The translations under genes and the position numbers were made by a program. A model generated the notes under the pieces. That model saw nothing but the letters and a program-made list of their open reading frames with translations, ran no database searches and was not told the origin of the DNA. A stretch of DNA of 48,561 bases, taken from IMG/VR virus record IMGVR_UViG_3300028653_000001, positions 1 through 48,561 of that record; one strand, 5' to 3'. Of the stretch, positions 1 through 48,561 are shown piece after piece (the first letter of the stretch is position 1; every line of letters starts with the position of its first letter). This DNA comes from a virus.

Positions 1-127
1 GACAATAAGCTTTACGTTTGGCAAGAGGCTTACGGCCACGGCGTCGAGATCACTGAGCTGCCTGCGTTCGTGCGTAGTGTGCCTGGTACAGACAAGTGGA
101 AGATACGCGCTGACAGTGAGCGCCCCG
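1..127 (+). repeat. Terminal direct repeat, left copy
   Basis: Identical to 48435-48561. It lies inside the terL gene, and the reading frame continues across the join, so it shows that the genome closes into a circle of 48,434 bp. Confidence 0.95.
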
Positions 128-417
128 ATACAATCAGCTATCTGCGCAATGAAGGCTTTGATATACAGGGAGCAGAAAAAGGCAAAGGTTCAGTCGAGGA
201 TGGAATCCAGTTCATCCGTTCCTTTGAAGCGATTGTTATACACCCTCGATGCCGTGGGGCGCTTGACGATTACCGGAACTATCGCTGGAAGCAGGATAAA
301 AGCACAAACGAAGTTTTGCCGATTCCATTAGACAAGAGCAATCATGCATGCGATGACGGAAGGTATGCACTTGAGCCATACATAAAGAACAAAGTGAGCG
401 CTTGGGATGTCATCTAA
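1..417 (+). CDS. terL: Terminase large subunit, C-terminal part
   Basis: This is the 3' part of the packaging motor gene that begins at 47637 and crosses the circle junction. The frame enters at base 1 and ends with TAA at 415-417. Joined through the 127-bp overlap, the protein is about 404 residues, a normal length for the PBSX/Terminase_3 type. This part holds most of the RNase H-like nuclease: the acidic ADSERP motif (about residue 304) lies here, and a late acidic stretch (ACDDGRYALEP) could supply the last metal ligand. The first ATG in this fragment (70) is internal and not a real start. The stop overlaps the portal start by 11 bases, which suggests translational coupling. Confidence 0.93.
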   Translation, partial: DNKLYVWQEAYGHGVEITELPAFVRSVPGTDKWKIRADSERPDTISYLRNEGFDIQGAEKGKGSVEDGIQFIRSFEAIVIHPRCRGALDDYRNYRWKQDKSTNEVLPIPLDKSNHACDDGRYALEPYIKNKVSAWDVI

Positions 418-1843
418 AAAGAAAAACGCAGCCGCCGAACACAAGCCCGTCGAGAACGACTTTGAGGGCTGGGGTTACGAGACGGCCATGAATCTCAACA
501 CCAACAGTCCTATGGCTGGAGTGTTTGATGGCCCTGGCATGAGCGCTTACGGCGGAACTGCAGCATTGAGCCAGCCCTGGGAATTGGCCTACAACAATAG
601 CTATTACTTCGTCAGCCTGAACAGGGTGATGTGTACCTACGCGTACACCATGCACGGAGTCATCAGAACGCTGGTTGACCAGCCCGTGTACGATGCGTTC
701 CGTGGTGGTATTGAGATAAAGAGTGATGAGCTTTCTGAGGACGATGTGCAGAGCCTTGTCAAGGCAATGAAGGAGCTTAAGGTCATTCGCGCAGTCACTG
801 ACGCCCTGCGTTGGGACAGGCTCTACGGTGGCGCAGGCATCATCATCAACACCAATCAGAATTACGGCACAGCCTTGCGCACCAGCAGCATCAAGCAAGA
901 CAGCATGCTCGAGTTCATTCCTGCCGACAGGTGGGAACTTGTGGGTCAAACCCTTGATGACAGCGGCCTGCCCGGCTGGATGGCCAAGATGCCGCGCTTT
1001 GACTACTACGGCCGGAAGCTTGACCCAAGCAGAGTCATCCGTGTTGTGGGTGAAGAAGCGCCCAGCTTAGCACGCCGCCGTCTGCAAGGGTGGGGGATGA
1101 GCGTTATCGAATGCGTGCTGCGCGAAATCAACAGCTACCTCAAGAACCAGAACGTGCTCTTTGAGCTGTTAGACGAAGCCAAGATTGACGTCTACAAGCT
1201 CCAGGACTTCAATAGCAAAGTACTCAGTAAGCTGGCACAGGGCAAAGTGGTCAAGCGTATAACTATGATGAATATGCTCAAGAACTTTGCCAACGCCATC
1301 GTACTGGACGCCGAAGATGACTACGAACAGAAACAGCTGTCTTTGGAGGGGGTGGCAACTACTCTGGTACAGATACGAATCGGCATAGCCGCTGCAGTTA
1401 GGATGCCCCTCACCAAGTTGTTCGGTCTCTCAGCGTCTGGTTTTAGCTCGGGAGAGGAAGACACCGAGAATTACAACACGATCGTCGAGCACGAGAGAGA
1501 ACGCGCTCGCGAAGTGTTGGACGTCGTGCTTCCAATCGTATGCAGACGTCAGTTTGGCTTTGAGCCTCAACTGGAATACACGTTCAAGCCCTTGCGTGTA
1601 CTGAGCGCCATCGACGAGCAGAACGTAAGGTCGAGTAAGTTGGCAAACCATACAACCCTCTTCTCCATCGGGTACTATACGGACCAGGAGTTCGACAGAG
1701 CTCTGCACGAGGATAGAATTGTCGGTCAAAGAACCGAGGTGGGTAAGGGGCTGCGAGCAATCGAACCGCCCATGGCTCCCAACTCGACGTGGCAGAACCC
1801 TCAGCAGCCAGTTACTCCGAAGAAAGTGAAAGAGGATTCGTAA
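407..1843 (+). CDS. Portal protein (DUF1073-like)
   Basis: A 478-residue protein that should form the dodecameric ring at the packaging vertex, through which DNA enters and to which the neck attaches. It resembles the DUF1073 portal group: an N-terminal region around YAYTMHGVIRTLVDQP, the RLYGGAGIII strand near residue 145, and the signature PLTKLFG followed by GFSSGEEDTENY near residues 333-352, then a long helical C-terminus. It lies directly between terminase and the MuF-like gene, the usual portal position. Databases sometimes label DUF1073 proteins 'anti-CBASS Acb1 family'. No Acb1-type phosphodiesterase domain is visible here, so portal is the better call. The stop shares bases with the next start (TAATG). 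Confidence 0.88.
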   Translation: MSSKKKNAAAEHKPVENDFEGWGYETAMNLNTNSPMAGVFDGPGMSAYGGTAALSQPWELAYNNSYYFVSLNRVMCTYAYTMHGVIRTLVDQPVYDAFRGGIEIKSDELSEDDVQSLVKAMKELKVIRAVTDALRWDRLYGGAGIIINTNQNYGTALRTSSIKQDSMLEFIPADRWELVGQTLDDSGLPGWMAKMPRFDYYGRKLDPSRVIRVVGEEAPSLARRRLQGWGMSVIECVLREINSYLKNQNVLFELLDEAKIDVYKLQDFNSKVLSKLAQGKVVKRITMMNMLKNFANAIVLDAEDDYEQKQLSLEGVATTLVQIRIGIAAAVRMPLTKLFGLSASGFSSGEEDTENYNTIVEHERERAREVLDVVLPIVCRRQFGFEPQLEYTFKPLRVLSAIDEQNVRSSKLANHTTLFSIGYYTDQEFDRALHEDRIVGQRTEVGKGLRAIEPPMAPNSTWQNPQQPVTPKKVKEDS

Positions 1844-2814
1844 TGCTTAAAGTCCTTCAGCCTATCCGAGACAAAGACGAGTACAGCGACCCTATGGCAC
1901 AACGAGTGGCACAGGCGCTGTACGAAGCCATCTTTCGTCCTGTGCTGGATATCCTGGGCGTCAAGGTCGACAAGCGCATCAACAGCTATCAAGACCTCAA
2001 GAACGCTGTGCGTGCAGGTCGCGTTTACTGGGTTGACGGCTACTTCTACGGTGAATTCAATGCAGCTGTGGGCAAAGCCCTGCGCGACATTGGCGCTGAC
2101 TTTGCGCGCAGCAAGGAAGCATACAAGTTGCCCATGGAGCAGCTGCCCAGCGACCTGCGCACGGACATAGTAATCGGCAAGGGCATGAACAGAGGCAAGA
2201 CCGAGGCCATTCTCAAGGCGCTCAAGCAAGCCAGTGAGATGAAGCTCATCATTGGCAGTGGAGATGCTCCAGTGAGCGTCATGGCCGAGCTTGACGATGA
2301 CAGCATCCAAACCATGAAAGTGTTGCCCCAGCACCTGCAGCTGCCTTACACCCTCACAGACAAGCAGAAGCAGGTCATGACCAAGGAATATAGCGAGAAC
2401 CTGGCCCTTGGGGTTAAAAACTGGCAAGACGAGGCCATTCTGCGGCTGCGAGAAAAAACCGAAGCCAATGCACTCCTGGGCTATCGTGCTGACCGTTTGG
2501 CGGGTATAGTGGTGAACGAGTTCGACGTTACCAAGAAGAAGGCGCGCTTTTTAGCCCGCCAGGAGACAAGCCTCTTCGTCAGCAAGTACCGTGAATTGCG
2601 CTACACCAACGCCGGAATCAAGGAGTACATCTGGAGCACCAGCAAGGATGGCCACCGCGTGCGTGCAGACCACCGGGCCCTGGACGGGCAGAAGTTCACC
2701 TGGGACAGCCCCCCCGTTGTTGACCAAGCCACCGGCAAAAGGGGCCACCCAGGCCAAGACTTCAACTGTCGGTGCCTGGCCCTGCCGGTTGTAAGAATAG
2801 GAGCGACTACATGA
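1843..2814 (+). CDS. MuF-like minor head protein
   Basis: A 323-residue protein. ATG 1843 is chosen because it overlaps the portal stop and has a GAAAGAGGA ribosome site just upstream; the frame stays open farther upstream only inside the portal gene. The C-terminal 80 residues match the Mu gpF/SPP1 gp7 minor-head domain: RQETSLFVSKYRELRYTNAG, then W-S-T-S-KDGHRVRADHRALDGQ, ending HPGQDFNCRCLALPV. The N-terminus is helical and specific to this phage. MuF-domain proteins sit inside or at the base of the capsid, can be ejected with DNA, and are often fused to toxins; no toxin domain is visible here. The stop overlaps the next start (ATGA). Confidence 0.85.
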   Translation: MLKVLQPIRDKDEYSDPMAQRVAQALYEAIFRPVLDILGVKVDKRINSYQDLKNAVRAGRVYWVDGYFYGEFNAAVGKALRDIGADFARSKEAYKLPMEQLPSDLRTDIVIGKGMNRGKTEAILKALKQASEMKLIIGSGDAPVSVMAELDDDSIQTMKVLPQHLQLPYTLTDKQKQVMTKEYSENLALGVKNWQDEAILRLREKTEANALLGYRADRLAGIVVNEFDVTKKKARFLARQETSLFVSKYRELRYTNAGIKEYIWSTSKDGHRVRADHRALDGQKFTWDSPPVVDQATGKRGHPGQDFNCRCLALPVVRIGATT

Positions 2815-4598
2815 TTATAACCCTTTGCAAGACTAATCCCGTAGTGCAGTTGGTGCCCAGCCATAGGAATAATGAGAAGGACTGGCCCAGCAGCTATATG
2901 TGCAACTTCCTTGAGGCAGGCACCGTGAGCTATGAGGACGTCAATCAAGGCGTGGCCCTGCTCAAGAAAGAGTCAATGGACGGCTGGATTCAGACCTTCG
3001 TGGACAAGCCCGTCATCATTGACCATCAAGACGTTGACCCCATCACCTTCAAGAGTGCGGCTGTTGGCTACATCAAACGCGTGTGGTTTAACCCCGCAGA
3101 CGCATGGTACTGGTGTGAGTTCTGCATCACAGATGATACGGCTCATGAACTCATCAAGAACGGGTACAGCGTCAGTTGCAGCTTTGACGTGAAGGAACAT
3201 CAGCCCGGTGGCGAATGGCACGCGCAGAAGTATAACGAGGAAATCACGCGCGGCTTTGGCCTGCACCTGGCCCTGGTCAGCAACCCCCGGTATGAGGATT
3301 GCCGCATAGAGAAGGTGGCCAACAGCAAGACGGTGCGCTTCAATAGCAAGCGCATCGAGAATGCCATTGACCGCACTGACCCCAAGGCCAAGGAGATGTT
3401 CTCCAAGGAAAAAGGCGAGCACCCGGAGTTCTCAGACGATGATATCTGGAAGATAGTGGGCGACCACATGAGGGAGAAGGAGAATGCCCAATTCAAAAGA
3501 AGCGTACATCAAGTCCCGGCTGGTAAATGGGAAATCGCCGGAAGTAATATCCCCGAGGAATACGCGGGTTTGTATGAAACAGAAGCGGAAGCTCAAACCG
3601 CACTTGACAAGATAACGAAGGAGAACTCCATTCCTTCATATCTGGGCACGCTGAAATCAGGAGAGGCTTATTTCGTGGAAAGGGAGCAAGTGGTTATAGC
3701 GGGGCCTTTCTACGATTATGATGCTGCCGACCGTGTTAAAAAGTCAAAAGAGAAGTCCGAACCGCACAATGATTCAACCTACAGGATTGTCGTTGATAAA
3801 GCAAGAAACCATGCGAAAGGAAAAAACATGCAAACGATGCAGAACAGCGACCTTGAGAAGATGAGCCCCGTCCTACTGGACAAGTACATGCAGACCCTTA
3901 GTGATGTTGGCCTGCAGACCATCGTTGACGGGGAATTCTGCGAAGAGGTCAAAAAGGTTGCCGTGTTGCATCAGGGCGACCGTTCCAAGAAGTCCGAACA
4001 GGAGCTCATGTTAACCGGCAAGCCAAAGGAGGCGTCAAAGATGAACTGGAAATTCTGGAGCAAGAAAGGCGACAAGTCAGTGGTTCACAACGAGAAGCTC
4101 GATGCGGATAAGGTCTTCGTCGACGTGGATGGCGTCAAGGTCAGCCTCTCCACCTTGATAAACACCAAGGCCGTCAAGGTCGAGGAGTTCGAGGAGCTCA
4201 CCGCCGCAGACGTCATCAAGGTCAACGGCAAGGACGTTCCCATCAGCGATCTGGTGGAAAACTTCCGCAACGCCAAGAAGAATGAGGGCGAGGAAGAGAC
4301 TCCCGAAGAGAAGAAGGCCCGCGAGGAAAAGGAAGCCAAGGCCAAGAAGGACGCCAAAGTCGAGCCCGATGGCGACGAGGATAAGCCCGGCAAAGGCGAC
4401 GGCGACGAGGACAACAAAGAAAAGAAGGACAAGAAGAACGCCAAGGACGAAGGGCACGAACACTTCGTCGAGCTGCACAACGCCAAGAACCAGACGATCA
4501 TGGACAACTCCGCCCCGCATGGCGACAGCTCCACCCGTGAGGACAAGGCCGAGCGCGGCAAGAAGCTTTTCGGTTCCAAGAAAAAGCTGAACAAATAA
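2811..4598 (+). CDS. Prohead protease-scaffold polyprotein (DUF2213-like N-terminus)
   Basis: A 595-residue protein. ATG 2811 overlaps the upstream stop (ATGA). Residues about 1-175 resemble the DUF2213 capsid maturation protease group: KPVIIDHQD (His72), VSCSFDV (Ser122/Ser124) and HLALVSNPR (His152). The active-site assignment is inference. Residues about 195-340 form an extra segment with two WEIAG/AGPFYDYD-type strands. Residues about 411-595 are highly charged (runs of Glu, Asp, Lys), as expected of a scaffold core. The order protease, scaffold, decoration, capsid is standard. The single-frame fusion with internal starts at 3828 and 4041 recalls lambda C/Nu3. Confidence 0.8.
   Translation: MIITLCKTNPVVQLVPSHRNNEKDWPSSYMCNFLEAGTVSYEDVNQGVALLKKESMDGWIQTFVDKPVIIDHQDVDPITFKSAAVGYIKRVWFNPADAWYWCEFCITDDTAHELIKNGYSVSCSFDVKEHQPGGEWHAQKYNEEITRGFGLHLALVSNPRYEDCRIEKVANSKTVRFNSKRIENAIDRTDPKAKEMFSKEKGEHPEFSDDDIWKIVGDHMREKENAQFKRSVHQVPAGKWEIAGSNIPEEYAGLYETEAEAQTALDKITKENSIPSYLGTLKSGEAYFVEREQVVIAGPFYDYDAADRVKKSKEKSEPHNDSTYRIVVDKARNHAKGKNMQTMQNSDLEKMSPVLLDKYMQTLSDVGLQTIVDGEFCEEVKKVAVLHQGDRSKKSEQELMLTGKPKEASKMNWKFWSKKGDKSVVHNEKLDADKVFVDVDGVKVSLSTLINTKAVKVEEFEELTAADVIKVNGKDVPISDLVENFRNAKKNEGEEETPEEKKAREEKEAKAKKDAKVEPDGDEDKPGKGDGDEDNKEKKDKKNAKDEGHEHFVELHNAKNQTIMDNSAPHGDSSTREDKAERGKKLFGSKKKLNK
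4025..4032 (+). promoter_or_regulatory. Internal ribosome binding site for nested scaffold
   Basis: AAAGGAGG is the strongest ribosome site in the polyprotein gene and precedes an in-frame ATG by eight bases. It decides the start of the nested scaffold protein. Confidence 0.65.
4041..4598 (+). CDS. Nested scaffold protein from an internal start
   Basis: This in-frame internal start would give a 185-residue protein made only of the charged C-terminus of the polyprotein. The evidence is a consensus ribosome site AAAGGAGG at 4025-4032, eight bases before ATG 4041, deep inside an open gene where no such site is needed. Lambda Nu3, made from an internal start in C, is the known precedent. It would act as the free scaffolding protein in procapsid assembly and be removed before packaging. 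A second internal ATG at 3828 has GAAAGG at 3815-3820 and may give a longer form of 256 residues. Confidence 0.65.
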   Translation: MNWKFWSKKGDKSVVHNEKLDADKVFVDVDGVKVSLSTLINTKAVKVEEFEELTAADVIKVNGKDVPISDLVENFRNAKKNEGEEETPEEKKAREEKEAKAKKDAKVEPDGDEDKPGKGDGDEDNKEKKDKKNAKDEGHEHFVELHNAKNQTIMDNSAPHGDSSTREDKAERGKKLFGSKKKLNK

Positions 4599-4628
4599 CA
4601 CTACCAACCCAACAAGGAGGCAGCAAAC

Positions 4629-5087
4629 ATGGCTTTCAATCTCAACCAGTTCAAGCTCTCGAACATCGAAGGCATGACGATGAATCCTGAGCCGAATGTC
4701 ATCTCGGCGCAGGTACTTCCCACCCTGGCAGCAGCGTCGTATTACCAGGCGGGCCAGGTCGTGGCCTTCGGCACCAACGCAGGCGACATGCCCATCATCC
4801 GCGCAATCAACACCGGATGCGGTATCGGGGTTATCGCGTTCAACGCGAAGAAGTCCAAGTATTATGCCAACGACATCTGCAGCGTGGCCCTGGACGGCAC
4901 CATCATAACTGTGAAGGCTGCCAGCGCCATCACCCGCAATGACGTATTGGCCTACGGGTCAACCGGCATGGGCACCATCACAACCGGCAACGGCATCGGC
5001 ATTGCGCTGGACAATGCGAGCGCCAGCGGCGACATCGTTCGCATGATGGTCAAAGCGCACGTCAGCGGCAGCGCGAACCTTTACTAA
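4629..5087 (+). CDS. Capsid decoration/stabilisation protein
   Basis: A 152-residue beta-rich protein with a strong ribosome site (AAGGAGG before ATG 4629). It is rich in Ala, Gly and Thr, and its pattern (ANDICSVALDGTI, ITRNDVLAYGSTG) resembles DUF2190/lambda gpD-like proteins that bind the outer capsid shell after expansion. It sits between scaffold and major capsid, the usual place for this role. The family match is by pattern only. Confidence 0.65.
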   Translation: MAFNLNQFKLSNIEGMTMNPEPNVISAQVLPTLAAASYYQAGQVVAFGTNAGDMPIIRAINTGCGIGVIAFNAKKSKYYANDICSVALDGTIITVKAASAITRNDVLAYGSTGMGTITTGNGIGIALDNASASGDIVRMMVKAHVSGSANLY

Positions 5088-5114
5088 ACAGCAAACCAAA
5101 AGGAGGAAGCAAAC

Positions 5115-6215
5115 ATGCACGTCTTCTACAACGCGAAAGAAAAACGGCTCATGAATCCTGAGGAGTTCTCCCAGGCCATGACCGCCAAGTACAATCGGAG
5201 CGGCTTCGTGGGTATGCACATTGACCCCAGCCAGCTGAACCAGTCTCGCAATAACGCGGCTGGCGACTACAGCTCCGCTGACCTGGCATACCAGTATGCC
5301 ACCGACAGGCTCACCTACATCCGGCAGCGCTACGTGGAACAGTCGTTCTACACCGTTGCCCCCGCCGACTTCATGAACGTCGTGGTCGGTGAAGGTGCCT
5401 GGAGCCAGCAGATAATCACCCAGGCGTCCATCCAGACGGCTGGCGGGTTCAAGCAGGGCAAGTTGAACACCGGCGCGCACAATGCCAAGCTCAACACTGC
5501 CGACGCTGCCATCACCCCGATTGCCACCTATGTGCAGAACTGGGCCCTGGCAACCGAGTACACGCTGTTCGACGTCAACCAGGCGTTGTTCACCGGCGCG
5601 TGGGATCCCGTCGAAGCCAAGCAGAAGGCCCGCAAGAGGGACTACGACCTTGGCATCCAGGAAGTGGCCTTCCTCGGCGACGTTGCCGACGAAACGCACT
5701 TCCCTGGCCTGCTCACCAACACGGCCATCAGTGCCAACACCAACCGCATCGGCGCAGCAATCAGCGGAATGACCGCTGGCCAGTTCGCGGCTTTCGTTGC
5801 CGGAATAGTCGGCGACTTCCTCACGAACTGCAACTACACGGCCATGCCGAACAAGCTCACCATCCCCACGGATGACTGGGCTGGCCTGGCCACTCCGGTG
5901 AGCTACAGCTTCCCGAACATCAGCATGATTGAATACCTTGGCAACGCGTTCAAGGCAGTCGTGTCTGGCGGGGTGGAGCTGCTGCCCCTGGCGTATGGCA
6001 TTCCGGCGAACAACAGCACCGTCACCGGCTTGAACAAGCACGTATACTGCTTGTATCATGACGACATCGACACCCTCTTCATGGAGGTGCCGGTTGCGTT
6101 CACCGTCACGGCGGCAGGGACGTACAACAACTTCAGCTTCCAGGATGCGGCCTACTGCCAGTACACTGGCGTAACCATCCTCAAGCCGCTGGAGGTAATG
6201 TACTTCACGTTCTAA
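5115..6215 (+). CDS. Major capsid protein
   Basis: A 366-residue protein with the best ribosome site in the cluster (AAAAGGAGGAAGCAAAC-ATG), fitting very high expression. It resembles the DUF2184 HK97-fold capsid group: an N-terminal arm, a helical stretch near KARKRDYDLGIQEVAFLG around residue 178-195, then GLLTN and a C-terminal VTILKPLEVMYFTF strand. Position after scaffold and decoration genes and before neck genes supports the call. The protease gene upstream suggests possible N-terminal trimming, but no delta domain is obvious. A long antisense frame (4959-6683) covers this gene and is not coding. Confidence 0.85.
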   Translation: MHVFYNAKEKRLMNPEEFSQAMTAKYNRSGFVGMHIDPSQLNQSRNNAAGDYSSADLAYQYATDRLTYIRQRYVEQSFYTVAPADFMNVVVGEGAWSQQIITQASIQTAGGFKQGKLNTGAHNAKLNTADAAITPIATYVQNWALATEYTLFDVNQALFTGAWDPVEAKQKARKRDYDLGIQEVAFLGDVADETHFPGLLTNTAISANTNRIGAAISGMTAGQFAAFVAGIVGDFLTNCNYTAMPNKLTIPTDDWAGLATPVSYSFPNISMIEYLGNAFKAVVSGGVELLPLAYGIPANNSTVTGLNKHVYCLYHDDIDTLFMEVPVAFTVTAAGTYNNFSFQDAAYCQYTGVTILKPLEVMYFTF

Positions 6216-6330
6216 GCAGTCAATGGTGCAGCGGGTGGTGTGATCCCACTTATACATCGGGAAGGATATGGGCCCCACCGAGCCACCCCCGGCACACAGT
6301 GTTCGGTTCCACAACATGGAGGGTACTGCA

Positions 6331-6570
6331 ATGGAAGGTATCAAAGTAGTGGTCTGCGAGATTGAAAACAGGGGCAAGCGTCGTTTTATCATCGGGGTTG
6401 ACGAACACATTAGCGGCGGCACAGTGAACAAGAATGCCGCCAACAAAGATACCAACGTAACCATCCTTCCTGACACCACTGTCAAGGTTACGGAGGCCTG
6501 CGCAGACATGCTCTGCAAGGGCTGGCCCAAGGAAGTCAAGCTCTTAAGGAAAACTACCAAAAAGGAGTAA
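6331..6570 (+). CDS. Small head-region protein, unknown function
   Basis: A 79-residue protein. ATG 6331 is preferred over in-frame starts at 6268 and 6316 because GGAGGG lies eight bases upstream of it. It contains VVVCEIENRGKRRFIIGVDE, then a stretch rich in Thr and Val, and a basic tail. No family recognised. The position between capsid and connector genes suggests a head-completion or capsid-accessory role. The 115 bases before it (6216-6330) hold no gene and no clear terminator. Confidence 0.6.
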   Translation: MEGIKVVVCEIENRGKRRFIIGVDEHISGGTVNKNAANKDTNVTILPDTTVKVTEACADMLCKGWPKEVKLLRKTTKKE

Positions 6571-6575
6571 CTACC

Positions 6576-7034
6576 ATGTCCACCTGGACGACTCCCACGG
6601 TAGCTGACTTTAAGGCATACTTTGCCCGCGACTTCAACTTCGCTACCACAGGCGATCTCCCACAGCAGGCTGATATTGACCACTACATTGTTGACGCCGA
6701 TATAACTCGCGCCATCAATGAGGCCCTCATTAACTTCAATGAGGGGCTGTTTGGTGCCAATAGCGCCATGGTGTTCATGTACTTGGTGGCTTACCAGCTG
6801 GTGGTGAACCTACAGAACAGTTCTAAGGGCATCAGCAGCCAGGCCAAGTTCCCAATCAGCAGCAACAGCGTGGGTGGCGTATCCGTCAGTTACCAGATAC
6901 CTGACAGATATAGCAAGGACGCCTTCCTCCAGCAGTACACGAAGAATGGCTACGGCATGAAGTACCTCGAATTGTCCCTGCCGTACATCGTGGGCAATAT
7001 GTCCACCGCACAAGCGGAAACCAGCTACCGATGA
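6576..7034 (+). CDS. Head-tail connector (DUF4054-like)
   Basis: A 152-residue protein with ribosome site AAAAGGAG before ATG 6576. The helical build (ADITRAINEALINFNEGLF, MVFMYLVAYQLVVNLQN) and the Y-S-K-D-A-F-L-Q-Q-Y-T-K-N-G-Y-G-M-K-Y-L-E-L pattern match DUF4054-type adaptor proteins, which bind under the portal. It follows the capsid gene and overlaps the next start by four bases. Confidence 0.65.
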   Translation: MSTWTTPTVADFKAYFARDFNFATTGDLPQQADIDHYIVDADITRAINEALINFNEGLFGANSAMVFMYLVAYQLVVNLQNSSKGISSQAKFPISSNSVGGVSVSYQIPDRYSKDAFLQQYTKNGYGMKYLELSLPYIVGNMSTAQAETSYR

Positions 7035-7591
7035 GAAAAGCCTTCAACAAGGGTTCACTGGCCGGGAACTACACAAGCGTCAAGCTCAACACTGATGCGC
7101 TTGAGCAGGTGCATAGCGCATTGCTTGCCAAGTACGTTACGCGTGTGGGCATTCTTGGCGGTAAGACGAACCGCACCAAGGTAGTAACCAGCAGGAACGG
7201 TATGCGCCGGGCAGGCAAGAGCCCCGACGTTCTCACCAATGCGGAAATAGGCCTCATTCACGAGAAGGGCAGCGCCAGCAACAAGATACCGCGCCGCAGC
7301 TTTTTGGAGATGCCCTTAGTACTCAAGAGTGCAGGGCTGCTGGCCGTGCGCAACAAACTATGGGCCGTCTATCAGGGCGGGCCAGACACCAAGGCACGCC
7401 TGCGTGAGGCATACGTCAACCTGGGCCTGATAGCAGAACGCATCATCCAAAGAGCATTTGAAACGCGTGGCTTTGGGAGGTGGGCACAGAACAAGAAGGC
7501 CACCATCAGGCGCAAGAATGGCAGCGACATGCCCCTCATCGACACTGCCCAGTTAAGGCGCAGCATAACCAGCGATGTGGTGACGAAATGA
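7031..7591 (+). CDS. Virion morphogenesis/tail completion protein (Mu gpG/HK97 gp10-like)
   Basis: A 186-residue basic protein. It has VTRVGILGGK near residues 36-45, then a region with IGLIHEKGSASNKIPRRSFL around residues 72-93. The pattern 'G-x-x-HE-x-G-x-x-x-x-x-IP-x-R-x-F' is the hallmark of phage virion-morphogenesis and HK97 gp10-type proteins. The C-terminal LIDTAQLRRSITSDV fits the 'L-x-D-T-G-x-L-x-x-S-I' end motif of the same families. It likely acts in neck or tail completion. ATGA overlaps link it to both neighbours. Confidence 0.8.
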   Translation: MRKAFNKGSLAGNYTSVKLNTDALEQVHSALLAKYVTRVGILGGKTNRTKVVTSRNGMRRAGKSPDVLTNAEIGLIHEKGSASNKIPRRSFLEMPLVLKSAGLLAVRNKLWAVYQGGPDTKARLREAYVNLGLIAERIIQRAFETRGFGRWAQNKKATIRRKNGSDMPLIDTAQLRRSITSDVVTK

Positions 7592-7992
7592 AGGACAGTA
7601 TAATCGTCAATGCGAGAGACATACCACTCTGCGAAACCGCAAGGTCGTTTGCCGACGTGAAGGACTCCATCTTGGCCTTTTCACAGCCTGCTATCGCGGT
7701 ATTCATAAACAAGGAGCAGGTATCCGGCTACACTGAAGAGCGTCAATCAGAAGTGGCAACCCGCGCCTGTATACAGCCGTTCAATTCGCAGCAGTTGAAG
7801 ATTCTGTCAGAGGGGCAGAGGGCATGGAGATGGTTTACATTGTGGTGCCTTGACAATCTGAATCTAATGCCAGACGACGCCTTCATAATCAAGGGAGTCC
7901 GTTACCGCATACAGGAACGGCTTGACTGGTCTGATTACGGCTACACAAGGTACAACGTAATAGAGGACTATACCGACAATGCTTCCCGATAA
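7588..7992 (+). CDS. Neck/head-closure protein
   Basis: A 134-residue protein. The start at 7588 overlaps the upstream stop (ATGA); upstream in-frame sequence is only read-through of the previous gene. It contains an aromatic core (GQRAWRWFTLWCLDN), then DAFIIKGVRYRIQERLDWSDYGYTRYNVIEDY, typical of the small beta-barrel head-closure or tail-adaptor proteins between connector and tail terminator. Identity is inferred mainly from position. Confidence 0.55.
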   Translation: MKDSIIVNARDIPLCETARSFADVKDSILAFSQPAIAVFINKEQVSGYTEERQSEVATRACIQPFNSQQLKILSEGQRAWRWFTLWCLDNLNLMPDDAFIIKGVRYRIQERLDWSDYGYTRYNVIEDYTDNASR

Positions 7993-8530
7993 CCCCACAG
8001 CCGTAGACTATTTGATTGACGTGCTTGTGCATGAACTTGGAGTGCCGAGTAGCCGTGTAAACTTCTACGATGAGAAGTTCAGCATACCCAATGACGCGCA
8101 CCTGTTCGTCGGGGTGGAGTTCAAGTTCAGCAAGGCCATCGGGGGCAGGAACCAGGCTGCAGACGTAACGCAGGTTTACACCGAGAAGCAAGGCCTTATA
8201 ACCCAGGAGCATTTTTCAGTCAAGCTGTTCAGCCGCAACCTGGATGCGTTCAAATACAAAGAGCGCGCCGTCATGGCGCTAAACAGCATATATGCCCGGC
8301 AGCAGTCCACCAAGTACGGGTTCGCAATTAGTCGCTTGGCCAACATACAAGACCTCAGCGAACTCGAAGGGGCAGGAATGCTCCACCGCTACGAGATTCC
8401 CCTGGCAATGTTCTGCCGCTATGAATACACTAAGCCGGTCAGCTGGTACGGAACATTTGCTGGCCAGGTTACGATAGAAAACGGAACAGCTAAGACGGTT
8501 GACTTCGAGCCACAAGAAAATCAAGTATAA
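7979..8530 (+). CDS. Tail terminator/neck protein (gp12-like)
   Basis: A 183-residue protein overlapping the previous gene by 14 bases. It begins with a helical VDYLIDVLVHELG and has a central segment with KFSKAIGGRNQAADV, TQEHFSVKLFSRN and YEIPLAMFCRYEYTKPVSWYG, similar to phage neck-terminator domains that cap the tail tube. The next gene is the sheath, which supports the role. Confidence 0.6.
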   Translation: MLPDNPTAVDYLIDVLVHELGVPSSRVNFYDEKFSIPNDAHLFVGVEFKFSKAIGGRNQAADVTQVYTEKQGLITQEHFSVKLFSRNLDAFKYKERAVMALNSIYARQQSTKYGFAISRLANIQDLSELEGAGMLHRYEIPLAMFCRYEYTKPVSWYGTFAGQVTIENGTAKTVDFEPQENQV

Positions 8531-8541
8531 AGGAGGAATGA

Positions 8542-9660
8542 ATGTTACCACTTTCAACGGTCATTAACGTAAGTGTAGCAACGATACCGCAGGGCCTGGC
8601 TTCGTTCAAGCTGGGGAACCTGTTGCTGGTGTCGTCTGACGCAAAGCCGGGTAGCTGGGGAACATCGACCTATGGCGTGTACAAATCGCCTGACCAGGTG
8701 CTTACTGACTTTGGCACCGGCAGCGAAACGTACCTGCAGGCCGTGGCCGTGTTCAGCCAGCAGCCGAACATCCTGGCCAATGAGGGCAGCCTAATCGTGT
8801 ACCCCGGCCAGAGCGACCTCAAGGTGGCGTTCGATACACTGGGAACCAGCAACCTGTTCCCGTTCTGTGGGATCATTTCAACGGTGTACCCCGCCAGTGG
8901 AAGCATGAAAGTCTTGGCTGACGATGTGCAGGCGTACAACAACAAGCTGTTGTTCCTGCCCAGCAGCACTGTGGGCGACGTTGCTGGTGCCTTCACCACC
9001 ATCAAAAGCGCCAGCGATGACCACACTCGCTGCCTTTACTATGGTGGCACCGCTCAGCAGGCACGCTTATTCGCTGCAGCGTATGCCAGCCGTGCCCTGG
9101 GAACCAACCTGGCGGGCAGCAAGACGGCCATCACCATGCAGTTCAAGAATCTGGCCACCATATCCGCTGACGAAACCATCTCGGGAACTCTGCTTGCGCA
9201 GTGCGCAACCGCAGGCGTCGACGTGTATGTGGACATTGCGGGAATACCCATGGTCTACAGCACTGGCGGCAACAGATTCCTTGACCAGGTCTACAACCAG
9301 ATATGGCTCGTCACGAGTCTGGAAGTGGCCGCATTCAATTGCCTGCATGGCGTGGCCAACAAGATCCCTCAGACCGAGGACGGCATGAACCTGTTCAAAA
9401 GCGCGCTGCAGAAGGTGTTGCAGCAGGGCGTTGTGAATGGCTACCTGGCCCCTGGTGTGTGGACGAGTCCCACCACATTCGGCGTGCAGGAGGACTTCAT
9501 CAGCAACATCCTGCAGTACGGGTTCTACCTTTACAGCCTGCCCGTCGGCTTGCAGTCTACTGCCGACAGGGGTTCCAGGATAGCCCCGCCCGTGCAGATA
9601 GCGGGCAAAGAAGCCGGGGCGGTTCACAGTGGCAGCATTCTCGTCTACCTCAATCCGTGA
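8542..9660 (+). CDS. Tail sheath protein (DUF3383-like)
   Basis: A 372-residue protein with ribosome site AAAGGAGGAATGA before ATG 8542. It resembles the DUF3383 short sheath group: N-terminal VNVSVATIPQGLASFKLG-type strands, a YGVYKSPDQVLTDFGTGSETYLQAVAVFSQ segment, and a C-terminal domain with GSRIAPPVQIAGKEAGAVHSGSILVYLNP. Sheath subunits surround the tube and contract at infection. This gene, followed directly by the tube gene, identifies the phage as a myovirus. Confidence 0.82.
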   Translation: MLPLSTVINVSVATIPQGLASFKLGNLLLVSSDAKPGSWGTSTYGVYKSPDQVLTDFGTGSETYLQAVAVFSQQPNILANEGSLIVYPGQSDLKVAFDTLGTSNLFPFCGIISTVYPASGSMKVLADDVQAYNNKLLFLPSSTVGDVAGAFTTIKSASDDHTRCLYYGGTAQQARLFAAAYASRALGTNLAGSKTAITMQFKNLATISADETISGTLLAQCATAGVDVYVDIAGIPMVYSTGGNRFLDQVYNQIWLVTSLEVAAFNCLHGVANKIPQTEDGMNLFKSALQKVLQQGVVNGYLAPGVWTSPTTFGVQEDFISNILQYGFYLYSLPVGLQSTADRGSRIAPPVQIAGKEAGAVHSGSILVYLNP

Positions 9661-9685
9661 TATATAAAGTAAAAGGAGGAATTCA

Positions 9686-10138
9686 ATGGTTACAAGCCTC
9701 ACAGGGAAAGACACTATAGTCATCAATGGCCGCATACTGAACGACCTGGCTGACGGTGACTGCGCTGTGCTGACGTTCCCCAACGACCTGTGCCAGCTCA
9801 AGACCGGCAAGGGCGGCAACAGCATCTACTCATTCAACTACACTGGCCGTCAGTGCCAGTTGGTGCTGCGCCTCATCCGAGGTAGCGCAGACGACAAGTT
9901 TCTCAACGAGCAGTTGAGTCTGTTCAAGAACAACCTTGCCGCCTTCACTCTACTCGACGGGTCATTCACCAAGAACGTCGGAGATGGTGCCGGCAACATC
10001 ATCAGCGACACCTACACTCTTAGCGGTGGCGCTTTCAAGAAGGAGACTGAAGTCAAGGAGAACGCCGAGGGGGACATCGAGCAGTCTGTGGCAGTTCACA
10101 CGTTCATATTCTCCAATGCGCCGCGGTCAATCGGTTAA
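9686..10138 (+). CDS. Tail tube protein
   Basis: A 150-residue protein with ribosome site AAAAGGAGGAATTCA before ATG 9686. It starts with short beta strands (TIVINGRILNDLADGDCAVLTF) and has the KTGKGGNSIYSFN segment and alternating hydrophobic pattern of Hcp/gp19-fold tube proteins. It lies between sheath and chaperone genes, the standard tube position in contractile phages. Confidence 0.75.
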   Translation: MVTSLTGKDTIVINGRILNDLADGDCAVLTFPNDLCQLKTGKGGNSIYSFNYTGRQCQLVLRLIRGSADDKFLNEQLSLFKNNLAAFTLLDGSFTKNVGDGAGNIISDTYTLSGGAFKKETEVKENAEGDIEQSVAVHTFIFSNAPRSIG

Positions 10139-10149
10139 GGAGGCAGTAG

Positions 10150-10605
10150 ATGGATAAGCTCTTAGACAGTGGTGCCAAGCTCAGCCTGACCCTGTGCAGC
10201 TTTGCAGAGGGCACTAAGCTGATGAAGGCTGTGGCGCGTGAGGCCAAAAGCATCACACTTGAGATGGGGGTTGAAAAGGCCACCGGCCTGCAAGACCTCA
10301 TGAAGTTCGACTTCAACGACAAAGCCATGAACACCATCAAGAACTTGGTGCTGGGCCTGCTTGCCAATGAAGAAGTTGAAGCAGCCCTCTGGCCCTGCGT
10401 TGAGCGCGGCACATACACTGTCAATGGGTTAGTGCGCAAGATAAACCGCGACCTCTTCGAGGATGAGAAGGCGAGGGCAGACTACGTACCGATCCTGAAA
10501 GAGGCTTTGGTATTCAATATGGGCCCTTTTTTTACCAGCCTCGCATCATTGTTAAAGGGTATGCCAGCAGCCGGTACAGATGCCCTACAGTCGACTGCCA
10601 GCTAG
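10150..10605 (+). CDS. Tail assembly chaperone, short form
   Basis: A 151-residue zero-frame product with AAGGAGGCAGTAG before ATG 10150. The helical region (FAEGTKLMKAVAREAKSITLEM, FDFNDKAMNTIKNLVLGLL) is the shared N-terminus of both chaperone forms. The last 23 residues after the slippery site are low in structure and end at TAG 10603-10605. Its position between tube and tape measure, with a conserved -1 shift signal, is diagnostic of the lambda G/GT-type system, which keeps the tape measure soluble during tail assembly. Confidence 0.8.
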   Translation: MDKLLDSGAKLSLTLCSFAEGTKLMKAVAREAKSITLEMGVEKATGLQDLMKFDFNDKAMNTIKNLVLGLLANEEVEAALWPCVERGTYTVNGLVRKINRDLFEDEKARADYVPILKEALVFNMGPFFTSLASLLKGMPAAGTDALQSTAS

Positions 10606-10763
10606 AGGATTCGCTCTTTATAGCGTTGAAGTTGGCCAAGGCAGGGTACGGCACGCCACAACAGGTGCTGGCCATGCAGCTGGACATAGTGCTTGCAGCA
10701 ATGGAATATGAAAAGTTTCTACCAAGATATGAAGAGGCGTTCATTGAGCTCAACAAGGAGTAG
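10150..10763 (+). CDS. Tail assembly chaperone, -1 frameshift extended form
   Basis: Ribosomes that slip back one base on the T7 run at 10527-10533 read on in the -1 frame to TAG 10761-10763 and make about 204 residues. The extension is open throughout and looks coding: QLEDSLFIALKLAKAGYGTP, then QQVLAMQLDIVLAAMEYEKF and ending EEAFIELNKE. It has no start codon and no ribosome site of its own, so without a shift 158 bases of good coding sequence would be unexplained. In lambda and many myoviruses the extension domain binds the tape measure and recruits tube protein. Confidence 0.8.
10527..10533 (+). promoter_or_regulatory. -1 programmed frameshift slippery site
   Basis: The zero frame reads CCT TTT TTT ACC. 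The heptamer T TTT TTT fits the X-XXY-YYZ rule, so both P- and A-site tRNAs can re-pair after slipping back one base. The -1 frame is open from here to 10763. The zero frame stops at 10605. Confidence 0.78.
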
Positions 10764-10766
10764 GTC

Positions 10767-11705
10767 TTGAAGATAGGCGAGTTGTTCATGGAACTGGGCT
10801 TCAAGAGCGACACGATGAAGCTCAAAGACTTCATGCACGCCGTTGGCGACTTGAACATGCGCAGCGTTGCCAGCGCTGTGGGTCTTGGTGCCCTGTACGA
10901 AGCCACCGCCAAGATAATGGGCATTACAGGCGATGCCAGCAACACCATGTATAACTTTAGCCAGCAGACTGGCCTCAGCGCCCAGGAGATGACGCGCTTT
11001 GCTCAAGTAGTATCCGAGTCTGGTGGCGACGCCAAAGAAGCCGAGCAGTTCATCCGTAAAATACAGATGGACATGGCCCTCATGGCCGCAGGCCAGCCCA
11101 GCCAGTTGCTTGCCATGTGGCGGTTCCTCAACATCAATCCCTACCAGCTGCATGGCGTGGCAGACGCGGTTGACAAAATACAGGGCAGCTTCGGCAAGAT
11201 GAACACTGGCCAGAAGCTCGTTGCCATCGGCATGGGCTTGCCCCAAGGCCTGCAGAATGCGTTTCAGTCAACCAAGCAGCTCTCGAAGGCCATGGAGGAG
11301 TTGGGGGCGCTTACTGACGACCAGGCCAAGAAGGGTCACGAATGGTGGTCGAGCCTGCAGAGAGTCCTATACAATTACCAGGTGGGCCTCTCCAAGGTTG
11401 GCTCCATAATGGCTGGCCCTCTTACAGGCATGAATAAATTCATATACCAGACCACTGACCCGCGCCACTTGATAAATACCGCAGACGCATTGAGTGGTGA
11501 AAACGGACTGTTCACCAAGATGTACCTCGGCTGGGATAAGCTTACAGGCAAGGGCACGCAGGTCGCCCCGACTTACACCACCGTGCATGTAACTGTTAAC
11601 GGTGCCAAAGACCCGCATGAAGTGGCCAAGCAGGTAGTAGAGGAAGCGAACCGTCGAGATAGGAACTCCCGTTATTATGGTGATAACGGCAACCAAACCT
11701 ACTAA
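10767..11705 (+). CDS. Tape measure protein (short)
   Basis: A 312-residue protein. The start is TTG at 10767, with AAGGAG at 10755-10760. It has an N-terminal ELFMELGFKSDTMKLKDF, a helical and slightly hydrophobic middle (VGLGALYEATAKIMGITG, LSAQEMTRFAQVV), and a C-terminal region ending TYTTVHVTVNGAKDPHEVAKQVVEEANRRDRNSRYY. That last pattern (V-x-V-N-G-A-x-D-P-x-x-V-A) is common at the end of tape measures. At about 1.5 angstrom per residue this predicts a tail of only about 47 nm, short for a myovirus. It follows the frameshifted chaperone, as expected. Confidence 0.78.
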   Translation: MKIGELFMELGFKSDTMKLKDFMHAVGDLNMRSVASAVGLGALYEATAKIMGITGDASNTMYNFSQQTGLSAQEMTRFAQVVSESGGDAKEAEQFIRKIQMDMALMAAGQPSQLLAMWRFLNINPYQLHGVADAVDKIQGSFGKMNTGQKLVAIGMGLPQGLQNAFQSTKQLSKAMEELGALTDDQAKKGHEWWSSLQRVLYNYQVGLSKVGSIMAGPLTGMNKFIYQTTDPRHLINTADALSGENGLFTKMYLGWDKLTGKGTQVAPTYTTVHVTVNGAKDPHEVAKQVVEEANRRDRNSRYYGDNGNQTY

Positions 11706-11708
11706 ACC

Positions 11709-12560
11709 ATGAGCGTATTCAACGACGTTCAGAGCATACTCGGCAACATAGTTAACAAAGCCGTGGTACGCATCACGGGTGCTGCAGGAACTGTCGGTAT
11801 CAATGGCTTTGTGTTCGACGTGATTGGCGACGAGGAGAACACCCTTGAAGCTGATATAACAGACCATTATGTTGAGACCAACAGCAGCATACAAGACCAC
11901 ATAGCCTTGAAGCCCATCCGCTTTACGCTGACCGGCTTCGTCGGTGAGCTTAACAGTGGACTGGCCAGCAGCCTGGCAAACACCCTCACGAATATCACGA
12001 ATAAGGTGGTGGGCCCATTCTTTCCCAGCTTTACCACCCAGGCCGAGCAGGTTTACCAAAAACTGGCGAACAAAGCCCAAAAGGCGGCCACCCTGGCTAA
12101 CAATATACTGAACCAGGCCCAAAGCCTTTACGGCATATATAAGGGGGCGCAAACGTCTGCCACGCGGCAGCAGGCTGCTTATAACATGTTCCTGCAGCTG
12201 TGGATGAACCAGCGGTACAGCTCCCTCAACCTCTGCACCGTGGAAACGCCCTGGGGCGTAATGCAGAACATGGCGGTGGAGCATGTGCGCATCCTCAACA
12301 GAGATGACAACTTCTTCGTCAGCGAGTTCGCGGTTACATTCAAAGAGATGAGGTTCGTCGACGTGCAGGTATCAAAGCCCGCCTTCAATCAGGACAAGGC
12401 TATAACGCAGGGTGTAGCAGCCGTCATTCCCAAGAAGGTGGCCCCCGTGAGCAATATGACGGCAGCAGTGGTTAACCACGGTTTAACAACAGGTTCATCA
12501 ATGCAGAGTGGAGCCAGCCTTAGCTACTTGGGCTTATTCCATCCTGCCTACTTGCCATGA
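11709..12560 (+). CDS. Baseplate protein (Dit-like)
   Basis: A 283-residue protein. The N-terminal strand pattern (GFVFDVIGDEENTLEADITDHYVETNSSIQDH then IALKPIRFTLTGFVGEL) matches Dit-like distal tail domains; the middle is helical (TQAEQVYQKLANKAQKAATLANN), and a second beta region has SSLNLCTVETPWGVMQNMAVEHVRI. It should form the ring joining tube and baseplate hub. It starts two bases after the tape measure stop and overlaps the next gene by four bases. Confidence 0.65.
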   Translation: MSVFNDVQSILGNIVNKAVVRITGAAGTVGINGFVFDVIGDEENTLEADITDHYVETNSSIQDHIALKPIRFTLTGFVGELNSGLASSLANTLTNITNKVVGPFFPSFTTQAEQVYQKLANKAQKAATLANNILNQAQSLYGIYKGAQTSATRQQAAYNMFLQLWMNQRYSSLNLCTVETPWGVMQNMAVEHVRILNRDDNFFVSEFAVTFKEMRFVDVQVSKPAFNQDKAITQGVAAVIPKKVAPVSNMTAAVVNHGLTTGSSMQSGASLSYLGLFHPAYLP

Positions 12561-12895
12561 TATGGATTAACAACATCACCGAGGATGCCATTCAGCAGCT
12601 GACCATTAAGCTGGATGACGGCACCACTGCGCAGCTGAACATGAAATACCTTGACGGCCAGCAGGGGTGGTTCTACGGGCTCACCTACGGCACCTTTGAG
12701 CTAATCAATCGGCGCGTGGTAGTGGGCGTGAACATGCTGCGGGCGTTCCGCAACATAATACCCTTCGGCCTGGCCTGCCAGACCCAGGACGGCCAGGAGG
12801 CTATCTTCCAGGATGACTTCTCAAGTGGGCGCGCAAGCATTTACCTTTTGAACCCCGTCGACGTGGCCGGGGTGGAACAGGTTCTTTCAGCATGA
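12557..12895 (+). CDS. Baseplate plug-like protein
   Basis: A 112-residue beta-strand protein with LDGQQGWFYGLTYGTFELINRRVVVGVNMLRAFRN, similar to short 'phage baseplate plug' proteins found between Dit-like and hub genes. It has ATGA overlaps on both sides. The function is inferred from pattern and position. Confidence 0.55.
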   Translation: MIWINNITEDAIQQLTIKLDDGTTAQLNMKYLDGQQGWFYGLTYGTFELINRRVVVGVNMLRAFRNIIPFGLACQTQDGQEAIFQDDFSSGRASIYLLNPVDVAGVEQVLSA

Positions 12896-13881
12896 TAAAG
12901 TTCAACCGCAACTACATTCTGGAGATTGAGGGGGGAGACGGCAACCTCATAACGATCGACAGTTCCAAGTCGCCGCTGACGTTGGAGTTCAGCGTTCACG
13001 AGGAATTGCTTTCCAGTGTGAATGCTGGCACCCTACGCATATACAACCTGAGCGAGAACACGCGCCGTTCAATCTACCATGACTGCTACGACTATGAAAA
13101 TGTGCGCTTCGTGCGCCTGCGTGCAGGATACGGCGATAAACTGTCCACTATACTTTATGGCAACATCAGCGAGGCCAGCAGCTTTAGGTCGGAAGGGGCA
13201 GTGAACTTCGTGACTGAAATGCGCACCTTCGACTGGGGCCACGCCTTCACCAATTCCAGCACCAATCGCGTGCTTTACCCTTCCAAGCAGCCGGATGGTG
13301 GAACCTACGTTCCGCAGGGCCAGGTCATCGATGGAATCATAACTGACCTTGCGCATTCTAACCCCAGCGGAGCAAACGTCGTCAAGGGATATGTGAGCCC
13401 GCAATTTAACACCAAGTATCCCAGGGCCCAGTCCTTGAGCGGCAACAGCTGGGATTTGCTCAAGCAAAAGACCAATGACCACTGCTTCATCATCAACGGT
13501 GTTGTGCATTGCCTGCTGGACGATGAGTGCTTCCAGTCGACTGACATCCTCACAGTGAGCGAGGAAAGCGGTCTGCTCGGCACCCCGCGCAAAAGTGACC
13601 AGCTGCTGACTTTCGATATGCTGTTTGAGCCCAGCATTGCCGCCGGACAGATGATAAAACTAATAAGCAAGTCTGACAAGATGTACAACACCGGCGTCAA
13701 TGACTCCTCCAGCACTTCGCCTTTCTACAAGATATTCCGCCTCGAACATTCGGGAATAATAAGCGGCGCTGTGAATGGCCGGTGTCGCACAACGGTATCA
13801 GTGAATGCAGGTATATTCAGGCTGAACCCTGTTACGGGCGTTTTCGTTGACAGCCCTGCAACAGTGCTGGGAGCCCAGTAA
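12892..13881 (+). CDS. Baseplate hub protein (gp27/gpD-like)
   Basis: A 329-residue protein. The N-terminus (LEFSVHEELLSSVNAGTLRIYNLSENTRRSIY) is typical of hub proteins that begin with a tube-like domain: 'L-x-F-x-V, NAG-x-L-x-I-Y-N-L-S'. The middle contains QVIDGIITDLA and SGNSWDLLKQKTNDHCFII, and the C-terminal third holds the LLGTPRKSDQLLTFDMLFEPSIAAGQMIKL segment seen in hub proteins of BcepMu-like and related myoviruses. It would form the trimeric hub that holds the spike encoded next. Confidence 0.72.
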   Translation: MIKFNRNYILEIEGGDGNLITIDSSKSPLTLEFSVHEELLSSVNAGTLRIYNLSENTRRSIYHDCYDYENVRFVRLRAGYGDKLSTILYGNISEASSFRSEGAVNFVTEMRTFDWGHAFTNSSTNRVLYPSKQPDGGTYVPQGQVIDGIITDLAHSNPSGANVVKGYVSPQFNTKYPRAQSLSGNSWDLLKQKTNDHCFIINGVVHCLLDDECFQSTDILTVSEESGLLGTPRKSDQLLTFDMLFEPSIAAGQMIKLISKSDKMYNTGVNDSSSTSPFYKIFRLEHSGIISGAVNGRCRTTVSVNAGIFRLNPVTGVFVDSPATVLGAQ

Positions 13882-14861
13882 TGATAAAGACCAATAAACG
13901 CATAGTGCCGCCCAACCTTGCCACCTTGCTGGCTTATACAGAACTCAAGGTGCGGGCTGCACTGAACTGCGTAATGCTGGGCACCGTGCGCACGTTCTAC
14001 CCCGCAGACCAAACGGCTGACGTTGCCCTCAACTACAAGATATGGGTCGGAGAGAACAAAACCCCCAAGGAATACCCCTTGCTTGTCAAATGCCCGGTGG
14101 TTGTTCTCAGTGGAGGAACAGCTTCGTTAAGGCTTCCAATCACTACTGGCGACCAGGCAATCGTCCTATTCTGCGACCGCGAGATTGATACGTGGTTCGA
14201 GAACGGTGGGACTAATCCACCGCAGGACGCCCGCGTGCATGACCTTGCTGACGGCATTGCCCTGGTAGGGCTGCGCAACAAGAACACGGCCCTGGCAAGC
14301 TTCTTGACCGATATATCGTCGCTCATGGACTTGCATGGGGAGCGCCTGGCCCAGGCCGGCGACATGAAGACATCCCTGCGGACCGCTGATCACTCCGGCT
14401 GGATACTAATGAAGGGCGACACCATCGGGAAGGCCGCGGGAACGTATCAAGGAGAGATGTACCGCGAACTGTTCGACATCGTAAAGCACGCCGCCCCGAA
14501 CGCCGGTACGGAGAGCTTCGATGGCGGCGGAACGGTTACCATTCCAGATATGCGCGGGCGGTCGGCGGTAGGTGCCGACAACATGGGAGGAACCGCCGCA
14601 GGGGTGCTGACGGCCGCTTTTACGGCCAACCGCAACGTCCTGGGTGGACTGATCGGAGAGGAAGGTCACCAACTCACAATACCAGAGATGCCAATTCACC
14701 ACCATCCATTTAGCGCTTGGGGGCCGACGGGTTCCAGCGGCCCGATCTCTTTGAATGATAGATGTCCCTGGACAGCTTACAATACGGGTGATACGGGCGG
14801 CGACCAGAAGCACAACAACGTCCAGCCGGGCGCCATCTTCTACTGGTTCATCAAGATTTGA
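13881..14861 (+). CDS. Baseplate spike (Gp138 N-terminal-like) fused to tail-collar domain
   Basis: A 326-residue two-part protein. Residues about 30-130 look like the OB-type start of Gp138/gpV spikes (LGTVRTFYPADQTADVALNYK, PVVVLSGGTASLRLPITTGDQAIVLFCDREID). Residues about 170-326 match the phage tail-collar domain: GWILMKGDTIGKA, DMRGRSAVGAD, LIGEEGHQLTIPEMPIHHHPF and QPGAIFYWFIKI. The His triplet in EMPIHHHPF is typical of collar-type fibre ends. A spike normally ends in a beta-helix needle; replacement by a collar domain is unusual. It lies exactly where a spike gene is expected, between hub and wedge. Confidence 0.72.
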   Translation: MIKTNKRIVPPNLATLLAYTELKVRAALNCVMLGTVRTFYPADQTADVALNYKIWVGENKTPKEYPLLVKCPVVVLSGGTASLRLPITTGDQAIVLFCDREIDTWFENGGTNPPQDARVHDLADGIALVGLRNKNTALASFLTDISSLMDLHGERLAQAGDMKTSLRTADHSGWILMKGDTIGKAAGTYQGEMYRELFDIVKHAAPNAGTESFDGGGTVTIPDMRGRSAVGADNMGGTAAGVLTAAFTANRNVLGGLIGEEGHQLTIPEMPIHHHPFSAWGPTGSSGPISLNDRCPWTAYNTGDTGGDQKHNNVQPGAIFYWFIKI

Positions 14862-14868
14862 GGAAAGC

Positions 14869-15246
14869 ATGATAATTCGCACAACTGATTCCATTGGCGA
14901 CTGGGCATTCGGCAAAGGCAAACAGAGCTACCTTTCTGAAGGTGGTGCCATTGGCAAGAACATTGAAACGCGCCTCAAGGAGTTTTTGAACGACGCCTTT
15001 TGGAACCAGGCCGCTGGCGCAGACTGGCCCCGGCTGCTTGGTGCCCCAGGCAACGAGAAGGAGCTGGAGCTCACATGTAGGTCAATCATATTGCAGTCTT
15101 ATGGGGTAACTGCGGTGAACAGCATAGACGTTATTTACGACCCAAGGGAGCGCAACATAACGATGACGTGCAACCTTAACACGCTGTACACCAGCAATTT
15201 TTCCTTACAAATCCAGCAGAACTTCTCACAGATGGTTGGAGGATAA
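14869..15246 (+). CDS. Baseplate wedge protein (gp25/GPW-like)
   Basis: A 125-residue protein. ATG 14869 follows GAGGAAAGC and lies just after the spike stop; longer in-frame sequence runs back into the spike gene. The pattern of an N-terminal GDWAFGKGKQSYLSEGG, NIETRLKEFLND and late IDVIYDPRERNITMTCNLNTLY fits the gp25/GPW wedge group. It is followed by the baseplate J gene, the usual pair. Confidence 0.7.
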   Translation: MIIRTTDSIGDWAFGKGKQSYLSEGGAIGKNIETRLKEFLNDAFWNQAAGADWPRLLGAPGNEKELELTCRSIILQSYGVTAVNSIDVIYDPRERNITMTCNLNTLYTSNFSLQIQQNFSQMVGG

Positions 15247-16434
15247 ATGGCAAAGAACCAGATTGGAGTTTCAGGAATAGAGATACAGGGGTACGACGAC
15301 ATTGTTAGCGATATAGTCAATGGCACTGCTGATGTGCCGGGCCTCGTAACAATATACGGGCCAGACATCAACCTGGCCAGCAACAGCCCTGACGGCAACA
15401 TGGTTAACGTCTTGGCTCTCTCTAAGGAGGATGTGCTGCAGCTTTGCGTGGGCATATACGACTCCTTTGACCCTGACCAGGCCATTGGCGCTGCCCTCGA
15501 TGCCTTGGCCCAGATTTACGGCTTAACGCGCATCGGTGGAAGCTACACCGTAACACCCGTCGTTATAACGGCCAGCGGGGCAGCCACCCTGCCAGGCCTC
15601 GATGACCCCACGGCCACGCCCTTCACTGTGAGCGACGGCAACGGCAACGAGTTCTACCTTAAAACAACCCTTGTTATAACTGTGGCCGGAACAAGTACGG
15701 TAGACTTCCAGGCCAAGGAAATTGGGTACATCCAGGCCACCCCGAACACCATCACCAACATTATAACGGTTACCCCTGCCATTACTTCTGTGAACAACCC
15801 CGCAGCGGCCACCACCACGGGCCAAGAGCAGGAAACTGACGCTGCCTTCCGCATCCGCAGGCAAAAGTCCGTTGGCAAGCCCGCGCAGGGAGCGATGGAC
15901 GGCCTTGTTGGCGGGCTATATGAGGTTGTTGGGCTGGTGCAGGCAGTGGTATACGAGAACGTTGCGGATACCATCGACGCCCACACAGTGCCCGCGCATG
16001 GGATATGGGTCATAACCGATGGCGGGGCCGATGCTGATGTGGCTGCTGCCATATACCTGTGGCGTTCGGCTGGTGTCGCCATGAAAGGGTCAACCACCCT
16101 TGCTATAACCCAGTCCGACGGCAGCGAGTTTACTGTGGCGTGGGACAAGGCGGCGAGTCAGAGCTTGCACGTCAAGTTTGCACTGGCTTCGATATCTGGC
16201 GGGTCTGTCGACTCTGCAGCAGCCGTGACAGGGTTGGTTGCCCTTAGCAATTACGGCATACACGAGGCAGCAGACATAACCTCAATAGCAACGCTGCTCC
16301 ACCAAGTGAACCCTGACCTGGTAGTTTCATCGTGCCAAGTTTCAGTTTACGGTACTACTTGGGTCAACTCAGTCTTGCCGACCACGCTGGATAAGAAGTT
16401 TGTGTTAACCTCCACCAACATTACAGTGCTATGA
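15247..16434 (+). CDS. Baseplate assembly protein J
   Basis: A 395-residue protein with GGTTGGAGGATAA before ATG 15247. It matches the Baseplate_J family: ALDALAQIYGLTRIGGSYT, a VTPVVITASGAATLPGL Ig-like strand set, QEQETDAAFRIRRQKSVGKPAQGAMDGLVGGLYEVVGL near residues 196-235, and a VNPDLVVSSCQVSV strand near the C-terminus. It forms the wedge arm, which changes shape when the baseplate meets the cell. Confidence 0.85.
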   Translation: MAKNQIGVSGIEIQGYDDIVSDIVNGTADVPGLVTIYGPDINLASNSPDGNMVNVLALSKEDVLQLCVGIYDSFDPDQAIGAALDALAQIYGLTRIGGSYTVTPVVITASGAATLPGLDDPTATPFTVSDGNGNEFYLKTTLVITVAGTSTVDFQAKEIGYIQATPNTITNIITVTPAITSVNNPAAATTTGQEQETDAAFRIRRQKSVGKPAQGAMDGLVGGLYEVVGLVQAVVYENVADTIDAHTVPAHGIWVITDGGADADVAAAIYLWRSAGVAMKGSTTLAITQSDGSEFTVAWDKAASQSLHVKFALASISGGSVDSAAAVTGLVALSNYGIHEAADITSIATLLHQVNPDLVVSSCQVSVYGTTWVNSVLPTTLDKKFVLTSTNITVL

Positions 16435-18020
16435 TGACAAAAGAAGAGCTGCTCGAATATTACTCCTCACTGCTGATTTTTCAGTACAGGAACCAGCCCA
16501 AAGCCAAGGCTACTGCAAAGCTGCTTGCCAGCCTAAGCGTCTGCGATATGCTGCCCACCCTGCTCGGCGGGTGCTTTAATCTTGATACCGCCACCGGCGC
16601 GCAGCTGGACGTAATTGCAAAGATCGTAGGTATCAACCGCAGGGTCTACGGCCTCGATCTCGAGCACACCTATTTCAGCTTTGACAATTACGCCGGAGAT
16701 GGTGGCGTAGGCATGGGAGATTATACCGTTGACCCTTACCCGTCCGCGCTGTTCCGGCAGTACAACATCGACGCCATATATACCTGCTCCGACTTTGAAC
16801 TGCTGGCGTTGATAAAACTCAAGATCATTCAGAACTGCGCCCGCATGACCACCAAGGGTATTACCGACGCGCTGTACGCAGCATTCGAAAAAGACATCAC
16901 AATGACCGACACAACGCCGGTATACGCATATACTCCGGACATAGAACTCGACTACATGGAGTACTCCTCCGACGCCCTCGCCCGGGAGGCTTATAAAAGC
17001 AATTCCGAGGTAGTCGATCAACAATATATTGGTGTAGAAAACAATGCAACCCTGACAGTCGGGAAGGACTCCAACGGGGGAACTGCTTCAGCACAGAGTT
17101 TTATATTGTCTGGAACTAAAACTGTTACTTCCGTAGAGGTAATGCGGGGAGCCAGAGTAGGAATCCCCACTGGTAATTGGACGTTGCGAATAGAAACTAA
17201 TGTCGGTGGCTTACCATCGGGAATACTCGCCGACGTCAATGCGGAGGTTGTTGTTTCTCCGCCATCCAGCGACGGGACAACTGTTAAGGGCACCTTTGCG
17301 ACTCCTTTTAATCTTAGCGCGGGAACAACCTATTGGCTTGTAATAGTGGGGGACGCTCAGTCCTCGGATAACTACTGGGCTCTGTCGAGTTACGACTCCG
17401 GCTCATCATACGCCAATGGCACTGCCGCAATACGCGCCGTAGATTCGAACTGGTATGTCCAGGGAATTGATATGTGGTTCAAGATATACGTTCAGGGATC
17501 AGTGTACCTGCAGTCCTATTCCGAATCCACAATCAAAACTCAAGGCAGTTATGCGTTGAAGGCGGTGGCGGCGATAACTACCTCGCTTAACAAAGCCCTC
17601 ACCCATACCTTTGCCTCTCCGCTCAACCTTTCAGGGATAAATACTGCCGAGTTTGACATCAGGGCAAGCAGGACGGGGGCGAATATAAAGGTCGAACTGC
17701 ACAACGCCAACGGGACGACAACCGAGATAACCCCCACCATTTCATCGGCTGGCACATACCAGACGGTGATTTGGGATTTATCAGCCGTGGTTGACGCCGA
17801 CAAGAACGCCATAGATAGCATCATCGTCACCGTCGTCAACGCTGATGCCGCCAATACATTTTACATCGACAACTTCAACGGCGGGGCGTATACGCCGACC
17901 GTTGTTGCGGGACTGTACTACACAGCGATACCGCTTTACACAACGGTAATAACGGTCGCTAAGTTTTTGAATATCTTGCCCAAGCCGATGGGAATTGCGA
18001 CCTTTGTAAATTACTCATAA
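16431..18020 (+). CDS. Tail protein (DUF2612-like) with inserted carbohydrate-binding-like domains
   Basis: A 529-residue protein overlapping gene J by four bases. Residues about 1-195 match the wedge/tail-I-type DUF2612 start: FNLDTATGAQLDVIAKIVGINRRVYG, YFSFDNY, FELLALIKLKIIQNCARMTTKGITDALYAAF. The last 35 residues (AIPLYTTVITVAKFLNILPKPMGIA) are the usual end of the same family. Between them, about 300 residues form two beta-sandwich-like units. The first runs from about 205 to 350 (IPTGNWTLRIETNVGGLPSG, NLSAGTTYWLVIVGD). The second runs from about 360 to 490 (SYSESTIKTQGSYALKAV, NLSGINTAEFDIRASRTGA, NTFYIDNFNGG). These look like sugar-binding modules inserted in the baseplate arm. Confidence 0.7.
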   Translation: MMTKEELLEYYSSLLIFQYRNQPKAKATAKLLASLSVCDMLPTLLGGCFNLDTATGAQLDVIAKIVGINRRVYGLDLEHTYFSFDNYAGDGGVGMGDYTVDPYPSALFRQYNIDAIYTCSDFELLALIKLKIIQNCARMTTKGITDALYAAFEKDITMTDTTPVYAYTPDIELDYMEYSSDALAREAYKSNSEVVDQQYIGVENNATLTVGKDSNGGTASAQSFILSGTKTVTSVEVMRGARVGIPTGNWTLRIETNVGGLPSGILADVNAEVVVSPPSSDGTTVKGTFATPFNLSAGTTYWLVIVGDAQSSDNYWALSSYDSGSSYANGTAAIRAVDSNWYVQGIDMWFKIYVQGSVYLQSYSESTIKTQGSYALKAVAAITTSLNKALTHTFASPLNLSGINTAEFDIRASRTGANIKVELHNANGTTTEITPTISSAGTYQTVIWDLSAVVDADKNAIDSIIVTVVNADAANTFYIDNFNGGAYTPTVVAGLYYTAIPLYTTVITVAKFLNILPKPMGIATFVNYS

Positions 18021-18035
18021 CTAAGGAGAATATCA

Positions 18036-18785
18036 ATGGCAAAGAAAACGCGAATAACAATGATCCCCTTCGCCGAGAGCGCAACCACATCAACGGTGGG
18101 CGTATTCGGGTCGAAGTATAGCGCCAGCCCGGCAACGTCCAAAGACCCCACGGTTATCCAGAGCCTGGCCAACTGGGGCCTGGGGTTGATATCGGCGGTG
18201 ATCGGGGTGAGGACGCCCTGCCTGGAGGATCTCAACGGAATATTCCTGGTGTTCTCCTATATGCTCTGTTACCTCATGGAGACAGGAATGCCCGAGTACG
18301 ACGCGGCAACTAATTATTGCCAGAATGCGTATTGCCAGGTTTCCGGGGTTTTATATTGCTCCTTAGTGACTGACAACATCGGAAACACCCCGGCCAGCAG
18401 CCCGACGAAGTGGGTTGCGGTAATCGATACCGACGTAACCATGGCCGCAAATTCCGACACAGTGGTTCCTTCCCAGAAAGCTGTGGCGGCCTATGTTACC
18501 GGGAGGGCCCCGCAGATATCCATATTGACAGGCACCGTCGCTCATGGCGGGACGATCCCGCTTCCTGCAGGATATACCGAGGTGCAGTGCAAGTGGATGG
18601 TTTCTCCCAGCGATATGCACGGATGGTCGGATGGTGGCGGCGGTATCGCGGCAGACATGCAGATACAGTGTTCGGCCATTGGGACGCGAGCGGTAACCTG
18701 CCAGGCAAGGGTATTGGATAACGGCGGCGGTTGGCAGGCGTGGTATGCAGGCACCGCCAATTATATGATTATCGGGACAAAGTAA
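18036..18785 (+). CDS. Tail fibre protein
   Basis: A 249-residue protein with CTAAGGAGAATATCA before ATG 18036. It has an N-terminal anchor-like stretch, a central segment of the fibre type (AATNYCQNAYCQVSGVLYCSLVTDNIGNTPASSPTKWVAV) seen in carbohydrate-binding fibre repeats, a DTVVPSQKAVAAYV motif common in fibre stalks, and a C-terminal beta domain (HGWSDGGGGIAADMQIQCSAIG). It likely takes part in host recognition together with the neighbouring fibre genes. Confidence 0.65.
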   Translation: MAKKTRITMIPFAESATTSTVGVFGSKYSASPATSKDPTVIQSLANWGLGLISAVIGVRTPCLEDLNGIFLVFSYMLCYLMETGMPEYDAATNYCQNAYCQVSGVLYCSLVTDNIGNTPASSPTKWVAVIDTDVTMAANSDTVVPSQKAVAAYVTGRAPQISILTGTVAHGGTIPLPAGYTEVQCKWMVSPSDMHGWSDGGGGIAADMQIQCSAIGTRAVTCQARVLDNGGGWQAWYAGTANYMIIGTK

Positions 18786-18824
18786 AAATAACCTAAACGA
18801 GGTATGAAATCATAAGGAGAGCCC

Positions 18825-19190
18825 ATGGACGCATACTTTCAGAAAGGCATACAGCTTGAACCTCTCGCCCCTGGGGAGAGCCTCTATCTACCCGTTACTT
18901 TAAAAGACGAGGTTTCTGGACTACCCATAAACCTTGACGGGTACAACGCAAAGATGCAGGTAAGGCAGACGGCTGATGGGGCAGACCCTGCGCTTCTGAC
19001 ATTCTCGACCGATGATAACTCTATAATCATAACGGCCGTCACCGGGTTGCTCGAGATATACGGGACACCGGCCATGACCGTCGACCTTCAGCCAGGCATG
19101 ACGGTGTGGGATCTGTTCATCTATAAGGACGGGGTAGCAACGAAGATACTGTACGGAACATTGCCAATCGAGCCGAGCGTAACGAGGTGA
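18825..19190 (+). CDS. Fibre-associated protein, BppU-like pattern
   Basis: A 121-residue protein with ATAAGGAGAGCCC before ATG 18825. Its PGESLYLPVTLKDEVSGLPINLDGYNAKMQVR start and LLTFSTDDNSIIIT middle resemble the small 'upper baseplate' N-terminal module (strand, D-G-x-A-x-M-Q-V-R) used in baseplate-fibre linkers. A linker role is inferred from pattern and position. It overlaps the next start by four bases. Confidence 0.55.
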   Translation: MDAYFQKGIQLEPLAPGESLYLPVTLKDEVSGLPINLDGYNAKMQVRQTADGADPALLTFSTDDNSIIITAVTGLLEIYGTPAMTVDLQPGMTVWDLFIYKDGVATKILYGTLPIEPSVTR

Positions 19191-19573
19191 ATACTCCCAC
19201 AACGGTAGTCAGTAGGCAGCAGGTGGTGGAGGCGAATATTCCATTGAAAACTGTTGCCGTTATAAAGCGCCAACAGGCTGTCGACGTCTATAAACCAGAG
19301 AAGAATCTTTCCGTGATAAAGAGGCAGCAGACCATAAACATTACCGCCGAGGTGCCCATGCTCGTAGCATTTAAGCCGTTCACATTCGTCGCCACTGAGG
19401 GCCAGACAATATTCCCTCTCGACAAAGCACCCAGGCGTATAATTCTGCTGGCCATAAATGGTGCCACGCAGAACGAGGAGGGGGGAGATTTTGTTCTCTC
19501 AGGCAGCAATATAACTTTGAGTGCGGGGGTGTCGGCAGGGGATAACGTATACGGAATTTATCAGGAGCCATAA
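19187..19573 (+). CDS. Fibre-region protein with 18-residue repeats
   Basis: A 128-residue protein starting at GTG 19187, which overlaps the previous stop. RQQ recurs at residues 10-12, 28-30 and 46-48, so the N-terminal half is three copies of an 18-residue unit (VSRQQVV, VIKRQQAV, VIKRQQTI). The C-terminal half is a beta-strand module (FTFVATEGQTIFPLDKAPRRIILLAINGA) typical of the short head module found on phage fibres and accessory proteins. It may be a linker between BppU-like protein and the long fibre. Confidence 0.6.
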   Translation: MNTPTTVVSRQQVVEANIPLKTVAVIKRQQAVDVYKPEKNLSVIKRQQTINITAEVPMLVAFKPFTFVATEGQTIFPLDKAPRRIILLAINGATQNEEGGDFVLSGSNITLSAGVSAGDNVYGIYQEP

Positions 19574-19576
19574 ACC

Positions 19577-21901
19577 ATGAAACGAACAATACTGACTCTG
19601 GCCCTGGCGATAGGGCTGATTGCTTCCGCAGTATTCGCTGGAACGAAGGTTCCTTCCAAGGATGTTACGGTAAACACGACATCATTCCAGAAGAACCTGG
19701 GAGTGAACGACTCTGACGTGCAGCACGCGCTCCAGACCATCGATAACATCACGATCGTCTCCACCGAATTGGATCCGGTCTGGAACGCGTCGAAGGCGGG
19801 GTACTTTAATAAGAGCTCTGACACTACCGACAATGCAACCCAGGGTTCTGTCAACAAGTACGCCAACACCACCAAAGAAGACAACGGCCAGACCGCGTAC
19901 ACCTGGGGCAACCATTCCCAGGCTGGCTACATCAAGAACCTGACCTCATTCACCACCGATGATCTGACACAGGGTTCCACCAATAAATACGCCAATGTAA
20001 CCGCCGAAGGACTGGCTCACTCTCATGCCAATAAATCGGTGCTGGATAGCATTCAGGAAGCACTGACTACCGCCCTCAAGTCTACATACGACAGCGTAGT
20101 CACCCTGGTCAATGGCAACTACACCACATGGAACGCCAAAGCTGACTATTCCTTCGGCGCTCACAACTTCACTGGCACCGGAAATATGACCTCCGGCAAC
20201 TTTACCACTACAGGAAACGTCACCGCCGTGAATATGACCGCCACTAACTTCCTCGGCTCAGGATCAGCACTTACCGGGGTACTTCATACGGAAACCGACC
20301 CCCTCTCACTTCATCTCGACCAAACCACACCTCAGACTGTTGTGAATGGTGTTCCATTATTCAATCTGGGTATCAAATCTCCTAAACTCTATCCGGCTGT
20401 CGACTCTACCACAGCGGTACAGATAAATAAGGCTAACGGTACGACGAATGTAATGAACATCGACACCACCAATGGCAGGGTGGGGATTGGGACGGTGGCA
20501 CCAAGTCAATTGCTGAATATTGTGGGTGGGACAGATAGCAGTAACTTTTTAAGTGTAGATAGGTCTGACCATGCTAATTGTTTACAGGTTACCTCAGGAG
20601 ATTATGATTATTCAGTTACGAAAGCGGATAATATATATGTAACTAAATGTTTGGGGGTTGGGTATGAAGCAGTAAATTCTAGAAATATACCTTTCGCTGT
20701 TGGTAGAAAATCCGCCAACACCGCCACCATCCAAGAGATGTTGCGGATTGCTACCACCTCCACTGGCACAGTAGCGGCTAATTTTGGGGCAAGTATTGAT
20801 ACATATTTGGAGGACGCAAGTGGTAATGCCGCACAGCAAGCAAGCTCGATTGGAACAATCTGGACTACACCTACACATGGGGCTGAGAGTTCGGCGATTA
20901 CATTTAGTGGCGTAACCGCTGGGGGAGCGTTGACGGAGTGGGGGAGGATGTATGGGGCGAGTGCAGGGACTGGTGGAACGTTAGAGGTGGACGTAAATGG
21001 AATAAGGACAACAGGATTACCAATAAATGGATTACTATTAAATAATACAGCAGCTTCTACTGCTGGAGTTACTACTCAATTCCCTCCTGCTATAATTTTC
21101 AAAGGTTCTAGTTATACTTCGGGTGCTAATCATACAGTTCAATTAGCTTTGGCATTTGAACCTGACACAGGTTTTAGTGATGCGGGATATTTTAAAATAT
21201 TTACACAAAAAGATTCAGAGGGATGGATAGAAAGATTAAGTATGGTTAGAGGATATTTTACTTCCCAATTGGGATGGAGATGGCAAGGTTCTAGTGAGTC
21301 AATTCCTACCTCAACTGGCTCAATATATTATACTACCGACTTGGCTACGGCTGGAACTGATAGATATTCTCCCCCTATAATAATGTATGGTCAAGGTTGG
21401 AAAACTGCTGCTGCAGCGGGTTCACAATCCATGTCTTTAGGACAAATTCTCGCTCCTGAACAGGGAAATACTAATCCTATTGGTGTTTATAAAATGTTTT
21501 ATGGAACAAATGCTATTACTCCAGTTGAAACCAATGAACTCTGCCGCTACGAATGGGGCGACCGTCTTGGAGTAGACTTCAATAAATTAGCCATAGCAGG
21601 GTATCATTTTAATGTAACCGCCCCGATAACTTTCCAAGCGGCAGGTAATGGTATAGTCCTCAAACAAGGTGCGAATGGTAAGTGTGGGACATTTGTACTC
21701 ACGGGCGTTACCCCCGTTAGTGTTGCCAATTCTTCCATAGCGATAACTGACGTGATAATGTTTTCGTTAAACACTGTGGGCGGTACAGTAGGTGCGCATC
21801 CGCAAATTCAAACTATAACCGCTGGGGTAGGATTTACAGTGAGTGGGAGTGCATTGGACACAAGTACGATGAATTACGCAATTATCTCTAACGCAAGTTA
21901 A
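19577..21901 (+). CDS. Large tail fibre/receptor-binding protein with signal-peptide-like N-terminus
   Basis: A 774-residue fibre protein. The first 22 residues (MKRTILTLALAIGLIASAVFAG) are a textbook Sec signal with an A-x-A cleavage site, odd for a virion part assembled in the cytoplasm. Residues 30-280 carry stalk repeats (TQGSVNKYANTT, TQGSTNKYANVT, TTWNAKADYSFGAHNFTGTG, NFLGSGSALTG). Residues about 310-655 (20500-21540) use AT-rich codons, unlike the flanks. The end (VSVANSSIAITDVIMFSLNTVGGTVG, GSALDTSTMNYAIISNAS) is a fibre tip type seen in many phages. The AT-rich middle suggests exchange of a receptor-binding module. Confidence 0.75.
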   Translation: MKRTILTLALAIGLIASAVFAGTKVPSKDVTVNTTSFQKNLGVNDSDVQHALQTIDNITIVSTELDPVWNASKAGYFNKSSDTTDNATQGSVNKYANTTKEDNGQTAYTWGNHSQAGYIKNLTSFTTDDLTQGSTNKYANVTAEGLAHSHANKSVLDSIQEALTTALKSTYDSVVTLVNGNYTTWNAKADYSFGAHNFTGTGNMTSGNFTTTGNVTAVNMTATNFLGSGSALTGVLHTETDPLSLHLDQTTPQTVVNGVPLFNLGIKSPKLYPAVDSTTAVQINKANGTTNVMNIDTTNGRVGIGTVAPSQLLNIVGGTDSSNFLSVDRSDHANCLQVTSGDYDYSVTKADNIYVTKCLGVGYEAVNSRNIPFAVGRKSANTATIQEMLRIATTSTGTVAANFGASIDTYLEDASGNAAQQASSIGTIWTTPTHGAESSAITFSGVTAGGALTEWGRMYGASAGTGGTLEVDVNGIRTTGLPINGLLLNNTAASTAGVTTQFPPAIIFKGSSYTSGANHTVQLALAFEPDTGFSDAGYFKIFTQKDSEGWIERLSMVRGYFTSQLGWRWQGSSESIPTSTGSIYYTTDLATAGTDRYSPPIIMYGQGWKTAAAAGSQSMSLGQILAPEQGNTNPIGVYKMFYGTNAITPVETNELCRYEWGDRLGVDFNKLAIAGYHFNVTAPITFQAAGNGIVLKQGANGKCGTFVLTGVTPVSVANSSIAITDVIMFSLNTVGGTVGAHPQIQTITAGVGFTVSGSALDTSTMNYAIISNAS

Positions 21902-21912
21902 CTAACGGAGGA

Positions 21913-22311
21913 ATGATGAAATCTTTTCTGGCAATATTGATCGTCCTGGGGTTAAGCGTTCCGGTATGGGCGGAAGAAACCGTTACCAAGCTGGACGCTA
22001 ATTCAGTGCGTATCACCATATCTAACGTGAGCGACAAGGAAGGTGTCAAGACCACTATCTCTCAGGAAAAGACCTTCACCCTGGATGAGCTGACCTCCGC
22101 CAAGTCTGCTTCTGAATCTGCCCTCAAGTCCTGGGAAGATGCCAAGAAAAAGGCAGACGAGAACATTGCCATACAGACCGAGCAGGTGGCTCTGTGGGAT
22201 AGGCTGATTGCTGAGAGTACAAAACAGGGGATTGTAAGCGCGGCAAAGGTGGAGAAGATGGAAGCCGCTCCGATGGCTGATGGTGAGAATACAGTAGAGG
22301 AACTTAAATAA
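21913..22311 (+). CDS. Exported coiled-coil protein, unknown function
   Basis: A 132-residue protein (131 if translation starts at the second ATG, 21916, which is better spaced from GGAGGA at 21907-21912). It has an N-terminal signal peptide (FLAILIVLGLSVPVWA, cut before EE), then about 50 residues of coiled coil (SAKSASESALKSWEDAKKKADENIAIQ). No lipobox cysteine. It follows the fibre gene and precedes membrane genes, so it may be a periplasmic lysis accessory, but no family was recognised. Confidence 0.65.
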   Translation: MMKSFLAILIVLGLSVPVWAEETVTKLDANSVRITISNVSDKEGVKTTISQEKTFTLDELTSAKSASESALKSWEDAKKKADENIAIQTEQVALWDRLIAESTKQGIVSAAKVEKMEAAPMADGENTVEELK

Positions 22312-22320
22312 GGAGGAGCG

Positions 22321-22581
22321 ATGGGTTCGGGTGCGGAAGATGCACTGTACAGTAGGGTAAACTTCCTGGAGCAGAAGTCAGCGGTAAGAGAAGAACAGAT
22401 CCGAACGCTTGAGGGTGTCCAGGTAAGCCTCATCTGCAAGATTGATGAGATAAACAAGAAGCTTACTGAGATACAGCTCCAGCTGATAAAACGGCTCCCG
22501 GCCTGGGGAGTATTCGTTCTGACGGGGTTATGTAGCATTACCACCGGACTGGCGGTATTCGTTATTACACAGCATAAATGA
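22321..22581 (+). CDS. XhlA/holin-like coiled-coil membrane protein
   Basis: An 86-residue protein with AATAAGGAGGAGCG before ATG 22321. An N-terminal coiled coil (YSRVNFLEQKSAVREEQI, KIDEINKKLTEIQLQLIKRL) is followed by one C-terminal membrane helix (WGVFVLTGLCSITTGLAVFVI). That layout is that of haemolysin XhlA-type proteins, which act with holins. It overlaps the next gene by four bases. Confidence 0.65.
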   Translation: MGSGAEDALYSRVNFLEQKSAVREEQIRTLEGVQVSLICKIDEINKKLTEIQLQLIKRLPAWGVFVLTGLCSITTGLAVFVITQHK

Positions 22582-22769
22582 ACGCCAAGCTCGAACGCCT
22601 AATCAGGGAAAGGGCATTCGAGATATGGCAGGTGCGCCAGGCGATGGGTATGAGATTCAAGCCCAATAGGGCCGGGGCGATGGTAGAGATCACGGCCCAG
22701 GATGACTGGCTGGAAGCGGAAGACGATATCGCCAACCCGGAGAGCGCATATGCCGCAGACCAGAACTGA
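22578..22769 (+). CDS. DUF2934-like small protein
   Basis: A 63-residue protein. LIRERAFEIWQVRQAMGMRF followed by DDWLEAEDDI matches the small DUF2934 pattern (IRERAY-x-IWE, then D-W-x-x-AE). Function unknown; it is common in phages and bacteria. The ATGA overlap with the upstream gene supports translation. Confidence 0.6.
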   Translation: MNAKLERLIRERAFEIWQVRQAMGMRFKPNRAGAMVEITAQDDWLEAEDDIANPESAYAADQN

Positions 22770-22914
22770 CCTTCGGTGCCCGGTGGACAGATTCCACACT
22801 GTCTGCAAGATAACAAAGTACGGGCCCGTATGCACCCTTTGTGGCACACTCATAACCAAGGATGAAGTACAGCGTCAGATGAAGCAGTTAAAAAGGGAGG
22901 TTAGCAATGGCTGA
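22750..22914 (+). CDS. Small Cys-containing protein (possible zinc ribbon)
   Basis: A 54-residue protein starting at ATG 22750, with GGAGAG five bases upstream. The Cys pattern LRCPVDRFHTVCKI and VCTLCGTLI (C-x8-C, then C-x2-C) could bind zinc. It overlaps both neighbours. Com-like translation activators have a similar size, but no clear match is claimed. Confidence 0.5.
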   Translation: MPQTRTDLRCPVDRFHTVCKITKYGPVCTLCGTLITKDEVQRQMKQLKREVSNG

Positions 22915-23134
22915 GATGTCTGGCCGCAAGTTTTCTACCGTAGCAATCGTATCGACGTATTGTGTTACCATATTGGGGGCGCTCGCCTTGACCACGATGA
23001 AAATCATGACCGTGGAAGTTTTCATTGCGATGCTCTCAGGATTTGGGGGCGTTGTTATGTACATCGTCAAGGCGTACTTTGATGACAAAGACCGTTCTTT
23101 ACAAACCACAACCAATGGAGGGCAACCCAAATGA
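22907..23134 (+). CDS. Holin (two membrane helices)
   Basis: A 75-residue protein with AAAGGGAGGTTAGCA before ATG 22907. Two membrane helices (VAIVSTYCVTILGALAL and VFIAMLSGFGGVVMYIVKAYF) joined by a short loop, and a charged tail (DDKDRSLQTTTNGGQPK), are the class II holin layout. It would form the membrane lesion that times lysis. The likely muramidase is not nearby but on the other strand at 42753-43184. Confidence 0.65.
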   Translation: MAEMSGRKFSTVAIVSTYCVTILGALALTTMKIMTVEVFIAMLSGFGGVVMYIVKAYFDDKDRSLQTTTNGGQPK

Positions 23135-23532
23135 AGAGGCATATAATGTTGGTGGCAGTGTTTCTCGTAGCGATGACCGGCGTGTGCCGCGCGCAGTCCA
23201 CCGATACGTTAACCTTGGACGACGTGCTCTCAAAGGCGAGCGGTGTTAAGTCAGGCGTGTTCTACAACATCGAGGATAGCAAGTTCCAGGTCATCAATAG
23301 CTTCTCAGTCGCAGAGTACAAGGGGTTCAGCCTGGACATCGGTTATGCCAGCCAGCAGGTGCTGTGCGCGAGCCTTAACTACGAAGTGGCCCGCCTTGAG
23401 AACTTTGGAATCAAGTTGCCGGTGTTAAAGGATGTGGTGGCCAAGGTAGGCGCAACTGCAGGCATAAAGCGCCTGGGTGGCAGCAATGAGTTCGTCTACG
23501 GGCCTGACGCTGTATTGCAGGTGAGGTTCTAA
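23131..23532 (+). CDS. Exported protein, unknown function
   Basis: A 133-residue protein with an N-terminal signal peptide (HIMLVAVFLVAMTGVCRAQ, cut after A-x-A-like CRA). The mature part alternates hydrophobic and polar residues (GVFYNIEDSKFQVINSFSVAEYKGFSLDIGYA) and ends with F (VLQVRF), as outer-membrane beta strands do. It may be a small outer-membrane or periplasmic protein changing the host surface, for example superinfection exclusion. Not assigned. Confidence 0.6.
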   Translation: MKRHIMLVAVFLVAMTGVCRAQSTDTLTLDDVLSKASGVKSGVFYNIEDSKFQVINSFSVAEYKGFSLDIGYASQQVLCASLNYEVARLENFGIKLPVLKDVVAKVGATAGIKRLGGSNEFVYGPDAVLQVRF

Positions 23533-23900
23533 TGAAGAACTGGGCCGTGTTGATATTCGTGGCAGTGCTGCTGGCGACTAACACTGGCACCGGCTTCTAC
23601 TGCTACGAAAAAGGCAAGGCCGTGGCATACTCCAAGGTAGCCAAGGAGGTGCCCACGCAGACATACAACGCCCAGGGTCAGCAGAACATAGCAAACACTT
23701 ACCAGAATGTGCCCCTGCGGCCCGCGCTCAGCCTGTTCAGTTGGGGGCGTTTTCACCTTGTTAGCTTTGACCAGGCAGCAGTAATAATGAATGCAACCCA
23801 GCGCATCACCCAAAAGTCTCCGGAAAAGCCGACTGCGCTTACGCTGCAGCGCACTGCGACCGCTAAAACGCACATTGCCACCAAGGGGGTAAAAAGGTGA
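23532..23900 (+). CDS. Membrane-anchored or exported small protein
   Basis: A 122-residue protein with an N-terminal hydrophobic helix (WAVLIFVAVLLATNTGTGFYCY) and a basic C-terminus. No lipobox is certain, although a cysteine follows the helix. The TAATG junction shares its ATG with the previous stop. It may be a spanin-like anchored protein given the lysis neighbourhood, but no coiled coil is visible. Function unknown. Confidence 0.55.
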   Translation: MKNWAVLIFVAVLLATNTGTGFYCYEKGKAVAYSKVAKEVPTQTYNAQGQQNIANTYQNVPLRPALSLFSWGRFHLVSFDQAAVIMNATQRITQKSPEKPTALTLQRTATAKTHIATKGVKR

Positions 23901-24346
23901 TAAAAGTAGCACTTTGTTTATTGTTGGCAGCCCTATGGCGCATAGGTGGTTGGCACTGGCGCGTGGCCCGCATAGTAGTGATACCGGCCATAGTGGGGGT
24001 ATTCTACGCTTTTACGAGCCCGCTGCTTGGAGTTCTCATGTTTGTGAGCGCCAACATTATAAGGCTGGGCGATGGTAATTGGAGTCCTGAAGATGACCCC
24101 AAGCCCAGCTTCTTCGGTTGGCTTACGCACGATCGCACAGGAGTATGGACAAAGGGGCTCCATGGCCTTACTTGTGGATTAGTGGCCCCCTTGCCGCGCT
24201 TCTTCATTGGCGGGATGAACGTGTGGCATTACCTGCTGTGGGCTATCGGCTTTGGAGTGGTCAGTGCCCTCTTGCGCCTTACGAAGCAGGTCTGGATTGA
24301 AGAACCTTGCCGTGGTGCATGGTTTGCCGGTGTGATGTTTATCTAA
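23897..24346 (+). CDS. Integral membrane protein, unknown function
   Basis: A 149-residue protein starting at GTG 23897, with AAGGGGG seven bases upstream. It has three to four membrane helices (VALCLLLAALWRIGGWHW, IVVIPAIVGVFYAFTSPLLGVLMFV, VWHYLLWAIGFGVVSALL). It is the last gene of the rightward unit and overlaps the stop of the leftward unit by four bases. No family recognised; superinfection exclusion or lysis accessory are possible. Confidence 0.6.
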   Translation: MIKVALCLLLAALWRIGGWHWRVARIVVIPAIVGVFYAFTSPLLGVLMFVSANIIRLGDGNWSPEDDPKPSFFGWLTHDRTGVWTKGLHGLTCGLVAPLPRFFIGGMNVWHYLLWAIGFGVVSALLRLTKQVWIEEPCRGAWFAGVMFI

Positions 24347-25053
24347 CGGCCACCGCTGCGCATTGCTTCCTGAATAGTACGCACGTCGTTCCACAGCTGC
24401 GCGCCAAGGTATTCTTGCACCGCAGCTCTGCCGTATATCTGCTGTTCCTGCCCGTATACCCACTTATAGTTGGCATCGAGCATGCGCTTGCCATTAATCC
24501 AGTGGCGGTGTTCGATGACCACGTCCTTGGTGTGCCAAAGCATATTGAGCGCCTGCAATAGGTGCTGAAAGTAATCATCGATACCAATATGCTGGAACTT
24601 GGGCCATATCATGTGCCCCAGGGCCCGCACTATGTTGCCACTCAACACGCAGCCGGAGGGGTGCTGGTACGCGGCCCATTCCGTAAGGTTGTCCTCTGCG
24701 GCTGCCATTCCCCAGCCGTTGCCCTCCCTCTCTACTATGCCTACGAGCTCAGCATCCCAGGCAGTGGTGATGAAGAAGTGATCGTCGTTGACAGGCGCGT
24801 AGTAGTCATAGCCAGGAAACTCCCTGCATAGGTGATTGTAAGCCTGGGCCAGATAAAGGCGGCTCCCCATAAGCACGTTGATATAACGGCCTTGCACTAC
24901 ATGCGCGTACTCAGCGAACTTTGGGTCATCAGTGTTGAGGTAAACCGCCATATCGGTGCCGGGGCTTCTTGTTTCAGCCCAACTATCGAGCATGTCGCGC
25001 AGGGTGCTGGGTCTGCCGCGTGTGGGGCACATGGTGAGTATGCGTTTACCCAT
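24343..25053 (-). CDS. GT-A-type glycosyltransferase 1
   Basis: A 236-residue protein with GGAGGTAGAACGCC before ATG 25053. The N-terminus (RILTMCPTRGRPSTLRDMLDSW) is the first nucleotide-binding strand and loop of GT-A (GT2-like) enzymes. YDYYAPVNDDHFF near residues 82-94 is the DxD-type metal site (NDD at 89-91). It should transfer a sugar from a nucleotide donor; the acceptor is unknown. It is the last gene of the leftward operon and its stop meets the late unit tail to tail. It overlaps the next glycosyltransferase gene by eight bases. Confidence 0.72.
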   Translation of the reverse strand: MGKRILTMCPTRGRPSTLRDMLDSWAETRSPGTDMAVYLNTDDPKFAEYAHVVQGRYINVLMGSRLYLAQAYNHLCREFPGYDYYAPVNDDHFFITTAWDAELVGIVEREGNGWGMAAAEDNLTEWAAYQHPSGCVLSGNIVRALGHMIWPKFQHIGIDDYFQHLLQALNMLWHTKDVVIEHRHWINGKRMLDANYKWVYGQEQQIYGRAAVQEYLGAQLWNDVRTIQEAMRSGGR

Positions 25054-25834
25054 GGCGTTCTACCTCCACCCCTTTAAGGATGAGCAGGTCTTTATCGCCC
25101 TTCTCACCGAACTGCTCAACCAAGCGCGGGTAGATGGGGTTGCTCTTGTCGATGATTCCTGACTGCAGCATGGCCCGCGCTTCGGCATTGTAAAGGTAAC
25201 TACGGTTCCACGGGGTTACATGCCTATGGCACAGCTGTACGTCCAGGTGGACAAAGGGCTGTATACCTGCGTCCAGCAACTTCTGACAGAACAGGCTGTC
25301 GCCAGCAACGCCTTTCTCGAACGGGTAGTACGGTGTGAGCATCTTCTCGAATATGCTGGTTTTGATAAGAGTAAACGGGGTGGCCGTCATGTCGCATGGT
25401 ACGATGGGGCTACCATCCTTTCCGCGCCCTACTTCTTCAAGCTGCATGAGCCTGTTCTTGTATATCTCTGGCAGTGTTTTGGTGGGGTCAAGGCGCTTAA
25501 ACGCGCACCGGCTGTAAGGGAAGCCAGCTATGAACATGGCACCGCTGATGAACTCCTTGTCGGCGTCTAACAGCTTGTTGACGAAGCCCGCCTGGAATCC
25601 CCACACGTCGTCATCCATGCGGAAAATGTAGTCAGCTCCGTGGGTTATGGCGACGTGGGCTATTTCATTGTCGGCCTCCGTTACGGGTCGGCGATAAGGG
25701 AAGTACGTGTTCACCATGAAGCCACGATTGCAGAACTCGTTCATGGCTCCAAGGAACGTAGCAAGCCACTGCCCAGGGTCAGGGCAAAGGCCGAAGGTGG
25801 GACACGCCATCAGTATGCTTTTGCGGTTTTCCAT
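25046..25834 (-). CDS. GT-A-type glycosyltransferase 2
   Basis: A 262-residue protein from ATG 25834 (an in-frame ATG at 25840 touches its own GGAGGA site, so the second ATG is better spaced). SILMACPTFG is the first strand, YPFRRPVTEADNEIAHVA-like residues follow, and ADYIFRMDDDVWG gives the DxD-type metal site (DDD at 74-76). The C-terminal VHLDVQLCHRHVTPWN region resembles acceptor-side segments of GT2 enzymes. It sits in a row of three related but divergent glycosyltransferases, suggesting that several sugars or positions are handled. Confidence 0.72.
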   Translation of the reverse strand: MENRKSILMACPTFGLCPDPGQWLATFLGAMNEFCNRGFMVNTYFPYRRPVTEADNEIAHVAITHGADYIFRMDDDVWGFQAGFVNKLLDADKEFISGAMFIAGFPYSRCAFKRLDPTKTLPEIYKNRLMQLEEVGRGKDGSPIVPCDMTATPFTLIKTSIFEKMLTPYYPFEKGVAGDSLFCQKLLDAGIQPFVHLDVQLCHRHVTPWNRSYLYNAEARAMLQSGIIDKSNPIYPRLVEQFGEKGDKDLLILKGVEVERHG

Positions 25835-25836
25835 TG

Positions 25837-26496
25837 TCATTCCTCCACCTTGCAGTTGCTGATTATATTACGAATAGTTTCATCTTCCATGCTTACGTTT
25901 CGGTTGTGGCTGCAGCCCTTGATATCCCAATTGACGTATATCTTGAATCCCAACTTTTGACACTTGGTGTAGAAGATATTGTCGGGCGGAGTGTTCTGCC
26001 ACTGCGATTCTATCAGTGGCGACCACTGGAACAGCTCCTCCCCCATATCTCGAAAAACGTCGAACACCCTCTTCGAGATAAGTATGCAGGCAAAGCTGGT
26101 TGAGAAAACCTCCTCGGTGCCCGACTTCTTCATGGTGTATCCGCGCGGTAGCTTGCCGGGCTGAGCCTTTTCCCCGGTGTTGGCATTGAGGTGCATATCC
26201 TTATTCTTTGGGTCATAGTGCCAGGTGGGAACCGATACGATATCCTTGCCACTGGCGATGAGCTTGTCGAGCGCATCATTGGGCGGGGCCACGTCTGCAT
26301 CCATGAATAGGACGTAGTCAAATTCGCGGAAGGGCAACTGATTGACTATCTGCCGCTGCGCCATTTCAGCGCTGAAACTGCACACCCCGAACACCAGCTG
26401 GCAGTCATGCTTCTTGTATTGTTCAGCGATGAACCGCACAAGCTCATGATACACGTCGTTGGTTCCGCGGGTGGGCAAAGCCAGAACGATTTTCAT
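25837..26496 (-). CDS. GT-A-type glycosyltransferase 3
   Basis: A 219-residue protein with TAGGAGGAACGCTCA before ATG 26496. KIVLALPTRGTNDVYHELVRF is the first strand and helix; REFDYVLFMDADVAPPNDAL holds the DxD site (DAD at 66-68). The later WDIKGCSHNRNVSMEDE ends the catalytic domain. All three glycosyltransferases lack membrane helices, so they act in the cytoplasm. Neighbouring radical SAM genes suggest unusual sugar or peptide substrates. Confidence 0.72.
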   Translation of the reverse strand: MKIVLALPTRGTNDVYHELVRFIAEQYKKHDCQLVFGVCSFSAEMAQRQIVNQLPFREFDYVLFMDADVAPPNDALDKLIASGKDIVSVPTWHYDPKNKDMHLNANTGEKAQPGKLPRGYTMKKSGTEEVFSTSFACILISKRVFDVFRDMGEELFQWSPLIESQWQNTPPDNIFYTKCQKLGFKIYVNWDIKGCSHNRNVSMEDETIRNIISNCKVEE

Positions 26497-26508
26497 TGAG
26501 CGTTCCTC

Positions 26509-27678
26509 CTATACGAAGTTGAGGTGTACTGGAGGGTTCGCCATAAGCCTGCCGTAGTTTCCTGGGCCGCCGCACATCTTCACCAGCGCCTCGTCAAGAT
26601 CTCCATGATACTCCTTTGTGAGGATATCCATAAACTTGAGGCATTCGCAATGCCTGCACTGGCCTGTACAGAGCTTGTCGAGGGGTGTTGCAGCAACCTT
26701 GCGCACAATGTTCCAATAGTGGTCAGAATACAGGATGCCGCACAACTCTTGTTCGTTGACATTGCCGTAGCAGTACTCCGCGTTGCCGAACATAAACCCG
26801 CAAGGGTAGCAGCCTCCGTCTCCAGATATCTGAAAGAGGAATGGCAGGTCAATGCAGCGGTCAAAGCCCCAGTGCCTGCGCTTCGTTATTTCCGTGGAGT
26901 CCTTCATGGCCCCCCACTTGACGATTATCTTGGTTCGCTCGTTGGACATAGTTGCCGCCTGCAGGAGATCGTCTTGGGCCTTGCCGTATTCATCCATATC
27001 GAAGTGCATGGGCATGCCTGCGCCACCATCGCTGAACTGCTTAATGACGAGGTAGTCAACGCCCCAGTCCACTGCGGCCTTGGCCAGGGGAAGTATCTCG
27101 CTGAACCCGTCAGGAATGAGTACGGCCTGCAGCCCGATGGTGCAGCCATTGTTGTGCGCTACGGCATGTTTGACCACTGCTTCTATCTTGGCCAGGCTTC
27201 CAGCGGGGGCACCCATTATGCTGTCGTACTTGTCTATTCCTGAGATGTTGAAGCGCAGCCAGGTGCAGCTTGATGTGAGCGAGTCAACCTTGCCGAGGTT
27301 CCCATGCAGCAGGAGCCCATTGGTAGCCACAGCGCAATCAACGCCAAAGGCGTGCAGGTCGAATGTGAAGTCCAGTAAGCCCTCGTTCATGGTGGGCTCG
27401 CCATCACCGATGATGGATACCGACTTCACTCCGACCAAGCCGGCGTCGCGGGCCAGGCGACGGAGGGCCGACTTGCTGATGAACTGCGTTCCTTTGCCCT
27501 GCTTAACACCGTAGCAGTAGACACACTTGATATTGCACGCCTTGTGAATTCCCATGTCAATGTGGATGGGCATTATGCGTTCACCATTAAGGAACTGCTG
27601 CAAGCGCTCCTGGTGCCAAAGCAACTTGCACCCATCGAACAGGAACTTCTTAGGTTCACTCGTGAGATAATCAAGCAT
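26509..27678 (-). CDS. Radical SAM protein with SPASM-like C-terminus (A)
   Basis: A 389-residue protein. CNIKCVYC gives the C-x3-C-x2-C site (Cys48, 52, 55) for the 4Fe-4S cluster that cleaves S-adenosylmethionine. IGDGEPTMNEG replaces the usual GGEP loop. The C-terminal region has several further cysteines (RCIDLPF, DGGCYPCGFMFG, LCTGQCRHCECLKF), as in SPASM/twitch enzymes that bind extra clusters and modify peptides, sugars or alcohols. Its position between the glycosyltransferases and the other radical SAM gene points to one shared pathway. The exact reaction cannot be read from the sequence. Confidence 0.82.
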   Translation of the reverse strand: MLDYLTSEPKKFLFDGCKLLWHQERLQQFLNGERIMPIHIDMGIHKACNIKCVYCYGVKQGKGTQFISKSALRRLARDAGLVGVKSVSIIGDGEPTMNEGLLDFTFDLHAFGVDCAVATNGLLLHGNLGKVDSLTSSCTWLRFNISGIDKYDSIMGAPAGSLAKIEAVVKHAVAHNNGCTIGLQAVLIPDGFSEILPLAKAAVDWGVDYLVIKQFSDGGAGMPMHFDMDEYGKAQDDLLQAATMSNERTKIIVKWGAMKDSTEITKRRHWGFDRCIDLPFLFQISGDGGCYPCGFMFGNAEYCYGNVNEQELCGILYSDHYWNIVRKVAATPLDKLCTGQCRHCECLKFMDILTKEYHGDLDEALVKMCGGPGNYGRLMANPPVHLNFV

Positions 27679-28519
27679 GTTTGTTCAGCCTCTCTATTTT
27701 AACGCTGGTGTGACCGCCCTGTTGCAGGCGGTTGGTTTTGATTTTCACGTCGCAGGGGTTGCAGGTGCCATAATACTCACAAAGGCGCGCCTCATCAAAG
27801 CTGATTAACTCATCGTTTATGTGGAGCAGGCTTTCGCACCCAGCATAAAGCAAGGAATGGCAGCCATGTATGAGGCCGTCCGGCGCTATCAACAACTCGC
27901 TGGGGTGGCACAGCACGTTGAAGTTCTTATGGCCCGTTATGGCGTCAGGGTACTTATAGGTGCCATGCGTGTCATCCAGGTATTCCTTCATGCGGAAGTC
28001 AATGTCAACCTCCTCACATATAGCCCGCATTTCGCTGTTCTCGCATATCATGTCAGGATGGTTCAGTGCCCAGATCCCTACTGAATAATCCTTCTGCTTC
28101 AGTGTATAAACCTTTTTGGCCAGTTCGTTGGGATTCATACCCATGTGGAATGAGAAGCGTATGCTTGCATAAGGAGCCTGGCGCTTGAAAACGCTTGTCC
28201 CCACCTTGGCCATAAAATCATACACGTCGAACTGTCCGTTGGTTAGCAGGTCAAGGTGCTTGCCTGCTGCGTGCAGCATATTTACCAACTGGTAGAACTC
28301 TTTGTGCGTGGTGGGCTCGCCGCCCTGCAGGGTGATGGGCAAGTCCTCACGGGTTTCAATGCGGCTGAGCCCATCGAACCATTCCTGCGCGCCCATCTCA
28401 ATGCGCGGAATGAACTCACCCTGCCGGTTGATGCAGTAAGGGCACGCCAGGTTGCAACGTAGGGTTATAAACGCGGCGACGTAATTATAGTTTTCGGGTA
28501 GCTTAATCGGTGGCTTCAT
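27671..28519 (-). CDS. Radical SAM protein with SPASM-like C-terminus (B)
   Basis: A 282-residue protein. The start at 28519 is chosen because AAGGAG lies six bases before this ATG; the frame is open upstream only inside the next gene. CNLACPYC (Cys22, 26, 29) is the cluster site and LQGGEPTTHKEF the SAM-binding GGEP motif. C-terminal cysteines (NVLCHPSELLIAPDG, GCHSLLYAGC, GTCNPCDVKI) suggest a second cluster. It is distinct from protein A in sequence, so two separate radical reactions are likely. It overlaps both neighbours. Confidence 0.82.
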   Translation of the reverse strand: MKPPIKLPENYNYVAAFITLRCNLACPYCINRQGEFIPRIEMGAQEWFDGLSRIETREDLPITLQGGEPTTHKEFYQLVNMLHAAGKHLDLLTNGQFDVYDFMAKVGTSVFKRQAPYASIRFSFHMGMNPNELAKKVYTLKQKDYSVGIWALNHPDMICENSEMRAICEEVDIDFRMKEYLDDTHGTYKYPDAITGHKNFNVLCHPSELLIAPDGLIHGCHSLLYAGCESLLHINDELISFDEARLCEYYGTCNPCDVKIKTNRLQQGGHTSVKIERLNKHA

Positions 28520-29018
28520 AGAGCTCCTTATATTCTGTGAGCAGTAACGGTTGCTTACATCCCTGCGCCAACCCATAGTAGAACTGCACCCCGCGCACCG
28601 TAAGCACGCGCACGGAAACGATTGACGGTTCGTAACTGAATAGCGGTGAGTAGTCTTGCTTGTGCTGCCAGCCAGGGTCTAACGGGTGGTCATTGCCAAC
28701 GCAGGCCCGAATTATAATGGGAATCGTGAGGCCGTAATGCTGCAGCTTGCCCACATGGTTGAATAGTGCGTCAGCAGCAGCCAGCATGAAGTCCATGCGC
28801 TCAAAGCACAGCACCGGCAGGAACCCATTGAGGGCCAGGCCTATTGCAACGCCCACCATCAAGTTCTCCGCCACGGGCATCTCTATGCAGCTGGCCTCGC
28901 AACCTTTGAGGGTTCCATTCATCTGCGGGCCGCACTTGGTGTTATAACCAACAAAGCGCACCTTTGGATTACTTGCCAACTGCAGCATTTCCTTGTGTAA
29001 GGCCTCTTTGTATGTCAT
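28503..29018 (-). CDS. ThDP-enzyme E1 beta-like subunit (pyrimidine-binding domain only)
   Basis: A 171-residue protein; ATG 29018 is preferred over GTG 29021 by spacing from GGAG. CIEMPVAENLMVGVAIGLALNG followed by LPVLCFERMDFMLAAADAL matches the pyrimidine domain of the E1 beta/transketolase family, with Glu51 where the cofactor-activating glutamate lies. E1 beta is normally about 325 residues and carries an extra C-terminal domain; it is absent here. With the alpha gene next door it should make a minimal alpha-beta thiamine-diphosphate enzyme that moves two-carbon or acyl units. The substrate is unknown. Confidence 0.78.
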   Translation of the reverse strand: MTYKEALHKEMLQLASNPKVRFVGYNTKCGPQMNGTLKGCEASCIEMPVAENLMVGVAIGLALNGFLPVLCFERMDFMLAAADALFNHVGKLQHYGLTIPIIIRACVGNDHPLDPGWQHKQDYSPLFSYEPSIVSVRVLTVRGVQFYYGLAQGCKQPLLLTEYKELYEATD

Positions 29019-29638
29019 CACATAAACTCCACATGCTTGCCTGTACCGACGTGCGGGTAGTTAGGCGTGTACTTATACCTGTAAACGTATTCAGGCCCGT
29101 TGAACACCTGCGGCCATGACTGTCCTTTTCCCCAGCGCTCCTTGTACGGGGTGGCCACGCTCCTATCATTATCCTCTATAATGAACGTGATGGGCAGTTC
29201 CTGGCCAGCCGCATAGCGCAAAGCCTCAAAGAACCAGCCTTGGTCGCAAGCCCCGTCGCCAACAAAACAGTGTACCCGTTCATTGCCACCTGCCAGCTTT
29301 ATTCCAAGGGCAGTTCCAACAGCAGGGGCACAGTTACCACCAACGATGCCCGTTGATACGAACCTGTTGGGCAGGTCAATGATGTGCATGCTGTTACGCC
29401 GGTTGACTATCTGGTCGAACAGGTACTCCGTGTTGTCAGTGTGGAGCAGGTAATGGTACGCGTTGCGGTGCGTACTAAACACCCAGTCGCCAGGCTTGAC
29501 GAACATATAGAAGTAGTTTAGAAGCTCAACCTCATTGCCTCCGCAGAAGTGGTGCGGGCAGCGAATGCGGCCAGCTTCCCACTCCCTCTTTATACGTTCC
29601 TCAAATGCGATGAGCTCCTTTATTCCCAGCTTATTCAC
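29018..29638 (-). CDS. ThDP-enzyme E1 alpha-like subunit (PP-binding domain)
   Basis: A 206-residue protein that starts at GTG 29638. It follows the E1 alpha pattern throughout: HHFCGGNEVELL, KPGDWVFSTHRNAYHYLL, NSMHIIDLPNRFVSTGIVGG, and the thiamine diphosphate site GDGACDQG (GDG at 127-129) with Asn157 exactly 27 residues on. E1 alpha proteins are usually 320-370 residues, so this one lacks the C-terminal part. No E2 lipoyl partner is encoded, which argues against a pyruvate dehydrogenase and for a transketolase- or aldehyde-transfer-like reaction. The stop overlaps the beta start. Confidence 0.82.
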   Translation of the reverse strand: MNKLGIKELIAFEERIKREWEAGRIRCPHHFCGGNEVELLNYFYMFVKPGDWVFSTHRNAYHYLLHTDNTEYLFDQIVNRRNSMHIIDLPNRFVSTGIVGGNCAPAVGTALGIKLAGGNERVHCFVGDGACDQGWFFEALRYAAGQELPITFIIEDNDRSVATPYKERWGKGQSWPQVFNGPEYVYRYKYTPNYPHVGTGKHVEFM

Positions 29639-30155
29639 CCTGGCCGCCCTCCTCTAACGTCTTGGCCTCGAATTGCATTCCCGCATTGGCGTAGAACTTG
29701 TCGTAAGTATCCTCGGATAGGTGCTTTATCTTCTCCTCGACGAAGCCGATGCGCTTATCCAGCATGTTCTTGCTCTCTATACGAACCTTGTTGGTGTTGC
29801 GTATCATTATTGCGCGCCTTCCCACTTCTGAAAGGGGAATACTGCCCTCTGCTGCATTGCGCACGCTGTGTTCCAAGTCCCAGATAGTCAGGTTAGCCTG
29901 GGCAATGCGGATGACGGCCAACAAGAACTCACCATCTATGCCGGATTGCTTGCACCAGCCCAGCATGTCTGCCAGTTCTTTTCCGGCCCCCGGAAGCTTG
30001 CACAGCGCCTTTTTTGACACAATGGTCATCCGGTCAATGAACTCACCGAACGTGTAGGTGAATATTGGGCGACCGCCCTTCTGTTGGTACATCTGCCTTG
30101 CTATGGCATGAACCGTACTTTTGTACCCCTCCTTGAGCGCTTTACCGCAGTTCAT
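29631..30155 (-). CDS. Small helical protein, DUF4254/DUF6165-like
   Basis: A 174-residue protein. TFGEFIDRMTIVSKKALCKL near residue 35, TIWDLEHSVRNA near 110 and the IMIRNTNKVRIESKNMLDKRIG helix resemble the short helical families (G-E-x-I-D-x-x-T-I, then W-x-L-E-x-x-x-R, then N-x-x-R-x-x-x-K-N) that occur beside glycosyltransferase genes in bacteria and phages. The match is by pattern only. It overlaps both neighbours by a few bases, so it is part of the sugar cassette. Confidence 0.5.
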   Translation of the reverse strand: MNCGKALKEGYKSTVHAIARQMYQQKGGRPIFTYTFGEFIDRMTIVSKKALCKLPGAGKELADMLGWCKQSGIDGEFLLAVIRIAQANLTIWDLEHSVRNAAEGSIPLSEVGRRAIMIRNTNKVRIESKNMLDKRIGFVEEKIKHLSEDTYDKFYANAGMQFEAKTLEEGGQGE

Positions 30156-30475
30156 TCAACACCCGCGACGTATTTCTCTTGGGTTTCAAAGAGAACGTGC
30201 TCCTTGCCGTGCTTGTCGTATGTCTTGATGGGCACCAGCATGGACGGGCATTCCGGCGTAGGAACCTTGGGAACCAGCCGGTCGCCGATCTTGACCTTCT
30301 TGCAATCCGGGCCCACGTCCACCACGCGGAAGAAGTGGAACGGGATCCTTTCGCGCATGGCACCTTCCTGACGTTCCTTAACGGTGCCGGGCAATACTAT
30401 CTTGCTCTTGCTCACTTCGAACTTCCAGTCATCTTCGAGCAGCTCCAGGAAAATCACATCGTCGAATACCTTCAT
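30152..30475 (-). CDS. GroES-like co-chaperonin
   Basis: A 107-residue protein with GGAGCTAAAAAC before ATG 30475. SKSKIVLPGTVKERQEGA, then FRVVDVGPDCKKVKIGDRLVPKV resembles the GroES core (I-x-L-P, then V-V-x-VGP-x-x-x-x-VK-x-GD-x-V). The C-terminal VLFETQEKYVAGVE fits the last GroES strand. Phage co-chaperonins such as T4 gp31 help fold the capsid protein with host GroEL. Here it heads the sugar cassette, so it may serve those enzymes instead. The mobile loop is not clear. Confidence 0.5.
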   Translation of the reverse strand: MKVFDDVIFLELLEDDWKFEVSKSKIVLPGTVKERQEGAMRERIPFHFFRVVDVGPDCKKVKIGDRLVPKVPTPECPSMLVPIKTYDKHGKEHVLFETQEKYVAGVE

Positions 30476-30487
30476 GTTTTTAGCTCC

Positions 30488-30667
30488 TCAGTTAAACAGC
30501 TCGTGGTTGCCAAATAGGGCGTTCTCAAAGCTTCCCGTTACGCGATTGTAAAAACAACATTCGCACCCATCCTTACCCAGCTTCGTTATAACCATTGCAA
30601 CTTCTGGCGCAGACTTGTGGTAAACAATTGCACCAAGTAACCATCTCGTCAATATCTGCTCCTGCAT
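30488..30667 (-). CDS. Small protein of 59 residues, unknown
   Basis: Found by reading the gap between the GroES-like gene and 30676. ATG 30667 follows AGGGGGG. It encodes a short protein with a hydrophobic start (WLLGAIVYHKSAPEVAMVI) and a Cys cluster (GCECCFYNRV), ending NALFGNHELFN. No family recognised. It fits neatly between neighbours on the same strand, and its ribosome site lies in the stop region of the next upstream gene. Confidence 0.6.
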   Translation of the reverse strand: MQEQILTRWLLGAIVYHKSAPEVAMVITKLGKDGCECCFYNRVTGSFENALFGNHELFN

Positions 30668-30675
30668 AGCCCCCC

Positions 30676-30771
30676 CTAATTGTAGCTCAACCAGTTTCCA
30701 CCACCAAACATTCCAGTGAAGTCGTCAAACCTATCTTTGAACCACTGCTGCAAGCGCTCCCACCTGTTCAT
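30676..30771 (-). CDS. Very small protein of 31 residues
   Basis: ATG 30771 has a strong ribosome site (AGGAGGGG) just after the stop of the sigma-like gene. The product is MNRWERLQQWFKDR followed by FDDFTGMFGGGNWLSYN, a tryptophan-rich possible amphipathic helix. Only a gap of this size and the ribosome site support it. Function unknown. Confidence 0.5.
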   Translation of the reverse strand: MNRWERLQQWFKDRFDDFTGMFGGGNWLSYN

Positions 30772-30782
30772 GTTATCCCCTC

Positions 30783-31037
30783 CTAAAGATAGTTGAACCG
30801 GCCTTGTGGCGTGAGCAGAAAGCGCTTGATTTTTACCAGCGCTTTGCGCTTCACTTGTCGAACGGCTTCTCCTGTGATGCGCGGGTGCATTTTGTTTCCT
30901 ATGGTCTGCAGCGTTTCTTCGAAGCAAAAATGGTAAACTATGACTTCTGTTTCGCGGGCATTCAGGCCCGATAAGGCAGTTACAAGCAGTAACCCAGCAG
31001 CTTCTCCTTCGCCTGGTGCGTGCCGTGGCCGCGACAT
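30783..31037 (-). CDS. Sigma-70 region 4-like regulator
   Basis: An 84-residue protein with AAAAGGATGACAGA before ATG 31037. LNARETEVIVYHFCFEETLQTIG, then ITGEAVRQVKRKALVKIKRFL is the pattern of sigma region 4: the first helix, a turn, the recognition helix (G-E-A-V-R-Q-V-x-x-x-A-L-x-K-I-R/K) that reads the -35 element. Regions 1-3 are missing. It may redirect host RNA polymerase to phage promoters, for example those of the late unit. It is between the cold-shock gene and small genes. Confidence 0.72.
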   Translation of the reverse strand: MSRPRHAPGEGEAAGLLLVTALSGLNARETEVIVYHFCFEETLQTIGNKMHPRITGEAVRQVKRKALVKIKRFLLTPQGRFNYL

Positions 31038-31056
31038 TCTGTCATCCTTTTCTTCA

Positions 31057-31269
31057 TTAGGCTACCCTTTTGACGTTGACTGCTCGCGGCCCCTTTTTTG
31101 AATCTTCGCTTTCAAACTCGACCGGATCGCCTTCATTCATCGTGTCGAAGTCTGTGGCCATGGAACGGTGGAAGAAAAGGTCGCCGCCCTTCTTACCGTC
31201 AACAACCTCCGCAGTGATGAACCCAAACCCGCGCTCATTGTTCAGCTTCTTGATGATACCCTTTGCCAT
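31057..31269 (-). CDS. csp: Cold-shock-domain protein (CspA-like)
   Basis: A 70-residue protein with a complete cold-shock domain: [17 protein letters not shown] (RNP-1-like RGFGFI) and GGDLFFHRS (RNP-2-like), then [21 protein letters not shown]. It binds single-stranded RNA or DNA and could act as an RNA chaperone or antiterminator on phage transcripts. Its ATG lies inside the end of the acyl carrier gene (28-base overlap), so the two are likely coupled. Confidence 0.9.
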
Positions 31270-31553
31270 GTCTGATACCCTCCTATTTTGGTTTTGTTAC
31301 GCGTTGACTTCACCTTTGCCGGAACCCTACTCTTGATGTATTTGACGACGTCGCCCACAGTTTTCATCTTTGCGGCGTCTTTGTCGTCAATGAGGATCGA
31401 AAACTCGTCCTCCAATTCCATGACAAGCTCGATCATGTCGAGGCTGTCCGCATGCAGATCGTCCTTCAGATTTGCCGACATGGCAAGCTGATCGTCTTTG
31501 CATCTCAGCTCTTTCTCGATTGCCCTTTTGGTGCGAACCTCAACAGAACTCAT
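31242..31553 (-). CDS. Acyl carrier protein
   Basis: A 103-residue protein with AAAGGAGGTGGGCTT before ATG 31553. [21 protein letters not shown] contains the DSLD site, with Ser37 for the phosphopantetheine arm, and [11 protein letters not shown] is the last ACP helix. Typical ACPs have about 80 residues; here a basic tail of about 25 residues ([11 protein letters not shown]) is added, perhaps because the frame runs into the cold-shock gene. It needs a host transferase for its arm. It could carry an acyl group for the ThDP/radical SAM pathway, or change host lipid synthesis. Confidence 0.88.
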
Positions 31554-32026
31554 AAGCCCACCTCCTTTATGTCTGCAGGCGTGAGGTCGAACTCCTCCAT
31601 CTGCTTTTGCAGGCGCTCCTCCTCTTCGGGAGTTACCTGCTCTCCGGTTTTGATGCGCGCCTTGCGCAGTCGGGCAATGTATTTGACGATTTCCCTGCGC
31701 GCTACGGCACGGCAGCGGGCCATGAATCCCTTAAGCTCAGCGTCGAAGTCGGCGAGCACGCTGGCCAGATCATCAGTGGCTGGCTGAGGCTCGACATGCA
31801 CGGGGGTGCACTTGATTGAGGCCTTGCGCGACTGTTTTACGGCGGAGACTTTGCCCTCCTCTTTGGAGGTGTACTTCGAGACGTCAAAGCTCGTTGCGTT
31901 CAATCCAGGGTGTAGCCTATTCATCTCGGTCGCTATTTCCTTGAGGCGCTTGAACTGGCCGCTCGTGCGCATTGTTTTCATCTGGTCGATATTCTCTGGT
32001 GAGAACTTCGGCTTACCCCGTGGCAT
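31550..32026 (-). CDS. Unknown early protein, basic N-terminus and coiled coil
   Basis: A 158-residue protein. ATG 32026 is preferred: AAGGGAGG is six bases upstream, whereas it touches the earlier in-frame ATG at 32032. The basic start ([19 protein letters not shown]) and a helical middle ([19 protein letters not shown]) could bind DNA. The C-terminal half has a helical stretch ([36 protein letters not shown]). Not recognised. ATGA overlap with the acyl carrier gene. Confidence 0.65.
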
Positions 32027-32348
32027 CTGCATCCTCCCTTGGCTGTGCTGCTGTTTTTTTATCAGTTGAATCATGACATTTTTCGCAAAGGGTTTCCAGG
32101 TGGTCAGGATGGCACAGTAAGAACTGCCTTATTACCCTGTAAACTTCCTGCCAGTTGAGTACACCGTCTTTGTGATGCACCTCCACATACACCTCTCGTC
32201 CATGAGCCTTGCTGGCATGCGCATGGCATTTGCAGCAGGAACGGCTATCCCTCTTGAGGGCCATGCCGCGCTCCCTTGACCGCAAGAACAACCGGCGCAG
32301 CGCAGCTTTGATTTTTGAGTTCGGCGTGTAAGGCAGGCGCTTGCCCAT
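32013..32348 (-). CDS. HNH endonuclease-like protein
   Basis: A 111-residue protein. A CxxC-like pair (CCKCH at 38-42) precedes VEVHHKDGVLNW (His58, His59, Asp61, Asn65), and HLETLCEKCHD at the end (Cys88, Cys91, His92) completes the zinc-bound HNH fold. It is free-standing and not next to the terminase, so it could be a homing or early nuclease, not a packaging partner. It overlaps the next gene by 14 bases. Confidence 0.8.
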   Translation of the reverse strand: MGKRLPYTPNSKIKAALRRLFLRSRERGMALKRDSRSCCKCHAHASKAHGREVYVEVHHKDGVLNWQEVYRVIRQFLLCHPDHLETLCEKCHDSTDKKTAAQPREDADATG

Positions 32349-32349
32349 A

Positions 32350-32514
32350 TTATATCACCAGATTCTTTGCTGTGATGCGTTTATTTTTCTGCTTGGCGAT
32401 TATCTGCTGGCACTCGGTGGTTATGTGAAAGTCCAGCGCTTTAACACCATCCTTTCCGATTTGCTTTTTGCACTTCTTTGCCAGGCGCTTTAACTGCGTT
32501 ATCTTTAGTATCAT
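32350..32514 (-). CDS. Possible miniature histone-fold protein
   Basis: A 54-residue basic protein found by reading the gap. ATG 32514 has AAAGGA five bases upstream; TAA is at 32350-32352, just before the HNH gene. The sequence has a short first helix (TQLKRLAKKCKK), a long central helix from IGKDGVKALDFHITTEC to QQIIAKQK, and a final NKRITAKNLV. This order matches the archaeal/bacterial histone fold: 'V-S-x-D-A-x-x-AL ... I-A-x-x-A ... GRK-T-I-x-A-x-D-I'. It would be among the smallest, and could wrap or bridge phage DNA. Identification is by eye only. Confidence 0.5.
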   Translation of the reverse strand: MILKITQLKRLAKKCKKQIGKDGVKALDFHITTECQQIIAKQKNKRITAKNLVI

Positions 32515-32523
32515 GCGTGTCCT

Positions 32524-33126
32524 TTATGATTTGAGGTGTGGTAATACGCGCTCAATGGCAATGTCGACGTCATGCTCGGTGAAGCCACGATTCATCATGA
32601 AGCCCTTGAGCGACCTTTTCCCATTGTAAATCTTGGAAGCGTCAATGAGGAACTTGTCTGTTAACTCGATTGGTTCGGGTGCTGGTTCTTCTTGGCGGCG
32701 GGGCTTGTTTGTGCGCATGCGCCAGTGATAGTCCTTGATATCATCAAGGTATCTTTCCAGGAACTTTTCCTTGAACGGGTGTTTGATCAGGTTCAGCTCG
32801 TCTATAAGACCAACGACTATCTTTGGCGACTTGTTCGGGATTAGCTTGAACCTGTTAACCACCCACACTATCTCTTTTTCTGCATCCCAGTATATGTTCG
32901 TTTTTTCCGGTTCTTCAGTTAAATGCTTGAACGCCTTTTCGAACTGCTCCTTACCCATGCGCAGCTTTACCTGCGCTTCTTCCAAGTCAATGGAATAAAT
33001 GCCCGACAGGGTAATGCCGCCGTTGCCGAATAAGTAGATGAACATCAAGCGGCAATCGCTATCCGGAAGTCGCTTGAAGAACGGGTCGCTCCATATCTCG
33101 GTGTAGAGGGGAACGTATTTTAACAT
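32524..33126 (-). CDS. Replication initiator/replisome organiser-like protein
   Basis: A 200-residue protein. The N-terminus (YVPLYTEIWSDPFFKRLPDSDCRLMFIYLFGN, GGITLSGIYSIDLEEAQVKLRMGKEQFEKAFKHL) is the winged-helix arrangement of phage replisome organisers, in which a planned 'target-size, wing, LEEA' pattern reads origin DNA. The C-terminal helical part (KFLIDASKIYNGKRSLKGFMMNRGFTEHDVDIAIERVLPHL) may contact a helicase loader. No helicase or primase was found, so the phage would recruit host replication proteins. It follows the recombination cluster in transcription order. Confidence 0.6.
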   Translation of the reverse strand: MLKYVPLYTEIWSDPFFKRLPDSDCRLMFIYLFGNGGITLSGIYSIDLEEAQVKLRMGKEQFEKAFKHLTEEPEKTNIYWDAEKEIVWVVNRFKLIPNKSPKIVVGLIDELNLIKHPFKEKFLERYLDDIKDYHWRMRTNKPRRQEEPAPEPIELTDKFLIDASKIYNGKRSLKGFMMNRGFTEHDVDIAIERVLPHLKS

Positions 33127-33191
33127 GTCTTACCTTGTTTTAGGTTGGGGCTGGCCCCGATAAGGTGCGTTTAGCCGAATACCCCAACTAT

Positions 33192-34547
33192 TTAACCTTT
33201 AACCTGACCGTCTTCGATGTATATTCCGGCACCAGGTGCGTCAGTAACTTCTTCTTCCCACAGCTGGAAGCCTTGAGCCGCAGCCATGTCTTGCAGTATC
33301 TTTTTGCCTGCACTGTCAAGCAGGCTGCCTTGACGAACCAGTATAACGCGCAGCTTGGGATTGAGCCCCATTGCTATAGCCGTGCTGATTCGTATCTGCT
33401 GTCCGGTGGAAAGGCGCTGCAGTGGAATGTCGTTGAGCAACACATTCTCCTCGTCGATGCCCAGCCCCTCGATGGGCATTTTGGCATTGAGAATGCGCGT
33501 GCGCTTTTCCGTGAGCACCTTGTTTACGGACTCCTGTACATTGGCCGCTATTTCCTGGGCCGTGTTGAGCTTGGCGGTAACCCCGCGCTTTTCGTTCATG
33601 GCGCGTATGGCAGTATTCTGTTCCTCGATGGTGATGACCTTTGCCGCCTCGTCGTCTATTTGCTGCTGGGTAATGGTTTCATCAGGTAGGGGATTCTGCG
33701 CCGGTTCGGTGGGTAAATAACCTTGCTCACCCAGGAACGCAGCCTCAAGTTCACGCAGGTCATGTGTTCCCTTTGCGATTTTGTTTATATCCTTTTCCAG
33801 CTGCGCAATGGCCTGCCGCTTCTCTTCTATGGCCAGGTTGTTGTGCGCTATCTCCTCGCGCACGCTTGACAGGCGATCGGCGACGTCCTCAACCCTATCC
33901 TTGTGCGCTTCACGGGCCTGGCGGTTCTCCTCATTAACCACAAAGCAATCGCGATTCCAGGCGTCGCGCTGCAGGCGCAACTGCTGCACCTTGGCCAGCT
34001 GCTCGCTAATGCTCAACTCAGCGGTGGGCACGGCGGCATCATCCTTCCAGGTGCCAACCAGGGCCTCAAGGCGCTTGATCTCGCGGTTGATTTCGGTGCG
34101 TTTTTCGTAGAGCGCATCGTACCTTTGCTCAAGGTCGCCGAAGTCCAGGTTGACCATCTGCATGAGCTGGGCCCGCTGCTTGGACGGTTCCATGCTGAGG
34201 AACGCCAGCGGGTCGAAGGTGAGCTTGCCGATGAACTCGTTTATCTTGGTCTGCGGGGCGGGGAACTTTGCCCCCTCTTTGTTGCGTATTTCAACGCGGT
34301 CTTTTCCGTCGCTGAACACGCGGCGCACCACGTATTCACCCAGGTCTATTTCCACCATTCCCTGTTCGGCTCCGTGGCGCACGATGTCTTCCAGCTTGGC
34401 ACCGGAGAGGCCGCTGTATATGGCGTCGAGGATGGCACTTTTGCCAGCCCCATTTTTGCCGGTGAGCTTGACAACGCCTTCATCGGGGGTTATCTCAACG
34501 GCCTTGATGTTCTTGATGTTCTGAACTTGTAGCTTGATGATGTTCAT
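33192..34547 (-). CDS. SMC/Rad50-like AAA ATPase
   Basis: A 451-residue protein from ATG 34547 (AAAAAGGGAGGCAAGCA before it). Walker A GKNGAGKS at 30-37, a central coiled coil from about 130 to 330 (REIKRLEALVGTW, SSVREEIAHNNLAIEEKRQAIAQLEKDI), then the ABC-like LSTGQQIRISTAIA and the Walker B region RVILVRQGSLLDSAGK. This is the RecF/Rad50-type layout of phage 'AAA_23' ATPases, which act with recombinases and nucleases in DNA repair or degradation. No Mre11-type nuclease partner is adjacent; YqaJ and RecT are encoded upstream. Confidence 0.82.
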   Translation of the reverse strand: MNIIKLQVQNIKNIKAVEITPDEGVVKLTGKNGAGKSAILDAIYSGLSGAKLEDIVRHGAEQGMVEIDLGEYVVRRVFSDGKDRVEIRNKEGAKFPAPQTKINEFIGKLTFDPLAFLSMEPSKQRAQLMQMVNLDFGDLEQRYDALYEKRTEINREIKRLEALVGTWKDDAAVPTAELSISEQLAKVQQLRLQRDAWNRDCFVVNEENRQAREAHKDRVEDVADRLSSVREEIAHNNLAIEEKRQAIAQLEKDINKIAKGTHDLRELEAAFLGEQGYLPTEPAQNPLPDETITQQQIDDEAAKVITIEEQNTAIRAMNEKRGVTAKLNTAQEIAANVQESVNKVLTEKRTRILNAKMPIEGLGIDEENVLLNDIPLQRLSTGQQIRISTAIAMGLNPKLRVILVRQGSLLDSAGKKILQDMAAAQGFQLWEEEVTDAPGAGIYIEDGQVKG

Positions 34548-34729
34548 TGCTTGCCTCCCTTTTTGTCGTACTTGTAAAGCCCAGCCTTTAATAGCCACAG
34601 TATTTTGAATCCTGGCATGGCCAGCAAGAATGCAGCAGAAGTGCGCATTTTGTATGCGGGGCAGTGGACTGACCGGCGCTTGCTGGCCAGCAGTTCTATT
34701 CCTTTGAGGGTTCTTACTTTGCGGCCCAT
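34544..34729 (-). CDS. Small basic protein, unknown
   Basis: A 61-residue basic protein (MGRKVRTLKGIELLASKRRS, a short hydrophobic stretch FLLAMPGFKILWLL, then KYDKKGGKQ). Its stop overlaps the ATPase start by four bases and its start is two bases past the radical SAM stop, so it is very likely translated. Function unknown. Confidence 0.6.
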   Translation of the reverse strand: MGRKVRTLKGIELLASKRRSVHCPAYKMRTSAAFLLAMPGFKILWLLKAGLYKYDKKGGKQ

Positions 34730-34731
34730 GG

Positions 34732-36153
34732 TTATACCTTGAATAACTGGTTGCGCAGGTGCTTGCGAATCGGCTCATCGTAAATGTAGTCAATGTCGCC
34801 ATCTGCGTTGACGCCTACAGGCTTCAATATGCCCTGCAGGTAGTAGAGGACTCCACGGTTCGTCTTGAGGTCATCCCAACCGGCGCGCAACTTCTCGGCC
34901 CAGGTTGTGTTGTCCATGGCCTTGGCCGCAGCACCTGTTCCGAAGCACATATCATGCAGGCTCTGCGTGTGGGCCCAGGCAGGAATGTAGTCCTTAGCTG
35001 ACACCCTGGTGCCAGGGTTCTCCCGTGCCACCACTACGGCGTTGGTGGCATTCTGCCGCTGCCAGTTGCCAAATATGGGGTCATCGGGTCGTATGCCGCA
35101 GCAGCATCCGGTGTCATTGAGGTGCTTGAACAACGGGTCGCTGCTGGCAAATGTCATGCCGCAGGCGTGGGCAATGTCGCGGGCAGCGTAGAAGATATCC
35201 TCTGCCAGCTCTCTGCGCAGCCGGTTGCAGGCCCCGCCCTTGATGCGGTTCACCGCGTATATCTTGCGCAGCGGCATGGCCAGCAGTTCTTCGAGCATGT
35301 CCCAGTCCTTCTTCTTGTCGGGCTTGATGCTACCAGGTGTGAATATTGCTTCCATGCTCACGGCTTTGGCACCGGCTTCCGCGCAGCGCTCGATGAGTTC
35401 CTTGTACGCCTGCGGGTGTGCCGGGGTGCGGTCGCTCAAGTTGGGCATGATAGGCCTGAACCGCAGGCTGGTGCTGACCCCGCGCTTGCTCAACGCCGCC
35501 ATAGTGGCTATGCGCTTGCTGGGGCTGGGTGCTTTGCGGTCAATCTTCGTGAGTAGGTCGTCATCAATACTGATGATGCTGAACGCCACCCAAAAGATTT
35601 CCGGCAGGCTGAACGCATCGAGGTATTCAGGCGTTGAGAGCAAGTCTCCCTTAGTGCTGATGCGGCACGGCTGGTTATACTTCTTGAACAGTGCGGGCAG
35701 CTGCAGGGCCCAGCCTTGCTGGCGTTCGATGTTGTCGAACGAGTCATTCAAGGTTCCCAGCTGAATGGGGCAGGGCTGCTTCTGGTCGCGCTTGAGGGCG
35801 AAAAACATGGCCTTACCTTTGTCATCCTGGGCTTCACCACTGAGAATACGTTCCAGCCTGCCGATGTTGAACTGCTTCAACTTGGCGGCGGCAGCATTGT
35901 GCCCCTCCAAAAAGTTTGAGAAGCAGTAAATGCAGCTGTAGCTGCACATGCTATGACTATCCATGCTCACGGGCAGGGCACAGTCAAAACCATCGGCGGT
36001 GAAGCGGATTCCATCGTAGCTGGTGGGCAGCTCTTGCTTGGCCCCGGCGCAGTTGGTCATGGTGCTGCAACCACGGCATTCGGCGCAAGTTCCCACGCGC
36101 TTGTAACGCTGTTCGAGCTTAGACCGCTGCGGCTTCGGACTTGGGCATGCCAT
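34732..36153 (-). CDS. Radical SAM protein, SPL-like
   Basis: A 473-residue protein with GGAGGTAATCA before ATG 36153. CSYSCIYC (Cys70, 74, 77) is the 4Fe-4S site; the layout CSYSCIYCFSNF with LGTLNDSFDNIE and CRISTKGDLL downstream is that of the SPL-like group (spore photoproduct lyase relatives). An extra N-terminal cysteine cluster (CAECRGCSTMTNC at 23-35) could bind another metal site. It overlaps the ParB-like gene by 35 bases, and recombination genes flank it, so a DNA-linked reaction (repair or base modification) is likelier than sugar work. Confidence 0.75.
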   Translation of the reverse strand: MACPSPKPQRSKLEQRYKRVGTCAECRGCSTMTNCAGAKQELPTSYDGIRFTADGFDCALPVSMDSHSMCSYSCIYCFSNFLEGHNAAAAKLKQFNIGRLERILSGEAQDDKGKAMFFALKRDQKQPCPIQLGTLNDSFDNIERQQGWALQLPALFKKYNQPCRISTKGDLLSTPEYLDAFSLPEIFWVAFSIISIDDDLLTKIDRKAPSPSKRIATMAALSKRGVSTSLRFRPIMPNLSDRTPAHPQAYKELIERCAEAGAKAVSMEAIFTPGSIKPDKKKDWDMLEELLAMPLRKIYAVNRIKGGACNRLRRELAEDIFYAARDIAHACGMTFASSDPLFKHLNDTGCCCGIRPDDPIFGNWQRQNATNAVVVARENPGTRVSAKDYIPAWAHTQSLHDMCFGTGAAAKAMDNTTWAEKLRAGWDDLKTNRGVLYYLQGILKPVGVNADGDIDYIYDEPIRKHLRNQLFKV

Positions 36154-36754
36154 TGATTACCTCCATGAGCTTGGCCGTGTCGATTTCTCGGCGGCTGCGG
36201 TTCCTCCCGAGCAGCGCTGCAATGCGCACCCAGTCGTCCTCGGTTTCGAACTGGACGTACATCCACATCTTGATGGGCTTCTTGAATCCGGGGTTCTCCT
36301 TCTCGAACTTCTCCTTCTGCTGCTGCAGCTCGCTTTCCGTCTGCGTGCCAGAAAGGTCAAACAGGTGTTCCGGCGGCAGGCCCAACGTGGCAAAGTCGAA
36401 CAGCTGCTGCTCGCCAAGCTCATCCTTGAGCATTTTTGAGATGATGCGGCTGTTCAAGCCGGTGGTATTGTCGGCAACACGGTAAGCCTTCTTCTTTTCT
36501 TCCGTGAGGCCGATTATGCTGGCCACCAGCGGCACCGTTGTCCAGCCCAGCAGCTTGAGGGCCGCCAGGGTGCCATGCCCGTAGAGCAACACGCCTTCCT
36601 CATCCATGCCGATACTAACCTTGTTGTAACCGAACTGCTGTACGCTGCAGGCAATTTCTTTGATGTTGACGGCGTGGTCAAAGGCGTTCTGCGGGTACGG
36701 CTTCAAGCTGTTGATATCCACATCCCTCATTACAAACATCTGACGCTCGCTCAT
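36119..36754 (-). CDS. ParB/sulfiredoxin-fold protein
   Basis: A 211-residue protein with GGAGGACAGT before ATG 36754. DVDINSLKPYPQNAFDHA, then IKEIACSVQQFGYNKVSI and LLYGHGTLAALKLLGWTTVPLV match the ParB N-terminal/Srx fold, including the nucleotide-binding GHGTLAA (59-65). There is no ParB DNA-binding domain; instead a C-terminal region (MWMYVQFETEDDWVRIAALLG) is present as in phage and DNA-modification-linked ParB-like proteins. Its pairing with an SPL-like radical SAM gene, with overlapping frames, suggests they act together. Confidence 0.75.
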   Translation of the reverse strand: MSERQMFVMRDVDINSLKPYPQNAFDHAVNIKEIACSVQQFGYNKVSIGMDEEGVLLYGHGTLAALKLLGWTTVPLVASIIGLTEEKKKAYRVADNTTGLNSRIISKMLKDELGEQQLFDFATLGLPPEHLFDLSGTQTESELQQQKEKFEKENPGFKKPIKMWMYVQFETEDDWVRIAALLGRNRSRREIDTAKLMEVINGMPKSEAAAV

Positions 36755-36969
36755 ACTGTCCTCCCTGGGGTTATTTCCCTGCGTTGGTATCTACCGCCGC
36801 CGGATGATTTTTCATAAATGCGCGTTAAGCACATGTGCTGTTTGTAGGTGATGGTGCCTTCCCCACCTCGGTTCAAGATTGAGTTCATGAAGTTATGCTC
36901 AAAGCCATTGGGCTTATACCCTGCCGACTTGATGAACCTTATAAGTGTTATAGCCTCGATTTGCAGCAT
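36751..36969 (-). CDS. Small protein of 72 residues, unknown
   Basis: ATG 36969 follows TTTAGGAGTTTAAA. The protein contains IKSAGYKPNGFEHNFMNSIL and GEGTITYKQHMCLTRIYEKSSGGGRY, a pattern resembling short early phage proteins that lie near recombination genes. Overlaps the next start by four bases. Function not known. Confidence 0.6.
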   Translation of the reverse strand: MLQIEAITLIRFIKSAGYKPNGFEHNFMNSILNRGGEGTITYKQHMCLTRIYEKSSGGGRYQRREITPGRTV

Positions 36970-36970
36970 T

Positions 36971-38011
36971 TTAAACTCCTAAACTCTTGCAGAGTTCCGC
37001 CGCCTGGGTGGCATTAAGGTCATCAACCACCCACACCGTGTATTCATCAAACAGGCGCTTTGAGATTTCTCCCTGGGCCTTGCTGTCCAGCGTGGCCAAG
37101 TGCGCCTTGAGGCGGGTGTGGAACTCGGCGGCAGGCGCGGGGTTCTCCTTTTCCTTCGGCTGCGGAGCCGAAGGCTGGGTAACTGGCTTGGCCGGTGGCT
37201 GTTGTTCCTTGGCCTGTCCAACAGGTGCCGCAGTAGGAGGCTCTTTGACTATTTCGCCTTCCTCCCACTTGGTCTCATCGGGAACGGCAGTCATGTCGGG
37301 TTCTATCTTGGTTTTTACAGTTTCGTCGGTGGCTATCTGCTTTTGCACGTCGATGGAAAGCGGCAGCAGCTTGGTGAGCCGTTTTACGGCCGTCTTTTTG
37401 GCCATTTCCTCGTACCAGCGGGCCCAAGGACTGTAGTCGCTGGCTCCAGCCTTGCTGGCGGAGCGCACCTTGTCGATGTCCATGCGGGGCAGGTAAACGA
37501 ACACCTTCTCATCCGCGATGAGGTTCTTGGCGATTGCGTATACGCCCTTGACCTGCCCGCGGTCCTTGCCCTCTGCTGGCCGGTGCATAAGCACGGGGTT
37601 TAGTCCCAACTCATATTCGAATTCGTCATGCTCGTAAACGCATTCTGTCGATAGGATGGTTGCCTTGCCGCTGCGGTTGACGAGTTCGATGAGCCCCTTG
37701 TATCCGATGATGAACTGCACGTCGCGGCCATTCTTGTTATTGAATGGCACATAGTAGCAGTGCGCAATGTTGCCAGGCATTAGTCCCAGTTGCGCGGTCT
37801 GCACCATGGCACCGATGAGGCTGCTCTGCGTGCAGCTCAGCAATTCAGGGTTGCTGCGGATGACCATGGTGAACATGCTCACCAGCCTGTCAACCGTGAT
37901 TGATTGCGGCAGGGCTTTGGAGATGAGTTCCTTCTGCTGCTGCATGAAGTCGAACACCGTCAGCACCTTGGCGGCTGTTGCCACCGTTTTCGCCACTTTG
38001 GTATTATCCAT
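36971..38011 (-). CDS. recT: RecT-family single-strand annealing protein
   Basis: A 346-residue protein from ATG 38011 with AAAGGAGCTAAGA upstream. Features of RecT: SMFTMVIRSNPELLSCTQSSLIGAMVQTAQLGLMPG, YYVPFNNKNGRDVQFIIGYKGLIELVNRSG, and a YSPWARWYEEMAKKTAVKRLTKLLP motif. After about residue 240 comes a Pro/Ala/Lys-rich linker (TAAPVGQAKEQQPPAKPVTQ) and a separate C-terminal helical part, longer than usual RecT (about 270). It anneals single strands made by the YqaJ exonuclease encoded just upstream. Overlaps that gene by eight bases. Confidence 0.9.
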   Translation of the reverse strand: MDNTKVAKTVATAAKVLTVFDFMQQQKELISKALPQSITVDRLVSMFTMVIRSNPELLSCTQSSLIGAMVQTAQLGLMPGNIAHCYYVPFNNKNGRDVQFIIGYKGLIELVNRSGKATILSTECVYEHDEFEYELGLNPVLMHRPAEGKDRGQVKGVYAIAKNLIADEKVFVYLPRMDIDKVRSASKAGASDYSPWARWYEEMAKKTAVKRLTKLLPLSIDVQKQIATDETVKTKIEPDMTAVPDETKWEEGEIVKEPPTAAPVGQAKEQQPPAKPVTQPSAPQPKEKENPAPAAEFHTRLKAHLATLDSKAQGEISKRLFDEYTVWVVDDLNATQAAELCKSLGV

Positions 38012-38882
38012 TCTTAGCTCCTTTGCGCTTTGCGTAGCGCAGCACACGGAAGTCAGCGGCTGCGACCGTGTACTCCTTGCGGTGCTGCTTTTTCCATGTT
38101 ATCTTGTAGCGGTCAGTATTGCCGCATTCGTTTTCTTGCAGCATGGCCTTGAGGGTGTTCTTCTGCTGCTCAATGGTGCCTTTTAAGCTGGCCAAGTCCT
38201 CGGCCAAGCTCTCAAGGCTTTCCACTATCTTGTTGGCGTCATCATCCATGGTAACAGGCTCACCGAATATTACGTCTGGGAACAGGGACTGCAACGTGTC
38301 GCTGTCTTTGCAGGATATCTGCATGGGCATGACCTTGGGAACCACGAACGTGTTCCAGAACTCCACGGCTTTAGCCACCATTTGGTCAAACACTCTTTGG
38401 TCGAACTCAACCGTGCGCTCGATGTACTTCTGCCCGCCAATGAGGACGGCCAGGTGCCCCACCTTGCGGCCCGTGATGCCCAAGGCAAACATCACCTGGC
38501 AAACGTAATGCACGGGGGCATCCTCGGCACCTTCTTCGTCCTCCCAGGCCTTGCTCATGCGAGCGTTGGCGGTTTTGCACTCCACCAGCTCGTCGCTACC
38601 TTCTACCTCGTTGTCAAGCTCGCAGGAAAGAAACGGGTAAGCGGGGTGGTAAAACCTCCGCTTGTTGGGGATAAGCTTAACCCCGTTTTTGTCGGCATAC
38701 TTATCACCGACGACCCGTTCAAGCCGGTTGCCCCATTCGACTGCCTCATTGTCGCTCAGATCTTTGGGCGGAAGTTCCCCCGTTTTCTCAGCCCAGACGG
38801 CCAGAAGCGTTTTGTAGGGATTCAGCCCGAGGATAGCGGCAATGTCTGAAGAACCGATGAACCTCGTGCGATCTTCACTCAT
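38004..38882 (-). CDS. YqaJ-like viral exonuclease
   Basis: A 292-residue protein with GAGGAGAAAAT before ATG 38882. IGSSDIAAILGLNPYKT is the YqaJ start; the active site is Asp90 (CELDNEVEG) and the E-x-K pair of ELVECKTA (Glu101, Lys103) in the PD-(D/E)xK fold. HYVCQVMFALGITGRKVGHLAVLIGGQ is the typical downstream strand. A C-terminal coiled coil (ESLESLAEDLASLKGTIEQQKNTL) follows. Together with RecT it makes a two-component recombination system, as in lambda Exo/Beta. Confidence 0.9.
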   Translation of the reverse strand: MSEDRTRFIGSSDIAAILGLNPYKTLLAVWAEKTGELPPKDLSDNEAVEWGNRLERVVGDKYADKNGVKLIPNKRRFYHPAYPFLSCELDNEVEGSDELVECKTANARMSKAWEDEEGAEDAPVHYVCQVMFALGITGRKVGHLAVLIGGQKYIERTVEFDQRVFDQMVAKAVEFWNTFVVPKVMPMQISCKDSDTLQSLFPDVIFGEPVTMDDDANKIVESLESLAEDLASLKGTIEQQKNTLKAMLQENECGNTDRYKITWKKQHRKEYTVAAADFRVLRYAKRKGAKNG

Positions 38883-39072
38883 ATTTTCTCCTCGCTTTCT
38901 TGATTGCTAACAGCTCTTTGTCGATGAACTCGCTTATGTACGAGTGATACTGGTGGGACAGTGTGCAGAAGGTCTTGTTGGCGCGCAGCTTTTGGTGGCA
39001 GCGGGCCAGGAACTGGACTTCTTCTTTTGTGAGCGGTGGCTTCAACATGACGTTTTTCATCCTTTTGAACAT
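38875..39072 (-). CDS. Small early protein, unknown
   Basis: A 65-residue basic protein (MFKRMKNVMLKPPLTKEEV, QFLARCHQKLRANKTF, ISEFIDKELLAIKKARRKY). The start is uncertain: ATG 39072, 39060 or 39048 are possible and none has a strong ribosome site; 39072 is given because it is the longest that does not run into the neighbouring gene (39087). Overlaps the exonuclease start by eight bases. Function unknown. Confidence 0.5.
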   Translation of the reverse strand: MFKRMKNVMLKPPLTKEEVQFLARCHQKLRANKTFCTLSHQYHSYISEFIDKELLAIKKARRKYE

Positions 39073-39086
39073 TATAGCAGGTGAGT

Positions 39087-39314
39087 CTACCGTCCTCCAA
39101 CTTTTTGCAGCCAGCGCCGGTCGACTATGGTGGTTCCGTGCGCGAACTGCAATTTTTTCACAGGGGAGTTCTTGTTTATCAAGTCCACCTTCTGCAGCGT
39201 GCGGTGCATCGTCTTGAGCAAATCCCACATCGTTGGTTCCCGCTTGGTGCGCGCGAGGTATGTTGCACAAAGCGTCATGAGGTCGCCTTCAAAGGCCAGT
39301 CTGTCTGTCGCCAT
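39087..39314 (-). CDS. Small early protein of 75 residues, unknown
   Basis: ATG 39314 follows TTAGGAGCGCTTACCC. LTMTLCATY-like helical start (FEGDLMTLCATYLARTKRE), then MWDLLKTMHRTLQKVDLINKN and a basic end. No domain recognised. It lies in a tight run of early genes on this strand. Confidence 0.6.
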   Translation of the reverse strand: MATDRLAFEGDLMTLCATYLARTKREPTMWDLLKTMHRTLQKVDLINKNSPVKKLQFAHGTTIVDRRWLQKVGGR

Positions 39315-39326
39315 GGGTAAGCGCTC

Positions 39327-39659
39327 CTAAGAGTTGAGTGTGGCTAAAAAGTACTTCGCGAATCGTTTCCCTGCGCTGCTTTTTACCATCTCGACCTCGA
39401 TGTTGTGGCCCTGCTGCTTCAAGCGGCATACAACGCTGGCCAGACGCATGCAGCCGTAAAGGTTGAGTGCTTCGAGCGGGGTGATCGCCTTGCCTTCGTA
39501 AAGGTGCCGCATGATGCGCGCTTCCTGGGTGGAACTTTTCTTGGGGTCATACTTGAATTCCATTGCTTCTTCCACTGCCGCCTCCTTTGGCTGTTCGAAC
39601 CTTTCCCATGCCGGGTTAGTTTGCAGACTGCCAGTTGCACCACTTGGTAACCTTGCCAT
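39327..39659 (-). CDS. Winged helix-turn-helix protein
   Basis: A 110-residue protein with GGAAGGAGTAAAA before ATG 39659. The C-terminal half (STQEARIMRHLYEGKAITPLEALNLYGCMRLASVVCRLKQQGHNI) is the small helix-turn-helix domain of the HTH_39 type common in phages: 'S-Q-x-x-x-I-L-x-x-L-x-x-G-x-x-x-T-x-x-E-A-x-x-x-x-G'. It likely binds DNA, as an early regulator. The N-terminal half is low-complexity. Confidence 0.75.
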   Translation of the reverse strand: MARLPSGATGSLQTNPAWERFEQPKEAAVEEAMEFKYDPKKSSTQEARIMRHLYEGKAITPLEALNLYGCMRLASVVCRLKQQGHNIEVEMVKSSAGKRFAKYFLATLNS

Positions 39660-39736
39660 TTTTACTCCTTCCCCATCAGGTTATCAATCGCTATCATTAA
39701 GTATTCGCACTTAGTTGATTTATTTATCTTTTTTAT

Positions 39737-39841
39737 TTAAAAATCAGAAAATGATTGGCTACCACTTGGTGTAGCTGTAAAACGATAACATTTCTTGCGT
39801 AATCTGCATTTGGTATTTGAACACATGGTTATATCGGGCAT
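39737..39841 (-). CDS. Very small Cys-rich protein (34 residues)
   Basis: ATG 39841 overlaps the end of the upstream small gene, with GAGG about nine bases away. Product: MPDITMCSNTKCRLRKKC, then YRFTATPSGSQSFSDF. The pattern D-I-T-M-C-x4-C-x5-CYR is one that recurs in small phage proteins and probably binds zinc or another metal. Function unknown. Between its stop (39737) and 39660 only a short open stretch (MIAIDNLMGKE) without support is visible. Confidence 0.6.
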   Translation of the reverse strand: MPDITMCSNTKCRLRKKCYRFTATPSGSQSFSDF

Positions 39842-39963
39842 TGTTTATCCTCGCTTATCTCTGCAATCTTTTTCATTAACTCATAATAGAATTTACCATC
39901 TCGGTCATTTTCAGTAGTAGCTAACCACTCCATTAGTTTCTGCCACCGAGCATTACCGTTCAT
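39829..39963 (-). CDS. Very small protein of 44 residues
   Basis: ATG 39963 has a strong ribosome site (AAGGAGGCAAA). Product: MNGNARWQKLMEWLATTEN, then DRDGKFYYELMKKIAEISEDK. It is helical and acidic. Overlaps the next small gene by 13 bases. Function unknown. Confidence 0.6.
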   Translation of the reverse strand: MNGNARWQKLMEWLATTENDRDGKFYYELMKKIAEISEDKQCPI

Positions 39964-41048
39964 TTTGCCTCCTTTTCCGGACAAATATTGATAAAATGAG
40001 CTTCTTTATTCTCTAATGTCGCTTTTGCCAAAATTAGTCCATTACTTAACCCACGCATATAAGCATCAGTTTTATTAGACGGGTCACTTAACTGGATCCT
40101 CATAACATCATCCAGGTCTTTCATTCCCTTTTGCCCCGGACACCTCACCATATCAGGATTGCTGGCGGGTAAGATGGCGAGGATGGCATCGGCGGCTTTA
40201 CCAAAACCAGCTATTTCGCTTGTTTCGTCGTACCTATCGTGTCTAATCTCCAATTCATCACAGAGCACTCTCATAATCATTTCCCTACTCCACGCCTTCT
40301 TCGATTCGATGGCATGGAGTTTTTCCTGCTTCTGCATTAAATCGCCGATAGCATTTCCCGACTTCTGTATCAGTATACCCTCAAGTTCAATGACCTTCTC
40401 CTTCAGCTCGGAGTTTTCGGATTCGAGTTTCATTTCCCTTGCGAAAGTGCTACTGGGTGTAGTATATAATACTTCCTCGAAATGCTTAATCTTCTGCAAC
40501 GCCTCATCCCTTTCCTTTGTGAGCGTATCAATTTGCTTCTGCAACCATTGTACATTCCAGGATTTATAGTCCATCTTCACCCCCCCCTCTTTTATGCGTG
40601 ATTGTTCCAGAGCTTGCCGGGCAATTAGTAATGCCTCTTTCAACCCCTCCGTCATATTATTTCCCATAGTGCCAGAACCACCAGATTTATGATGCACAGT
40701 TATCTCGTGAGCTTTATCTATTCCCCAGGGCAATTTATCTATCAGGTTCTCCAACGCCTCCCTCAATACTTCCAGTTCCATCTTCTGCTTGATGTAGATT
40801 GGCATGAAAAGGTCATGGCAGGAGTTGAAATCATAAGAACCACAATCGCAAAAGCCTCCGCCTAAACATTCTTCTAAATGTGCTCTCTTCTCCGGCACCT
40901 CGTCCTTTGCATTGATGACAACGTCTATAAGTTCAATAGCGATTTGTAACGCTTTTCCATTCATCTCTTGATATGGCTGTATAGGGTCGCATTCATCCTG
41001 CATCATAATTAACCTTCCTTTTGCTTCCTTCAATTCGGGTATGTTCAT
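39960..41048 (-). CDS. Coiled-coil early protein, possible gene fusion
   Basis: A 362-residue protein from ATG 41048 (GAAAGGATTAAA upstream). The N-terminal 160 residues (NIPELKEAKGRLIMMQDE, CLGGGFCDCGSYDFNSCHD) and the C-terminal 200 residues (a coiled coil SWNVQWLQKQIDTLTKERDEALQKIKHFEE, then VDRC-less helical end) look like two separate proteins. They join at a run of eight C (40580-40587; G on the coding strand) just before MDYKSW, which has its own GAGGGGG ribosome site. The coiled-coil part may be expressed alone. Base content here (41-43 kb) is richer in A+T than the rest. Confidence 0.6.
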   Translation of the reverse strand: MNIPELKEAKGRLIMMQDECDPIQPYQEMNGKALQIAIELIDVVINAKDEVPEKRAHLEECLGGGFCDCGSYDFNSCHDLFMPIYIKQKMELEVLREALENLIDKLPWGIDKAHEITVHHKSGGSGTMGNNMTEGLKEALLIARQALEQSRIKEGGVKMDYKSWNVQWLQKQIDTLTKERDEALQKIKHFEEVLYTTPSSTFAREMKLESENSELKEKVIELEGILIQKSGNAIGDLMQKQEKLHAIESKKAWSREMIMRVLCDELEIRHDRYDETSEIAGFGKAADAILAILPASNPDMVRCPGQKGMKDLDDVMRIQLSDPSNKTDAYMRGLSNGLILAKATLENKEAHFINICPEKEAK

Positions 41049-41049
41049 T

Positions 41050-41295
41050 TTAATCCTTTCGTAATTTATCCAACGATACTGTAGTAAACCGTCGGTTCTT
41101 AAATGGATATGCACTACCTGGGTTAATAGCTATCTTTGCCCCTTCCTTCGTCTTACACGCACCAAATGTTGTAACTACCATCTTGACAATCGTTCCGTTG
41201 ACCCACAGCCCTAATGGATTATGGTACGGCTTGCAGACCCAATGAACATCATCACCTACCTTGAATTTTTCTACCCCAAAATCTTCTTTCTTCAT
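41050..41295 (-). CDS. Small protein, SH3-like pattern
   Basis: An 81-residue protein; ATG 41295 (AAGGGAGGAAG upstream) is preferred over 41319. EKFKVGDDVHWVCKPYHNP and a repeated strand pattern (GTIVKMVVTTFG, YPFKNRRFTTVSLDKLRK) fit a small beta-barrel of the SH3/KOW kind. It may bind nucleic acid. Function unknown. Confidence 0.55.
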   Translation of the reverse strand: MKKEDFGVEKFKVGDDVHWVCKPYHNPLGLWVNGTIVKMVVTTFGACKTKEGAKIAINPGSAYPFKNRRFTTVSLDKLRKD

Positions 41296-41315
41296 CTTCC
41301 CTCCCTTGCTCGGTT

Positions 41316-41837
41316 TCATTTAGACCTCACGGGTAAAGGGTCAAATTGCCGAGACTGGCTGGAGCGGACGGGCCGGACACAACCGCCGTTGGCCTTACCG
41401 AAGCCGCTCACGTAGCCATCGTCGGAGACCACGCACCACGCGGCACCGGACTCCCAGACGCACGTCGTGCCGGTCCAATACCAGTCATCGTGCTTCCCGC
41501 CGAAGACGTTTGTATCCCAGGCGGGCTTGAAGCGCGTGTAGTCCACGATCGAACGCAGTTCCTCGACCGTAGGCAGACGCCAATCTTTCTTGCCGGCATA
41601 CGACAACGCTTGGCACCGTTTCCACGCCTCATCCCACGGCATCGTTTTTTCGAAGCCAGGTATTTGCGACGGATCCTTTACCCAGACGACGCTGAGCAGC
41701 TTATCACTGACCGTTCCATCCCCGTTGTCCGTGTAGCGGTCGCTGATCTTGCGCGGAGCGGCCGGCGCTGGTGCCTTTTCCTTCATAACATCCCTTATTT
41801 CTTCCAGTAACTCAATGATGCGGTCTTCCTGTTTCAT
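41316..41837 (-). CDS. DUF1566 (Lcl C-terminal) domain protein
   Basis: A 173-residue protein. After an N-terminal helix (EDRIIELLEEIRDVMKEK), residues about 35-165 match DUF1566: RYTDNGDGTVSDKLLSVVWVKD, MPWDEAWKRCQALSYAGKKDWRLPTVEELRSIVDY, WYWTGTTCVWESGAAW and GGCVRPVR. The domain has a C-type-lectin-like fold and is usually found on surface or fibre proteins, so its place in an early operon is odd. Base composition is GC-richer than neighbours. No signal peptide and no reverse transcriptase nearby. Confidence 0.75.
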   Translation of the reverse strand: MKQEDRIIELLEEIRDVMKEKAPAPAAPRKISDRYTDNGDGTVSDKLLSVVWVKDPSQIPGFEKTMPWDEAWKRCQALSYAGKKDWRLPTVEELRSIVDYTRFKPAWDTNVFGGKHDDWYWTGTTCVWESGAAWCVVSDDGYVSGFGKANGGCVRPVRSSQSRQFDPLPVRSK

Positions 41838-41962
41838 GCTTCCTTCCTCTCTGATTTCTTAACCATTTTCCCGCAACCGTAGCACCTGAATTTACTGCTA
41901 ACTATTCTGCCCGTACATTCGCACCAACGACTCAATGATTTCTTACAGTTGCTCGGTTTCAT
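41834..41962 (-). CDS. Small zinc-ribbon-like protein (42 residues)
   Basis: ATG 41962 follows GAGGAATTACC, and TGA overlaps the DUF1566 start. Product: MKPSNCKKSLSRWCECTGR, then IVSSKFRCYGCGKMVKKSE. The cysteines (C6, C14-x-C16, C27-x2-C30) suit a zinc ribbon. It may bind nucleic acid. Found by reading the gap. Confidence 0.58.
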   Translation of the reverse strand: MKPSNCKKSLSRWCECTGRIVSSKFRCYGCGKMVKKSERKEA

Positions 41963-42138
41963 GGTAATTCCTCGATTTTTAATTTACGAACATCGGTGTA
42001 TGCTTTTTTAGCCTGACGTTTGTATTTAAATATCTCCATGCGGGTAACTCCACCATAATATTCCTGGTCGTAATAACTCCAAAGAATATCATTGCAAAAA
42101 CCAGCATATCCTATCCATACTTTCTTCCTCTTGCTCAT
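41959..42138 (-). CDS. Small protein of 59 residues, unknown
   Basis: ATG 42138 follows AAAGGAGTAGAG. The product is rich in aromatics and Lys (KVWIGYAGFCNDILWSYYDQ, YGGVTRMEIFKYKRQAKKAYTDVRKLKIEEL). The GYAGFCND-type start and later KRQAKKAY helix suggest a compact fold. No family recognised. Overlaps the next gene by four bases. Confidence 0.58.
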   Translation of the reverse strand: MSKRKKVWIGYAGFCNDILWSYYDQEYYGGVTRMEIFKYKRQAKKAYTDVRKLKIEELP

Positions 42139-42140
42139 CT

Positions 42141-42272
42141 CTACTCCTTTGTCAGGTTGGATTGGTTCAATGCGTCCAGTTCTTTTAATAACTGTTTTAT
42201 TTCATCATTTGCAACACAGAGTGGGCAAATCTTACTCTCATGCGCAATATCACAATCAGAACAATAATTCAT
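42141..42272 (-). CDS. Small CxxC protein (43 residues)
   Basis: ATG 42272 follows AGGAGGGGAGAA; longer in-frame starts read back into the upstream gene. Product: MNYCSDCDIAHESKICPLC, then VANDEIKQLLKELDALNQ. Two CxxC pairs spaced 12 residues make a zinc ribbon, followed by a coil. Function unknown. Confidence 0.6.
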   Translation of the reverse strand: MNYCSDCDIAHESKICPLCVANDEIKQLLKELDALNQSNLTKE

Positions 42273-42282
42273 TTCTCCCCTC

Positions 42283-42756
42283 CTACTTTTTAAGGTGTGC
42301 GATGATTGATTTAGCTTGCGCTTCGAACAACTTCTCATTGTGAACCTTCTCGGTAAATACCGTCTGTAATATTTTCTCTATTGCCCAATATTCTGGCACC
42401 CTACACCACCCCTGCTCCTTGAGCTTGGATTCGGAGATGGGGAGTTTTAACATATCTTCCCTTTGAGGGAGATGTGTTACAGTTACATCCCAATTAGAAC
42501 CACTCCAATCATCCAAAACATTCTTAACATCTTGTGCATCAAAAATTCTTTTATCTTTCCACTCAATCCTCACATCAATCTTTCCCATTTTTACCCTCCT
42601 TTGAACGTAGTCGCCACTCCTTGCCTCAGTCAACACCTTGTCCACCTCCTCCTTAGGCCACCCCTCCTTGGTAGCCTGCGCTCTGAAATGCCCCAGCAGG
42701 CTGAAGGCGTTGCCATCAAGACCTACCAATTTAAGTTTCAGCAATCCTTTCTTCAT
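42283..42756 (-). CDS. Composite early protein with internal start
   Basis: A 157-residue frame. Residues 1-50 (KLKLVGLDGNAFSLLGHFRAQATKEGWPKEEVDKVLTEARSGDY) belong to a short family found in many phages. Residues 57-157 (MGKIDVRIEWKDKRIFDAQDV...) look like a second protein: its ATG at 42588 has a perfect site, AAAGGAGGGTAAAA, which is translated as part of the frame. So the first gene seems to have lost its normal end and become joined in frame to the second, which can still start by itself (101 residues, 42283-42588). Confidence 0.62.
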   Translation of the reverse strand: MKKGLLKLKLVGLDGNAFSLLGHFRAQATKEGWPKEEVDKVLTEARSGDYVQRRVKMGKIDVRIEWKDKRIFDAQDVKNVLDDWSGSNWDVTVTHLPQREDMLKLPISESKLKEQGWCRVPEYWAIEKILQTVFTEKVHNEKLFEAQAKSIIAHLKK

Positions 42757-43184
42757 CTCTCCATCTCCCTTGCGTAGAATTTCCGCACATTAGATTTCCA
42801 GTTGCGATTAAGCCCTGCGGGGTCATTGGCTACGTTCAAAGGGGCGTACCTATCGCCCAAGAACGAAATGAAATCACCTTTGCCATTCCAGTCCCTTAGC
42901 GCGTGGTTGATGGTATTGATACACGCCTGACGGGGAGTGGTCGTCTTATAATGCGCCATAATACCGTAAGGATGGGAACGGCTATTCTCTGCCTTATCTA
43001 TGGCATTAGCTAACCGTTCCACGTTGATTATCTCCTCCGCCTTTGCCGTCCTTGCCGTCATGAATATCACCCCCACGATCACCGCACAGATGACAGCTAC
43101 GGCAATCGCCAGGCCACGGAATATGCTCAGGCGGTTCTCAGCTTCGAGTTTCTCTTGGTCAAATAATGGGTCATAATGATTCAT
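42753..43184 (-). CDS. Membrane-anchored muramidase/transglycosylase-like protein (endolysin candidate)
   Basis: A 143-residue protein. A single membrane helix (residues 24-42, GLAIAVAVICAVIVGVIFM) follows a charged start, and the rest would lie in the periplasm. The outer domain starts VERLANAIDKAENSRSHPYGIM, with Glu66 where lysozyme-fold enzymes keep their catalytic acid, and continues TPRQACINTINHALRDWNGKGDFISFLGDRYAP. A signal-anchor muramidase would fit, and no other muramidase is visible in the genome. It is on the early strand, away from the holin at 22907. The catalytic residue is inferred. Confidence 0.65.
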   Translation of the reverse strand: MNHYDPLFDQEKLEAENRLSIFRGLAIAVAVICAVIVGVIFMTARTAKAEEIINVERLANAIDKAENSRSHPYGIMAHYKTTTPRQACINTINHALRDWNGKGDFISFLGDRYAPLNVANDPAGLNRNWKSNVRKFYAREMER

Positions 43185-43354
43185 CGCTTCCCCCTTTTCT
43201 GCTTACGTTTCGACCTTCCGTAGTAATGTTGTTTATTCGATGGATGATTGGGCGCCCAGTTGCATATTCCGGGTGTTGTATCAAGCCTACTTTCTCCACA
43301 CCTAAGGCAATACCTAAACGGTTCCGAGTTTGGAAAGGATTGCTTTGGCTTTGT
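43181..43354 (-). pseudogene. Open zinc-ribbon frame without a start codon
   Basis: Between TAA 43355-43357 and TGA 43181-43183 one frame is open and looks coding: PFRYCLRCGESRLDTTPGIC, then NWAPNHPSNKQHYYGRSK and a basic end. No ATG, GTG or TTG occurs in it. It could be reached by a frameshift from the 43314-43625 gene, start at a rare codon, or be the rest of a gene that lost its 5' end. Low confidence. Confidence 0.4.
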
Positions 43355-43625
43355 TTACAGCGAAATAAGCATCCCACCTATGAGAGTTTTTAAGGTTAAA
43401 CTCTGATACATAATCAAGAACTATCTCCATCGAACCTTTCAAATCCTGCAATGCTTCTACCAACTCCTCATGGTTATTCACAGCCATGCAGATGTAACGG
43501 GCGTTGTCCAAAGCGTTTCCCTTTAAGTCGGAACAATCTGCAATAACAGAGTCAAACCCATCACCGTATTTTATACAAAATCCCTCTGTTTTCCACTTCC
43601 CCGGAGTCCTCTTTGATTCGGTCAT
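43314..43625 (-). CDS. Early protein, 'NARYICMAVNN' family
   Basis: A 103-residue protein with TTTTAGGAGGAGTATC before ATG 43625. TPGKWKTEGFCIKYGDGFDSVIADC, NARYICMAVNNHEELVEALQDL is a common small phage pattern (related to the 'N-A-x-L-I-A-A-A-P-E-L-L' group). Function unknown. It is the first gene downstream of the structured leader at 43648-43771. Confidence 0.65.
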   Translation of the reverse strand: MTESKRTPGKWKTEGFCIKYGDGFDSVIADCSDLKGNALDNARYICMAVNNHEELVEALQDLKGSMEIVLDYVSEFNLKNSHRWDAYFAVNKAKAILSKLGTV

Positions 43626-43647
43626 GATACTCCTCCTAAAATGAAAA

Positions 43648-43771
43648 GGCCCAAGGGGGGCAGGCTACCAGGCAAACAAAAGGCACGGATAGGTGGTTGT
43701 GATCGCACCGTCGCGCTTTCTGCGCCCCCTTGGGCCAAGTTTATTCTTCGTCTGACTGGGAGCCTGGTAGC
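43648..43771 (-). promoter_or_regulatory. Structured leader with two interleaved inverted repeats (attenuator-like)
   Basis: Two perfect inverted repeats are interleaved. GGCCCAAGGGGG (43648-43659) pairs with CCCCCTTGGGCC (43725-43736), 12 bp. GCTACCAGGC (43664-43673) pairs with GCCTGGTAGC (43762-43771), 10 bp. Read as leftward RNA the order is B, A, B', A', with B' directly before A', and A' is followed by TTTTCATTTT. The A-A' stem is therefore terminator-like and the B-B' stem is either an alternative or a pseudoknot partner. A GCGC stem (43713-43725) lies between. The leader ends just before the ribosome site of the 43314-43625 gene. Confidence 0.6.
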
Positions 43772-43826
43772 TCTCTGCATGTCTGGTCTGCCTGTCTGGT
43801 TGTGTTGCTGAATTTCACTTGTTATA

Positions 43827-43854
43827 ATTTTAGCACTTTTACCGCTATTTGCAA
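43827..43854 (-). promoter_or_regulatory. Sigma-70-like promoter, leftward (second early promoter)
   Basis: On the minus strand TTGCAA (43849-43854), a 16-base spacer ending GTGC, then TAAAAT (43827-43832). It overlaps the end of the HTH gene and would start RNA near 43820, about 195 bases before ATG 43625, with the structured leader between. The spacer end and -35 resemble the promoter at 46667-46694. Confidence 0.55.
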
Positions 43855-44042
43855 GGATTTTCTGCACTTTTATTCTGGTCAGCGTGCAGCTGCTGCAGCG
43901 CTTGCATGTGTTCAGGGCCAGGCTTGTAAACACCCAAGGCCCACATGTGAACCGCATTCCAGCTGACGCCGCACACCTTTGCTATTTGGTATTTGCTGAT
44001 GCCATCTTCCAGCAATTCCTTGACGACTTGAATCGGTTGCAT
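43845..44042 (-). CDS. Helix-turn-helix (Cro-like) regulator
   Basis: A 65-residue protein. ISKYQIAKVCGVSWNAVHMWALGVYKPG is a helix-turn-helix with the Q-I-A-x-x-x-G-V-S-x-x-A-V-x-x-W pattern of Cro-like repressors. A short helical end follows. Its stop lies within the second early promoter, so it may control that promoter or the first one. RBS AAAGGATAAC. Confidence 0.75.
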   Translation of the reverse strand: MQPIQVVKELLEDGISKYQIAKVCGVSWNAVHMWALGVYKPGPEHMQALQQLHADQNKSAENPCK

Positions 44043-44043
44043 G

Positions 44044-44448
44044 TTATCCTTTCGTATTGGTTAAGCTTGACGCCAGCACCCCTGGCCCCAGCTGCAGGAA
44101 CTTGCCATCGGCGGGCATTGCGTTCAGCAGCTTGAACTCAACCCACCAGTGGCTGCCCTGGGCAACACTCTGACCACCACGGAACGGGGCCCACTTCTCA
44201 CCCTTGCTTACCACCAGGTGCGGCAGGGCCAGGCGCGTGAGGCCATCGCTGACTTTCATCATGAACTTGTTGGCGTCCCAGCTTAGGCGGTAGAAAAATC
44301 CCCGGCGTGCCACAAAGTTGCCAACCCTGTTCTTAGTTAGGGCATCAAAGCTGCCGCATCCGCCTTGCACTTTTCTGAGTTCCTCGTGTAACATGGGTGC
44401 CGTCCATGTTTTTGTAAATCCAGCCCTCCTGCGGAATCTTGATTTCAT
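44044..44448 (-). CDS. Early protein of 134 residues, unknown
   Basis: ATG 44448 follows AGGGAGACTGAT. The protein is basic at its start (KSRFRRRAGFTKTWTAP) and has WDANKFMMKVSDGLTRLALPHL and SHWWVEFKLLNAMPADG. No family recognised. It ends one base before the HTH gene start. Confidence 0.6.
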   Translation of the reverse strand: MKSRFRRRAGFTKTWTAPMLHEELRKVQGGCGSFDALTKNRVGNFVARRGFFYRLSWDANKFMMKVSDGLTRLALPHLVVSKGEKWAPFRGGQSVAQGSHWWVEFKLLNAMPADGKFLQLGPGVLASSLTNTKG

Positions 44449-44465
44449 ATCAGTCTCCCTTTTTA

Positions 44466-45017
44466 TCAATGGCCCCACAGCACTACGCGCACGGTTTCCC
44501 CGAACCGTTCTTTGCGGAACTGTTCCAACATGGCAATGGCCACGTTGAACCGGCGGTATCCTTCTGGCCCGTACTGCCCATTGGAGATGAGTCCAGCAGC
44601 GTCCTTACGAATTGCCGCCAGCAGTTCTTCAATGTCGGCCACCAGCAGTAGGTCTCCGCAAGAGTCTTCGAAGTGCTTAGTATTGCCGTCTATACCGTAG
44701 AAGAAAGGAAGTTTTTTTCCCAGGATACGTTCCATTTTGAATAGGGCATCCGTGGCCTTTTTTTGCTCTGATAATTGGAGCGCATCTACTTCCGGGGTAT
44801 AATTACCGGCCTGGGTGTATATGCGATTGTGCTCGTTCTCCCATTCCGTTATATCTGCGCTTAGGTTCGCATTTTTCCGGTTGGCCATGCGCAGCCTCCC
44901 TATGAGGTCGCCGATTTCGTCGTTGCACACCTTGCCCATTTCCAGGGAAGCTTCGTCAGACTGATACCCGGTGCGTTTGCGGCCCGTTATGAAGATGAGT
45001 TTTGTTTCGTAACCCAT
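44466..45017 (-). CDS. Early protein of 183 residues, unknown
   Basis: AAGGAGAACATC precedes ATG 45017. The protein has GYETKLIFITGRKRTG at the start and EGYRRFNVAIAMLEQFRKER, then VRVVLWGH at the end. This 'MGY...RRF-x-x-A-x-x-L-L-x-x...V-R-V-V-L-x-GH' layout recurs in phage early proteins of unknown role. Not assigned. Confidence 0.6.
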   Translation of the reverse strand: MGYETKLIFITGRKRTGYQSDEASLEMGKVCNDEIGDLIGRLRMANRKNANLSADITEWENEHNRIYTQAGNYTPEVDALQLSEQKKATDALFKMERILGKKLPFFYGIDGNTKHFEDSCGDLLLVADIEELLAAIRKDAAGLISNGQYGPEGYRRFNVAIAMLEQFRKERFGETVRVVLWGH

Positions 45018-45034
45018 GATGTTCTCCTTGTGAG

Positions 45035-45061
45035 GGGCGGGGCCGGTGGTGCGCCCCGCCC
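45035..45061 (-). other. GC-rich hairpin between early genes
   Basis: GGGCGGGGC (45035-45043) and GCCCCGCCC (45053-45061) form a 9-bp stem with a 9-base loop. No T run follows on the minus strand, so it is not a typical terminator. It lies between the DUF932 gene and the next gene, where it could block exonucleases or set unequal expression. Confidence 0.55.
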
Positions 45062-45072
45062 GCAGTGCTTTG

Positions 45073-45870
45073 TTATTTGGTGGTGGCCAGCTTGGCCATT
45101 TCTTCTGTGAGCGACCAGAGGGCCCGATTCAGCGCGATATCGTGCTTGACGCTGTTGATACTGCGCGTTTTGATGTGCTTGCCCGTGGCGTTGAGGCCAC
45201 GCTGGCCGCCCTTCATGATGTTCTCCTGTACGTTGTTGAACGTGTTCCATAGGTTGGGCTGGTTGTCAGCATACCTGCGGGCACCGAGCAATTCACCTTC
45301 AGAGAGGTGGATGGGGCTGTCGCGCAGGACTTCGGCGGCCCTGGCGTAGGCGTGCTGCTGTTCCTTGCTCAGCTCGATGCTCTTCCAGGTGGCAATGCCT
45401 GTCATGACGGCCGGAGCCTCTTCGACTATCTTGAAGCTGGCGTCAATGACCTGTTGGCAAAGGCTCTTGTCGCCGGTGTGGCGGGTGGCTATCTCGCCAA
45501 AGCTGCTGCTCTGCACGATGAGGCCATTGCTGCACACTACCCGGAATATGCCCATCATCAGCTTGTAAGCGGTGGAACCGTCATGGCTGTTCACCAGGAC
45601 GACTTCGGGAATGTCCTCACCGAGGCGTCCGGTTGTCAACATGTCCTCCATGCGGCGGAGGCGCACAACGTGGCGGCAGTATTCGCCTTTTCCAGCCACG
45701 CGAGTGCGGGTCTGCGCGGCCATGACGGGGTAGAAGCCGCTATCCTGCAGGGCCTCAACGACCTGGATGGTGGGCACGAACCTGTACTGTTCGGTCATCT
45801 TGACGGCTGGGTGCGCTGCGAAGATGCTCGGTGCCCTTTCCTGCAGTTCTGTGGCGGTGAGGATTTCCAT
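45073..45870 (-). CDS. DUF932-like phage/plasmid protein
   Basis: A 265-residue protein from ATG 45870 (AATAAGGAGGCTTCAA upstream). The pattern RFVPTIQVVEALQDSGFYPVMAAQTRTR, YCRHVVRLRRM, EVVLVNSHDGSTAYKLMMGIFRVVCSNGLIV matches DUF932, a family of unknown function widespread on phages and plasmids. It is an early gene and is probably abundant, given its ribosome site. Confidence 0.78.
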   Translation of the reverse strand: MEILTATELQERAPSIFAAHPAVKMTEQYRFVPTIQVVEALQDSGFYPVMAAQTRTRVAGKGEYCRHVVRLRRMEDMLTTGRLGEDIPEVVLVNSHDGSTAYKLMMGIFRVVCSNGLIVQSSSFGEIATRHTGDKSLCQQVIDASFKIVEEAPAVMTGIATWKSIELSKEQQHAYARAAEVLRDSPIHLSEGELLGARRYADNQPNLWNTFNNVQENIMKGGQRGLNATGKHIKTRSINSVKHDIALNRALWSLTEEMAKLATTK

Positions 45871-45957
45871 TTGAAGCCTCCTTATTTGGTTTTGTTTGTG
45901 AGTTGGCCAGGGTTGCGGGATGCGTGCGCTTGTGCGCATTGGCGCGTGGGTTAACCG

Positions 45958-46269
45958 TTATCGTGCGTGGCCTTCGGCGTATCTCGGGAGGAAGCATTCC
46001 CCCAGCTGCCCGGTAATGCGGTCAATGTGCCGCACTATGCCGAACACGTCATGCCCGAAGTTGCCATCGGTAGCCGCCAGCAATTCCTTTAGCTTTAATG
46101 GGCAGCCGTTTGCGTGGCAGGCGGTGATGTCCATTTCCGTGGAAAGGAAGTCCAGCTTTAGTCCCCAGCCGTCTGCGAGCTTGCAGGCACGGCTGGTTAT
46201 CTTTGAAATAAGCTCTATTTCACACTTTCCGGTTTTAATGCTGACTTCTTTACGGGTTGCTTTCTTCAT
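45958..46269 (-). CDS. Early protein of 103 residues (DUF6874-like pattern)
   Basis: AAGGAGGATGTA precedes ATG 46269. DITACHANGCPLKLKELLAATDGNFGHDVFGIVRHIDRITGQL is a pattern I have seen in a common phage family ('H-x-NGCPL-x-L...F-x-HDVFGIRRHIDR'). Function unknown. Gap 45871-45957 holds only the leader of the DUF932 gene. Confidence 0.6.
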   Translation of the reverse strand: MKKATRKEVSIKTGKCEIELISKITSRACKLADGWGLKLDFLSTEMDITACHANGCPLKLKELLAATDGNFGHDVFGIVRHIDRITGQLGECFLPRYAEGHAR

Positions 46270-46307
46270 TACATCCTCCTTGGTTGTGGCCGTAGGGCCG
46301 TGGTTGT

Positions 46308-46544
46308 TTAGTACCGTTCTGCTGCTGTGAGTAGCTTTGCTTTTAAGTCCTGCACCCTGGCGCGCAGCTGCTTGATTTGCAAGTTGCGTCGGCGCAGCTT
46401 ATCTTCTGCGCTGAAGGCGTGCTCTTGCATGCCCTCTATGGCGTGAACCACTGACTGGGCGACGAAGTAACGCCTGTAGTCGTTTTGGAACCACCAGCCT
46501 GCCTGCTGGTCAAAGCCCGTGAGGAACACCTTTTTGCTGCCCAT
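46308..46544 (-). CDS. Coiled-coil early protein, first gene of the leftward unit
   Basis: A 78-residue protein; ATG 46544 has AAGAAAGGAAAAC upstream, and longer in-frame sequence lacks support. It ends in a coiled coil (SAEDKLRRRNLQIKQLRARVQDLKAKL). It is the first gene after promoter 46667-46694. Function unknown. Sequence 46545-46640 shows a basic open frame without a start codon; not called. Confidence 0.6.
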   Translation of the reverse strand: MGSKKVFLTGFDQQAGWWFQNDYRRYFVAQSVVHAIEGMQEHAFSAEDKLRRRNLQIKQLRARVQDLKAKLLTAAERY

Positions 46545-46659
46545 GTTTTCCTTTCTTGCACTTGTCCCGCTTTGCAGCCGCCGCTTTGTGCGTTTTTGAG
46601 GCCCGCTTGTTGCTTGGCCCGCTGCGCCCCGACTTCTCAAAGAGCTTTGTTGCCTTCCA

Positions 46660-46675
46660 TGCTATAACTATAGCA
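46660..46675. promoter_or_regulatory. Inverted repeat overlapping the early -10 (operator candidate)
   Basis: TGCTATA-AC-TATAGCA is a perfect 7-bp inverted repeat covering the -10 of the leftward promoter. A dimeric helix-turn-helix protein could bind it and block transcription. Confidence 0.45.
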
Positions 46676-46694
46676 CATCTGCATTAAAATGCAA
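46667..46694 (-). promoter_or_regulatory. Sigma-70-like promoter for the leftward unit
   Basis: On the minus strand TTGCAT (46689-46694), 16 bases ending GTGC, TATAGT (46667-46672). RNA would start near 46660, about 115 bases before ATG 46544. The -35 partly overlaps GCATTAAAATGC (46681-46692), a second small inverted repeat. Confidence 0.55.
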
Positions 46695-46997
46695 GGACTA
46701 TTTTAGCAACATTGTCATCTGCCATTGCTGGCGTAAAAGTCACCACTCTAACCCCTCAAACCAACCCCAAGCACAAACCCTTCCCTAAATAGTCATGTTG
46801 CTCACATGTGCGTCATGAGTGCGTCAATCGCATTGTCATTCAAAGAAAAGATTAAGCACAGTCTAAGCACATAAAAGATTAAGAAGCTTTGGGAGATTCT
46901 CTTTTGACGAACAAAACGACTGTAATCAAAAAGCTACCAGGAAAGGTTTTTCAAGATTTTCAAACGCTATCACCCTTTTGTCTGCCATGCTTAAGCC
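46695..46997. other. Divergent control region with short direct repeats
   Basis: About 300 bases without a gene between the two transcription units. GTGCGTCA occurs at 46808-46815 and 46819-46826 (11 bases apart, one helical turn). TAAGCACA occurs at 46853-46860 and 46864-46871, and AAAAGATTAAG at 46846-46856 and 46873-46883. It could hold the late promoter, a replication origin with iterons, or the packaging site next to terminase. A TTGACG box at 46904-46909 lacks a well-spaced -10. Confidence 0.5.
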
Positions 46998-47633
46998 ATG
47001 GAGCTCACAGAGTTTGAACGGTGGCAGCAGCAGGAAGAAGTGGTCAAGCAGTCCATCTTGGAAAAAGTGGACGGGCTAAATGAACGCCATGTTCGCTTTT
47101 GCCTTGAGTACATTGTAGACCTGGTTGGCAGACAGGCAGCAATACGTGCCGGTTACAGTGAAGACGCTGCCAGCCACACTGCATGGAAGATACTCAATCT
47201 CCCCGAGGCCCAGGCATACATCCAAAAACTGCTTGAGGAAAAGGCCAACCGCACCAAGGCCACCGCCGACAAAGTCATCAGCGAGTTATATCACCTTGTT
47301 AGCTTTGACCCCGTGTCAATTTTGTCAGAGGATGGGTGCCTTATCAAGGACATGCGTTCCATGCCTGCAGCGACGCGCAAATGTATTGCTGCCGTTGATA
47401 TACAGGAAACTTTTGAAGGCACCGGAGACAACCGCGTCTGGACAGGATATATCAAGAAAATTAAGTTCTGGGACAAAACCAAAGCCCTCGAAATGCTGGG
47501 CAAGCACCACAAGCTGATAACCGACCGGCTTGAAGCCAGCGCCCCTGATGGCGGCCCGTTGCTGGCCCCGGCGTTCATCATTGAGCCGGTGCGTGCATTA
47601 CAAGCAGTAGAACAACCAAATCCCGCAAGCTGA
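46998..47633 (+). CDS. terS: Terminase small subunit
   Basis: A 211-residue protein. DGLNERHVRFCLEYIVDLVGRQAAIRAGYSEDAASHTAWKIL is the helix-turn-helix N-terminus of the Terminase_2 family (N-x-x-Q/H-x-x-F-x-x-EY, A-A-I-R-AGYS). The C-terminal part (FWDKTKALEMLGKHHKL) is the conserved end that contacts the large subunit. It binds the packaging site and starts the late unit. No strong ribosome site precedes ATG 46998. The large subunit starts at 47637, three bases past the TGA. Confidence 0.88.
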   Translation: MELTEFERWQQQEEVVKQSILEKVDGLNERHVRFCLEYIVDLVGRQAAIRAGYSEDAASHTAWKILNLPEAQAYIQKLLEEKANRTKATADKVISELYHLVSFDPVSILSEDGCLIKDMRSMPAATRKCIAAVDIQETFEGTGDNRVWTGYIKKIKFWDKTKALEMLGKHHKLITDRLEASAPDGGPLLAPAFIIEPVRALQAVEQPNPAS

Positions 47634-47636
47634 TGA

Positions 47637-48561
47637 ATGAGTACAACCCTGCGCGAATGCCGAATACAATTTCCAGAAAAAGTGGTGCCCGTGTTGTTCG
47701 GCAAGGGGCGCTTGAAGGTTCTTCATGGAGGTCGCGGTGGTGCTAAGAGCTGGGCATTTGCAAGATATCTTGTTATCCGCGCAGCCAGAGAGAAGCTACG
47801 CATCCTCTGCGCCCGTGAAATCCAGAACAGCATCAAAGACAGCGTCTACCGACTCCTCGTTGACCAAATCTATGCGCTGGGGTTGCAAGCCCACTTCATC
47901 ATTCGTGCAGACAGTATCATCGGCCGCCACACCGGCGCCGAGTTCATCTTCAAGGGCCTGCGGCAAAACATCAGCGAGGTTAAGAGCCTTGAAGGCATTG
48001 ACATTTGCTGGGTTGAAGAAGCTGAGAAGGTTTCTCTCAATAGCTGGGACATTCTCACCCCAACCATCCGCAAAGAGAACAGCGAAATCATCGTCAGCTT
48101 CAACCCCGAAGATGAGAACAGTGCTACAGACCAAATGTTCCTCGGCAAGAACGGCCCTCCCCCTGACACCCTCATCGCCGAACTCAACTACCCGGACAAT
48201 CCCTGGTTCCCCGAAGTCCTGCGCAAGGAGATGGAATACTGTCGGCGTGTTGACCCCGATAAGTACAATCACGTCTGGCTGGGCAAGACCAAGAAGTACG
48301 GCGAGGCCTGCATTTTTGCCAGCAAGGTGTTCGTTGAGGCTTTTGATGACCCAACTGAAGACCAGCAAATGTACTACGGCATGGACTTCGGCTTCAGCGC
48401 CGCCCCCACAAGTCTGCACGCCTACTTCATCAAAGACAATAAGCTTTACGTTTGGCAAGAGGCTTACGGCCACGGCGTCGAGATCACTGAGCTGCCTGCG
48501 TTCGTGCGTAGTGTGCCTGGTACAGACAAGTGGAAGATACGCGCTGACAGTGAGCGCCCCG
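47637..48561 (+). CDS. terL: Terminase large subunit, N-terminal part
   Basis: First 308 residues of the packaging ATPase-nuclease; the gene runs off the window end and continues at base 1. ATG 47637 is three bases after the small-subunit stop and gives the protein MSTTLRECRIQFPEK. Walker A is HGGRGGAKS (30-38), Walker B IDICWVEEAE (121-130, with Glu127/128), the coupling motif SFNP (154-157), and the first nuclease acid Asp250 lies in YYGMDFGF. The motif set fits PBSX/Terminase_3-type TerL. An alternative ATG at 47633 is in another frame and gives no TerL. Confidence 0.93.
   Translation, partial: MSTTLRECRIQFPEKVVPVLFGKGRLKVLHGGRGGAKSWAFARYLVIRAAREKLRILCAREIQNSIKDSVYRLLVDQIYALGLQAHFIIRADSIIGRHTGAEFIFKGLRQNISEVKSLEGIDICWVEEAEKVSLNSWDILTPTIRKENSEIIVSFNPEDENSATDQMFLGKNGPPPDTLIAELNYPDNPWFPEVLRKEMEYCRRVDPDKYNHVWLGKTKKYGEACIFASKVFVEAFDDPTEDQQMYYGMDFGFSAAPTSLHAYFIKDNKLYVWQEAYGHGVEITELPAFVRSVPGTDKWKIRADSERP
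48435..48561 (+). repeat. Terminal direct repeat, right copy
   Basis: Identical to 1-127 over all 127 bases. The length equals a common assembler k-mer, and a physical end repeat would not be expected in mid-terL, so this is taken as an assembly overlap of a circular or circularly permuted genome. Confidence 0.95.

Follow-up and report, generated by a model that had tools for sequence, protein, structure and literature searches.

A tailed phage encodes a pair of short thiamine diphosphate (ThDP) enzyme subunits that belong to the E1 family of 2-oxo-acid dehydrogenases, and the same kind of pair is found in many other viruses and in some archaea and bacteria. Because the pair is nearly always encoded beside a probable sugar-oxidizing enzyme, it probably builds an unusual sugar instead of burning pyruvate. 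Tentatively, we favor the explanation that the pair is a reduced E1/transketolase-type ligase or lyase for carbon-carbon bonds, which acts with a dehydrogenase in the biosynthesis of phage glycans; we infer its substrate, the direction of its reaction, and the destination of its product.

The ThDP pair and its relatives

The window is the whole of IMG/VR record IMGVR_UViG_3300028653_000001 (48,561 bases), which represents a tailed phage; its genes include those for portal and head proteins and for RecE/RecT. An initial annotation, made from the sequence alone, recognized the ThDP pair at 28503-29638, but it overlooked the phage nature of the record, the spread of the family, and the partner enzymes. 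The alpha gene (29018..29638, minus strand) encodes a reduced PP domain of the E1-alpha type, and the beta gene (28503..29021, minus strand) encodes only a PYR domain of the E1-beta type. Both subunits are short, as the initial annotation stated: alpha has 206 amino acids, and beta has 172 from its GTG start, or 171 (the original count) from the next ATG. The two genes overlap by 4 nucleotides, and both are intact.

In Pfam, alpha is a member of E1_dh (60 bits, with a cut-off of 22) and beta is a member of Transket_pyr (31 bits, with a cut-off of 27). The two proteins also match the two halves of a single 405-residue family, PHROG 34187: positions 11-201, in the N-terminal half, match alpha (E = 2e-46) and positions 237-405, in the C-terminal half, match beta (E = 2e-32). 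The assignments also draw on an AlphaFold2 model of alpha and on alignments of beta.

We scanned IMG/VR twice for relatives. The first scan gave 67 loci and the second gave the best 80 of 250 candidates; these sets overlap. The short pair, whether split or fused, is present in about 98 viral loci. Fused relatives in cyanophages include the 402-residue “transketolase central region-containing protein” of Synechococcus phage S-SM2 and Prochlorococcus phage P-TIM68; it belongs to the same family (PHROG 34187) but has a zinc alcohol dehydrogenase (ADH) instead of a radical-SAM protein as its partner. Short pairs are also found in cellular assemblies that are labelled as Pacearchaeota, Nanoarchaeota, archaeon, Deltaproteobacteria, Desulfobacterales, Nitrospirae, and others. 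Proviruses or binning errors may account for some of these cellular loci.

Among the relatives, alpha is mostly 204-223 amino acids and beta is mostly 171-183 amino acids, while the fused form has 388-402 amino acids in viruses and 423-427 in two cellular genomes. Other genomes encode longer, full-length E1-like cousins (mostly 312-355 amino acids for alpha and 325-371 for beta), and an alpha profile separates the two kinds, with over 200 bits for short forms versus about 77-133 bits for the full-length E1-like pairs. Because the short lengths are conserved in about 98 viral loci and in several cellular genomes, we rejected the possibility, raised with the initial annotation, that a frameshift had cut a longer gene. 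The pair is not debris. At three loci (L059, L081, and L146), long alpha or beta reading frames were considered as carriers of new domains; these look like upstream extensions of the reading frame.

The family was already known as an unnamed phage family (PHROG 34187). What is new is that it is a reduced variant of E1 with an interchangeable dehydrogenase partner. In the literature, whose coverage may have gaps, we found no earlier description of such a ThDP-dehydrogenase module from phages or DPANN archaea. In virome gene surveys, such genes are likely to be misannotated as pyruvate dehydrogenase or transketolase, and our analysis corrects this.

Cofactor-binding and catalytic residues

Alpha contains the GDG...N motif for Mg and diphosphate at residues 127-157 (GDG at 127-129 and N157). 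In a profile alignment, E52 of beta aligns with the glutamate of the TP-[LI]-[SN/T]-E motif of solved E1-beta chains, and on the basis of this alignment, E52 is assigned as the glutamate that activates the aminopyrimidine of the cofactor. The PP motif and the activating glutamate of the PYR domain both place the pair in the E1/transketolase group. Within the main clade, D128, N157, and H196 of alpha (alignment A1) and E52 and H120 of beta (alignment A2) are invariant, so the claim that the pair carries the cofactor motifs holds up. We identified H196 as the conserved histidine of E1-alpha from alignment A5 and by eye. The catalytic residues of both subunits align with the active site of solved E1 chains.

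Two divergent short alphas (L090:7989-8591 and L130:8001-8585) have GDM where the PP motif normally has GDG. Near these genes we did not find the usual kinds of radical-SAM or ADH partners; a B12 radical-SAM protein is present there.

Predicted structures and missing parts

AlphaFold2 gave confident folds for alpha (pLDDT 91.8, pTM 0.89) and for a fused relative, L053 (pLDDT 94.8, pTM 0.94). The best structural match for the alpha model is residues 33-268 of human pyruvate dehydrogenase E1-alpha (195 residues aligned, Z 20.5, rmsd 2.0). The beta half of the fused model matches residues 1-179, of about 325, of E1-beta (Z 22.7). The pair shares its family, folds, Mg/ThDP motif, activating glutamate, and histidine positions with the E1 enzymes of 2-oxo-acid dehydrogenases (human pyruvate dehydrogenase, 1ni4, and the Thermus enzyme, 1umd). 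Unlike those enzymes, it comes without an E2, and alpha is missing the C-terminal part and about 40 internal residues, which form a strand and the helix that carry DGND. The same differences are apparent in a profile alignment with the full-length cousins: alpha has a 37-residue gap at the DGND segment, before the last strand, and it ends well before the C-terminus of the cousins. Beta stops at the end of the PYR domain and has no transketolase-C (TKC) domain.

Over 356 residues, the 396-residue chain of L053 can be superposed on human transketolase (Z 21.7, rmsd 3.5). Because of this superposition, PP and PYR are predicted to pack as they do in the active enzyme. The description of the pair as a two-domain PP plus PYR enzyme without C-terminal domains is thus borne out by Pfam, by alignments, and by the predicted folds. 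Across many viruses and several archaeal and bacterial genomes, the E1/transketolase fold appears to have stayed under selection after losing all of the TKC domain and one internal strand-helix unit of PP, which bears directly on the requirements of a minimal ThDP active site.

Among known enzymes of the transketolase group, the split-gene transketolase ChTK (6yak) is a structural match and is also encoded by two reading frames and assembled as alpha2-beta2 (PMC7661550), which is the assembly that we expect for the phage enzyme. ChTK differs in that it retains the TKC domain (its second chain has 312 amino acids) and a full PP domain. It was fair to call the pair one of the smallest ThDP enzymes, but it is not a record, since split decarboxylases with two domains, ComDE and RhiEF, have already been described (PMC12141560); comE is just 558 bp (PMC3787637). 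Like the phage pair, ComDE and RhiEF place PP and PYR on two short reading frames and lack the third domain (PMC12141560). They differ in belonging to the decarboxylase superfamily, in their substrates (sulfopyruvate and phosphonopyruvate), and in not having a dehydrogenase or glycosyltransferase setting.

Reduced or ancestral?

According to the initial annotation, the pair would be near the predicted ancestral unit of PP plus PYR. Phylogeny argues against this. In a tree of 85 alpha sequences, rooted with two DXS/transketolase sequences on a long root branch, the short forms are a single clade (97/90) and the full-length E1s lie on the sister side (80/84). The TKC domain is present in E1, DXS, and transketolase, and so is the DG[NH]D unit. 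Because the parts that are missing from the short clade exist in all of these groups, the outgroups included, the simpler reading is that the short family was reduced by loss and is not ancestral; the long root branch keeps this reading provisional. The TKC domain is regarded as an evolutionary addition (PMC7661550), so an ancestral origin would survive only if the root falls inside the short group.

An interchangeable partner, probably a dehydrogenase

In the 98 viral loci, we searched within 3 kb of the ThDP genes for partner enzymes. A radical-SAM protein is present at 77 loci and a zinc ADH at 18; three loci have neither, and none has both. The partners are concentrated next to the pair: the density is 0.465 matches per kb up to 1 kb from alpha and at most 0.02 per kb beyond 2 kb. 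A non-redundant check, with representatives below 75% identity and at least 3 kb of sequence on both flanks, gave 11 loci with radical-SAM, 11 with ADH, and one with neither.

Also, the two kinds of partner occupy the same slot in several lineages, with gene orders of beta>rSAM>alpha or beta>ADH>alpha, and there were at least three swaps between them on the alpha tree. In a Pacearchaeota assembly (L072:8606-10246), beta and the radical-SAM protein form a single open frame of 546 amino acids. The exceptions to either/or are L153 and a Nitrospirae locus (L080), which carry both. Given that both enzymes are found in some cellular loci and in L153, they are not always substitutes. The either/or exchange predicts that the two enzymes share a reaction, which makes both of them testable, and it suggests that phages encode the synthesis of an unusual sugar.

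In the window, the partner is a 389-residue radical-SAM protein with a C-terminal auxiliary-cluster domain of the twitch/SPASM-like kind (26509..27678, minus strand; Pfam Radical_SAM, with a sub-threshold match to SPASM). The family has a CxxxCxxC motif and four auxiliary cysteines, mostly with the spacing C-x17-C-x(41-47)-C-x3-C; the proteins from the window and from L080 vary slightly. In the window's protein, the CxxxCxxC cysteines are at 48, 52, and 55, and the invariant auxiliary cysteines are at 275, 293, 337, and 341. This combination, with a single domain for an auxiliary [4Fe-4S] cluster, is that of the BtrN group. BtrN, the radical-SAM dehydrogenase of butirosin biosynthesis, shares the CxxxCxxC core, the one auxiliary cluster domain, and the C-x17-C spacing with the partner. 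A profile of the auxiliary domain has BtrN as its top match (E = 4e-6), ahead of anSME. However, the match to BtrN is limited to this domain: with the whole protein, the top matches are SuiB and SkfB, and the core of the partner also resembles SuiB, SkfB, MoaA, and anSME.

BtrN and a zinc dehydrogenase of neomycin biosynthesis perform the same oxidation, so this pair of enzymes is a precedent for the swap between radical-SAM proteins and ADHs. Because its family swaps with zinc ADHs in the same slot, we infer that the radical-SAM protein in the window dehydrogenates an alcohol to a ketone. It is probably a sugar or polyol dehydrogenase.

A second radical-SAM gene lies between this partner and beta (27671..28576, minus strand; 301 amino acids as listed; Pfam Radical_SAM). 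The gene more probably starts later, near 28519. It has relatives at L005-L010, L072, L076, L077, L079, L127, L128, L133, and L141, and this family also adjoins the ThDP pair in other viruses, in archaea, and in Desulfobacterales. Directly upstream of alpha is a conserved 174-residue protein (29631..30155, minus strand) for which searches of Pfam and PHROG gave no match. Its relatives are near ThDP genes at L007, L008, L010, L052, L079, L126, L127, and L133, and it is possibly an accessory protein. At 57 loci from freshwater-type viruses (L011:3032-3796 and similar), another conserved protein, of 254 amino acids, is encoded between a GT2 gene and beta; a Pfam search with it gave no match.

A possible role in sugar biosynthesis

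Downstream of the ThDP pair, the window has three glycosyltransferase-like genes, all on the minus strand. The protein from 25837..26496 (219 amino acids) has weak matches to Glycos_transf_2 (below the Pfam cut-off) and to the glycosyltransferase family PHROG 12406. The one from 25046..25840 (264 amino acids) has weak PHROG matches and is kept in the nearest relatives (L005-L007). The one from 24343..25053 (236 amino acids) matches a glycosyltransferase family, PHROG 14945 (E = 1e-22), and is kept in L005-L007 and L141. We did not find a nucleotide-sugar or heptose gene in the window, and the glycosyltransferase calls are weak.

Other loci also have a sugar context. In S-SM2 and P-TIM68, the fused gene lies between a zinc ADH and genes for a carbohydrate kinase, a nucleotidyltransferase, and phosphoheptose isomerase. 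At the Nitrospirae locus, genes for radical-SAM, fused ThDP, ADH, SDR, and PfkB-cytidylyltransferase proteins are consecutive. Epimerase genes are also among the neighbors at the cyanophage and Nitrospirae loci. Full-length cousins are found with PfkB-cytidylyltransferase, SIS isomerase, NTP-transferase, and ADH genes in Prochlorococcus and Roseibium, and with PfkB-cytidylyltransferase and two radical-SAM genes in Aquitalea.

In the parts of PMC4425429 that were available to us, E1-like pairs without an E2 are proposed to add two-carbon branches in avilamycin and paulomycin biosynthesis. These pairs (AviB1/AviB2 and Pau11/Pau12) are likewise of the E1 type and act in a sugar pathway with dehydrogenase or reductase partners. 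They differ in being full-length (Pau11 and Pau12 have 325 and 345 amino acids) and in coming from bacterial antibiotic clusters; their chemistry is proposed, not proved, and those parts of the paper do not mention a radical-SAM partner. Given the sugar-gene context and the AviB/Pau precedent, we propose sugar dehydrogenation together with ThDP-dependent formation or cleavage of a C-C bond.

The mechanism might be as follows. Alpha (PP) and beta (PYR) would form one enzyme that binds ThDP and Mg2+ at the alpha-beta interface, where the ylide would form with the help of E52 of beta. The enzyme would make or break a C-C bond. In the most likely case, it would decarboxylate a small 2-oxo acid, for instance pyruvate, and the resulting two-carbon unit would be added to the carbonyl of a sugar. 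The partner (the BtrN-like radical-SAM protein here, or the zinc ADH in other viruses) would make that carbonyl, or later reduce it. The neighboring glycosyltransferases might then attach the product to a glycan on the host surface or the virion.

More speculatively, these enzymes may be a new module that many phages have in common with minimal-genome DPANN archaea: a branched or extended sugar would be made by a reduced E1-type ThDP enzyme together with an exchangeable dehydrogenase, either a BtrN-like radical-SAM protein or a zinc ADH. In the minimal-genome DPANN archaea, the short ThDP enzyme is the only enzyme of the E1/transketolase type that we detected.

Alternative functions

The pair might instead be a transketolase-like ketol transferase or ketose-phosphate synthase. 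Instead of branching a finished sugar, it would provide an unusual ketose phosphate for nucleotide-sugar synthesis of the heptose type, which uses an isomerase, a kinase, and a nucleotidyltransferase. The PP-PYR gene order and the superposition on transketolase fit this function, as do the kinase, nucleotidyltransferase, and phosphoheptose isomerase genes that adjoin the fused gene in two cyanophages and the PfkB-cytidylyltransferase, SIS isomerase, and NTP-transferase genes near full-length cousins. But E1 is a better match than transketolase for both halves in sequence and for the single domains in structure, and heptose genes are missing from most viral loci, including the window, so we think that this function is unlikely. 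It is rather improbable that the pair is a simple non-oxidative decarboxylase of 2-oxo acids whose aldehyde product is used by the partner dehydrogenase, even though two-domain ThDP decarboxylases on two reading frames do work, as in ComDE and RhiEF (PMC12141560), and an aldehyde is a possible substrate for a dehydrogenase. By sequence, the family is E1 and not decarboxylase: the PDB matches are to E1, DXS, and split transketolase, and a weak match to Pfam's TPP_enzyme_C covers the shared motif only. The chemistry of the partner also speaks against a decarboxylase, as radical-SAM dehydrogenases of the BtrN kind oxidize alcohol carbons, not aldehydes.

The initial annotation doubted that the pair is a pyruvate dehydrogenase and reported no E2 partner, and both views are supported. 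Neither an E2 catalytic domain nor a lipoyl domain was found in the phage record, which may be incomplete. We also searched 13 cellular assemblies, which carry the short pair except for one (L103) with a full-length cousin; the E2 domain was absent from nine of them, including all seven from archaea, although these assemblies may be incomplete. In the seven archaeal assemblies, the short beta proteins are the only matches to Transket_pyr. Because no E2 was found in the phage record or in those nine assemblies, we rejected the idea that the pair is a functional E1 of a 2-oxo-acid dehydrogenase complex; a full-length E1-alpha with its C-terminal region is also lacking. A metabolic booster gene whose product relies on the host's E2 and E3 would be consistent with the pair's place in the E1 family and with the report of E1-beta as a virome gene group (PMC3877843). 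It is highly improbable given the assemblies without E2, the missing C-terminal regions of E1, and the neighbors, which are radical-SAM enzymes, ADHs, and glycosyltransferases. As large portions of E1 are absent, the pair could be viewed as the decayed and inactive remnant of a host E1 gene, but the reduced architecture and the invariant catalytic residues recur in the viral loci and in several archaeal and bacterial genomes, and the predicted folds are confident, so decay is hardly credible.

Other genes in the window

A few other genes are worth describing. An acyl carrier protein (31242-31553, minus strand; Pfam PP-binding and PHROG 5934) was considered as an acyl acceptor. Its relatives are absent from all of the other loci that we searched, so it is probably unrelated to the ThDP pair. 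We also considered a defense system: PADLOC gave only weak, viperin-like matches to the radical-SAM cores (36-40 bits) and none to alpha or beta. A third radical-SAM-like protein (34732-36153, minus strand; 473 amino acids), with the motif CSYSCIYC, is unlike the two beside the ThDP genes. Among phage records, the nearest relative of the portal protein (407-1843, plus strand) is from Bdellovibrio phage phi1422 (37% identity). Finally, a 774-residue protein from the tail region (19577-21901, plus strand) has the C-terminal domain of a K1 capsule lyase and is a candidate capsule depolymerase or receptor-binding protein.

Follow-up and report, generated by a model that had tools for sequence, protein, structure and literature searches.

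In the phage P4 immunity RNA and the P1 c4 RNA, segments of the leader pair with one another, end transcription early in the operon and release a small RNA. The IsrK RNA of the Gifsy-1 prophage is a short RNA that extends from a prophage promoter to a Rho-independent terminator, with partial read-through into a downstream phage operon; which outcome prevails depends on alternative long-range pairings, and the known control is on translation of the read-through mRNA in trans (PMC4825925). In the HMP-PP (thiS) riboswitch, a conserved class associated with bacterial thiamin genes, the aptamer is embedded in the terminator (PMC6478431). The put RNA of phage HK022 is about 70 nt long, forms two stem-loops near an early promoter and suppresses downstream termination (PMC9378689). 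Among openly licensed papers, none was found that deals with the architecture described below.

The window analyzed here is an entire virus record of 48,561 bases. It carries a perfect 127-bp terminal direct repeat (1-127 / 48435-48561) and a large terminase frame that runs past the record end; taken together, these features make it probable that a complete phage was assembled here as a circle. Rightward genes encode the small terminase, the large terminase (named via a match to a relative's terminase-like gene) and the portal, and leftward genes encode a DUF6874 protein, a DUF932 protein, RecE, RecT, a ParB-like protein and an SbcC-like protein. On the minus strand, a 219-base gap separates a 65-aa helix-turn-helix gene upstream from a 103-aa ORF downstream, and the leader in this gap lies at the border of the first and second leftward early blocks. 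The preliminary description had reported two perfect repeats (12 and 10 bp) in this gap, interleaved as B-A-B'-A' in the leftward RNA, with a U-rich tail after A' and then the ribosome site of an early gene. Both repeats are exactly where it placed them, at 100% identity, and the rest can be read directly in the sequence: the leftward RNA runs B, A, B', A', UUUUCAUUUU, AGGAGGAG and the ATG of the 103-aa ORF at 43625. The features are listed below in leftward order.

46663-46694, minus strand: promoter-like site P1, at the head of the early leftward operon, a near-twin of P2.
43845-44042, minus strand: 65-aa helix-turn-helix regulator-like gene (phrog_6831, E 2.3e-5; below Pfam cut-offs).
43827-43854, minus strand: promoter-like site P2 (TTGCAA, 16 nt, TAAAAT, the second hexamer being preceded by TG), which overlaps the helix-turn-helix gene at its end; as the twin of P1 the site spans 43823-43854.
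43762-43771, minus strand: arm B (GCUACCAGGC), 10 nt, from the inverted-repeat search, 100% with B'.
43725-43736, minus strand: arm A (GGCCCAAGGGGG), 5' half of the terminator-like stem, 12 nt, from the inverted-repeat search, 100% with A'.
43720-43723, minus strand: GCAG just after A, with possible pairing to CUGC at 43663-43660.
43676-43723, minus strand: hairpin H, predicted within the loop that A and A' enclose, -15.0 kcal/mol alone.
43664-43673, minus strand: arm B' (GCCUGGUAGC), from the inverted-repeat search.
43648-43659, minus strand: arm A' (CCCCCUUGGGCC), 3' half of the terminator-like stem, from the inverted-repeat search.
43638-43647, minus strand: U-rich run UUUUCAUUUU, immediately 3' of A', read in the sequence, tail score nT 4.67.
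43630-43637, minus strand: Shine-Dalgarno AGGAGGAG of the 103-aa ORF, read in the sequence.
43314-43625, minus strand: 103-aa ORF, the first gene past the leader; it weakly matches phrog_1273, a family of unknown function.
41316-41837, minus strand: Lcl_C-domain protein in the early block (Pfam E 1.4e-27).

The loop between A and A' is 65 nt, B and A are spaced by 25 nt, and B' is followed by A' after 4 nt (CUGC). Pairing of GCAG with CUGC would add 4 bp to stem A across a one-base bulge, bringing it to 16 bp, and this extension competes with predicted hairpin H. In the predicted fold, the Shine-Dalgarno is partly paired with the U run.

Our preferred reading, to which we give about an even chance of being right, is that this stretch forms the 5' leader RNA, some 195 nt long, of the delayed leftward early block and that it acts as a leaky or regulated terminator. 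Polymerase starting from P2, and also from P1 through the helix-turn-helix gene, would transcribe B and A; B-B' would pair upon emergence of B', and A-A' (12 bp, up to 16) would form upon emergence of A', directly ahead of the U run. Part of the transcripts would then stop near 43640, giving a stable leader RNA about 180 nt long, and the remaining ones would continue into the 103-aa gene; a factor may set the read-through. B-B' and A-A' may coexist as a pseudoknot, in which the 26-nt B'-CUGC-A' strand would pair with two separate stretches upstream in an almost unbroken helix, and B-B' could brace or time the terminator. The anatomy of the leader, its improbability, its non-coding character and the twin promoter-like sites are what the sequence analysis establishes; the transcription start, the termination and the pseudoknot in the cell belong to the proposal. 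The leader would probably serve as a switch in the sense that only part of the transcripts reach the early gene.

An attenuator- or terminator-type leader is a known kind of element; this architecture is not matched in Rfam. Segment order and gene context set it apart from the P4 immunity and P1 c4 RNAs. It would resemble IsrK, a prophage leader RNA, in ending at a terminator with partial read-through, and differs from it in the interleaved helices around the terminator, none being described for IsrK in the portion of its account used, a comparison by description only (PMC4825925). It shares with the HMP-PP riboswitch a structured element within an otherwise ordinary terminator stem (PMC6478431); unlike that riboswitch, our leader has no Rfam match, precedes a phage gene of unknown function and has a helix that pairs the terminator loop with a segment outside it. 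Like HK022 put, it would place RNA structure shortly after an early phage promoter and alter termination (PMC9378689). In topology, the basis of this comparison, it lies outside the put type, since its two long helices interleave and its end is terminator-like.

The stems had been described as mutually exclusive, in the layout of attenuators and riboswitches. Part of that layout holds, namely an untranslated structured leader with a GC stem and a U run, but a shared arm of terminator and antiterminator is absent: A, A', B and B' have no base in common. On the folding models, the stems exclude each other only under nested folding, and a pseudoknot permits both.

Singly, the repeats are not far from expectation. 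The genome contains seven repeats of at least 10 bp within 150 nt, against 6.0 simulated, which is chance level, and one 12-bp repeat, against 0.32, which is modestly unusual (60 simulations in each case). The crossing pair has a summed stacking energy of -54.6, and among 2000 dinucleotide-shuffled versions of the 197-nt leader none came up to it (best -38.6). With A and A' kept in place, 28 of 5000 shuffles produced a crossing helix of 10 bp or longer, and four produced one that matched the stability of B. A genome scan of 1936 overlapping 197-nt segments on both strands ranked three segments containing this element at the top, the next one reaching -38.2. As a wider yardstick we used 129 phage and genome sequences (1.85 Mb), a set that takes in this phage record and some near-duplicates; seven crossing pairs in it have both helices of at least 10 bp, and by energy the present pair ranks third among all crossing pairs, preceded by a hairpin of 25 bp at the end of a contig and by a family of palindromes. 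Crossing repeats of such size are uncommon, not unheard of, and the promoter-to-Shine-Dalgarno position adds weight.

With respect to termination, the element combines a GC-rich stem with an adjoining U-rich run: 12 perfect bp are followed by UUUUCAUUUU, with nT 4.67 and, for A-A', a passing terminator score (d 16.7). The 65 nt between A and A' place its loop far outside the range of ordinary intrinsic terminators (about 3-10 nt). The one stem there with a short loop is a weak local hairpin of A', which passes or fails the score according to where its ends are placed (d 8.6, -3.1 or -9.3); on this modeling it could terminate without arm A. A simple terminator scanner detected just a weak 5-bp alternative stem at the leader, and scanner totals in the leader region were at chance for both terminators (4 vs 6.7) and promoters (4 vs 3.5).

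These features also suit a plain constitutive terminator, formed by A-A' or by the short local hairpin of A', which would insulate the upstream early genes from the delayed block; B-B' would be coincidental and there would be no switch. Stem and U run suffice for this, and the chance-level count of 10-bp repeats, like the seven crossing pairs in 1.85 Mb, makes a coincidental B-B' easier to accept. Against it stand the rarity of a helix as stable as B once A is fixed (the 4 of 5000 shuffles) and the strong Shine-Dalgarno straight after the U run, which argues that read-through must matter. We regard a plain terminator as a possible explanation, at a level well short of even.

The best nested fold of the 138-nt core contains A-A' and inner pairs at -52.7 kcal/mol (z -3.07; none of 200 shuffles as good), and the full 197-nt leader folds slightly better than its shuffles (z -1.36; 18 of 200 as good). 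Forcing B-B' in nested folds costs 4 kcal/mol. The crossing helices, with loops of 25, 51 and 4 nt, might make an H-type pseudoknot, and a rough energy for B-B' together with A-A', using a simple penalty after Dirks and Pierce, is -57.7 or -56.5. By this rough estimate the pseudoknot would be favored over the nested fold by about 4-5 kcal/mol, a difference within the error of such sums. In folds of successive prefixes, the mean pair probability of B-B' is 0.70-0.80 at four of five prefixes ending at 43664-43650 and 0.26 at 43660, and that of A-A' is 0.99-1.00 once A' is complete, which suggests that B-B' would fold first and A-A' after A' emerges. An HDV-like ribozyme topology was considered and dropped, the B'-A' gap being only 4 nt and the B-A gap 25 nt.

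A pseudoknotted 5' structure might also act without termination, as a translational or stability element that is bound by a protein or protects the mRNA. Its energy is reasonable, it stops 10 nt ahead of the Shine-Dalgarno, and the Shine-Dalgarno is predicted to pair with the U run; however, neither helix covers the Shine-Dalgarno or the start codon, and a U run placed exactly after a GC stem is required for a terminator but not for a translational switch. We consider such a role unlikely. At least equally doubtful is a more far-reaching version of the regulated terminator, a new kind of phage RNA in which a two-step pseudoknot with a continuous 26-nt zipper 3' strand, paired to two separate segments upstream, gates the passage from immediate-early to delayed-early genes and the freed, stable leader RNA could act in trans on further transcripts of the phage. 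When trans targets were sought within the record, words of 10-12 nt in common with the leader were seen at 16 other places and none was singled out. One is a ten-base copy of B (AGCTACCAGG) at 46932-46941 on the plus strand, upstream of the small terminase, which could pair with B' in trans; being one of 16 such words, it is at chance level.

Relatives of the leader were sought by megablast of 40000-48561 and distant blastn of 43560-43900 in the phage collection, and none was found; comparison of the leader DNA with 26 related virus records gave two chance matches of 15-17 nt only. Exact stem patterns had no match in one search and three loci in another, which were inspected and proved unrelated. 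We also built a covariance model of stem A and hairpin H, leaving B out and entering the single sequence twice (no real variation); in 87 sources, this record included, drawn from the record and 136 loci, it retrieved only the record itself and an ordinary terminator at E 3, which turned up twice. The whole record has no Rfam 15 match at the curated threshold, which bears out the earlier statement that no known riboswitch class is recognized; a relaxed threshold gave three matches (E 4.9 to 7.8), all far below cut-off.

Protein searches gave a similar picture. The 103-aa protein had nothing usable in IMG/VR viral contigs, phages, plasmids and genome contigs (best, a weak phage match at E 0.05) and no match in 20 related virus records, a search run without a positive control. 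Nothing usable was obtained for the 65-aa helix-turn-helix protein in IMG/VR viral contigs or phages, or for the DUF932 gene in IMG/VR viral contigs. Terminase scans produced 80 viral and 32 genome loci and a portal scan three viral loci; the best of these relatives have virion genes in common with this phage, those from a RecE scan have RecE/RecT, and the 103-aa protein, the 65-aa helix-turn-helix protein and the products of nearby genes (p143, p144 and p183) had no match at the loci of terminase, portal and RecE relatives. By these comparisons the leader is an orphan, where missing relatives mean absence in the searched collections at the search sensitivities used. The leftward early block (36000-46700) is itself largely orphan, and terminase/portal relatives of up to 68% identity carry other early genes; differing early genes in virion-gene relatives may be read as a sign of module exchange. 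Lcl_C-type domains are variable targets of diversity-generating retroelements. A reverse transcriptase that would point to such an element near the Lcl_C gene was sought in the record, and none was found.

An orphan locus without conservation, picked from a 48-kb scan, is also what would be expected if two unrelated perfect repeats had fallen by chance into an untranslated gap, and seven comparable pairs do occur in 1.85 Mb. Set against this, none of the 2000 shuffles matches the pair, it is the strongest crossing pair of the genome, and it sits exactly between a promoter-like site and the Shine-Dalgarno and ATG with the U run in register, so that we judge coincidence improbable.

P1 and P2 have the common layout TTGCA-N13-GTGCTAnArTTATA, which occurs at these two places only in the record; the expectation of 0.04 is optimistic because the pattern was composed from both sites after inspection. 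From its spacing, P2 would start transcription near 43820, and its RNA would open with a GUG frame within 3 bases of that start. The -10 region of P1 is palindromic (TGCTATA-GT-TATAGCA), a possible candidate operator for the 65-aa helix-turn-helix protein, and a P1 RNA, if begun at 46660, would start with a leaderless AUG frame of 7 codons (46637-46660, minus strand).

A coding reading of the leader was rejected: an overlapping 111-aa frame scores -0.17 bits per codon (-0.38 over its last 52 codons), compared with +0.07 to +0.43 for the other genes scored, and two plus-strand frames over the leader have negative codon scores where neighboring genes are positive. A 25-codon frame does run from GTG 43818 to TAA 43741, with its stop a few bases ahead of A, and a ribosome at that stop would cover part of A, keep B open and suppress the terminator, but such a peptide-leader attenuator is very improbable, since the frame has no Shine-Dalgarno and no run of one amino acid's codons, starts only two or three bases away from where the RNA would begin, and has an uninformative codon score (0.02).

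If the pseudoknot gates termination, this leader would be a terminator controlled by a helix crossing out of its own loop, not by a competing arm, and it would offer a compact natural system in which co-transcriptional folding sets read-through. If it is a plain long-loop terminator, it would still mark the border of two early gene blocks in a little-known phage group.
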